A stretch of 39,737 nt of DNA from Bacillota bacterium (GTDB lineage: Bacteria > Bacillota > Clostridia > Peptostreptococcales > Anaerovoracaceae): NCBI GenBank assembly GCA_017397825.1, contig JAFQHT010000152.1, positions 1 to 39,737 of the forward strand. Reading direction: 5' to 3'. Position numbers and translations under genes: made by a program. Positions 1 through 39,737 of this stretch are shown here, piece after piece (positions within the stretch are counted from its first letter, which is position 1; every line of letters starts with the position of its first letter). The notes below the pieces were generated by a model that worked only from the letters and a program-made list of their open reading frames with translations, did no database searches and had not been told where the DNA came from.

Positions 1-19
1 CTCCTTCCTTGCGAAGGAG
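1..19. repeat. 7-bp inverted repeat at window edge
   Basis: CTCCTTC (1-7) is the reverse complement of GAAGGAG (13-19), with a 5-nt loop. No T-run follows on the + strand. On the - strand the downstream side is cut off by the window edge, so it could be a terminator for a gene outside the window, but that cannot be judged here. Confidence 0.4.
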
Positions 20-22
20 TCC

Positions 23-51
23 TTGACATGGATTAAGACTTGTATTATATT
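23..51 (+). promoter_or_regulatory. Sigma-A type promoter (TTGACA-17-TATATT)
   Basis: A perfect -35 hexamer TTGACA at 23-28 is followed after 17 nt by TATATT at 46-51, one mismatch from TATAAT. Transcription would start near 58 and read through the small hairpins at 64-149 towards the Rpn remnant. Called from sequence only. Confidence 0.6.
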
Positions 52-96
52 ATCTTCAACTAAGAAACCTTGAAAAATCAATGGTTTCACTACTTC

Positions 97-132
97 TAAA
101 TTACCATGGAAGGTAATTTACAGACTTTTTTT
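97..132 (+). terminator. Terminator-like hairpin with T7 tract in leader
   Basis: TAAATTACC (97-105) pairs perfectly with GGTAATTTA (112-120) around a 6-nt loop, and a run of seven T lies at 126-132. The stem is AT-rich and the T-run starts 5 nt after it, so termination may be weak. It lies between the promoter at 23-51 and the GTG at 143, so it could end a short RNA of about 75 nt or attenuate the downstream gene. Confidence 0.4.
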
Positions 133-149
133 CACAGTCTCTGTGAAAA
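129..149 (+). repeat. 9-bp inverted repeat over the GTG start
   Basis: TTTTCACAG (129-137) pairs with CTGTGAAAA (141-149) around a 3-nt loop. The putative GTG start at 143 lies inside the right arm, and no Shine-Dalgarno sequence precedes it. If the transcript folds this way the start codon is sequestered. Confidence 0.5.
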
Positions 150-484
150 CAGAAGATGTACTCAACCGCGAGTACAAGGACAGCCTTTTCCGCCTGGTTT
201 TCGGACAGCCTGAAAAAATGATTGAACTATACAACGCAATATTTGATACAAACTACCCGCCGGATACCAAAATCGACATCAACACCATCGAAGAAGTTTT
301 TTACAAGACGCAGAAAAACGACATTTCCTTTACCATCGACGGAACTTACATAATGCTTTCCGAGCATCAATCCACAATCAATCCTAACATGCCCCTGCGT
401 GACCTGATGTACATACTTGAAATCTGGAAGGGCATGTTTAAGAAGGAGTTCGGACTGACTGATAATTCCTGCGAAAAAGTTTAA
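143..484 (+). pseudogene. Truncated Rpn-family (PD-(D/E)XK) nuclease/transposase remnant
   Basis: The 113-codon frame begins like Rpn-family recombination-promoting nucleases (the putative transposase group common in Clostridia): YKDSLFRLVFG near residue 11, then KNDISF at 58-63 and EHQSTINPNMPLRDLMY at about 74-90. Family members are usually about 250-320 residues. Here the match stops near residue 91 and an unrelated tail of about 22 residues leads to a stop, so most of the protein, including the rest of the nuclease fold, is missing. No ribosome-binding site precedes the GTG, which lies in a hairpin. I read this as a decayed copy rather than a working gene; a short derivative under the promoter at 23-51 cannot be excluded. 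Confidence 0.65.
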
Positions 485-508
485 TAATACTGAATTTGCT
501 ATTAATGC

Positions 509-555
509 AAAGTGCATGGTATGCTTTTTTACAAAAGGTGAGCCATGCACTTTTT
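509..555 (+). terminator. Rho-independent terminator (possibly bidirectional)
   Basis: AAAGTGCATGG (509-519) pairs perfectly with CCATGCACTTT (543-553). A smaller CTTTT/AAAAG stem (524-528/533-537) lies in the loop, and T5 at 551-555 follows on the + strand. It sits between the Rpn remnant (+) and the convergent radical SAM gene (-). On the - strand only three T follow, so termination there would be weaker. Confidence 0.6.
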
Positions 556-563
556 CATATATT

Positions 564-1505
564 TCAGTTGTTTTCGGTCTGTGGAGATTTCTTTCCTTGC
601 CATGTATCGAGCAGGTGTAATCTCTCGTTAATTCCGTTGAGGATTGTGCGTTTGTTGAAGCTCCATGGCGGGCTTATGAGGATTGAGCGCGGTGCGTCTC
701 CTGTAAGGCGGTGAATTGTTACCTGTGGCGGAATGTGCTCCAGACATTCAACTACCAGGTTCACATATTCTTCGATGGAGCTGAAAGGCTGATATTCTGA
801 GTAGAGTTTTTCCATCTGGGAGCCTTTGACCACGTTGAGAAGGTGGAGCTTCATACCGAAAAGACCGGGCTTGCCAGATACATACTTTACTGATTCCAGC
901 ATCATCTCTTTAGTTTCCCCTGGAAGGCCCATAATCAGGTGCACAACGGTTTTTATTCCGCGTTTCGACAAATTGTCCATCGCTTCATCAAAAACCGACA
1001 AATCATAGCATCTGTTAATCAGACGGGCAGTCGTATCGTGCATGGTCTGCAGGCCAAGCTCAACCCACAGAAAATGGGTCTTATTAATTTCTTCAAGAAG
1101 TTCCAGAACCTCTTTACTGAGGCAGTCAGGACGTGTGCCGATGACAAGTCCTTCGATTTTTGGATTAGCCAGGACTTCATAATATTTATATCTCAGCTCG
1201 TCTACAGGAGCATAGGTGTTTGTATGGTTCTGGAAGTAGGCCAGATAGCGGGCGCGAGGCCATTTGTCAGCAAACAGCTGTATCTGATCTTCCACATCAG
1301 AAGCGAATTCGCCGGCACCGTTGTCAGAACAGAAAATGCAGCCTCCATGGCCTTTGCTGTCGTCACGGTTAGGGCAGGTAAAGCCGCCGTCGATGGCCAG
1401 TTTGATGGTTTTTTCACCGAATTCACGTTTAAGCCAGGTACTTATGGAATTATATCTTTGTTCACCAAAAATTTCTTTTAAATCTTCGTTAAATACTTTA
1501 CTCAT
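564..1505 (-). CDS. TIGR01212 family radical SAM protein (YhcC/YtqA-like)
   Basis: A 313-residue protein of the YhcC/YtqA family, whose substrate I do not know to be established. The N-terminal part carries a CX11CX2C cluster motif (C44, C56, C59, within GGFTCPNRD and GGCIFC), expected to bind a [4Fe-4S] cluster and S-adenosylmethionine. IGTRPDCLS and VELGLQTMHD further on are typical of the TIM-barrel core shared with the Elp3/HemN-like branch. Length fits the family. ATG at 1505 gives the usual N-terminus, with a weak AAAGGG upstream. It is transcribed away from queH and convergent with the Rpn remnant. A role in tRNA or cofactor modification would be a guess. Confidence 0.88.
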   Translation of the reverse strand: MSKVFNEDLKEIFGEQRYNSISTWLKREFGEKTIKLAIDGGFTCPNRDDSKGHGGCIFCSDNGAGEFASDVEDQIQLFADKWPRARYLAYFQNHTNTYAPVDELRYKYYEVLANPKIEGLVIGTRPDCLSKEVLELLEEINKTHFLWVELGLQTMHDTTARLINRCYDLSVFDEAMDNLSKRGIKTVVHLIMGLPGETKEMMLESVKYVSGKPGLFGMKLHLLNVVKGSQMEKLYSEYQPFSSIEEYVNLVVECLEHIPPQVTIHRLTGDAPRSILISPPWSFNKRTILNGINERLHLLDTWQGKKSPQTENN

Positions 1506-1539
1506 ATATGGTTTTTCCCTTTAATTTTTTTCAGGATTG

Positions 1540-1548
1540 TGGTATAAT
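1540..1548 (+). promoter_or_regulatory. Extended -10 promoter for queH
   Basis: TGGTATAAT (1540-1548) is a perfect extended -10 element. No good -35 lies 17 nt upstream, as is common for TGnTATAAT promoters. It would drive queH and probably asnA-priA-def-fmt. The leader folds a GTGTAC/GTACAC stem (1557-1562/1585-1590). I see no preQ1 riboswitch core. Confidence 0.6.
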
Positions 1549-1641
1549 TTAATGTCGTGTACTATGTTCTTTTAACAGTGACAGGTACACAAGAATAATT
1601 TAATTGATATTTCAGTTATTGTCAAGAAAGGAAGTCAGGAG

Positions 1642-2298
1642 ATGGAAAAGAAAGTACAGCCTTGCGCTGATGTCTGCTGTGGAAAAACTACATACGAAGA
1701 ACTGTTTCCTGTGGATATGGAGACCAAGGCGGAGAAACGCAGTGTGCTTCTTCATTCCTGCTGCGGCCCATGCAGTACGGCATGTATCGAAAGGCTGCTG
1801 CCGGATTACAAGGTGACTATTTTCTTTTATAACCCTAATATAACTGACAGGGAAGAATATGAAAGACGAAGAGTCGCACAGATTAAATTCCTTGAGGAGT
1901 ATAACGCCAAACTTCCTGACGAAGACAAGGTTGAGTTTATAGAAGGAGAGTATCTGCCGGACGATTACTACCAAGTATGTGCCGGCTACAGCAATGAACC
2001 TGAAGGCGGCAAACGCTGCACAGAATGCTTTAAGCTGAGAATGGAGCGTACTGCACAGGTTGCACTTAAGACAGGCAATGTAATGTTCGGAACTACTCTT
2101 ACAGTAAGTCCACATAAGAATTACATGCTGATTTCTGCCATCGGAACTGAACTGGCCCGTGTGTATGGCCTTGAGTTCCTGGATGTGGATTTCAAGAAAA
2201 AGGCAGGTTTTCAGCGCAGCATAGAACTTTCTAAAGAATACGAACTTTACCGCCAGAATTACTGCGGCTGTGAGTATTCCAGATGGATGGACAAATAA
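1642..2298 (+). CDS. queH: Epoxyqueuosine reductase QueH
   Basis: Reduces epoxyqueuosine to queuosine at tRNA position 34, the last step of Q synthesis, by an iron-sulfur mechanism unrelated to cobalamin-dependent QueG. The 218 residues match QueH (formerly DUF208): LHSCCGPCS with C40, C41 and C44; FFYNPNI at 61-67; CTEC at 126-129; [10 protein letters not shown] at 151-160; and a C-terminal YCGCEYS with C208 and C210. The N-terminus is about 33 residues longer than the core and holds three further cysteines (C8, C12, C13). ATG at 1642 follows GGAAGTCAGGAG, which supports this start. asnA begins 38 nt downstream, probably in the same transcript. The partner queA is also in this window at 28553. 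Confidence 0.93.
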
Positions 2299-2335
2299 GA
2301 TAATAAACCATTACTTTCAGGAGGATGACATAAAA

Positions 2336-3346
2336 ATGGAGCACTTAATTTTACCAAAAGATTATAAACCTGCTATCGGCCTTATGGAAAGCCAGAGAGC
2401 AATCAAAAAAATCAAAGACTATTTCCAGCAGGAACTGGCTTACGGCCTCAATCTGCGCCGTGTATCAGCACCACTGTTTGTTACACCGGAAAGCGGTCTT
2501 AATGACAACTTAAACGGTTTTGAAAGAAGAGTAGATTTTACCTTAAAGGGCATGGACGAACAGAATGTGGAAATCGTTCAGTCTCTTGCCAAGTGGAAGA
2601 GAATGGCCTTGGGTAAGTATGGTATTGAGCCTGGCCACGGAATCTACACTGACATGAACGCCATCAGACGTGATGAGGACCTTGATAACCTTCACTCTGT
2701 TTACGTTGACCAGTGGGACTGGGAAAAGGTAATCACAAAGGAACAGAGAACCGAAGAATACCTTAGGGAAGTTGTTACAACAATCTACAACGCCATGAAA
2801 AATCTTGGCGACTATGTGAACAGACTTTACAGAAACATTCAGACTGAGATTCCTAACGAAATTTTCTTCGTTACAACTCAGGAACTTGAAGATATGTATC
2901 CGGACAAAACACCGGAAGAAAGAGAAGACCTGATTACTAAGGAACACGGTGCTGTGTTTATCATGAAAATCGGTGATGTACTGGCTTCCGGCCAGAAGCA
3001 TGGCGGCCGCGCGCCTGACTACGATGACTGGGAACTCAACGGCGACATTATCCTCTGGGACGAAGTTCTTGACAGAGCAGTTGAACTTTCTTCCATGGGT
3101 ATCAGAGTAGATGCGGAAGCTATGGACAGACAGCTGACCAAGGCGGGCTGTGATGACCGCAGACAGCTGGCTTTCCACAAGGCAATTCTTGAGGATCGTC
3201 TGCCATACACCATCGGCGGCGGTATCGGACAGAGCAGACTTTGTATGTTCTTCCTCCGCAAGGCACACATCGGTGAAGTGCAGGTTTCCGTATGGCCGGA
3301 AGAAATGATCAGAATATGCGAAGAAAACAACATTTATCTCCTGTAG
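2336..3346 (+). CDS. asnA: Aspartate-ammonia ligase (asparagine synthetase A)
   Basis: Makes asparagine from aspartate, ammonia and ATP through an aspartyl-adenylate; the fold is that of class II aminoacyl-tRNA synthetases. The 336 residues are close to the usual 330. The N-terminal [31 protein letters not shown] and RRVDFTLKG, plus [13 protein letters not shown] and the C-terminal [14 protein letters not shown], are characteristic. The frame is open back to 2270, overlapping queH, but ATG at 2336 preceded by AGGAGGATGACATAAAA and starting the conserved N-terminus is clearly right. No T-box or other leader fits in the short gap after queH. priA follows 33 nt later. Confidence 0.96.
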
Positions 3347-3379
3347 TGCAGAAAATGCGCGGCAGGCAGAAGGAGCAGC

Positions 3380-5413
3380 ATGAAGTACGCAAACGTAATT
3401 ATTGAAAACAAAAGCAGGCATACGGACAATTTTTTCACCTATCTGGCGGATGACAGCGTGCAGGTCGGAGATAAGGTTATGGTGCCTTTCGGCCCTAAGG
3501 ACAGGGAAAAAGAAGGTTTTGTTTTTGGGTTTGCGGATGAGCCGGATTGTCCGGCTGACAAGTTGAAATCAATAGTCAGGGTCTGCCAGGAGCAGTCCCT
3601 GACTGAAGAAATAATCAGCACTGCAGGCTGGATGAAGCAGCGTTACGCAATTAAATATTATGATGCTGTAAAGTGTTTCATCGCAGCAGGTAAACCTGCT
3701 AAAGAAGGCAGGGAAAAAGAACCCTATAAGGGCATCAAGGGTAATTATACCGTACCGGAAGCACTGACCGGAGAGCAGACAGCGGCAGTTGAAAAAATCT
3801 GCGGGGCCATCGACAGTGGCCGTCAGGAAAATTTCCTTATTCACGGTGTAACCGCCAGCGGTAAAACTCAGGTGTACATGGAGGCCATCGACAGATGCCT
3901 TGAGCTTGGGCGCACAGCAATCATGCTGGTACCTGAAATATCTCTGACCAGCCAGATTATAGAGCGCTTTGCCGGCAGGTTCGGCAAGGAGCAGATTGCG
4001 GTGATGCATAGCCGCCTTACGCCCAGGGAAAGATATGACGAGTGGCAGAGAATCAGAAGCGGCAGGGCGAAGATTGTAATCGGGGCCCGCATGGGTGTTT
4101 TTGCACCGCTTGAAAACATCGGCATTATCGTCATGGACGAGGAGCATGAGGCCACATACAAGGCTGATATGACACCGAAGTACGATACAGTAGAAGTCGC
4201 CCTGAAGCGCCTGAAATATTATAACGGCGTTCTGGTGTTGGGCAGTGCTACACCGTCTGTCACATCATATCAGCGGTGCCATGAAGGAATTTATACGCTG
4301 ATAGAGCTTAAAGAAAGATATAACAAAACACCTCTTCCTAAGGTTCATATCGCAGACATGCGTGAAGAACTGAGAGAGGGGAACAATACAATTTTCAGCC
4401 GTTACCTGTTTGGGGCAATGAAACAGGCCCTGGAAAAAGGTCAGCAGGTTATACTGCTGCAGAACCGGAGAGGTTATTCAAACTTTGTGTCCTGCAGAGA
4501 GTGCGGCAAAGTAATGAAATGTCCTGAATGCGGCATTTCACTCACATATCATAAATCCGGCGACAATATGGTCTGCCATTACTGCGGCCGAAGCTTTCCT
4601 GTACCAAAGACCTGCCCTGAATGTAGCAGCCGGTATGTGAAATTTTTCGGAATAGGCACGGAACAGGTAGAAGAAGCTGTGAAAGAGTATTTTCCTGATG
4701 CTGTTGTCGGACGTCTTGATCTTGATTCAGTGAAAAAACGCACAGATCTTGATAAGATTCTTAAGGCTTTTGCCGATAAAAAAACCGATATTCTGGTTGG
4801 AACGCAGCTGGTGGCCAAAGGCCTGGATTTTGACAATGTGGGCGTGGTCGGCGTAATTGCTGCAGACGTGACACTTAACATTCCGGACTACCGCTCAGCA
4901 GAAAGAACTTTCCAGCTGGTAACACAGGTTGCAGGACGTGCAGGCCGCGGCGGAGAGCAGGGTCTGGTGGTTGTGCAGACTTATGAACCGCAGAATTATG
5001 CAATCAGAAGTGCAGCGAACCATGATTATCAGTCGTTTTTCAGTGAGGAAACAGGACTGAGACAGTTCATGGATTATCCTCCTTTCGGGGATATTATCAT
5101 GGTAAACTTTACATCTGAAGATGAAACCGTGGCCATGGCCAGCGCAGAGCGGTGCAAAGTATACATGGAAAGAGCCCTGAAACAGGCCGCATCAGAAGGG
5201 TGCAAAGAGGCAGGCGAAGGAAAAGTCCTTTCTCCTAAAATCTCCGGCCATTTCAGAGGTGAAGGAAGTTTCAGGTACTATATAATTGTAAAGTGCCCGA
5301 AAGGACAACGGAGCCGCTATGTGTTCTATTTAGACAATTTCAGCAGAATACTGCTTAAAGAAAAAACAGACTGCGTCGTGAATATCGACGTGAACCCGTA
5401 TAGTTTTATATAA
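3380..5413 (+). CDS. priA: Primosomal protein N' (replication restart helicase PriA)
   Basis: A 3'-to-5' superfamily 2 helicase that recognises stalled forks and D-loops and reloads the replicative helicase. The N-terminal 3'-end-binding domain is at about 1-105. Walker A is GVTASGKT (156-163), DEEH is at 253-256, and GSATPS (288-293) is motif III. Eight cysteines in four pairs (C372/C375, C381/C384, C399/C402, C412/C415) form the two zinc sites; VGTQLVAKGLDF and QVAGRAGR are motifs V and VI. At 677 residues it is at the short end of the family (about 680-830). AAGGAGCAGC precedes ATG 3380. def follows 17 nt later, the usual clostridial order. Confidence 0.97.
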   Translation: MKYANVIIENKSRHTDNFFTYLADDSVQVGDKVMVPFGPKDREKEGFVFGFADEPDCPADKLKSIVRVCQEQSLTEEIISTAGWMKQRYAIKYYDAVKCFIAAGKPAKEGREKEPYKGIKGNYTVPEALTGEQTAAVEKICGAIDSGRQENFLIHGVTASGKTQVYMEAIDRCLELGRTAIMLVPEISLTSQIIERFAGRFGKEQIAVMHSRLTPRERYDEWQRIRSGRAKIVIGARMGVFAPLENIGIIVMDEEHEATYKADMTPKYDTVEVALKRLKYYNGVLVLGSATPSVTSYQRCHEGIYTLIELKERYNKTPLPKVHIADMREELREGNNTIFSRYLFGAMKQALEKGQQVILLQNRRGYSNFVSCRECGKVMKCPECGISLTYHKSGDNMVCHYCGRSFPVPKTCPECSSRYVKFFGIGTEQVEEAVKEYFPDAVVGRLDLDSVKKRTDLDKILKAFADKKTDILVGTQLVAKGLDFDNVGVVGVIAADVTLNIPDYRSAERTFQLVTQVAGRAGRGGEQGLVVVQTYEPQNYAIRSAANHDYQSFFSEETGLRQFMDYPPFGDIIMVNFTSEDETVAMASAERCKVYMERALKQAASEGCKEAGEGKVLSPKISGHFRGEGSFRYYIIVKCPKGQRSRYVFYLDNFSRILLKEKTDCVVNIDVNPYSFI

Positions 5414-5430
5414 AAATCGGAGGAATTATT

Positions 5431-5916
5431 ATGGCAATCAGAAACGTTGTAGTAGAAGGCGACGAAATTTTAAGAAAAAAATGCAGAGAAGTTACTGAAG
5501 TAAATGATCGTATCAGAATGACCATGCAGGATATGCTGGAAACCATGAGAGATGCCATGGGTGTTGGTATTGCAGCTCCTCAGGTTGGTATTATGAGAAG
5601 AATGTTCATCGCTGAACCTGAACCAGACAGAGTATATTTTATGATCAACCCTGTGATTTTAGAGCAGAGCGGAAGCCAGATTGACAGCGAAGGCTGCCTC
5701 AGCGTTCCCGGCATGATGGGTGATGTGGAAAGACCTGACTACATTAAGATTGAAGCTCTTGACCTTGATGGCAACAAGCAGGTTTACGAATTCTACGATT
5801 GTGATGCAAGAGTAATGTGCCACGAATACGACCACCTGGACGGTATTCTTTACACAGATAAAGCAACAAACATCAGAGAAGCAGTTTATGAAGAAGACGA
5901 AGAGGATTTTGAATAA
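5431..5916 (+). CDS. def: Peptide deformylase
   Basis: Removes the formyl group from the N-terminal formyl-methionine of nascent proteins at the ribosome exit. All three metal-site motifs are present: GVGIAAPQ (44-51), EGCLS (87-91, with metal ligand C89) and HEYDH (131-135, ligands H131 and H135, catalytic E132). 161 residues is normal for the short type; the acidic tail EEDEEDFE is unremarkable. AGGAGG-like GGAGGAATT precedes ATG 5431. Its stop shares one base with the start of fmt, so translation of the two is probably coupled, which suits enzymes that add and remove the same formyl group. Confidence 0.97.
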   Translation: MAIRNVVVEGDEILRKKCREVTEVNDRIRMTMQDMLETMRDAMGVGIAAPQVGIMRRMFIAEPEPDRVYFMINPVILEQSGSQIDSEGCLSVPGMMGDVERPDYIKIEALDLDGNKQVYEFYDCDARVMCHEYDHLDGILYTDKATNIREAVYEEDEEDFE

Positions 5917-6845
5917 TGAAAACAGTTTTTATGGGAACTCCTGATTTCTCTGTGCCTGTACTTCAGGCAATGGTTGAAGCAGGACATCAGGTAGGTTATG
6001 TGGTTACTCAGCCGGATAAGGCCAAGGACCGCGGTAAAAAAATTCAGTATACACCGGTAAAGGAAAAAGCTCTTGAGCACGGAATAGAAGTACTTCAGCC
6101 GGAAAGAGTCCGTGGGAACGAAGAATTTTTTGAAATCATGAAGGCTTATGCCCCTGACATTATCGTAGTAGTTGCTTATGGTCAGATTCTCCCTAAGGAA
6201 ATCCTGGAACTTCCCAAGTATGGCTGCGTAAATGTACATGCATCGCTTCTTCCTAAACTCCGCGGTGCAGCACCTATCCAGTACTCCATCGTCAGCGGTG
6301 AAAAGGAAACGGGTGTTACAATCATGCAGATGGGCGAGGGACTTGATACAGGCGACATGCTCATCAAAGATTCTGTGGAAATCGGCACTATGAACTACAG
6401 CCAGCTTCACGACTGCCTTTGTGAAATGGGCGCAAAACTCCTTGTAAAGGCGCTGGAACTTATTGAAGCAGGTCAGATTACGCCTGAACCTCAGGATGAC
6501 AACCTTTCTTCATACGCAAAGATGATTTCAAAGGCAGACGGCAAACTTGACTTTACCAAGAGTCCGGAAGAACTGGAAAGACTCATCAGAGGTTTTGACC
6601 CATGGCCGGGTGCTTTCTGCCAGTACGGAGATATCGTTATGAAGTTCTGGAAGGCTCAGCCTCTGGAAGAAACAAACGATGCAGCAGTAGGTACTATTCT
6701 TGAAGCAGGTGACGAAGGAATCAAAGTCGCATGCGGCGGCAGAGCGCTTCTGGTAACTGAAATTCAGGTACCAGGCAAAAAACGTGTAAACGTAAAAGAT
6801 TATCTCAGGGGAAATAAGATAGAAAAAGGGACAGTTTTGCAATAA
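5916..6845 (+). CDS. fmt: Methionyl-tRNA formyltransferase
   Basis: Formylates initiator Met-tRNA from 10-formyltetrahydrofolate. The N-terminal Rossmann-like catalytic domain carries MGTPDF (6-11), the catalytic NVHASLLP with N107 and H109, RGAAPIQ, and D144 in GLDTGD. A C-terminal OB-like tRNA-binding domain runs from about residue 205. 309 residues compares with about 315 in E. coli. The start overlaps the def stop by one base. The last three codons and stop (V-L-Q-TAA, 6834-6845) fall exactly on the left arm of the palindrome at 6834-7060, so the element may have supplied a new C-terminus. Confidence 0.97.
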   Translation: MKTVFMGTPDFSVPVLQAMVEAGHQVGYVVTQPDKAKDRGKKIQYTPVKEKALEHGIEVLQPERVRGNEEFFEIMKAYAPDIIVVVAYGQILPKEILELPKYGCVNVHASLLPKLRGAAPIQYSIVSGEKETGVTIMQMGEGLDTGDMLIKDSVEIGTMNYSQLHDCLCEMGAKLLVKALELIEAGQITPEPQDDNLSSYAKMISKADGKLDFTKSPEELERLIRGFDPWPGAFCQYGDIVMKFWKAQPLEETNDAAVGTILEAGDEGIKVACGGRALLVTEIQVPGKKRVNVKDYLRGNKIEKGTVLQ

Positions 6846-7060
6846 GTAAAATTTATTTCTAATGGGAATTACCTTGCTGATTGACCTCGCTGCTCATACT
6901 AAGACCGGTCGCGTACTTTGGGTAAATTTGAAAACGCGCCCTACGGGCTTGAACGGTTCAAATTTACAGCCAAAGTACTTTGCTCCCTCAAGTCTTGTAT
7001 GAAGCCACGCTCAGTCAAAGGCAAGTCCATTCCCAATAGAATAAATTTTAATTGTAAAAC
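6834..7060. repeat. 227-nt imperfect palindrome (fold-back element, MITE-like or structured RNA)
   Basis: The two halves are reverse complements with small bulges. Paired blocks, outside to inside: 6834-6843/7051-7060 (one G-T), 6847-6857/7040-7050, 6863-6869/7029-7035, 6873-6877/7021-7025, 6881-6885/7014-7018, 6894-6899/6997-7002, 6901-6905/6992-6996, 6913-6921/6970-6978, 6922-6932/6957-6967, and an apical GCCC-TAC-GGGC at 6938-6948. That is over 70 pairs. There is no coding frame and no clear T-run. The outer arm encodes the end of fmt. No second copy or target-site duplication is visible. It may be a MITE, an RNase III-processed mRNA structure or a non-coding RNA; the sequence alone does not decide. 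Confidence 0.85.
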
Positions 7061-7066
7061 TTTTAA

Positions 7067-7083
7067 GAAAGAATAATTCTTTC
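7067..7083. promoter_or_regulatory. Compact 8-bp palindrome
   Basis: GAAAGAAT (7067-7074) and ATTCTTTC (7076-7083) are perfect reverse complements separated by one base. The spacing is too tight for a hairpin loop but typical of a dimeric repressor site. It lies 31 nt before the small ORF at 7114. No promoter hexamers are clear around it, so an operator role is only a suggestion. Confidence 0.3.
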
Positions 7084-7113
7084 AGAGGTTTTGAACGATT
7101 TCCGCAGGAGTAG

Positions 7114-7299
7114 ATGAAACAGCCAATTAAGCGGCAAATATGCGCAGCTAAGAGTACGGCACTGTTTGAGCGATCCAAAATTGTAAAGGCGAGTTTGCCG
7201 GACTCTCTGCAAATTGAGCCGTGTATTGCGGTTGTTTCCTGCGACGAGGACTTAGTGAAAAAGCTGCTGAAAGATATTATTCTTAAAAGTTTACAATAA
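7114..7299 (+). CDS. Small hypothetical protein (61 aa), possible gene remnant
   Basis: A 61-codon frame with a good ribosome-binding site (GCAGGAG, 5 nt before ATG) and a stop 15 nt before the Zn-peptidase start. The protein is basic at the N-terminus and ends with IEPCIAVVSCDEDLVKKLLKD and a short tail; no signal peptide or membrane segment. In many Clostridia a DUF116 gene lies between fmt and the YugP-type peptidase gene, and from memory the stretch around IAVVSCDEDLV resembles the ACERDL region of DUF116. It could therefore be a remnant joined to new sequence when the adjacent palindrome inserted. It may equally be an unrelated small protein or not translated. Confidence 0.4.
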   Translation: MKQPIKRQICAAKSTALFERSKIVKASLPDSLQIEPCIAVVSCDEDLVKKLLKDIILKSLQ

Positions 7300-7314
7300 A
7301 ACGGAGGTTATGAA

Positions 7315-8016
7315 ATGTTTTGGTATGATGCAACCTATGTCATCCTGATTCCGGCAATTATTTTTACATTTATTGCGCAGGGTAAGGTGACATCTAATTT
7401 CAACAGATTTTCAAAAGTAAGAAACAGAAGAGGGCTTACAGGTTATCAGGCAGCAAGAATGATGCTCGATGCCAACGGTCTCAGAGATGTTCAGATTGAA
7501 CAGGTAAGAGGCAGTCTGACCGACCACTACGATCCGAGAAGCAGGGTTCTCAGACTTTCAGAGACAGTTTACGGCGTGGAATCTGTGGCAGCAATCAGTG
7601 TTGCCTGCCATGAAGTGGGTCATGCAATCCAGCACGCACAGAGCTACGGACCGCTTAAGGTAAGAAATTCAATTGTGCCTGTAGTAAATCTGGCTTCCAG
7701 TCTCAGCTGGCCAATGGCAATCGTCGGGATTATACTGCTGGGAAGTGGTGCGCTTATAGGGGACACACTTTTCAATATCGGTGTAATTGCAATGCTTGCA
7801 GTTATTTTCTTCCACACAGTTACTCTTCCTGTGGAATATAATGCAAGCCGCAGAGCCAAAGACCAGATGGAGGAACTGGGCATTATTGTTGATGGTGAAG
7901 AAGCCAGGGGTGCGCGTAAAGTTCTCAGTGCAGCTGCAATGACTTATGTGGCAGCACTTGCAACCGCAATTGCAAACCTTTTAAGAATTCTGGCAATCAG
8001 AGGAAACAGAGATTAA
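7315..8016 (+). CDS. Membrane zinc metallopeptidase, YugP family (PF04298)
   Basis: A 233-residue integral membrane protein with an N-terminal hydrophobic helix (about 5-22, FWYDATYVILIPAIIF) and the zinc motif CHEVGHAIQHA (HEXXH at about 100-104), followed by hydrophobic helices at about 125-170 and near the C-terminus. This is the architecture of the YugP neutral zinc metallopeptidases, whose natural substrates I do not know to be defined. The conserved VEYNASRRA follows the second membrane block. ACGGAGG precedes ATG 7315. The stop overlaps the rsmB start by one base, an arrangement widely conserved in Clostridia. Confidence 0.9.
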   Translation: MFWYDATYVILIPAIIFTFIAQGKVTSNFNRFSKVRNRRGLTGYQAARMMLDANGLRDVQIEQVRGSLTDHYDPRSRVLRLSETVYGVESVAAISVACHEVGHAIQHAQSYGPLKVRNSIVPVVNLASSLSWPMAIVGIILLGSGALIGDTLFNIGVIAMLAVIFFHTVTLPVEYNASRRAKDQMEELGIIVDGEEARGARKVLSAAAMTYVAALATAIANLLRILAIRGNRD

Positions 8017-9290
8017 TGGATTTAAACAGAAAAACAGCCTATGAAGTACTTCTTGATGTGGAGAAGAATCAGGCTTATTCAAATCTTTCTTTAAACAATT
8101 TTATAGAAAAAAACAGACCGGAGAGTCCGGCTTTTGTCAGGGAACTGGTTTACGGGGTTCTTGAAAACAAAATCCTGCTTGATCATATTCTGACACAGCT
8201 GGTACCATCAGGTCTGAAAAAAGTAAAAAAGCAGGACCTGACACTTCTGCGTATGGGAATATATCAGCTGCGGAGCATGAATTCTGTGCCTGAATATGCA
8301 GCAGTTAACGAAACAGTCAATATGGCTAAAGTTTTTGCCCGCGGCCGGGACCGGTTCATCAACGGTGTACTCAGAGGGTACATTAAAAAGAACAATGAGC
8401 TGATGTTCCCGGACAGGAATGCTGATGTTGCTGAATATCTTTCTGTGATGCATTCCGCAGAAAAATGGATTGTGAATCTCTGGCTGGATGCCTATGGTGC
8501 AGAAGATACAGAGGCAATTCTTGATGCTTCAAACAGAACTCCGGAGCTTACAATAAGAACGAATCTTCTCAGAACTACCAGAGAAGATCTTCGCAGCCGT
8601 CTGGAAGAAGAAGGTTTTGAAGTGAGCGACACATGGGAAAGTCCGAGAGGTCTGACTGTAAAAGGCAGCGGTCTTCTGAAAACAAGAGCATACGAAGAAG
8701 GTCTGTTTTCTGTACAGGACGAAGCTTCAATGCTGGCGTCTGAGGCTCTGGAAGTTCAGCCAGGCGACACTGTTATTGATGTTTGTGCAGCTCCGGGCGG
8801 AAAGTCATTTGCAACAGCAGAGCTTATGGAGGGCTGCGGTACAGTTTACTCAATGGATATTTATGAACATAAACTTAAACTGATGGAAACTCAGGCAAAG
8901 CGCACGGGTATTGCCAATATTGAGCTTATATGTCATGACAGCACCGAGCCTATGGAAGATTTTGCCGGAAAAGCAGACAGAGTGCTGGCCGACGTGCCAT
9001 GTTCAGGGCTTGGCGTAATAAGGCGCAAACCCGAGATTAAATATAAGGGAAATGAAGAACTGCCTGAACTCATTGAAAGGCAGGAAAAAATTCTTTCAGC
9101 AGCTGCTTCTTACGTTAAACCGGGAGGTACACTTGTTTACAGCACATGTACTATTAACCCGGAAGAAAATCAGTTGCAGACGAAGAGATTTTTAGATAAT
9201 AATAAAGACTTTAAAAAAGTCGGGGAAAGACAGCTGTTTCCGACCATGGGAATTGACGGATTTTATATCTGCAAAATGGTCAGAGAATAA
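8016..9290 (+). CDS. rsmB: 16S rRNA (cytosine-967-C5)-methyltransferase
   Basis: Methylates a cytosine in helix 31 of 16S rRNA near the P site, using S-adenosylmethionine. The N-terminal NusB-like RNA-binding domain is at about 1-140 and the Rossmann methyltransferase domain at about 235-424. DVCAAPGGKS is the cofactor motif I, DVPCSG holds C329 and YSTCT holds C378, the two cysteines of RNA m5C methyltransferases. 424 residues is close to the usual 430-450. In most Firmicutes rlmN follows directly; here only 34 nt separate rsmB from the phosphatase gene, so rlmN is absent from its usual place. Confidence 0.95.
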   Translation: MDLNRKTAYEVLLDVEKNQAYSNLSLNNFIEKNRPESPAFVRELVYGVLENKILLDHILTQLVPSGLKKVKKQDLTLLRMGIYQLRSMNSVPEYAAVNETVNMAKVFARGRDRFINGVLRGYIKKNNELMFPDRNADVAEYLSVMHSAEKWIVNLWLDAYGAEDTEAILDASNRTPELTIRTNLLRTTREDLRSRLEEEGFEVSDTWESPRGLTVKGSGLLKTRAYEEGLFSVQDEASMLASEALEVQPGDTVIDVCAAPGGKSFATAELMEGCGTVYSMDIYEHKLKLMETQAKRTGIANIELICHDSTEPMEDFAGKADRVLADVPCSGLGVIRRKPEIKYKGNEELPELIERQEKILSAAASYVKPGGTLVYSTCTINPEENQLQTKRFLDNNKDFKKVGERQLFPTMGIDGFYICKMVRE

Positions 9291-9324
9291 GACAGTGAGT
9301 AAACTTTCCTGAAAGGAGGAAGAG

Positions 9325-10074
9325 ATGCAGGTCGGTTTTAAATCCGATAAAGGACTCAGACGCAGCAACAATGAAGATGCATGTTTTGTGTTGCTTCCGG
9401 ATAAGGTATATGTTGTAGCCGATGGGGTTGGGGGCGGAAATGCCGGCGAAATTGCCAGCAGAACCGCAGTGAATGAAATTGCAAATTATGTTGTGGCACA
9501 CCCTATTTCGCAGCTCAATAACAAATACGCAATAGTAAATTATCTTCAGGACTGTATAGATACAGCAAATGACAAGATATACAAAATGGCCCATACATAT
9601 GAAGAAAACAGCGGTATGGCCACTACAATCGCTGTGGTCCATATTGCAGAGCACAAGGCTTTCATAGCCAATGTAGGGGACAGCAGGGTGTATCTGATGC
9701 GCAGCGGTAAACTGGTGCAGCTCACAGAAGATCATACATATGTAAACACACTGGTAAAAGCGGGAATTCTTTCGCAGGAAGAAGCAGCTTGTGATGAACG
9801 GAAGAATGTTATCACCAAAGCTCTGGGGGCAGACAAAACTGTGGAACCTGACTTTTTCCAGGTAGAAATAGCAGAAGATGATGTTTTTATTATCTGCACT
9901 GACGGACTTTATGATGAAGTACCGCCGGAAGAAATCGTACAGGTTCTCAGTCAGGAACTTTCAATGTCTGAAGTATGTGCACAGCTGGTACAGATGGCCA
10001 ATGTACACGGAGGACATGATAATATTACGATTATAAGTCTTAAAGTAACGGAGGAAGATATCAATGAGCAATAG
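9325..10074 (+). CDS. prpC: PP2C-family Ser/Thr protein phosphatase (PrpC/Stp)
   Basis: Metal-dependent phosphatase that reverses phosphorylation by the PASTA kinase encoded next. Motifs of the family are all present: RRSNNEDA (12-19), VADGVGGG (31-38), GDSRVYL near residue 117, TDGLYDEV near 193 and GGHDNITII near 230. Length 249 is typical. AAAGGAGGAAGAG precedes ATG 9325. The 3' end overlaps prkC by 11 nt, so the pair is probably translationally coupled. Confidence 0.95.
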   Translation: MQVGFKSDKGLRRSNNEDACFVLLPDKVYVVADGVGGGNAGEIASRTAVNEIANYVVAHPISQLNNKYAIVNYLQDCIDTANDKIYKMAHTYEENSGMATTIAVVHIAEHKAFIANVGDSRVYLMRSGKLVQLTEDHTYVNTLVKAGILSQEEAACDERKNVITKALGADKTVEPDFFQVEIAEDDVFIICTDGLYDEVPPEEIVQVLSQELSMSEVCAQLVQMANVHGGHDNITIISLKVTEEDINEQ

Positions 10075-11905
10075 ATTATTAGCTGGTAGATATGAATTAG
10101 TAGAAAAAATCGGTGAGGGCGGAATGGCCGTTGTTTACAAGGGCAAGGACAGACTTCTCAACAGATATGTGGCTATCAAGATCCTCCGTCCCGAGTACAC
10201 AAAGGATGAACAGTTTATTGAAAATTTCAGAAGAGAGTCACAGGCAGCAGCCGGACTTTCCCACCCGAATATCGTTGGTGTTTATGATGTGGGCAAAGAA
10301 GGCAATATCTACTTCATCGTAATGGAACTCATCGAAGGCAAAGTTCTCAGCCAGATTATCAAGGAAAAAGGAAAGCTTGATTATAAAGAAGCGATTCATA
10401 TTATCCGTCAGGTAGCATCTGCACTGGACCTTGCACATAAAAATCAGATTGTACACAGAGATGTAAAGCCTCATAATATTCTGATCACAAACACAGGCGT
10501 TGCAAAACTTGCGGACTTTGGTATTGCCAAGGCAGTGAGCGCTGCAACAATTGTAGGCGGAAACAATAAGGTTATGGGCTCTGTTCATTATTTTTCACCT
10601 GAACAGGCAAGAGGCGCTTATGTGGATGAAAGATCTGATATTTACTCACTGGGTATTGTACTTTATGAAATGCTTACAGGCAAAGTACCTTTTGACGGGG
10701 ACAACCCTGTATCAATTGCACTGCTTCACATCAATGAGCCGATGCCAGCAGTGACATCAGAAGTTCATGGCCTGCCGCCTCAGCTTGAAAAAATTATTTT
10801 CAAAGCTACAGAAAAATATCAGAGCAACAGATACAAACATGTTGATGAAATGATCAGTGATCTTGATGATATTGAATTTATAACTAAAGTCATGGGTCAG
10901 AAAGCTTTTGTGGGAGAAAGTGTTTCTGTACATGATTCTGCAGAAGAAAAAGCAATACAGAACATACATCACGAACCTGAAAAAACAGACAAACCTAAAC
11001 GCACTGATGTACATAAGACTCCTAAGACAAACACAAAAGATAAAAAGACATCAGGTCCGGGCAAGATGACAATTTTCATTATCGCAGGTATTCTTATTCT
11101 GGCAATTGCCGGTGTTTTCGGGCTTGGTTCAATGTTAGGCTGGTTCGGAGAAGATACAGCAGAAATTGAACTTCCAAGTTTTGCAGGCAAAACTCTTGAA
11201 GAAGCACAGGTTGAAGCTGAAGCACTGGGACTGAGGATTGAAAAAGATCAGGATGTTTACAGCCCTGACCAGGAAGAGGGAAGAATTACTTCACAGAGCC
11301 CTACAGCTGGTTCTATGGTAATGGAAGGCCAGCTTATCAGAGTAAATGTCAGTCTTGGCAAACGTAACGGTGTAGTTCCTAAACTTGTGGAAATGGATAT
11401 AAACGAAGCCATTGAAATCGCCGAATCTTTCGGATTCAAAGTAGTTCCGACAGTGGTTGAAAGTCATTTCCCTAAAGATATGGTAATCTCACAGAATCCT
11501 GATGTGGGTGATGTGGCGAAAAGCGGCAGCGAAATTCAGCTTGAGGTCAGCGACGGCAAAGGAAAGGAAATGGTTAAGGTTCCTGATCTTTTCGGCAGAA
11601 CTCCTGATGAGGCGCGTACACTGCTGGCACAGGCAGGGCTTGCAACTACAGGCCAGGTTACTTACGAAGAAGTGGATGAAATGGCCGAAAACCTCATATT
11701 CTGGCAAAGTGTTGCTGCCGGCGAAGAAGTAGAAAAAGGCACTGCAATTGATTACAAAGTAAGTAAGGGCACTCAGCCTGAAGGCAGCGGCAGTGGTGAT
11801 TTTGATTTAGATATTGATATTGACGATACAACTGCACCTGATCCTGGCACTGATGAAGGAACCGATGAAGTACAGGATGCAGGAACAGAGCCCGGAGAAG
11901 AATAG
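10064..11905 (+). CDS. prkC: PASTA-domain Ser/Thr protein kinase PrkC/Stk1
   Basis: Membrane kinase that senses muropeptides or lipid II and phosphorylates cell-wall, division and translation proteins. The cytoplasmic kinase domain is at about 9-270: GEGGMAVVYKG loop, catalytic lysine in VAIKIL (K39), HRDVKPHN (131-138), DFG (151-153) and SPEQARG. A Lys/Thr-rich linker follows, one membrane helix at about 335-357, then three external PASTA repeats (about 366-435, 436-502, 503-570) and an acidic Asp/Glu/Thr tail. Streptococcal and Bacillus homologues carry three or four PASTA units. rsgA, a known target of this kinase in other Firmicutes, starts 3 nt downstream. Confidence 0.97.
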   Translation: MSNRLLAGRYELVEKIGEGGMAVVYKGKDRLLNRYVAIKILRPEYTKDEQFIENFRRESQAAAGLSHPNIVGVYDVGKEGNIYFIVMELIEGKVLSQIIKEKGKLDYKEAIHIIRQVASALDLAHKNQIVHRDVKPHNILITNTGVAKLADFGIAKAVSAATIVGGNNKVMGSVHYFSPEQARGAYVDERSDIYSLGIVLYEMLTGKVPFDGDNPVSIALLHINEPMPAVTSEVHGLPPQLEKIIFKATEKYQSNRYKHVDEMISDLDDIEFITKVMGQKAFVGESVSVHDSAEEKAIQNIHHEPEKTDKPKRTDVHKTPKTNTKDKKTSGPGKMTIFIIAGILILAIAGVFGLGSMLGWFGEDTAEIELPSFAGKTLEEAQVEAEALGLRIEKDQDVYSPDQEEGRITSQSPTAGSMVMEGQLIRVNVSLGKRNGVVPKLVEMDINEAIEIAESFGFKVVPTVVESHFPKDMVISQNPDVGDVAKSGSEIQLEVSDGKGKEMVKVPDLFGRTPDEARTLLAQAGLATTGQVTYEEVDEMAENLIFWQSVAAGEEVEKGTAIDYKVSKGTQPEGSGSGDFDLDIDIDDTTAPDPGTDEGTDEVQDAGTEPGEE

Positions 11906-11908
11906 TTT

Positions 11909-12781
11909 ATGAAAGGTTTAATAATAAAAGGTATCGGTGGTTTCTACTATGTGGATACGGAAGCCGGAGTCATAGAGGCGAAGGGAAGAGGAATCTTTAA
12001 GAAAGACGGAATCACTCTGGCTGTAGGTGATATGGTGGATATCGAAATCATCGATGAAGATGAAAAAAAGGGTGTCATAAATGCCATTGAGCCCCGCAGA
12101 AATCAGTTTATAAGGCCGCCTATTGTAAATGTGGATACATTTGTCGTTACTTTTGCTGCAACCCGCCCAAAGCCTAATTTTGTCCTTGTGGACAAGTTCC
12201 TGGTTATGGCAGAGATGAACAATGTGGACGCAGTTATCTGCATAAACAAATGCGACCTTGTGGATGAAGAGACAATGGCACAGTACAAGGCAATTTATGA
12301 AGGTACATATCCTGTGATTGCTGTCAGTGCACAGACCGGTCAGGGAATTGATGAACTTGAAGCTGCAATTGCAGGTAAAACCGTAGCGCTGGCAGGACCA
12401 TCAGGTGTGGGAAAATCAACGATTATCAATGCAATTATACCTCATGCCAATATGGAAACCGGTACCATAAGCGAAAAAACCAAACGTGGTAAACATACTA
12501 CCCGTCATGTTGAAATTTTTGCGGCCAACGGAGGCGGAAGAGTGTATGATACACCTGGATTTACTTCTTTTGAAATTCTTGAAGCAGAAGAAGATAATCT
12601 GGAAATGTATTATCCCGACATCGCACACTACAAAGGACAGTGCTACTATGACGACTGCCGTCATCTTAAAGAACCTGAGTGTGCAGTAAGGGCTGCAGTA
12701 AAAGCCGGAAAAATCCACAAACTCAGATACGAGTCCTATGTGGCAAACATGGAAGAAATAAAAACCCGCAGAAAGTATTAG
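11909..12781 (+). CDS. rsgA: Small-subunit ribosome biogenesis GTPase RsgA
   Basis: Circularly permuted GTPase that checks late 30S assembly and the decoding centre. OB-fold at about 1-70; the G motifs come in permuted order G4-G1-G3: NKCD (113-116), GPSGVGKS (163-170), then DTPGF. A C-terminal zinc knuckle has CYYDDCRHLKEPEC. 290 residues is standard. The start at 11909 follows the prkC stop, with GGAG further upstream than usual inside prkC, so expression may depend on coupling to prkC. Confidence 0.96.
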   Translation: MKGLIIKGIGGFYYVDTEAGVIEAKGRGIFKKDGITLAVGDMVDIEIIDEDEKKGVINAIEPRRNQFIRPPIVNVDTFVVTFAATRPKPNFVLVDKFLVMAEMNNVDAVICINKCDLVDEETMAQYKAIYEGTYPVIAVSAQTGQGIDELEAAIAGKTVALAGPSGVGKSTIINAIIPHANMETGTISEKTKRGKHTTRHVEIFAANGGGRVYDTPGFTSFEILEAEEDNLEMYYPDIAHYKGQCYYDDCRHLKEPECAVRAAVKAGKIHKLRYESYVANMEEIKTRRKY

Positions 12782-12805
12782 CGTAAACGCGGAAAGGAAT
12801 TTAAA

Positions 12806-13453
12806 ATGCTTAAACTTGCACCATCAATTTTATCAGCAGATTTCGGACATCTTGCAGAAGATGTTAAAAAAATCGAAGAGGGGGGCGCAGACATCATTCA
12901 TGTAGATGTTATGGATGGCCATTTCGTACCTAACATCAGCTTCGGAGCACCTGTAATGAAAGGACTAAACGGCAAAACAAATCTGCCTTATGATGTTCAC
13001 CTCATGATTGAAAACCCTGACAAATACATAGAAGATTTTGTGACACCGCAGACTGAATATATTACAGTACATCAGGAAGCATGTGTACACCTTCACAGAA
13101 CTATTCAGAATATTAAATCCAAAGGAATAAAAGCAGGTGTTTCTCTTAATCCGGCAACTCCTGTAAGTACTCTGGAATGCATTCTGGATGATGTGGATCT
13201 GGTTCTTATCATGTCAGTAAATCCGGGATTCGGCGGACAGAAGTTTATTCCTGGTGCTCTTGAAAAGGTAAGACAGCTGGCTCAGCTTAAGAAAGAAAAA
13301 GGTTATAATTTCATTATTGAAATTGATGGCGGAATTACCCTTGATAATGTACAGGAAGTTATCGATGCCGGGGTTGAAATGGCAGTTGCCGGTTCAGCGG
13401 TTTTCGGTGCAGAAGATGTGGTACAGAGAGTTAAGGATTTTAAGAAATTCTAG
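12806..13453 (+). CDS. rpe: Ribulose-phosphate 3-epimerase
   Basis: Interconverts ribulose 5-phosphate and xylulose 5-phosphate in the pentose phosphate pathway. TIM barrel of 215 residues with LAPSILSADF at the N-terminus, HVDVMDGHFVPN (metal-binding H and D), HLMIENP, SVNPGFGGQKF and the phosphate loop EIDGGI ... AGSAVF. AAGGAA precedes ATG 12806. It closes the rsmB-to-rpe operon; a terminator follows at 13469. The thiN gene often found next in Firmicutes is not here. Confidence 0.97.
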   Translation: MLKLAPSILSADFGHLAEDVKKIEEGGADIIHVDVMDGHFVPNISFGAPVMKGLNGKTNLPYDVHLMIENPDKYIEDFVTPQTEYITVHQEACVHLHRTIQNIKSKGIKAGVSLNPATPVSTLECILDDVDLVLIMSVNPGFGGQKFIPGALEKVRQLAQLKKEKGYNFIIEIDGGITLDNVQEVIDAGVEMAVAGSAVFGAEDVVQRVKDFKKF

Positions 13454-13468
13454 AAAATTTAAGATATT

Positions 13469-13515
13469 AAAAAAACAGAGCAGAGACTTGTCAGCCTCTG
13501 CTCTTTCTGTTTTTT
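13469..13515. terminator. Bidirectional rho-independent terminator between rpe and the PBP gene
   Basis: AGAGCAGAG (13477-13485) pairs with CTCTGCTCT (13496-13504), flanked by an A-run at 13469-13475 and a T-run at 13510-13515. Because both flanks are homopolymeric it can stop rpe on the + strand and the PBP gene on the - strand. Confidence 0.85.
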
Positions 13516-13526
13516 GTAATGATGAT

Positions 13527-16500
13527 TTATGCGGCTTCATCTGCCTGTAATTCACCATCTGCCGGAATATCAGGATCAACAGGTGGGATTACAGGGTCAA
13601 CTGGTGTAACCGGATCTACAGGGTCTGGTGGAATTACAGGATCTGTAGGATCTGTTGGATTAAACGGATCGTATGGATTGTCCGGATTTGTCGGATCAAT
13701 AACAGGATCAGTTATTTCAGGAATAGGATCCACAATAGTTATATCATCTTCCACTTCAGGGTCCACAGGATAGACTTCAGGGTTTACATTATGCTCATTA
13801 CAATAGTAATGTGGAACTTCGTTCTTGATATCCTTTACCTTTTCGTTAGGAACGTAAGGTCTCATAATTCCTGTGTCTGTTTCAACGTAAGGACAGCCAG
13901 GTGTTGCAAGATATCCGGAATCTTCGCAGATTTCCACAGTTACGCTCAGTGAACCTGCTTCTGTAGGCTGTGTACCTGTAGTGAAGTATTCGCTTCTTGT
14001 GGAAGAACTGTCTTCTGTAGCAAGCATGCCGCTCTTTGTGTCAATTTCTACCTGGATAACGTTTTCCGGACGCTTGGAATACTTTCCGCCTTTGGCATCA
14101 TCAATCTGTCCCATAATATTGCCCCAGAGGCTTGCAGCCTTGCCGGACATGGAGGAAAGTTTGATGTTTACGTCATTTCCGATCCATACAGCTGCGGAGT
14201 AGTTTGCTGTGAAACCATCAAACCATATGTCGTAGCTGTCGGAAGTAGTACCTGTCTTACCGCCGACTTTTTCGCCTTTGACTCTGGCATTACCGGCAAT
14301 ACCTTCACTTACAACTGTCTGAAGAACGTCTCTCATAATCCATGCAACGCCAGGATCAAGGACTTCAGTTTCTTCAACTATAGGTTCAAGAAGAATGTCT
14401 CCGTTTCTTGTAGTAACTTTGGTGTAGCAAGTATGGCTCTTATGGATACCTTCATTTACGAAAGTTGAGTATGCACTGGCCATTTCAAGTGTTGTTGCAC
14501 CGTTGGTCATACCACCCATGCCGAGTGCGGCAAGGTTAAGGTCATTGATATTTCCTTCTTTTACAAGAGTAGTAAGACCGAATCTTTCGGCAATATCAAA
14601 AGCATAATCAACTCCGACCTGAGTTAAAAGTTTTACTGCACAAACGTTTACAGACTGCTGAAGGGCAGTTCTGAAAGTATAAAGACCTTTATATGAACGG
14701 TAGGAGTTTACTGGCCATTTTTTGCCGTTAATTTTTGTAGGTTCGTCATCAATGATTGAGCCGGCAGTCAAATAAGTTCCCCATAATTCTGCACCCTGCT
14801 GGTCGAATTCAGGGTCATGGATATTTGATGTCAGGCCTTCTTTCTGAAGTTCAAAACTCTGCTGAAGAGCAGCTGCATATACTGCAAGCGGCTTGATTGA
14901 TGAACCAGGCTGACGAGGGGATGTTGCTCTGTTGAAGAGCATTCTTCCGGAAGTTTTACGTCCGCCGATCATTGCCTTTACAGAACCAGTGCTGTTATCA
15001 ATGATAGTCATAGCAGCCTGAGGCTGAATTACTTTCTGTTTCAGGGAATAATTGTGAGTTGAAAGTTTCTTTCCGTCTTCCTTGAAAAATTCAGGATAGT
15101 CAGTAAAGAACTGAGCAGATACAACCAGATTATTGTCTTTGTCTCTTGACTTATACTGCTGCGGAATATTTACATAGCCGCCGGCAATTGAATAGAAGTG
15201 GTCATTTTCAATGGTGTACATGCTCTTGAATTCCACACTGTAATCAGTTTGGCCGTTTACTGTTGTGTTATAAATCAGAAGACGTTTTCCAGCAAAAATT
15301 GTAAGTGAACCATCTTCGTTCCATTCATATTCACTGGATTTGAGTTTGAAAGCACCGTCTTCCTCAATGTAGTTGGAGTACTTGTGAAGCATTATATTTC
15401 CTGCTTCGTTGAGAATGTTGCCATCCTTGTCTTTTTTGTAACTGATAGGTTCAGGGAAATTGTCATCGTCCTTGAATTCCTTTTCAATTACGGCCTGAGC
15501 CTGGGAGTCCATAGTAGTATAAATATTAAGGCCTCCGTTATAAACCAGGTTATATGCTTTGGAATAATCATAGCCGTATTCTTCCTGAAGATCAGAAATA
15601 ACTGTTTTGATTACGTAGTCAGCAAAGTAGTTTGATACCGTATTGAGCGCATCAAGGGAAGGATTTACGATATCCTTAAGTTCAGTAGCCTTGGCTTCTT
15701 CGTATTCTGCATCTGAAATATACCCCTGTTCGTGCATAAGAGCAAGGCAGGTGAGCATTCTAGGCTTTGCCTTGTCATTCCATACATACGCAGTGTTGCC
15801 GTTAGTTGTAATTACATTTTCAGCATCTTCAGTAAGTTCTTCTTTATTCATGGAATAAACAAGTGCATATGAAGAAGGTGCCTGCGGCATTGCTGCAAGC
15901 CATGCTGCTTCTGCAATGGTAATATCTTCAATGTCTTTGGAGAAATATGCCTGCGCAGCTGTCTGCACACCCCAGCCGGAACCGAAGTTAACTGTGTTAA
16001 GGTAGGCTTCGAGAATCTGGTCCTTGTTAAGCTTCTTTTCAAGGATTATTGCATAATATGCTTCTGTAAGCTTACGGTCAAGAGAACGTTCACTCATTTT
16101 ATCTTCAAGATAAAGGTTTCTTGCAAGCTGCTGAGTAATTGTACTTGTACCGCTGATACCGCCGCCGTGGAGAATTGCATCTTTGATAGCCCCGAAAATA
16201 CGGATAATGTTGAAACCGTTGTGAGTTTCAAATGTCTTATCTTCCAGAGCGATGAAAGCATACTGTACATGGTCTGGAATCTGGCTGATTTCAACGAGAG
16301 TACGGTTCTGCTCTGCAAAAACGTTATCGATGATTTCGCCTTCATCATCATATAAAACAGAACTCTGTGACAGGAGGCTGTAAATATTATCTGTTTCGAT
16401 GTCAGGAGCTTTTACAATAATGCTTGCAACATATCCGACAACCCCGAGCGCACATATGAGGCAGATGCAGACCATGAACTTAAAGAACTGCCAGAAGTTA

Positions 16501-16679
16501 AGTCTGTATTTTTTTCCGGATTTTTTCTTGCGAGAGTTGCTCTTTTTTTCAGGTTTATCCTGTGCGGAGTCCTGAACTTTTGCAAGAGCAAGTGCTTCCT
16601 TTTCTTTTTTTGCACGTCTTGATCTGTGAACTTCCTGTTCGCTGTCAGGACGTGGATTGTAATCATCATAATTACTCAA
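13527..16679 (-). CDS. Class A penicillin-binding protein (PBP1A-type transglycosylase/transpeptidase)
   Basis: Bifunctional peptidoglycan synthase. Order: a Lys/Arg/Ser-rich cytoplasmic N-terminus (about 60 residues), one membrane helix (FWQFFKFMVCICLIC onward), GT51 domain with EDKTFETHNG and GTSTITQQLARN, then a transpeptidase domain with active-site SSIKP (SXXK), SVN (SXN) and KTGTT, and a long Pro/Asp/Val-rich tail of about 80 residues. Total about 1050 residues, larger than most because of insertions and the tail. TTG at 16679 is preferred: GGGTGAT, a good Shine-Dalgarno match, lies about 8 nt upstream. A GTG at 16688 would add three residues but has no clear site. It is divergent from comEC. 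Confidence 0.95.
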   Translation of the reverse strand: MSNYDDYNPRPDSEQEVHRSRRAKKEKEALALAKVQDSAQDKPEKKSNSRKKKSGKKYRLNFWQFFKFMVCICLICALGVVGYVASIIVKAPDIETDNIYSLLSQSSVLYDDEGEIIDNVFAEQNRTLVEISQIPDHVQYAFIALEDKTFETHNGFNIIRIFGAIKDAILHGGGISGTSTITQQLARNLYLEDKMSERSLDRKLTEAYYAIILEKKLNKDQILEAYLNTVNFGSGWGVQTAAQAYFSKDIEDITIAEAAWLAAMPQAPSSYALVYSMNKEELTEDAENVITTNGNTAYVWNDKAKPRMLTCLALMHEQGYISDAEYEEAKATELKDIVNPSLDALNTVSNYFADYVIKTVISDLQEEYGYDYSKAYNLVYNGGLNIYTTMDSQAQAVIEKEFKDDDNFPEPISYKKDKDGNILNEAGNIMLHKYSNYIEEDGAFKLKSSEYEWNEDGSLTIFAGKRLLIYNTTVNGQTDYSVEFKSMYTIENDHFYSIAGGYVNIPQQYKSRDKDNNLVVSAQFFTDYPEFFKEDGKKLSTHNYSLKQKVIQPQAAMTIIDNSTGSVKAMIGGRKTSGRMLFNRATSPRQPGSSIKPLAVYAAALQQSFELQKEGLTSNIHDPEFDQQGAELWGTYLTAGSIIDDEPTKINGKKWPVNSYRSYKGLYTFRTALQQSVNVCAVKLLTQVGVDYAFDIAERFGLTTLVKEGNINDLNLAALGMGGMTNGATTLEMASAYSTFVNEGIHKSHTCYTKVTTRNGDILLEPIVEETEVLDPGVAWIMRDVLQTVVSEGIAGNARVKGEKVGGKTGTTSDSYDIWFDGFTANYSAAVWIGNDVNIKLSSMSGKAASLWGNIMGQIDDAKGGKYSKRPENVIQVEIDTKSGMLATEDSSSTRSEYFTTGTQPTEAGSLSVTVEICEDSGYLATPGCPYVETDTGIMRPYVPNEKVKDIKNEVPHYYCNEHNVNPEVYPVDPEVEDDITIVDPIPEITDPVIDPTNPDNPYDPFNPTDPTDPVIPPDPVDPVTPVDPVIPPVDPDIPADGELQADEAA
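13545..13770 (-). repeat. Low-complexity repeat coding the Pro/Asp tail of the PBP
   Basis: Short degenerate units related to GGATC and ACAGG (as read on the + strand) recur through this stretch and code for alternating D-P-V/T/I residues at the PBP C-terminus. Such tracts are prone to slippage and vary in length between strains. Read on the + strand the same bases give a spurious Gly-Ser-Thr-Gly frame. Confidence 0.7.
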
Positions 16680-16751
16680 ATAAATCACCCGCTTTCTTTT
16701 TTTGTACGTGTATACGTAAAAGTGTATTTATTACATAGATAATCACTCTAT

Positions 16752-16780
16752 AGTATACCATAATGTTGCTGTAATGCCAA
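16752..16780 (-). promoter_or_regulatory. Promoter of the PBP gene (TTGGCA-17-TATACT)
   Basis: On the - strand TTGGCA (16780-16775) and TATACT (16757-16752) are separated by 17 nt, and TG one base before the -10 makes it an extended -10. It lies about 70 nt before the PBP start. Confidence 0.7.
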
Positions 16781-16813
16781 ACATTTTTGTGTATTTTTAT
16801 GGAAAGAGCTGGC

Positions 16814-16842
16814 TTGTTCAGAAAACAAAAATGTAATATAAT
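16814..16842 (+). promoter_or_regulatory. Promoter of comEC (TTGTTC-17-TATAAT)
   Basis: TTGTTC (16814-16819) and a perfect TATAAT (16837-16842) are 17 nt apart. Transcription would start near 16849, about 30 nt before the comEC start. It is divergent from the PBP promoter, with no overlap. Confidence 0.75.
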
Positions 16843-16879
16843 GTAAATGATTTAGGCGCCCCTACATAAGGAGGCACAT

Positions 16880-18979
16880 ATGCGCAGAAAATTATTCTGT
16901 ACACTGATGGCAGTTATGACAATTTTATTTTTTGCAGATTTTATTGGTATCCCGCTGAAGGACAGCACCATGGATGGTCTCATAGGACAAAGCGGCATAA
17001 TTACAGGCAAAGTTACTGAAGTGCAGTATAAAGGAGCTGAAAAATACAATCTGGAGATTGACATTTATACTTTTAACAGCAGATCTGTCAGATGCAGAGA
17101 AAAACTTCTTTTAACAATTTACAGCGATCTTGAAGAGCCATGGAACTATTATAACGAACTGATCAGTTTTGAAGGAGAAATAACTGAACCTTCAGGTCAG
17201 CGCAACCCACACTGTTTTGATTATAAAAAATATCTGAAAAGCAGGGGGATAGGGGCAGTTTCATCGGCAGATACATTTACTGTCCAGCAGTGCGGACTGA
17301 CTTTAAAAGAAAAATATGAAAAGTGGCTGTTCAGGCAGCGATGTATGTTTGAGAAGGAGCTTACAGCAGAAACACGAGGAGTAATAATGGGCGTCCTTTT
17401 CGGCGATACAACATTTCTTGATGAGGATATATATGAGGATTTCAGAAATAATGGCACAGCACATATTCTGGCTGTAAGCGGACTTCATGTGGGCATTCTT
17501 TATTCACTTTACCAAAAAGCATCAGGGCGGAGAAACAGCCGGGGCGGGTTAATTCTGCTGGCATTGCTGCTGTTTTCTTATGGAACACTTTCTATGTGGA
17601 GTCCTTCCGTGACCAGAGCATCACTTATGATTGCCATGAACGTAACTGCAAAACTTCTGGACCTGCGCTATGATATGCTTACTTCTATGAGTGCTGTTGC
17701 AATGATGCTTATCTTCAGGAATCCTTATGTGATTTACGGAGCCGGATTCCAGATGTCATTCCTTGCAATATCTTCAATTGCTTTTATAAGGCCTGTTATT
17801 CCTGACAAAATTCCTGAATTTCTGGCAGTTCCGCTGGCTGTATATACAGGTCTGCTTCCGTATCAGATATATCAGTTTAATTACATCTCTTTGGTTTCTG
17901 TTGCAGCAAATCTGCCCATTGTATTTATTGCCGGATATTTTGTGCCGGTAGCTGTTCTTGCATTTGCAGTATTTATTACATCAGGAAATTTTGGTGTACT
18001 CAGGCCTGTTGTCGACGGAATGACAATAATGATAACAGAGATAAATAAATTATCCACACTGGGAGGGTATGGAAGTATTGAAGTTGTAAGGCCGCCGCTC
18101 TGGATAGTTATTCTGACTGAAGGAATGATATTTTTTGCTTCTTCAGAGGCTTTTTCAATAATGAAGATACGGGAAAACTTTAAAAGAATTGTTTTTTCAG
18201 TGACTGCAATTGGTGTTCTGGCCTGTATGTGCGGATATTTTACTTATTCACCGATTACCCGTGACCAGATTGTATTTGTTGATGTAGGACAGGGTGACTG
18301 TATTCATTTAAGAGAGGGAAGAAAGGATATTCTTATTGATGGCGGAGGAAATATAAACTTTAATGTGGGCAAAAATACGCTGAAACCATATCTGCTGCGC
18401 AATGGTGCACCTGATGTGGATCTGGCACTGGCAACACATCTGCATATGGACCATTATAAAGGACTTGAGGAATTGTCTGGGGAGTTTGATGTAAAAAAGC
18501 TTCTTTCAGGACTTACGGCAGGAAAAATAGTTAAAATATCAGACAATCTGCTTATAGAAACTCTGTGGCCGGAACACATTGATCCACATACCGGACAGGA
18601 AGAAAACAGTCAGTGTTCAGTATTTCTTTTGTATTTTTATGAATACAAAATACTTATCACAGGGGACTTGGATGAAGCGGGAGAAAAGAGTATTATAGAA
18701 AAATATAAGGGAACAGACAAACTGGATGCAGATATTCTTAAAATAGGTCATCATGGCAGTAAATACAGTACTTCTCAGGAATTTCTCGATGCGGTATCTC
18801 CTGATTATGCCGTTATTCAGGTGGGAAAAAACAACTATGGGCACCCGGCGGCAGAAGTAATTGAAAAATGTCAGAAAAAAGGTATAATAGTATTAAGAAA
18901 TGATTACAATGGGGCAGTAGGGTTTTCTTTAAAAAATGACGAAATCCACTGCCATAGGATGATTGACCGGAAGGATTGA
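16880..18979 (+). CDS. comEC: ComEC/Rec2-family DNA uptake channel protein
   Basis: Polytopic membrane protein that in competent bacteria passes single-stranded DNA into the cytoplasm. N-terminal membrane anchor and DUF4131/OB-like region (1-165, with RNPHCFDYKKYLKSRGI), then the Competence domain with HILAVSGLHVGIL and WSPSVTRAS and multiple membrane helices, then a C-terminal metallo-beta-lactamase domain (from about 470) with VFVDVGQGDCIHL, ILIDGGG, ATHLHMDH and GHHGS. 699 residues is slightly shorter than the 776 of B. subtilis. AAGGAGGCACAT precedes ATG 16880. Other com genes are not in the window, so transformability is unproven. holA follows directly, a conserved pairing. Confidence 0.94.
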   Translation: MRRKLFCTLMAVMTILFFADFIGIPLKDSTMDGLIGQSGIITGKVTEVQYKGAEKYNLEIDIYTFNSRSVRCREKLLLTIYSDLEEPWNYYNELISFEGEITEPSGQRNPHCFDYKKYLKSRGIGAVSSADTFTVQQCGLTLKEKYEKWLFRQRCMFEKELTAETRGVIMGVLFGDTTFLDEDIYEDFRNNGTAHILAVSGLHVGILYSLYQKASGRRNSRGGLILLALLLFSYGTLSMWSPSVTRASLMIAMNVTAKLLDLRYDMLTSMSAVAMMLIFRNPYVIYGAGFQMSFLAISSIAFIRPVIPDKIPEFLAVPLAVYTGLLPYQIYQFNYISLVSVAANLPIVFIAGYFVPVAVLAFAVFITSGNFGVLRPVVDGMTIMITEINKLSTLGGYGSIEVVRPPLWIVILTEGMIFFASSEAFSIMKIRENFKRIVFSVTAIGVLACMCGYFTYSPITRDQIVFVDVGQGDCIHLREGRKDILIDGGGNINFNVGKNTLKPYLLRNGAPDVDLALATHLHMDHYKGLEELSGEFDVKKLLSGLTAGKIVKISDNLLIETLWPEHIDPHTGQEENSQCSVFLLYFYEYKILITGDLDEAGEKSIIEKYKGTDKLDADILKIGHHGSKYSTSQEFLDAVSPDYAVIQVGKNNYGHPAAEVIEKCQKKGIIVLRNDYNGAVGFSLKNDEIHCHRMIDRKD

Positions 18980-18980
18980 A

Positions 18981-20033
18981 ATGGCAGGTAATTTTAACAA
19001 AAAAGATCACGCATTCAAAACATTTAATACAGACCTGAAAGAAGATAATTTTCCTCCTGTGATTTTTATGTACGGTGTGGAAGAATACCTCATTGACTGG
19101 GCAGCAGGCTGTCTTGTAAACAGATTTGTAAATCCGGGTACAAAAAGTCTTGATTATGTAAAACTCAGTGATGATACTGCAGGAGCTGACATGGTTCTCG
19201 AGGCATGCAACACTTTTTCCATGTTTTCAGAAAGAAGAGTTGTGTGGGCAAAAGAATTTGCTCCTCTCAGAGCTGTAAATCCCAAGGGATTTACCCAGTC
19301 AGACAAGGAAAAACTTCTTGAATATGCATCAAATCCCAACGAGGGAACTTTGCTTATTCTTTCATCGTCAGAGATTGAAGAAAAAAGTGAGCTGGTAAAA
19401 GAACTGAAAAAAATCTGCAGATGCTACGATTTTGACAAGCTGGATTATTCTGCACTTATGGGTTTTGCGGAAAAGCGTTTCAGGGCTGCAGGTGTTCAGA
19501 TAAACCGCGATGTTCTTAAATATATGGTCGATGAGACCGGTTATTTCAACAAAGAAACTGAATACCGGATCTTGAATCTTGAAAATGATATCAAAAAAGT
19601 AATCGCCCACAGTGATGGCATGATAATAAGGGAAGAAGATGTTTCGGCAACTCTTAACGGAGATCTGGATACATTTGTATTTAATTTCCTGGATGCAGTG
19701 AGCAATAATAAAAAAGATATTGCGTTCACTCTGCTCCATAATATACTTGCGGCGGGAAGTGATGTTTTTTCTGTTACAGGCCTGCTTGTAAACCATTTTG
19801 AACTTATTCTTGAAGTAAAGGAATTCAAGCAGGACGGTATGAACCTGAATGCAATAACAAGCATCATGAAGATGCACGAATTCAGAATCAAAAAAGCAAT
19901 GGCATTTGCTGATAAATTTACTGTGGAAAAATTAAAAAATATTCTTACCCAGTTATATGAAATAGACAGAAATATCAAGACGGGCGCTCTTGAGCAGAGC
20001 ATGGCACTTGAACTTATGGTGGGGAGGATTTAA
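18981..20033 (+). CDS. holA: DNA polymerase III delta subunit
   Basis: Clamp-loader subunit that opens the beta sliding clamp. The 350 residues show the HolA pattern: VIFMYGVEEYLIDWAA near the N-terminus (the degenerate AAA+ start), FSMFSERRVVWAKEF, then the helical C-terminal collar domain from about 215 with FVFNFLDAVSNN and the closing EQSMALELMVGRI. ATG 18981, one base after the comEC stop and preceded by GGAAGGATTGAA, is chosen; a TTG at 18963 would overlap comEC and lacks support. rpsT, commonly next in Clostridia, is not found here. Confidence 0.94.
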   Translation: MAGNFNKKDHAFKTFNTDLKEDNFPPVIFMYGVEEYLIDWAAGCLVNRFVNPGTKSLDYVKLSDDTAGADMVLEACNTFSMFSERRVVWAKEFAPLRAVNPKGFTQSDKEKLLEYASNPNEGTLLILSSSEIEEKSELVKELKKICRCYDFDKLDYSALMGFAEKRFRAAGVQINRDVLKYMVDETGYFNKETEYRILNLENDIKKVIAHSDGMIIREEDVSATLNGDLDTFVFNFLDAVSNNKKDIAFTLLHNILAAGSDVFSVTGLLVNHFELILEVKEFKQDGMNLNAITSIMKMHEFRIKKAMAFADKFTVEKLKNILTQLYEIDRNIKTGALEQSMALELMVGRI

Positions 20034-20035
20034 AA

Positions 20036-20938
20036 ATGTTGGGCGCAAACAAGCAACTTAAGGCAGACCTGATGCTGATACTGGTAACTTTGTGTTGGGG
20101 CGTTTCCTATTTTCTCATGGACATCTGTCTGGGAGATATGGATCCGTTTACTCTCAACGCACACCGATTTATTGGTGCTTTTGTTATCGCAGCAGCCCTT
20201 TCATGGAAAAAAATCAAAACAATCAATAAAATAACTCTGAAATACAGCATTCTTTTAGGTGTTTTGCTTGTAATTGTGTACATAGGAGCTACATTTGGTG
20301 TAAAGTACACGACTTTATCAAACTCAGGGTTTCTTTGCGCCCTGACAGTTGTGTTCACACCTATGATAGCCAGAATTTTTCTTAAGCAGAAACAGGAGAA
20401 AAAAGTTGTTATTGCAGTAATTATATGCTTCATAGGCATTGCACTGCTCACGCTTAAAGATGACTTTTCGGTAAACACAGAAAATCTCATAGGAGATCTT
20501 ATGTGTGTCATGTGTGCACTGAGTTATGCTGTAGTGCTTCTTCTCACTGAAAAAGCCGTTTCTCATGAGGCCGTTGATGCTTATCAGCTGGGTGTATTCC
20601 AGATTGGTTTTACAGGGGTATTTAACCTTATTATTGCGTTTATGCTTGAACAGCCGCACCTGCCGACAACAGGACCAGTATGGGCGTCAGTAATTTTCCT
20701 ATCGATTTTCTGTACAGGGGTTGCATATGTGGTGCAGCCGATTGCACAGCAATATACAACAGCATCACATACAGGCGTGATTTTTGCCATGGAACCTGTA
20801 TTTGCTTCTGTTGTGGCAGTGGTATTTGCCAACGAAATACTTACAACCAAATCATATCTTGGTGCGTTTCTTATGATGATAAGTTTTTTCATAATGGAAA
20901 CAGATTTCAAAAAGCTTTTAAATAAAAAACAGATATAA
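20036..20938 (+). CDS. DMT-superfamily (EamA-type) permease
   Basis: A 300-residue inner-membrane protein with ten predicted hydrophobic helices arranged as two EamA repeats: the first begins LMLILVTLCWGVSYFLMD, the second about residue 150 with LIGDLMCVMCALSYAVVLLLTEK. The closing TGVIFAMEPVFASVVAVVF is typical of DMT drug/metabolite transporters. Substrate cannot be told from sequence. The gene starts 2 nt after holA (GGGGAGGATTTAAAA then ATG), so it probably rides on the comEC-holA transcript, although it has no functional link that I recognise. Confidence 0.9.
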   Translation: MLGANKQLKADLMLILVTLCWGVSYFLMDICLGDMDPFTLNAHRFIGAFVIAAALSWKKIKTINKITLKYSILLGVLLVIVYIGATFGVKYTTLSNSGFLCALTVVFTPMIARIFLKQKQEKKVVIAVIICFIGIALLTLKDDFSVNTENLIGDLMCVMCALSYAVVLLLTEKAVSHEAVDAYQLGVFQIGFTGVFNLIIAFMLEQPHLPTTGPVWASVIFLSIFCTGVAYVVQPIAQQYTTASHTGVIFAMEPVFASVVAVVFANEILTTKSYLGAFLMMISFFIMETDFKKLLNKKQI

Positions 20939-20965
20939 AAATGTATTAGTAAAGGAGGCGGAAAG

Positions 20966-22012
20966 GTGAACAGATTATATATTAAATCACCTGACGCAGC
21001 TCAGAAAACAGTTGAGGGTCTTTACAAAGATTTTGAAAGAAGAATTGTTGCCAGCCCACCCGGACAATGTCCTGCGGACCTGACAATTATGGAAGAAGGA
21101 AGTGAGTTCCTCGAAAGACTTGCCAGCCGTAACAGATATAAGTGGCCTATGTACACATCATGTTGTCCTGGATGGGTAAGATTTATGAAAACTCAGTATC
21201 CGGACATGGTGGATGACCTTTCAACAGCAAAATCACCCCAGCAGATGTTTGGTGCAATGTCAAAAACATATATTGCTCAGAAGCTGGGTCTTGATCCGGA
21301 CAAGATTTTCTCTATTTCCATTATGCCTTGTATTTCCAAGAAGTATTAAAGAAGTGTAAAACAGGTTAACGATGCAGGTCATGGAAGCGATGTGGATCTG
21401 GTTATTACTACAAGAGAACTTGACAGACTTATCAGAGCTGACAGCATCAAACCGCAGGATCTGACAGAAATGCCTTTTGATGATATTTTTGGAGCAGGCT
21501 CCGGGGCAGCTGTTATTTTCGGCACAACCGGCGGCGTAATGGAAGCGGCTCTGAGAAGTGCCTATTTCCTGGTGACAGGTTCTAATCCTGATCCTGATGC
21601 TTTCAGTGATGTCAGAGGTATGGATGGGTGGAAAGAAGCAAAATTCAATCTGGCAGGAACTGAACTTAAAGTGGCCGTGGTTAACGGACTTGGAAATGCA
21701 AGAAAACTGGTTGAAGCAGTAAGAAAGGGTACAGTTGCTTATGATTTCGTAGAAGTTATGGCATGTCCGGGCGGCTGCGTAGGCGGTGGCGGACAGCCTT
21801 TCAGAGACGGAGAAGAAAAAGCAGCAGAGCGTGCAAAGAAGCTTTATGGTCTTGATAAAATCAACGACCTGAGATTTTCTCACGAAAACCCTGCAGTACA
21901 GCTTACATATAAAGAATTCCTTGGCAACCCTTTGTCACACAGAGCACATGGGCTTCTGCATACAGATCTTAAAGAATGGGATCTTGATATGCTGCAGAGC
22001 ATACACGAATAA
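20966..22012 (+). pseudogene. Broken [FeFe]-hydrogenase large subunit (H-cluster domain)
   Basis: Two in-frame pieces (20966-21349 and onward to 22012) are split by one TAA at 21347. Piece one has ADLTIMEEGSEFLERL, the L1 motif TSCCPGW (64-70) and L2 MPCISKK (120-126); piece two has DVDLVITTREL, L3 MACPGGCVGGG (about 21758-21790) and the closing NPLSHRAHGLLHTD. All four H-cluster cysteine positions are kept. The TAA stands where relatives usually have glutamate, so a single G-to-T change would explain it. The N-terminal ferredoxin domains and part of the first H-cluster lobe are missing before residue 37. A good AAAGGAGG still precedes GTG 20966. UAA is not read as selenocysteine, so rescue is unlikely. 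Without the N-terminal clusters, electron transfer would also need another partner. Confidence 0.85.
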
Positions 22013-22016
22013 AACA

Positions 22017-22062
22017 TTAAAAAACCGCAGACTTGCTCAATGCAGGCCTGCGGTAATTTTTT
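22017..22062. terminator. Bidirectional terminator between hydrogenase remnant and xpt
   Basis: CCGCAG (22025-22030) pairs with CTGCGG (22048-22053), extended by an inner CTTGC/GCAGG stem (22032-22036/22042-22046, one G-T) with a 5-nt loop. An A-run lies before the stem and a T6 run (22057-22062) after it, so it can serve both the + and the - strand units. Confidence 0.8.
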
Positions 22063-22080
22063 CCTTATAAGTTTATTTTT

Positions 22081-22665
22081 TTATTCCTGCGCTCTGAAAG
22101 TTATTTCGCCTGTTTCAGCATCCATTGCATCAATAATAGCCAGTGATTCCAGGTGGTAACCCAGATTACGGATTACTGTACCGCCTGCCTGAAAACCTTT
22201 TTCAATAACAATTCCCAGACCTTCAACAGTTGCATCAGCAGATTTTGCAATGGAAATGAGGCCCTGAAGAGCACAGCCGTTAGCAAGGAAATCATCAATT
22301 ATAAGAAGATGATCTTCTGCATTGAGAAACTTCTTGGAGACGATAACCTGGTTTTTATTCTTATGTGTGAAGGATTCAACTTCGGCCACATACATATCAC
22401 CATCAATGTTTATTGACTTGGACTTTTTTGCAAAAACCATAGGAACACCGAATTCTCTTGCAACAAAAGCAGCGATGCCAATGCCGGAGGCTTCAATTGT
22501 CATGACTTTTGTAATATGCTTGTCTGCGAAACGACGCTTGAATTCACGACCGATTTCCTCCATTAAGGAGATGTCCATCTGGTGATTGAGGAAACTGTCA
22601 ACTTTAAGTACATTACCTGATTTTACGATGCCATCTTTTACGATTCTTTCTTCTAAAAAGTTCAT
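22081..22665 (-). CDS. xpt: Xanthine phosphoribosyltransferase
   Basis: Salvages xanthine to XMP using PRPP. The 194 residues match Xpt: LNHQMDI near 27-33, [10 protein letters not shown] (57-66) and the PRPP loop [10 protein letters not shown] (121-130). AAAGGA precedes the ATG at 22665. Many Firmicutes xpt genes are headed by a purine riboswitch; here only 46 nt separate it from the preceding flavoprotein gene and no riboswitch fold fits, so it probably depends on the argR-recN transcript or a weak local promoter. Confidence 0.95.
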
Positions 22666-22711
22666 CTTCGATTCCTTTCTTGAATAATTGCAATAATAAC
22701 TACTATTTATA

Positions 22712-24076
22712 TTAATTTGCTATTTTTCTTGCTACATGAATGCCGCTTGCAGATGCGTGGGAAAGTGAGTGGGTTATGCCGCTTCCGTCACCGATGATGT
22801 ACAGACCAGGATAGCATGTTTCAAGATGTTCATCTACTTTAACTTCCATATTGTAGAACTTGACTTCAACACCATAAAGCAGGGTGTCTTCATTGGCAGT
22901 ACCCGGAGCAACTTTGTCGAGCGCATAAATCATTTCGATAATACCGTCAAGTAAACGTTTTGGAAGCACCAGGCTGAGGTCACCAGGTGTAGCATTGAGA
23001 GTAGGTGTAATGAAAGCTTCTTCAATGCGGGCAGGTGTAGATCTGCGTCCGCGGATAAGGTCACCGAATCTCTGTACAATTACACCGCCTCCCAGCATAT
23101 TGCTCAGACGGGCGATTGATTCACCATAACCGTTGGAATCTTTAAATGGTTCAGAGAAATGTTTGGATACCAGCAGCGCAAAGTTAGTATTTTCAGTCTG
23201 TCTGGCAGGATCTTCATAACTGTGTCCGTTTACTGTGATAATGCCGTTAGTATTTTCATTAACAACAGCACCCTTTGGATTCATGCAGAAAGTACGTACT
23301 TTATCACCATATTTTTCAGTACGGTAAACAATTTTACTTTCATAAAGCTCATCAGTAAGGTGGGCAAAAACTGCTGCAGGCAGTTCCACACGGACTCCGA
23401 TATCAACACGGTTGGACTTGGTAGGGATGTCCAGATCCTTGCAGATTTTTTCCATCCATTTGCTTCCGATTCTGCCCACGGAAATGATACATTTGTGGCA
23501 GGAATAGGTTTCATCTCCACATTTTACTGCGTAGCCTCCTGGAATGATTTTTACTGAATCAACATGAGTGTCGAAGAAAAATTCGACTTTATCTTTAAGA
23601 TGTGCATATATGTTTTCCAGTACGATATAGTTGATGTCTGTACCAAGATGACGGACAGAAGCATCAAGAAGATGAAGGTCATTCTGGATGCACATTGTTT
23701 TAAACCGTGAACCGGCAGTAGAGTAAAGTTTAGTTCCTTCTCCGCCGTATTTAAGGTTGATTTCATCTACATAGTGCATCAGTTCCAGCGCCTGTTTTTT
23801 GCCGATATATTCATAGAGCGTGCCGCCGAAATCATTGGTAATATTGTATTTTCCATCAGAGAAAGCACCGGCACCACCAAATCCGCTCATTATTGAACAG
23901 CTTTTGCAGCCGATACAGCTTTTAATTTTAACGCCGTCTATAGGGCAGCGGCGTTTATCTAATGCATGGCCTGCTTCAAAAACAGCGACCTTAAGGTCTG
24001 GTTTTTTCTGCATCAGTTCATATGCTGCGAAGATTCCACCCGGCCCTGCACCGACAATAATTACATCATAATTCAT
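22712..24076 (-). CDS. FAD-dependent dehydrogenase/oxidoreductase of the COG2509 family
   Basis: A 454-residue flavoprotein. GXGXXG dinucleotide motif [13 protein letters not shown] (8-20), FEAG at the end of the second strand, a cysteine-rich segment with C44, C54, C57 and C60 (KSCIGCKSC), then [14 protein letters not shown] and the C-terminal FAD motif [24 protein letters not shown]. This matches the uncharacterised COG2509 dehydrogenases. The cysteine spacing suggests a metal or Fe-S site, which is inference. It starts 13 nt after recN with CGGAG as Shine-Dalgarno. The substrate is unknown. Confidence 0.88.
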
Positions 24077-24089
24077 AATTTTTACTCCG

Positions 24090-25727
24090 TTACAAAATAA
24101 TTTGATTTTTATTGCTTACTGCCACTAGTTCTCTTGCACTTTGCAGTGTAGTTTCTGTTATATTTGTGCCGCCAAGAAGACGGGCAATTTCTGAAACTTT
24201 TTCATCTTCAGTGAGTTTTTCTATTGTGGTGAAAGTTTTTTCATCGTCAGATTCTTTGTAAATGCGATAATTATAATCACCACATGCTGCAATCTGAGGA
24301 AGATGGGTGATACAGAGAATCTGGTGCTCACGTGAGATTTCTTTCAGTTTTTTACCTACGATGCTTGCAGTTATACCACTGATACCATTGTCTATTTCAT
24401 CAAAAATAAGTGTAGGTATCATGTCATAAGAACTGATGATATTTTTAAATGCAAGCATTATTCTGGACATTTCACCGCCGGAAGCAATTTTATAAAGTGG
24501 CTTCAGTGGTTCTCCCTTGTTGGTTGAAATCAGGATTTCAACTTTGTCCATACCTTCGGCTGTTGGAGAGGTAAGCGGCTCTATTGAGATGCTTATGTGT
24601 GAATCGTGGAAGTTAAGATCCACCAGTTCTTTCTGAATTTTGGCTTCCAGTTCAGCGGCTACTTCCTTACGTACTGAAGTGAGGGCAGAACATGCTGCCA
24701 GAAGTTCTTTTTTCAGAGTTATAAGTTCACGTTCAAGTTTCAGCTTAACATCATCAAAATTGTCGATGACATTGAGCTGAGCTGCAATATTATCACGATA
24801 CTCAAGAATTTCTTCGATGGAGCTGCCGTATTTTTTCTTAAGATTTTCAATAAGGTCCATGCGTGAGATGGCGCTGTCCAGTTCAGAAGGAGAGAACGTG
24901 ATTCCGTCCTTTACACCGCGTAGCTCACTGCAAAGGTCCTGCAGGCGATAGTAAATATCGCTGAACTCCTGTGAAAGGCTTTCCAGATCTTTGGAAAAAC
25001 CTGAAATCTCTTCTACTGCACGTACTGCGCTTCCCATTCCGTCAAGAACAGAAGGGGCTTCGTCGGCCATTATTGCATAGGATTTTTCAATGTTTGCAAA
25101 GATTTTTTCACTGTTCTGAAGCAGGCTGATACGGTCTGCAAGTTCTTCATCTTCTCCGGGGGTAAGGTCAGCTTTATCGATTTCTGCAACTTCATACTGG
25201 TAAAAGTCCTTTTTACGGGCATTTTCTTTTTCCAGAGAAAGGAGAGATGCCAGTTCGCTTCGGCACCTGGAAAAATTTTCAAAGATTCCGGAAACCTGTT
25301 CTTTAGCAGGGAAAATCAGGTCAGTTTTGTAAGTGTCCAGCAGAACCTGATGATATTCAGGATTGAGCAGGGACTGGTTGTCGTACTGACCGTGAATGTC
25401 GGCAAGTCTGGCACAGACTTTGTTAAGCTGGGTAAGGGTGACGATTTCACCGTTGAGCTTGCAGAGATTTTTGCCGGAAGAGGAGACTTCTCGTGTTATC
25501 AAGATTTCTTCATCGTCAAGGACGCCAAGGAGCTGAACTACAGCTTTATCAGTGCCTGTACGGATAGCTGAAGTATCGGCGCGGCTTCCCAGCGCCAGAC
25601 TTATAGCCTCAATAACAATGGACTTACCACTGCCCGTTTCACCGGTAATAATGTTAAGTCCATTTTCAAAGTCTACCTCAGTATTTTCAATTATTGCGAA
25701 ATTTTTAATACTGATATGATTAATCAT
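24090..25727 (-). CDS. recN: DNA repair protein RecN
   Basis: SMC-like ATPase acting early in double-strand break repair. Walker A GETGSGKS (29-36), central coiled-coil regions (about 150-370), ABC signature ASGGEMSRIMLA and Walker B LIFDEIDNGIS with the D-loop after it, then CITHLPQIAACGDYNYRI. 545 residues compares with about 550-575. Its start overlaps the argR stop by 8 nt, so the two are coupled; argR-recN is a conserved clostridial pair. Confidence 0.96.
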   Translation of the reverse strand: MINHISIKNFAIIENTEVDFENGLNIITGETGSGKSIVIEAISLALGSRADTSAIRTGTDKAVVQLLGVLDDEEILITREVSSSGKNLCKLNGEIVTLTQLNKVCARLADIHGQYDNQSLLNPEYHQVLLDTYKTDLIFPAKEQVSGIFENFSRCRSELASLLSLEKENARKKDFYQYEVAEIDKADLTPGEDEELADRISLLQNSEKIFANIEKSYAIMADEAPSVLDGMGSAVRAVEEISGFSKDLESLSQEFSDIYYRLQDLCSELRGVKDGITFSPSELDSAISRMDLIENLKKKYGSSIEEILEYRDNIAAQLNVIDNFDDVKLKLERELITLKKELLAACSALTSVRKEVAAELEAKIQKELVDLNFHDSHISISIEPLTSPTAEGMDKVEILISTNKGEPLKPLYKIASGGEMSRIMLAFKNIISSYDMIPTLIFDEIDNGISGITASIVGKKLKEISREHQILCITHLPQIAACGDYNYRIYKESDDEKTFTTIEKLTEDEKVSEIARLLGGTNITETTLQSARELVAVSNKNQIIL

Positions 25728-26187
25728 TTTTTGCCCTCGAATAAAGCATTTCTTTAAAACCGTCTATAATTTTAGGGACATTATCTGGGTCGTCAGCTAT
25801 TAGAATAAATGTATTGTCACCTGCGATTGACCCTTTTATATGAGGAAGATTACTTGTGTCAAGTGCCTCAGCAGCCGCATTGGCGCATCCGGAAAGAGTT
25901 TTTACAATAATAATATTACCGGAAGAATCTACAGAAGTAACAGTCTCGCGGAAAATTTTTACAAATCTGTCTGTGACAGGCATGTCTTTAGAGGTGCTGA
26001 CTGCATATTTATACTTGCCCGAAGATGAAAGCGTTTTTACAAGCTGTAATTCTTTTATGTCACGTGAAATGGTAGCCTGTGTAACTTCAAAACCGCTTTC
26101 ACGTAAAAGTGCGGCAAGTTTTTCCTGGGTGTCAACTTCATTATTGTTGATAATTTCAACGATTTTATTTTGCCTTGAATATCTCAT
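25720..26187 (-). CDS. argR: Arginine repressor ArgR
   Basis: Transcription factor that binds arginine and represses arginine synthesis or activates catabolism. Winged-helix DNA-binding domain (1-70) with VTQATISRDIKEL as recognition region; C-terminal hexamerisation and arginine-binding domain with GSIAGDNTFILIADD. ATG 26187 is chosen: CCGGAGG lies 5 nt upstream and the protein starts MRYSRQ as expected. The frame is open further back to 26208, but that would place the Shine-Dalgarno inside the gene. 155 residues is usual. Confidence 0.95.
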   Translation of the reverse strand: MRYSRQNKIVEIINNNEVDTQEKLAALLRESGFEVTQATISRDIKELQLVKTLSSSGKYKYAVSTSKDMPVTDRFVKIFRETVTSVDSSGNIIIVKTLSGCANAAAEALDTSNLPHIKGSIAGDNTFILIADDPDNVPKIIDGFKEMLYSRAKND

Positions 26188-26296
26188 GTCAACCTCCGGT
26201 ACAATCAAATTTTTTACAGTTAAGCCACATTAAATTAAGTTAATAATATCACAATATCTTTTTCTTTTCAATAGGATTGAATGAATAAAAAATTTA

Positions 26297-26325
26297 TAGA
26301 CAAACAAATGTTTGCGTGTTATAAT
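26297..26325 (+). promoter_or_regulatory. ruvC promoter (TAGACA-17-TATAAT)
   Basis: TAGACA (26297-26302) and a perfect TATAAT (26320-26325) are 17 nt apart, and TG at 26317-26318 gives an extended -10. It is the only evident promoter for ruvC-ruvA-ruvB-queA. Confidence 0.75.
26301..26314. promoter_or_regulatory. Putative LexA (SOS) operator in the ruvC promoter
   Basis: CAAACAAATGTTTG is a perfect 5-4-5 palindrome between the -35 and -10. The Gram-positive LexA/DinR box is CGAAC-N4-GTTCG; this site differs by one symmetrical change in each half. Position over the promoter spacer and the SOS nature of ruvAB elsewhere fit repression by LexA. No LexA gene is in the window. Confidence 0.55.
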
Positions 26326-26356
26326 AAATTAAGAACAAAAAAGAACGGAGATTTTT

Positions 26357-26866
26357 ATGAGAATTCTGGGAATTGACCCTGGTTATGCAATTCTGGGATA
26401 TGGTGTCCTGGACATGACCGGCAATCATTTTTCTGTGGTAACATATGGTTCTATAATTACAGATTCAAAGATGGATATGCCTTCCAGACTTGAAGTTCTG
26501 TATGACGGACTTGAAAATATAATTAAAACTTACAAACCTGAAGAAGCAGCGATTGAAGAGTTGTTTTTCAACAATAATGCCAAGACAGCCATCCTTGTAG
26601 GTGAAGCCAGAGGTGTTGCGGTACTTGCATGTGCCAAGCAGGGGCTTAAAATCAGTGAATATACACCGCTTCAGATCAAACATGCACTGGTTGGATACGG
26701 CCGTGCAGACAAGAAGCAGGTTCAGGCGATGGTCAAGGCAATTCTGAATCTGGACGCAGTACCTAAACCTGACGATACAGCAGATGCTGTTGCAGCAGCA
26801 ATTTGCCATGGACATTCTGCAGGAAGCAGAGGGCGCAGGCAGCTCAGAATTAAGGAGGGAATTTAA
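26357..26866 (+). CDS. ruvC: Holliday junction endodeoxyribonuclease RuvC
   Basis: Resolves four-way junctions by paired nicks. RNase H-like fold with the acidic residues D7 (GIDPGY), E67 ([11 protein letters not shown]), D140 and D143 ([11 protein letters not shown]). 169 residues is standard. Preceded by ACGGAG, ATG 26357. ruvA starts 2 nt after the stop. Confidence 0.97.
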
Positions 26867-26868
26867 CT

Positions 26869-27492
26869 TTGATAAAGTATATACGAGGATATTATGCAAT
26901 GACAATTCCCACAGGAATTGTGGTGGAAACACCATCAGGGATAGGTTTTGAAATAAATGTTCCTGCCGGTTCGCCTCTTTATAAATATGGCGAAGGGGAA
27001 GAAGTAAAAGTATTTACTGCAATGATTGTCAAGGAAGATGATGTGAGCCTGTATGGTTTCCATAACAGGGAAAGTCTTGACTTTTTCCGTATGCTTATTA
27101 CTGTCAGCGGCATCGGTGCAAAGGGTGCTGTGGCAATTATGGGTTCCATGTCTTTGGATGAACTGAGACGTGCAATAATGTTTGAAGACGTAAAGCAAAT
27201 CAGCAAAGCCAACGGTGTAGGCAAGAAGACGGCAGAGCGTCTTATTCTTGAACTTAAGGATAAGGTTGGCAAACTGGATATGGATGGAGTTTCTGTTTCA
27301 GATATGGCCGGAATAAGTACAGCTTCCGGCTCAGGAACACCGGATTCGGGAGATAACCGTACAGAAGCGATACATGCTCTTATTGCTCTTGGATACAGTA
27401 AAGCCGAGGCTTTCGGTGCAGTTGCCAAGGTACCTGAGGACAATCTGACAAGTGAAGAATATATTAAAAAGGCACTTAAAAGCCTGTTTTAA
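26869..27492 (+). CDS. ruvA: Holliday junction branch migration protein RuvA
   Basis: Tetramer that binds the junction and loads RuvB. OB-fold N-terminus starting MIKYIRGYY, helix-hairpin-helix pair (LLITVSGIGAKGAVAIM-like segment and KANGVGKKTAERLILELKDK), a linker rich in Ser/Gly (about 145-160), then the UBA-like domain III that contacts RuvB. TTG 26869 is the start: AAGGAGGGA lies 8 nt upstream and the protein N-terminus aligns with the family; the next ATG would remove the first strand. 207 residues. Confidence 0.96.
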   Translation: MIKYIRGYYAMTIPTGIVVETPSGIGFEINVPAGSPLYKYGEGEEVKVFTAMIVKEDDVSLYGFHNRESLDFFRMLITVSGIGAKGAVAIMGSMSLDELRRAIMFEDVKQISKANGVGKKTAERLILELKDKVGKLDMDGVSVSDMAGISTASGSGTPDSGDNRTEAIHALIALGYSKAEAFGAVAKVPEDNLTSEEYIKKALKSLF

Positions 27493-27512
27493 ACGATAAA
27501 GAGGGACATTAA

Positions 27513-28550
27513 ATGGACAATGAAAGAATTACATCTGCTAACATCAATGCCGGTGAGCTTCGCAGCGAGGTTAATCTGCGGCCGCAGCATCTGGACGACT
27601 ATATAGGACAGCAGGGTGTTAAACAAAATCTTAAAATATTTATTGAGGCTGCTAAAATGAGAGGTGAGCCTCTTGATCATGTGCTGTTTTACGGACCTCC
27701 GGGCCTTGGCAAAACAACACTTGCCGGAATTATTGCCAACGAGCTCGGGGTAGACATTAAGATTACTTCCGGTCCTGCCATCGAAAGAGCAGGAGATCTG
27801 GCTGCTATTCTTACTAATCTGAATGATAATGACGTTCTGTTTATTGACGAAATACACAGACTGAACCGTTCTGTGGAAGAAGTTCTTTATTCAGCTATGG
27901 AAGACTATGCCCTGGACATTATCATTGGTAAGGGTCCGTCTGCACGTTCAATTAGACTGGATCTGGCTAAATTCACTTTAATAGGGGCAACAACAAGAGC
28001 GGGAAGTCTTTCTGCACCGCTCCGTGACCGTTTCGGAGTTCTCGGTAAGTTTGAAATGTACACTTCCGATGAACTTAAAGAAATTCTCAGCCGTACAGCC
28101 AGAATTCTCGGTGTTGAAATTGACGAGCAGTCACTTAATGAAATGGCTAAGCGTTCCAGAGGTACACCGAGAGTTGCAAACAGAATGTTAAAACGAATCA
28201 GGGACTTTTCACAGGTCAAAGGAAATGGTATAATAGATATCGACATCACCAGAGAAGGGCTTACTGCTTTGGGAGTTGATGGGCTTGGCCTTGAAAGACT
28301 TGACCGTGAAATCCTCACAACTATTATAGAGCGTTTCAACGGTGGTCCGGTTGGTATTGATACCATCGCCGCATCCATCGGAGAAGAACGCGTGACTATT
28401 GAGGATGTAAACGAACCTTATCTTATTCAGGCTGGTCTTCTTTACAGGACTCCTAAGGGACGTATGGTTTCACAGGCGGGATACAGACATCTGGGAATTG
28501 ATTACGCCGGTGATGACGAAGATTCTGAAGAAAGACAGGTTACATTTTAA
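27513..28550 (+). CDS. ruvB: Holliday junction branch migration ATPase RuvB
   Basis: AAA+ motor that drives branch migration with RuvA. Walker A GPPGLGKT (61-68), Walker B DEIHRLN (about 115), sensor and GATTRAG, arginine-finger region APLRDRFG, and the C-terminal winged helix with VEEPYLIQ-like [19 protein letters not shown]. 345 residues. The gene follows ruvA after 20 nt. The order ruvC-ruvA-ruvB-queA is typical of Firmicutes. Confidence 0.98.
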
Positions 28551-28552
28551 AT

Positions 28553-29602
28553 ATGCATATTAATGATTTTGACTACGAATTACCAAAAGAGCTTATTGCT
28601 CAGACTCCGGCTGAGAAACGTGATAGTTCCAGACTACTGGTCGTGCACAGAGAAACAGGTGAAGTTGAGCATAAGCACTTTTACGATATCATTGATTACC
28701 TGAAGCCTACAGACTGCCTTGTGCTTAACAATTCCAAGGTACTGCCTGCAAGGCTTTTTGGCGTTAAGGAAGGAACAGGTGCCAAGGTTGAATTCCTGCT
28801 CATCAAGAGAATAGAAGGGGATACATGGGAAACCATGGTAAAGCCGGGTAAACGTCTCAAGGTGGGAGACAGCGTTTCCTTTTCTGACGATAAGCTTTTC
28901 CGTGCTGTGATTAAGGATTACGGCGAAGATGGTACCAGAATAGTTGAGTTTGAATACGAAGGGATTTTCCTTGAAAGACTGGAAGAACTGGGCCAGATGC
29001 CTCTGCCTCCATATATCGAACGTGAAAACAACAAAGACGACCGCGACAGATATCAGACAGTTTACTGTAAAAACGAAGGTTCCGTTGCAGCACCGACAGC
29101 AGGTCTTCACTTCACACAGGAACTGCTTGAAAAAGCCCGTGCAAAAGGCGTTAAGATTGCCTATGTTACACTCCATGTTGGTATCGGTACTTTCAGACCG
29201 GTAAAAGTAGAAAAGATAGAAGACCACCACATGCATTTCGAAGAATATTTTGTGGATGAGGAAAATGCTGCGGTTATAAACGATACAATCAGAGCCGGAG
29301 GCAGAATTATTTCTGTAGGAACAACATCTACACGTACTGTTGAAAGTGCGGCGGAATTCGACGAAGAATCCGGAAGATGGCTTGTAAAGCCGGGAAATGG
29401 TTCCACAGGAATCTTTATCTACCCTGGTTATGAATTTAAGATTATAAAATCGCTTATCACAAACTTTCACCTGCCTAAGTCCACGCTTCTTATGCTGATT
29501 TCTGCACTGTATAACAGGGAAGACATACTCAGGGTATACGATATAGCAGTAAAGGAACAGTACCGTTTCTTCAGTTACGGAGATGCTATGTTTATCGAAT
29601 AG
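28553..29602 (+). CDS. queA: S-adenosylmethionine:tRNA ribosyltransferase-isomerase
   Basis: Transfers and isomerises ribose from SAM onto preQ1 in tRNA to give epoxyqueuosine, the substrate of QueH (1642). Typical motifs: [12 protein letters not shown] at the N-terminus, [41 protein letters not shown] and [15 protein letters not shown]. 349 residues. ATG 28553 is 2 nt after ruvB with no strong Shine-Dalgarno, so translation may be coupled. tgt, which usually follows, is not next; an esterase gene is instead. Confidence 0.96.
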
Positions 29603-29635
29603 CAGCAAGACTGCCTATAGAGAGGAGATTGCTTT

Positions 29636-30556
29636 ATGGCAAAATACCCTATAAAAAAAGAATTCTTTCCTTTCAGTCTGTTTGCACCTCCAATCAGAAG
29701 TCCTGAAATGGCAGGCAAGATGGGCGAAATGATGAAACCTCCCAAGTGGCTCTGGAAAGATAAAGAGATGGCTGTCTGCAGAGAAACTATCTGCGGCTAT
29801 AAAGACGAGCCTATTGAAATTTTTATCATGGAACCACGCAGGAAAAATACAGATAACTGCCTGGTATATTTTCATGGCGGAGGATTTTTCTTTGAAGGGG
29901 CAGGGTATCACTACAGCAATGCAAAGGCATACGCCCTTGAAACGCCTTGTAAAGTAATATTTGTCCAGTACCGTCTGGCACCGAAGAATCCTTTCCCTGT
30001 GCCGCCGGAAGACTGCCTGGCAGCTCTTAAGTGGACCTGGGACAATGCTGATAATCTGGGCATTTCCAGAGAAAAAATCGCCCTTGGAGGCGACAGCGCA
30101 GGAGGAAGCCTGACTGCAGCAGTAACTCAGATGGTTAGAGACAGAGGTCTGGGTATGAATATTAAATTCCAGCTTCTCATTTATCCTTTTGTGGATCAGA
30201 GTATGGACACTGAAAGCAACCGCAAGTACACAGATACTCCTATGTGGAACAGCAGCCTGTCGAAATATATGGCAGGTGGATATCTGCAGGGCAGCCATAT
30301 AGAAGATTATGTTTATGCTTCTCCGATAGAAGGCGACTGCATCGGACTGCCGCCTGCATATATTGAAACAGCAGAGTTTGACTGTCTCCATGATGACGGC
30401 ATAAACTATGGCAGGAAACTTGCAGAAGCAGGGGTGTCTGTGGAGCTGAACGAAACACGCGGCACCATGCATGGATTCGACATTGTGCAGAAAGCACCGA
30501 CTACAAGAGCAGCAGTGGCCGCAAGAATTGAATATATGAAAAAAATGTTTGGTTAA
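29636..30556 (+). CDS. Alpha/beta hydrolase, hormone-sensitive-lipase-like esterase
   Basis: A 306-residue serine hydrolase of the HSL/acetyl-esterase group. HGGGFFF (oxyanion hole, about residue 80), GDSAGG nucleophile elbow (serine near 160), catalytic Asp in ETAEFDCLHDDG and His in TMHGFD. No signal peptide, so probably cytoplasmic. Substrate unknown; short-chain esters are usual for this family. GAGAGGAGATTGCTTT precedes ATG 29636, 33 nt after queA, so it is probably read from the ruv transcript. It stands where tgt is expected. Confidence 0.9.
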   Translation: MAKYPIKKEFFPFSLFAPPIRSPEMAGKMGEMMKPPKWLWKDKEMAVCRETICGYKDEPIEIFIMEPRRKNTDNCLVYFHGGGFFFEGAGYHYSNAKAYALETPCKVIFVQYRLAPKNPFPVPPEDCLAALKWTWDNADNLGISREKIALGGDSAGGSLTAAVTQMVRDRGLGMNIKFQLLIYPFVDQSMDTESNRKYTDTPMWNSSLSKYMAGGYLQGSHIEDYVYASPIEGDCIGLPPAYIETAEFDCLHDDGINYGRKLAEAGVSVELNETRGTMHGFDIVQKAPTTRAAVAARIEYMKKMFG

Positions 30557-30565
30557 TTCCAATAA

Positions 30566-30602
30566 AATACCTCCTGAGAAGCTGATTCCCAGGAGGTTTT
30601 GT
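30566..30602. terminator. Bidirectional rho-independent terminator
   Basis: CCTCCTG (30570-30576) pairs with CAGGAGG (30590-30596) around a 13-nt loop, preceded by AAAATA and followed by TTTTGTTTT. It separates the esterase (+) from the SEC-C gene (-). Confidence 0.8.
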
Positions 30603-30613
30603 TTTGCATCTAA

Positions 30614-31114
30614 TTATTTGTTAGCGCCGCAGCACTTTTTGTACTTCTTGCCGGAACCGCAAGGGCATGGATCGTTTCTGCCAGGTTCTTTTTCTTTAAC
30701 GACGATTCTGGAACGGTTGAAATCCTTTACGATGGAGATTCTCTTTTCTTCAGAGAGAACACCGTCCCACTGAGGCAGGCAGTATAAGTAGTCTGCGTCA
30801 GCCTTCAGCATGTTGAAGAAGAGCTTTTCCATATCGATGTCAAGGTCGATTTCAGTTTCTTCTGTGAAAGTATCAAGATCGTTTTCAGCAACAAGGCTGG
30901 AGTTGATACCGTCCAGGAAACCCATGAAAATTACTGGTCTTACTTCGAATTCTGCAGCCAGTTCGCCAACCTTACCTGCAAGGTGCTTGTCTGCATTTTC
31001 GAGGATGTGTGCATAAATTTTTGATTCTGCACCACTGTATTCTTCCCAGAATTCTTCGAAAGTTTCGTCAGTCTGGCTTTCCATTAATTTAACCCACTCT
31101 TTGTATAAAGTCAT
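30614..31114 (-). CDS. SEC-C zinc-motif domain protein
   Basis: A 166-residue, largely helical, acidic protein ending with the SEC-C metal-binding motif [13 protein letters not shown], as at the C-terminus of SecA, where it binds zinc and contacts SecB or ribosomes. The rest (about 1-140) has no motif I recognise; related clostridial proteins share the same layout. It has its own AAGGAG site before the ATG at 31114 and lies downstream of hom on the same strand. Function unknown; it is not SecA, being far too short and lacking the ATPase. Confidence 0.85.
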
Positions 31115-31171
31115 TTTAATTTCTCCTTTTATCTTTTGTATTATCTTTAAAGTGATATTTACTTTTAATAA

Positions 31172-32128
31172 CTATTTTATATTTTTGGCTACGCTGATAA
31201 TGTCACCGACGATTGCGCTGCCTGTAGGAAGAGCACCTGCGCCTTTGCCGTAGAGCATTACTTCGTCAACCATGTCGCCTGTAATGTAAACTGCATTGAA
31301 TTCATTGCTTACGCCTGCGAGAGGGTGGCTTTCAGGAATTCTTTCAGGGCTTACACTTGCAACAACCTTACCATCTTCAACTTTTGCGTGAGCGATAAGT
31401 TTGATCTTGCAGCCTTCAGCTTTGGCAGCAGCAATGTCTTCACCTGTAATCTTGGAAATACCTGTAGTAGGAATGTCAGTTGGTGCAATGTACTGGCCGA
31501 AGAGAAGCGCAATGAGAATTGAGAGCTTGTTGGCAACGTCGATACCTTCAACGTCTGCAGTAGGGTCTGCTTCTGCGAAACCCTTTGCCTGTGCATCTTT
31601 GAGAACTTCTGCATAATCAGCACCGTCTTCAGTCATCTTGGTGAGGATATAATTGGTAGTTCCGTTTACAATACCCATAACTTCCAGGAAATTGTTGCCT
31701 GAAAGATTACCCTGAATTGCAGAAAGAACAGGAATTCCGCCGCCTACACTTGCTTCAAAAAGGAATTCTACGCCATTTTCTGAAGCTGCTGCATGAAGGT
31801 CCTGATAAGTAGCAGCAACGGCAGCTTTATTGGCAGTGACAACATGTTTGCCGTTTTTCATTGCCTGAAGCATGAAAGAGGAAGCAGGCTGGATTCCGCC
31901 CAGCGTTTCAACAACAAGGTCAACATCAGGATTATTGAGAACTTCGTCAGGGTCAGTAGTAAAAAGTGACTCATCAACGCCAGGACGTTTTCTTAAATCA
32001 AGAATTTTTACAACTTCAATGGATACGCCGGTTCTTTCCTGAATTAAATCATGATTCTTTACAAGAATGTCGTATGTTCCGCCGCCTACAGTACCGAGGC
32101 CTAAAATACCAACATTAAGCTTTTTCAT
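31172..32128 (-). CDS. hom: Homoserine dehydrogenase, short form without ACT domain
   Basis: Reduces aspartate semialdehyde to homoserine for threonine and methionine synthesis. GLGTVGGG (10-17) binds NAD(P), followed by VETLGG, TANKAAVA, ASVGGGIP, VNGTTNYIL and GKGAGALPTGSAIVGDI. The protein stops at 318 residues right after the catalytic region; many bacterial enzymes are 400-440 with a C-terminal ACT domain for threonine feedback. ATG 32128 is chosen because GGAGG lies 8 nt upstream; a TTG at 32143 overlaps that site. No T-box precedes it. Confidence 0.94.
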   Translation of the reverse strand: MKKLNVGILGLGTVGGGTYDILVKNHDLIQERTGVSIEVVKILDLRKRPGVDESLFTTDPDEVLNNPDVDLVVETLGGIQPASSFMLQAMKNGKHVVTANKAAVAATYQDLHAAASENGVEFLFEASVGGGIPVLSAIQGNLSGNNFLEVMGIVNGTTNYILTKMTEDGADYAEVLKDAQAKGFAEADPTADVEGIDVANKLSILIALLFGQYIAPTDIPTTGISKITGEDIAAAKAEGCKIKLIAHAKVEDGKVVASVSPERIPESHPLAGVSNEFNAVYITGDMVDEVMLYGKGAGALPTGSAIVGDIISVAKNIK

Positions 32129-32173
32129 ATGTGAAACCTCCAAAAGTTTTACTGTTAAATTTCAACTTTCAAA

Positions 32174-32202
32174 ATTATATACCAAATCTTCAACTTTGTC
32201 TT
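32174..32202 (-). promoter_or_regulatory. Promoter of hom (AAGACA-17-TATAAT) with flanking direct repeats
   Basis: On the - strand AAGACA (32202-32197) and a perfect TATAAT (32179-32174) lie 17 nt apart. Two copies of TTCAACTTT (as read on +) at 32161-32169 and 32189-32197 flank the -10, 28 nt apart, and might be regulator sites. Confidence 0.6.
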
Positions 32203-32269
32203 TATTTTTTTCGAAATTTTGGTAAGATAATCTATGGAAAACAATTATTAAGAGAAAAGGAGACGAAAA

Positions 32270-32746
32270 ATGTCATTACATATAGTATTTGTAGAACCTG
32301 AAATCCCACCTAATACAGGTAATATTGCCAGAACATGCGCAGCAACCGGTACAGTGCTTCATCTTGTTGAGCCGCTGGGATTCAAAATTGATGATAAAAG
32401 TCTGAAAAGAGCGGGTCTTGATTACTGGCCTTTTGTAAAACTGGAAGTTCATGAAAGTCTGGATGCTTTCATGGATAAGTATGGTAACGGAGAACACAGA
32501 CTTTTCCTTGCAACAACCAAGGGAGGACATATTTATGCTGATGTGGAATATCAGGATGGAGATATGTTCCTTTTTGGCAAGGAAACTGCCGGATTGCCAC
32601 GGGACTTTATCGAAGAACATAAAGAAACTGCAATCAGAATTCCTATGAGCGAAGATACCAGACTACGCTCATTTAACCTTGCAAACTCCGCGAATATTAT
32701 TTTATTCGAAGCTTTGCGACAATTAAACTTCCCGGGGTTGAAATAA
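32270..32746 (+). CDS. trmL: tRNA (cytidine(34)-2'-O)-methyltransferase TrmL
   Basis: SPOUT methyltransferase that 2'-O-methylates position 34 of certain leucine tRNAs. 158 residues with VEPEIPPNTGNIARTC at the N-terminus, the knotted cofactor site LFGKETAGLP and RIPMSEDTRLRSFNLANSANI at the C-terminus. AAAAGGAGACG precedes ATG 32270. Transcribed divergently from hom. It is the third gene here that acts on the wobble position, with queA and queH. Confidence 0.94.
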   Translation: MSLHIVFVEPEIPPNTGNIARTCAATGTVLHLVEPLGFKIDDKSLKRAGLDYWPFVKLEVHESLDAFMDKYGNGEHRLFLATTKGGHIYADVEYQDGDMFLFGKETAGLPRDFIEEHKETAIRIPMSEDTRLRSFNLANSANIILFEALRQLNFPGLK

Positions 32747-32766
32747 GAAATTAATTTTGGTATAAT
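32738..32766 (+). promoter_or_regulatory. Promoter of rpoN (TTGAAA-17-TATAAT)
   Basis: TTGAAA (32738-32743) and a perfect TATAAT (32761-32766) are 17 nt apart, with TG before the -10 (TGGTATAAT). The -35 overlaps the end of trmL. Downstream, a self-complementary CGCATATGCG (32789-32798) lies in the leader. Confidence 0.75.
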
Positions 32767-32788
32767 ATTTGCATAATGTTTGTTGGCT

Positions 32789-32798
32789 CGCATATGCG
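32789..32798. promoter_or_regulatory. Perfect 10-bp palindrome in the rpoN leader
   Basis: CGCATATGCG reads the same on both strands and lies about 16-25 nt after the predicted start site of the rpoN promoter, 25 nt before the ATG. It could be an operator or a small RNA hairpin. No regulator is assigned. Confidence 0.3.
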
Positions 32799-32822
32799 GG
32801 TACTTTCTGACTGAGGTGAAGG

Positions 32823-34235
32823 ATGAAACTAGGCTACGATTTGACAATTGAACAAACCCAGAAACTGACAATGACTCCCGAACTGATTCAGGCAATCCAG
32901 ATTCTGCAGTTTAATTCGCAGGAGCTGGAAGCTTTTGTGCAGGACGAGCTTATGCAGAATCCTGTGCTGGAGTACGATGGCAGTGAGCCCAAAAAAGAAA
33001 GTGAAGTTTCCAAAACAGAAACTCTTGAAAAAAAAGAATCTGAGGAAGCTGATTTTGACCTGCGTGAAAAAGTAAAGGAAGCCGAATACGACGATATCAG
33101 TTATAAACAGTGGGAATACAACAAGGATAAGGACGAAACATCTTTTGAACAGTTTGTCAGCAGGGATGAAACTCTCGAAGACTCGCTGCTTCTTCAGCTG
33201 ACGTTCTCCAATCTCCGCGGAACAGAACTGAAAATCGGTCGTTATATAGTTGAAGCGATAGATGACAATGGTTATCTTACTGTTGATATTCCGCAGGTTG
33301 CCAAGCTTTTCAAAGTATATGAAAGCGTAGTTGAGGGTGTACTGGATGTTATCCAGACTTTTGAGCCAAGCGGCGTAGGGGCGAGAACTCTTGAAGAGTG
33401 TCTCATAATACAGCTGGCAGCAAAAGGTCTTCTGGAAGACTCAGTTGAATACATAATTTACAATCATCTTCAGGATCTTGGAGAAAACAAACTGAATAAA
33501 GTTTCCAAAGCCACAGGCCTTACAGTTGAACAGGTTCAGATGGTTGCAGACCTTATAAGAACGCTGGAACCTAAACCAGGCAGGAAGTTTTCTTCAGGGG
33601 ATACTATCAAGTATATGGTACCTGATGTAATTGTTGAAAAAGTTGAAGATACATATCAGGTTGTTACCAACGAAGGCACAATACCTCGCCTTATGGTCAG
33701 CCCTTATTATATGAATCTGGCCAAGCAGTCACCTAACGACGAAGAACTTTCAAAATATCTGAATGACAGATATAATGCAGCAATCTGGCTTATCAAGAGC
33801 ATAGAGCAGCGTAAGCAGACTATATACAATGTTGTTTCTTCTGTAATCGAACATCAGAAGGATTTCCTGGATAATGGTCCTAAGTATCTGAAAACACTTA
33901 CACTTAAACAGGTGGCAGAAGATCTTAATGTTCATGAATCTACTGTCAGCAGGTCTATCAACGGTAAGTATATGCAGACACCAAGAGGAGTGTTTGAAAT
34001 CAAGTATTTCTTTTCAAGCGGCGTTGTGGACAGCAGCGGTGAGGGTATGTCTTCCAACAGTATAAAGACTTTCATAAAAGAAATTATTGACAGCGAAGAT
34101 CCTAAGAAACCTTACAGTGACCAGGATATGGTTGAGATACTCAGCCGTAAAGGTATTGAGATTTCAAGGCGTACAGTTGCTAAGTACAGAGAAGGTATGA
34201 ATATCCTTTCTTCATCAAAGAGAAGAAGATATTAG
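32823..34235 (+). CDS. rpoN: RNA polymerase sigma-54 factor
   Basis: Alternative sigma factor that recognises -24/-12 promoters and needs AAA+ enhancer-binding activators. Region I (1-50) is rich in Gln/Leu (QTQKLTMTPELIQAIQILQ), followed by an acidic linker, core-binding region, the helix-turn-helix LTLKQVAEDLNVHESTVSRS and the RpoN box SRRTVAKYRE near the C-terminus. 470 residues is normal. GAGGTGA precedes ATG 32823. It lies just upstream of the gap-pgk-tpi cluster, where many Firmicutes have rpoN and/or cggR; no cggR gene is present. No activator or clear -24/-12 promoter is visible in the window. Confidence 0.96.
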   Translation: MKLGYDLTIEQTQKLTMTPELIQAIQILQFNSQELEAFVQDELMQNPVLEYDGSEPKKESEVSKTETLEKKESEEADFDLREKVKEAEYDDISYKQWEYNKDKDETSFEQFVSRDETLEDSLLLQLTFSNLRGTELKIGRYIVEAIDDNGYLTVDIPQVAKLFKVYESVVEGVLDVIQTFEPSGVGARTLEECLIIQLAAKGLLEDSVEYIIYNHLQDLGENKLNKVSKATGLTVEQVQMVADLIRTLEPKPGRKFSSGDTIKYMVPDVIVEKVEDTYQVVTNEGTIPRLMVSPYYMNLAKQSPNDEELSKYLNDRYNAAIWLIKSIEQRKQTIYNVVSSVIEHQKDFLDNGPKYLKTLTLKQVAEDLNVHESTVSRSINGKYMQTPRGVFEIKYFFSSGVVDSSGEGMSSNSIKTFIKEIIDSEDPKKPYSDQDMVEILSRKGIEISRRTVAKYREGMNILSSSKRRRY

Positions 34236-34301
34236 GATATTAATATAGATTATAAAATATTTCCAATTGTCATTATTTATAGAGTTTTAGGAGGAGAAAA
34301 A

Positions 34302-35318
34302 ATGGCGATTAAAGTTGGCATCAGTGGTTTTGGTAGAATTGGCAGAGTTGTTATCCGTGCAGCAATGGACATGCCTGAAATTGAAATAGCAGGTATTAAT
34401 GTAAGAAATGCAGATCTTGAATATCTGGAATACATGCTCAGATATGACTCAACTTTTGGCAGATTCCCTAAGGAATTAGGTCGTTATGAAAACGGTCTGA
34501 TTATTAATGGTAAAAAAGTTCCGGTATACAGCGAATCTGAAGCAATCAATATTCCTTGGGCTGAATGCGGCGTTGAATACGTTGTAGAAGCTACAGGCGC
34601 ATATGTTACAACAGAAAAGTCTATGGACCACATTAAAGCAGGTGCTAAAAAAGTTATTATTTCTGCTCCTGCAAAGGACAAGGAAACTCCTACATTTGTA
34701 TATGGTGTAAACCACAATGAATACACTACAGATATGAACGTAGTTTCCAACGCATCCTGTACTACAAACTGCCTTGCACCTTTAGCAAAGGTTATCGAAG
34801 ACAATTTCGGAATCAAGGAAGGTTTAATGTCCACAATCCATGCAGCAACAGCTAAGCAGAAAGTAGTTGACGCACGTTCCATGAAGGACTGGAGAACAGG
34901 AAGATCCGTATTTGGTAACGTTATTCCATCAACAACAGGTGCTGCAAAGGCAGTTGGTCTTGTAATCCCTTCACTTCAGGGCAAACTTACAGGTATTTCT
35001 TACAGAGTTCCTACTGCAAACGTTTCTGTAATCGACCTTAACGTAGTGCTTGAAAAACCTGCTACATATCAGGAACTTTGCGCTAAGATCAAAGAAGCAT
35101 CTGAAACTTACATGAAGGGTATTCTTGAATATGTTGATGATGAAGTGGTATCCGGAGACTTTATCGGTGACCCTTGCACATCCATCTTCGACGCAAGAGA
35201 AACTATCGAATTAAATGACCACTTCTTCAAGCTGATTGCATATTATGACAACGAATTCGGCTATTCCAGCAAGATTCTTGAATTAATAAAACACATGCAC
35301 AGCGTAGATAATAAATAA
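34302..35318 (+). CDS. gap: Glyceraldehyde-3-phosphate dehydrogenase, E. coli GapA-like, altered cofactor site (gap1)
   Basis: First of three GAPDH genes. 338 residues with catalytic C153 ([12 protein letters not shown]) and H180 (STIHAATAKQ), and the KDWRTGR and STTGAAKAVG segments that resemble E. coli GapA more than the two neighbours. The residue ending the second strand, an Asp (IND) in NAD-specific enzymes, is V34 followed by R35 (GINVRNADLEY); the S-loop reads VDARSMKDW where E. coli has DGPSHKDW. The first glycine loop is GISGFGRIG rather than GINGFGRIG. Loss of this Asp is seen in NADP-using GAPDHs such as B. subtilis GapB, so NADP use is likely but inferred. TAGGAGGAG precedes ATG 34302; a hairpin follows the gene. 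Confidence 0.95.
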   Translation: MAIKVGISGFGRIGRVVIRAAMDMPEIEIAGINVRNADLEYLEYMLRYDSTFGRFPKELGRYENGLIINGKKVPVYSESEAINIPWAECGVEYVVEATGAYVTTEKSMDHIKAGAKKVIISAPAKDKETPTFVYGVNHNEYTTDMNVVSNASCTTNCLAPLAKVIEDNFGIKEGLMSTIHAATAKQKVVDARSMKDWRTGRSVFGNVIPSTTGAAKAVGLVIPSLQGKLTGISYRVPTANVSVIDLNVVLEKPATYQELCAKIKEASETYMKGILEYVDDEVVSGDFIGDPCTSIFDARETIELNDHFFKLIAYYDNEFGYSSKILELIKHMHSVDNK

Positions 35319-35332
35319 TATAAATGTTACTG

Positions 35333-35363
35333 TTTGCCTTTGCCGGTTTCCGGCAAAGGCAAA
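35333..35363 (+). repeat. Perfect 14-bp hairpin between gap1 and gap2
   Basis: TTTGCCTTTGCCGG (35333-35346) pairs with CCGGCAAAGGCAAA (35350-35363) around a TTT loop. No T-run follows (GTTATCCCC), so it is not a standard terminator. It probably stabilises or punctuates the mRNA between the two GAPDH cistrons. Confidence 0.8.
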
Positions 35364-35410
35364 GTTATCCCCGCGGATGCATTATAAATAACCAGAAGGG
35401 AGAGATTATA

Positions 35411-36424
35411 TTGAAGAAAGTAGGAATTAACGGATTCGGAAGAATCGGAAGAAATGTTCTTAAAATTGCTCTTGAAAAATATTCAGATCAGTACGAAATC
35501 GTTGCAATCAATGACCTGACTACAGCATCAACATTGGCGCATCTTCTTAAATATGACAGCTGTTTCGGCAAATTTGACGGAGAAGTTGAAGCTGAAGAAG
35601 ATGCAATTATTGTAAACGGCAAGGAAATCAAAGTTTTTGCACAGCCAGACCCTGCTCAGATTCCGTGGGATACATTAGGTGTGGATCTGGTAATTGAAGC
35701 AACAGGTGTGTTCAATTCAGACGAAGGCGGAGCCAAACATTTTGAGCGTGGTGTGAAAAAGGTGGTTTTCACCGCATCAGCAAAAGGTGAAAAAGTTACA
35801 ACTATTGTTATGGGTGCCAACGAAGAAATCTACAATCCTGAAACGGACCACTTTATTTCCAATGCATCATGCACAACAAACTGTCTGGCACCATTTGTCA
35901 AAGTAATGGACAATGAGTTCGGAATCAGACGTGGACTTATGACTACAATCCATTCATACACCAATGACCAGAATATTCTGGACCTGCCTCACAAAGACCT
36001 GAGAAGAGCAAGAGCTGCAGCACTTTCAATGATTCCTACAACTACAGGTGCAGCAAAGGCAGTTGCACAGGTTCTTCCTCAGCTGGAAGGTAAACTTAAC
36101 GGTATGGCAATCAGAGTACCGACTCCGACTGTTTCCATTGCTGATCTGGTTCTTGAACTTGAAAAGAAAGTTACTAAAGAGGAAATAAATGCCAAGCTTA
36201 AAGAAGCGGCGGAAACTTATCTGAAAGGTATTCTCGACTATACAGAAGAACCTCTTGTTTCCATCGATTTCAAGGGCTGCGATGCATCTTCCACAATAGA
36301 CGGTCTTTCTACAATGGTTATGGAAGACGATATGGTAAAAGTACTTTCCTGGTATGATAACGAGTGGGGATATTCCAACAGAGTTGCGGACCTTGTTGGT
36401 TATATTGTTGAAAAAGGTTTTTAA
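35411..36424 (+). CDS. gap: Glyceraldehyde-3-phosphate dehydrogenase, Bacillus-like (gap2)
   Basis: Second GAPDH, 337 residues. [10 protein letters not shown] at the start, [18 protein letters not shown] with the NAD-specific D35, catalytic C154 (NASCTTNC) and H181 (TTIHSYTNDQ), then LDLPHKDLRRARAAA with the L-P pair typical of NAD-specific enzymes, and WYDNEWGYSNRV at the end. Best guess is the main glycolytic enzyme. TTG 35411 is the start: AAGGGAGA lies about 8 nt upstream and the protein begins at KKVGINGF. The frame is open to 35324 but would translate the hairpin region. pgk follows 38 nt later. Confidence 0.95.
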   Translation: MKKVGINGFGRIGRNVLKIALEKYSDQYEIVAINDLTTASTLAHLLKYDSCFGKFDGEVEAEEDAIIVNGKEIKVFAQPDPAQIPWDTLGVDLVIEATGVFNSDEGGAKHFERGVKKVVFTASAKGEKVTTIVMGANEEIYNPETDHFISNASCTTNCLAPFVKVMDNEFGIRRGLMTTIHSYTNDQNILDLPHKDLRRARAAALSMIPTTTGAAKAVAQVLPQLEGKLNGMAIRVPTPTVSIADLVLELEKKVTKEEINAKLKEAAETYLKGILDYTEEPLVSIDFKGCDASSTIDGLSTMVMEDDMVKVLSWYDNEWGYSNRVADLVGYIVEKGF

Positions 36425-36462
36425 TACATAAGTTAATTATGTAGAAACCGGAGGTAAATATT

Positions 36463-37647
36463 ATGAAAAAAACTGTTAGAGATATTGAAATCAAGGGTAA
36501 AAAGGCCCTTGTAAGATGTGATTTCAACGTTCCTCTTAAAGATGGTGAAATCACTGATGACATCAGAATTGTTTCTGCACTGCCGACAATCAAGTATCTG
36601 ACTGAAGGCGGCGCAAAGGTAATCCTTATGTCCCATCTGGGCAGACCTGAAGGAGAACCTAATCCTAAATATACGCTGGCACCTGTTGCAGCAAGACTTT
36701 CTGAGCTTCTTGGCCAGGAAATTGTTTTTATCAGCGCAGATACAGTAGTTGACGAAAAAGTCAAGGAAGCTGCTGCTGCCCTTGAAGAAGGTCAGGTAAT
36801 GCTTCTTGAAAACGTAAGATACAGAAAAGAAGAAACAAAGAATGGCGCTGAGTTCGCTAAAGAACTTGCAGGCCTGGGTGATTTCTTTGTAAATGACGCT
36901 TTCGGAACTGCTCACAGAGCACATTCCTCCACAGCCGGCGTTGCAGACTATCTTCCTGCAGTTTCCGGATTCCTTATTGAAAAGGAAGTAGAATTCCTCG
37001 GAAACGCTGTGGAAAACCCTGAAAGACCTTTCGTTGCAATTATGGGCGGCGCTAAAGTGGGTGACAAGATTCCTGTAATCGAAAACCTGCTTAAGAAGGT
37101 TGATACTTTAATTATCGGCGGCGGAATGGCATATACATTCTTTAAATCAATGGGTCTTGAAATCGGAAAATCAATTCTTGATGCAGAAAACGTTGAATTT
37201 GCAAAAGGCCTTCTTGAAAAGGCAGAGGCAGCAGGTGTAAGAATGCTTATTCCTGTAGACAGTGTCTGTGCAAAAGAATTCAGCAATGATGCAGAACATG
37301 CTGTATTTGCAAGAGAAGAAATTCCTGCTGATATGGAAGGTATGGACATCGGTCCTGCAACAATCGAATTATATAAATCAACTCTTGCTGAAGCAAAAAC
37401 TGTTGTATGGAATGGTCCTATGGGAGTATTTGAATTTGACACTTTCGCAAAAGGAACCAGAGCCATCGCGGAAGCACTTGCTGAATCAGATGCTGTAACT
37501 GTAATCGGTGGTGGTGACTCTGCGGCAGCAGTTGAAAAGTTCGGCCTTGCTGACAAGATGACTCACATCTCCACAGGCGGCGGTGCGTCTCTTGAATTCC
37601 TCGAAGGAAAAGTGCTTCCTGGAATTGCAGTAATTGAAGATAAATAA
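36463..37647 (+). CDS. pgk: Phosphoglycerate kinase
   Basis: Transfers the acyl phosphate of 1,3-bisphosphoglycerate to ADP, directly after GAPDH in glycolysis. 394 residues, monomeric two-domain enzyme: [15 protein letters not shown] near the N-terminus, [21 protein letters not shown], the hinge and [18 protein letters not shown] and the C-terminal [13 protein letters not shown] ... [28 protein letters not shown] precedes ATG 36463. It sits between gap2 and gap3. Confidence 0.98.
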
Positions 37648-37668
37648 TCAGATTTCGGAGGTATTGGA

Positions 37669-38682
37669 ATGAAGGTTGCAATTAATGGATTTGGCAGAAT
37701 CGGAAGATTGGCTTTCAGAAAAATTTTTGATGACCCTGCTCTTGAAGTAGTGGCAATAAATGACCTGACAGAGCCAAAGATGCTGGCTCATCTGTTAAAA
37801 TACGACTCTGTACAGGGTGGCTATCATGGACATGAAGTAAAGTGGGACGAATATTCTCTTTTAGTAGATGATAAAGATATTCCTATTTTTTCAGAAGCAG
37901 ATGCAAGCAAATTGCCTTGGGGACAGCTTGATGTGGATGTAGTGCTGGAATGTACAGGTTTCTATACGTCTAAAGCCAAGGCACAGGCTCATATTGATGC
38001 AGGCGCAAAAAAAGTAATTATTTCAGCCCCTGCAGGAAATGACCTGCCTACAATTGTTTATGGTGTAAATCATGAAACTCTGACAGCAGATGATAATATT
38101 ATCTCCGGGGCTTCCTGCACCACAAACTGTCTTGCGCCTATGGCAAAGGCTCTCAATGAGTACAGAGAACTCCGTACAGGCTTCATGACAACAATACACG
38201 CATACACCGGCGACCAGATGATTCTTGACGGACCGCATAAAAAAGGAGATCTGAGAAGAGCAAGAGCAGGTGCAATAAACATTGTACCTAACTCAACAGG
38301 AGCTGCCAAGGCTATCGGTCTGGTAATTCCTGAACTTGACGGTAAGCTCATCGGCTCAGCACAGAGAGTTCCTGTGGCATCAGGTTCCATCACAATTCTG
38401 GACGCAACACTCAAAGACATGACTGACACAGTTTCCGTTGAAGGAATTAATGAGGCTATGAAAGCAGCTGCAAATGAATCCTTCGGATACACTGAAGAAG
38501 AACTTGTTTCATCCGATATTATCGGTATGAGCTACGGCTCACTTTTTGATGCAACACAGACTCTGGCACAGCAGTGCGGTACCAATATTTTTGAGGTAAG
38601 AGTAGTTGCATGGTATGATAATGAAATGAGCTATACCTGTCAGTTAGTAAGAACCCTTAAATATCTGGAGAGATTTATATGA
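37669..38682 (+). CDS. gap: Glyceraldehyde-3-phosphate dehydrogenase, Staphylococcus/Lactobacillales-like (gap3)
   Basis: Third GAPDH, 337 residues, of another lineage: [40 protein letters not shown] with NAD-type D32, [12 protein letters not shown] with catalytic C150, [10 protein letters not shown] with H177, [15 protein letters not shown] (a one-residue longer S-loop than gap2), [19 protein letters not shown] and [16 protein letters not shown]. It resembles S. aureus GapA more than its two neighbours. TCGGAGG precedes ATG 37669. Its stop overlaps the tpiA start (ATGA), so the two are coupled. Confidence 0.95.
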
Positions 38683-39425
38683 GAATTCCATTTATAGCAG
38701 GAAACTGGAAAATGTACAAAACCATGGCAGAGGCAAAAGCCTTTGCTGAAGAATTTAAAAAGTTATATGGCAATACTGATGTGAAGGCCGCAATCTGCGC
38801 GCCTTTTCCTCAGCTTGCTTTATTGGTTGAAGCTTTTAAAGGCACCGGAATCGGTGTGGGAGCACAGAACGTTCATTATGAAAGGGAAGGAGCTTTCACA
38901 GGCGAAGTATCTGTTCCGATGCTTCAGGAAATCGGTGTGGATTATTGCATCATCGGACATTCCGAAAGAAGACAGTATTTCAATGAAAGCGATGAAACCG
39001 TGAATATGAAGCTGAAAGCTTTGCTGGAAACAGATATAACTCCGATTGTGTGCGTGGGCGAAGATCTGGTTCAGCGAGAAAAAGGATATCAGGACCAGCT
39101 GGTCAGCGAGCAGGTTGAAAATGCTTTCAGAGATATTCCTGCAGAAAAAGCAGAGAAGGCTGTAATCGCTTATGAACCAATCTGGGCTATAGGCACCGGC
39201 CGCACTGCAACTCCTGTACAGGCTAATATGATGTGTGCACTCATCAGAGAAACACTTATTGAAATGTACGGAGATGAGACTGCAGATAAGATTATTATCC
39301 AGTACGGCGGCAGTGTGAAACCTGAAAATGCAACTGATATTATGAATATGGAAGAAATTGACGGGGCATTAGTAGGCGGAGCAAGTCTGGAGCCATTAAA
39401 ATTTATTGAAATTGTCAACTTTTAA
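38679..39425 (+). CDS. tpiA: Triosephosphate isomerase
   Basis: Interconverts dihydroxyacetone phosphate and glyceraldehyde 3-phosphate, feeding GAPDH. 248-residue TIM barrel with AGNWKMYKT (catalytic Asn and Lys), CIIGHSERR (catalytic His), [15 protein letters not shown] (catalytic Glu and loop 6) and the phosphate site YGGSVKPEN and [10 protein letters not shown]. Starts 4 nt inside gap3. gpmI and eno, which often complete this operon, do not follow. Confidence 0.98.
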
Positions 39426-39426
39426 C

Positions 39427-39456
39427 TTGATTTTAATATATACCTTGTGATATACT
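39427..39456 (+). promoter_or_regulatory. Promoter of secG (TTGATT-18-TATACT)
   Basis: TTGATT (39427-39432) and TATACT (39451-39456) are 18 nt apart, and TG at 39448-39449 gives an extended -10. It lies in the gap after tpiA, so secG may be transcribed separately from the glycolytic genes. Confidence 0.55.
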
Positions 39457-39485
39457 TAATGAGTTAAAATGTAAGGAGGTACGAG

Positions 39486-39719
39486 ATGAAGATTTTCTTA
39501 ATGATTTTACTCGCAGTAGCAAGCATTATCCTTATTGCTAGCGTGTTACTTCAGTCCGGAAACTCTGCTGGTTTATCTGGCTCCATCGCTGGTGGTGCAG
39601 AACAGCTTTTCGGTAAGAAGAAGAGTAAAGGTTATGAAGCACTTTTAGAAAAAGTTACTGCAATCGGTGCAGTTGCATTCATTATTCTTGCAATCGTAAT
39701 CGTAGCAGTATTTGAATAA
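39486..39719 (+). CDS. secG: Preprotein translocase subunit SecG
   Basis: Small membrane subunit of the SecYEG channel. 77 residues with two hydrophobic helices (about 3-21 and 55-75) and the conserved connecting segment VLLQSGNSAGLSGSIAGGAEQLFGKKKS. TAAGGAGGTACGAG precedes ATG 39486. SecG after tpiA is a common Firmicutes arrangement; rnr and smpB, which usually follow, would be beyond the window. The last 18 bases of the window hold nothing I can assign. Confidence 0.96.
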   Translation: MKIFLMILLAVASIILIASVLLQSGNSAGLSGSIAGGAEQLFGKKKSKGYEALLEKVTAIGAVAFIILAIVIVAVFE

Positions 39720-39737
39720 TAGACAGTAGTGCGTTAA

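Follow-up and report, generated by a model that had tools for sequence, protein, structure and literature searches.

Small palindromic repeats, MITEs among them, are usually defined by conserved ends and by a transposase. At integron attC sites, a hairpin with a conserved foot and a variable tip is recognised by its shape rather than by the sequence of its stem. In the Bacillus cereus group, the repeats bcr1 to bcr3 are described as MITE-like and often lie in UTRs or between the genes of an operon, and a conserved secondary structure is ascribed to bcr10 and bcr18 (PMC3446304).

The fmt palindrome belongs to a larger repeat with two hairpins

The window, by which we mean the whole stretch of 39,737 nucleotides that was analysed, carries the methionyl-tRNA formyltransferase gene fmt at positions 5916 to 6845 of the plus strand, as judged from its ORF and from fetched relatives, and the last codons of this gene form the foot of a long stem. 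The original prediction had placed here a 227-base palindrome with more than 70 pairs and a GC-rich apex, whose left arm was thought to supply the end of fmt. Folding bore this out. Positions 6834 to 7060 form a single rod (rod A) of 87 pairs, three of them wobble pairs, at −85.9 kcal/mol, with a short GC-rich tip, bulges inside the stem and a foot that extends into the terminal fmt codons, such that GTT TTG CAA TAA of fmt lies within the left arm. The interior, likewise predicted to be richer in GC than the flanks, has a GC content of 0.48 in the core (6870 to 7023) and 0.40 across the entire palindrome. Including small flanks brings the energy to −88.1, compared with a mean of −51.5 for shuffled sequences (z = −7.8), and none of 200 shuffles was as good. 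By raw energy, rod A has equals in the window, given that among 1,581 segments of 227 nt several near position 3,500 and a few elsewhere match or fall below the value at 6826; rod A is therefore exceptional by virtue of its shuffle z-score and its relatives. Elsewhere in the window, three different glyceraldehyde-3-phosphate dehydrogenase-like genes (34302 to 35318, 35324 to 36424 and 37669 to 38682) occupy one cluster, which also has pgk- and tpiA-like genes and directly follows an rpoN-like gene (32823 to 34235), all named by eye from their translations.

The predicted boundaries of the palindrome were correct to within a base but cover only half of the unit, because a related rod continues to about position 7287. 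This second conserved block, revealed just downstream of A by aligning the flanks of A copies, itself folds as a rod (rod B; 7062 to 7287, plus strand), with 74 pairs and −78.7 for positions 7062 to 7300; the ORF listing includes a 61-residue ORF within it. A covariance model built from 25 B copies (R1) scores the core of B (7087 to 7264, plus strand) at 171.8 bits, this copy being included in the model, and matches the core of A on the opposite, minus strand at 19.6 bits (E = 4.5e-5 in 561 bases). With filters off, R1 matched the A copy in all 11 other A loci at 13.5 to 36.0 bits in a test that left out a half hairpin in G005. The margin is thin, as the next match, below all rods, scored 12.7 bits and the weakest A copy had an E-value of 0.17. 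Because R1 matches A on the opposite strand here and also scores A in each of the 11 other loci, the two rods must be related and in inverted orientation; they lie on opposite strands in all 10 tested A loci that have a B match (L038 is without one). Thus, the palindrome is one half of a two-hairpin repeat, with A on the minus and B on the plus strand. The apical motif of B comprises CTGTTTGAGC, a variable loop and GCGAGTTTG (7162 to 7197, plus strand); that of A, ACCGTTCAAGCCC..GGGCGCGTTTT (6931 to 6957, minus strand), has diverged from it, as read from the letters and the A alignment. Rod B is found alone more often than together with A.

The middle segment that separates the two rods of a composite is complementary to its outer flank on either side. 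In 10 of 10 composites, the strongest duplexes with the two flanks draw on overlapping parts of this segment, 52 to 84 nt long, lengths to which weakly paired ends contribute. A composite's own middle segment outperformed swapped ones on the left in 7 of 10 cases and on the right in 9 of 10, where some of the better swaps may be orthologous copies, and the margin is small for the window itself. There, the letters give a left copy (T) of AGTTTTGCAATAA at 6833 to 6845 on the plus strand, which includes the last fmt codons and stop and was aligned with the fmt ends of L076 to L078; an inverted copy (T') between the rods, ATTGTAAAACT, at 7051 to 7061 on the minus strand; and a right copy of T, AGTTTACAATAA, at 7288 to 7299 on the plus strand. 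The right copy is a weak candidate for a target duplication, the window not being among the copies that beat swapped controls (see below). At L044, the corresponding pieces are GGAGGCAGAAGATG, CATCTTTTGCCTCC and GGAGGCAAAAGATG, and all three change in concert in the orthologue L041. Target duplication combined with arm-to-arm template-switch copying would produce this T - A - T' - B - T layout, as might selection for two competing stems.

Shape is conserved while the feet are locus specific

In an alignment of 25 B copies, which represents part of the 36 B places later found by the model and omits weaker or partial matches, double changes that preserve pairing are found at 37 of 52 pairs, and 95.6% of cells are paired. 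None of 500 shuffles reached the covariation score, and controls in which the alignment was slid collapsed. Rod A is more uniform, with double changes at 15 of 45 pairs, 98.1% of cells paired and again no shuffle out of 500 scoring as high; its alignment left out the half hairpin G005:C29. When pair types were simply counted, a cruder measure, 11 (B) and 1 (A) of 500 shuffles did as well. Because the copies are related by descent, the double-change counts are not counts of independent events. Among orthologous copies, as judged by flank similarity, close pairs show mostly single changes, many of them pair-breaking (four broken and two kept in the basal stems of L046 and L047), and divergent pairs show double changes (10 kept as pairs and five broken in the cores of L058 and L054, the basal alignments being unreliable).

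Two unpaired elements are nearly invariant, namely the tip letters CTGTYTGAGC / GCGAGTTTG and a lower internal loop, TTCCGCAG / CGAGGACTAAG. Outside the core, sequence varies by locus. The basal arms of B pair best with their own partner in 22 of 25 copies (L060, L061 and L063 being the exceptions), with a mean duplex energy of −35.4 for own versus −14.9 for swapped arms. For A, the own partner is best in 7 of 12 copies in a test that starts further out, and the window's own A is not one of these seven. Across copies in the genus there are no conserved terminal inverted repeats; the apical half is common and the feet are locus specific, unlike in G057, G085 and G119, where copies largely share their ends. 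What evolution keeps is the folded shape rather than the letters of the ends.

Two further readings of these alignments were set aside. G.U exceeds A.C in the helices (34 versus 13 and 12 versus 6), but this excess is concentrated in a few pairs of related copies and is not decisive as proof of an RNA. The tip motif was also considered as a k-turn; by eye, the adjoining pairs do not fit the canonical form.

Rods are dispersed in the genus and beyond it

BLAST located a second A copy in the genome from which the window comes, with 93% identity restricted to the inner 140 bases (query 52 to 190). Rod A occupies 13 places in six of six genus genomes, its own included, and among 60 relatives it was found only in the five congeners, the remaining matches being short and with E-values of 0.0037 or worse. 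Rod B occupies 36 places in the six genus genomes, one of them a remnant, and B-type rods are present, by rough E-values, in 31 of 197 family genomes and 21 of 92 genera. Across the order, 31 of 393 genomes carry the exact tip motif by itself, with a maximum of 64 copies per genome; across the phylum, 16 of 398 do so, with a maximum of 38. A reversed-pattern control gave three matches and one match, respectively, among the matches listed. The original prediction had offered a MITE, with many dispersed copies sharing their ends, or a large structured RNA with covarying stems. Both signatures are present; the copies are indeed dispersed and covary, but what they share is the apical half, and their feet differ within the genus.

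When one or two loci per motif-positive genome were fetched and folded, the tip motif was mostly found to cap long rods with other bodies, other Firmicutes included. By eye, no long rod lies under the motif at five loci (L208, L216, L217, L258 and L266), which look like chance or broken copies. One other body, with long GC-rich feet (CTTCTGGCGGCTTAGGGAGGTTTGGC), was seen under the same tip motif at L267 and L268 in a different family of the phylum (G432 and G675), and a further one at L261, L262, L263 and L275 is nearly alike across three genomes of one genus (G489, G450 and G556).

Only one of 78 fetched fmt loci has a rod (L076, which is the G001 record), and this closest named record is a genome from a goat-rectum metagenome. 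Rfam 15 yielded no match for the whole window and 12 loci at the gathering score or for positions 6780 to 7340 at E ≤ 10, and positions 6780 to 7120 had no match in plasmids. Carriage by viruses was considered on the basis of 31 exact matches in viral contigs and was dropped, as a rough estimate for chance alone is of the same order.

Empty sites and target duplication

In G001, two close genes are separated at L053 by a 278-bp insert that carries rod B and brings along a basal stem of its own as well as a small side palindrome. The site is empty in G000, G002, G003, G004 and G005, where the matching flanks either adjoin or are separated by no more than 24 bases. At L053 itself, no flank repeat beyond a few bases is evident. 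The small palindrome, GAAATTCGC..GCGAATTT, was also seen by eye beside the rod at another site in G004 (L059), as if it were part of the mobile unit.

Composites have empty sites as well. The one at L041/L044 is absent from G005, G000 and G001, and is unreadable in G004 because its two flanks are on different contigs. The sequence GGAGGTCTG occurs once at the empty G005 site and on both sides of the composite in the filled G002 site, and comparison of L041 with the empty G005 site gives a target duplication of 9 bp (BLAST overlap 11). A second composite (L039/L043) is absent from G003, G005 and G001. At L052, the matching flanks are 76 bases apart without a rod in G002 and 11 to 18 kb apart in three relatives, so this site is also a point of rearrangement.

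Flank repeats were compared with swapped controls in a test that dropped copies too near the end of a locus and that gave fewer positives with narrower search spans. Within the genus, the repeats beat all swapped controls in 4 of 10 composites and in 1 of 16 solitary B copies, the latter showing no general excess. The corresponding values are 6 of 10 in G085, 4 of 7 in G119 (including one repeat of just 12 nt), 5 of 9 in G057 and 0 of 10 in G432, with 4 of 32 at the remaining loci, where L227 and L377 represent a single place; two of the G057 copies and two of those at the remaining loci are strong. In G057, G085 and G119, the direct flanking copies are 20 to 37 nt long, often form a hairpin themselves and differ from locus to locus, and this holds for several copies. 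On both sides of several rods of related type (among L345 to L354 in G085, L377 to L383 in G119 and L184 to L191 in G057), the same terminator-like hairpin was seen as a direct repeat; examples are GCATCTGTTTTAGAGGCAGATGC (L377/L227) and AAAAGGCACCTATTCAAGGTACCTTT (L190).

Persistence and decay between species

The same fmt–B junction is found in G001, where B is 96% identical and A is reduced to a small hairpin made from its two feet. A recent insertion with few changes, as had been suggested, does not agree with this, as fmt and B are common to this close relative, which keeps only a remnant of A. Absence of the palindrome from the same junction in a close strain, which the original prediction had counted against itself, does occur in G001 but looks like loss, since B and the right foot of A remain. 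The proposal that the palindrome stands in place of another gene also failed: an alignment inspected by eye places the same downstream gene (7315 to 8016, plus strand; 233 residues) after fmt in G001 as well as in L077 and L078, which are more distant and in which it follows directly. The small AT hairpin at fmt in G001 had further suggested insertion into the loop of a pre-existing terminator. This is not supported, because the half stem kept by G001 lacks its partner, consistent with loss of A, and because the empty L053 sites contain neither basal arm.

Partial copies occur elsewhere. G005 has a collapsed remnant at the L037/L040 site and a half hairpin at another, and G001 retains half of the L058 copy. 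Orthologous copies at matching sites have core identities of 0.71 to 0.98 in nine pairs, and the core is more alike than both flanks in seven of eight same-orientation pairs, some flank values being lowered by gaps. Cores that outlast their flanks suggest an in-place function rather than decaying inserts. The pair L048/L049 (loci L037/L040) was excluded from the flank comparison because its composite lies in opposite orientations. Relative to the same flanking genes, the composite at L037 3238 to 3639 in G004 is opposite to that at L040 678 to 1088 in G002, which reflects either inversion in place or two separate entries.

A probable mobile hairpin repeat and its alternatives

We consider it probable that rods A and B make up a non-coding, non-autonomous mobile hairpin repeat of a MITE- or bcr1-like kind, in which the apical half is fixed and the ends are free. 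Its folding, dispersal and insertion and the conservation of its shape are established by computation. According to this model, A and B would have inserted at the end of fmt before the species split from its closest relative found (G001). The working form would be the folded single strand, either a DNA hairpin or a transcript, and a putative enzyme acting in trans would read the conserved loops at the apex and lower inside the rod; of the long stem, only pairing would be required, which would leave its sequence free. After insertion, pairing may have been kept by selection, by hairpin-templated copying from arm to arm, or by both, and such copying would also account for the T - A - T' - B - T layout with one middle segment complementary to both flanks. 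Palindrome-type deletions would later remove parts of the rods. Several observations stand against a mobile repeat: the ends vary between copies, unusual for a transposon; only one composite in the genus has a clear target duplication; orthologous cores are more alike than their flanks; and the long-Y1 loci fetched from rod-positive genomes yielded no linked enzyme.

More speculative, and in our estimation doubtful, is an extension to a class of shape-coded mobile elements spanning the Firmicutes. Such elements would combine the invariant tip and lower loop with any stem that pairs, would exist singly or as inverted A-B composites, and would enter gene junctions or terminators with duplication of the target; composites would leave an inverted target copy between the rods and thereby two competing stems. 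The duplicated targets on this reading would be those of 20 to 37 nt in G085, G119 and G057 and, in one genus composite, a ribosome-binding site.

Pairing might instead arise without selection. In quasipalindrome correction, template switching during replication copies one arm of a palindrome into the other, so palindromes would look as if they covaried and the stem would grow into its flanks. The locus-specific, self-pairing basal stems, the middle segment that pairs with both flanks, the joint differences of the three T copies between L041 and L044 and the scarcity of wobble pairs are all consistent with this process. However, correction should erase asymmetric loops, yet those of the lower stem and tip are nearly invariant; many double changes lie in the upper stems, distant from the flanks; and dispersal is left unexplained. 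We regard this account as possible, though not the likely one.

A rival that is live, even if unlikely, gives the rods a role in place within mRNA. On this view, the rods would be a functional structured RNA dispersed by duplication, for example a hairpin within operons that is sensitive to RNase III or stabilises the message. The strong covariation and the nearly invariant unpaired motifs agree with it, as does the G.U excess, which is expected if the motif-sense strand folds, and the copies lie between close genes, with 0 of 25 between convergent ones. Nevertheless, orientation relative to genes is mixed (9 sense, 12 antisense and 4 divergent among 25 copies, with orthologues included and neighbours taken from ORF length only), which speaks against a strand-specific role in place, and the two rods of a composite face opposite ways. 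The alignments also contain no conserved outer flank, Rfam provides no match, and the empty sites demonstrate insertion.

Still less credible is a REP/BIME-like repeat moved by a RAYT, a Y1 transposase, even though the rods are hairpin repeats placed between genes. We searched 22 chosen genomes with Y1_Tnp (13 with the exact tip motif, 8 without it and G009, which is positive by R1 only), and long Y1 proteins of about 250 to 320 residues looked associated with rods, being present in 7 of 14 rod-positive versus 1 of 8 rod-negative genomes. Yet at none of the 23 long-Y1 loci from rod-positive genomes is there a rod within about 2.5 kb, some of these loci ending at contig ends and a broken, short Y1 match in G107 being excluded from the count. 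Furthermore, the long class is missing from 7 of the 14 rod-positive genomes, G000 among them. In G000, one Y1 gene of the IS200 type, interrupted by an internal stop, is about 2.4 kb away from a rod (L340), hardly a case of linkage. Fuzzy motif matches at two long-Y1 loci (L328 and L333) do not look like rods. A REP/RAYT partnership was therefore dropped, and no mobilising enzyme was found among the Y1 transposases of the 22 genomes and 23 long-Y1 loci.

Finally, although the palindrome is located at a gene end, a chance palindrome or an oversized fmt terminator is excluded for practical purposes by the shuffle z-score of −7.8 and by homologous copies at other places in its own genome and in congeners, and the downstream gene has the same direction and a long T-run after the palindrome is absent by eye.

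Comparison with known systems

The two-hairpin family, scattered through Clostridia and their relatives, is apparently an undescribed kind of small mobile DNA; no description of it was found in the literature covered, which consisted mainly of abstracts and lay mostly outside subscription journals (PMC2267715, PMC3446304). With free ends and a fixed tip, rods at matching sites in different species can have stems that differ in sequence and still pair, and they therefore amount to natural replicate experiments on the persistence, arm-to-arm copying and deletion of long bacterial palindromes. They also point to a putative enzyme that reads a hairpin tip, and for annotation they account for large hairpins that lie, unassigned, between the genes of operons in many Clostridia.

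The rods may work as attC sites do, through shape and not stem sequence, but the arrangement is reversed, because in rods it is the tip that is conserved and the foot that varies. Rods resemble MITEs in being short, non-coding, palindromic and dispersed, in having empty sites and, in one composite, in having a target duplication; they differ in that their ends vary by locus within the genus while the centre is conserved, and no parent transposon was found in a search that covered Y1 genes. REP/BIME elements with RAYTs are likewise extragenic palindromes in many copies, but REPs measure 20 to 40 bp and bear GTAG or CGTC tags (PMC3733652), whereas rods measure about 225 to 280 nt and are not beside the tested Y1 genes. 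The Clostridium repeats Clop-1, Clot-1 and Clot-3 are stem-loops like the rods and are 74 to 93 bp long (PMC2267715).

Nearest in idea to the rods are the bcr-type repeats, here compared by description only. The tip motif, the inverted two-rod composite and the locus-specific basal stem are features of the rods that the accessible description of bcr1 to bcr18 does not include, and both groups are intergenic, non-coding repeats (PMC3446304).
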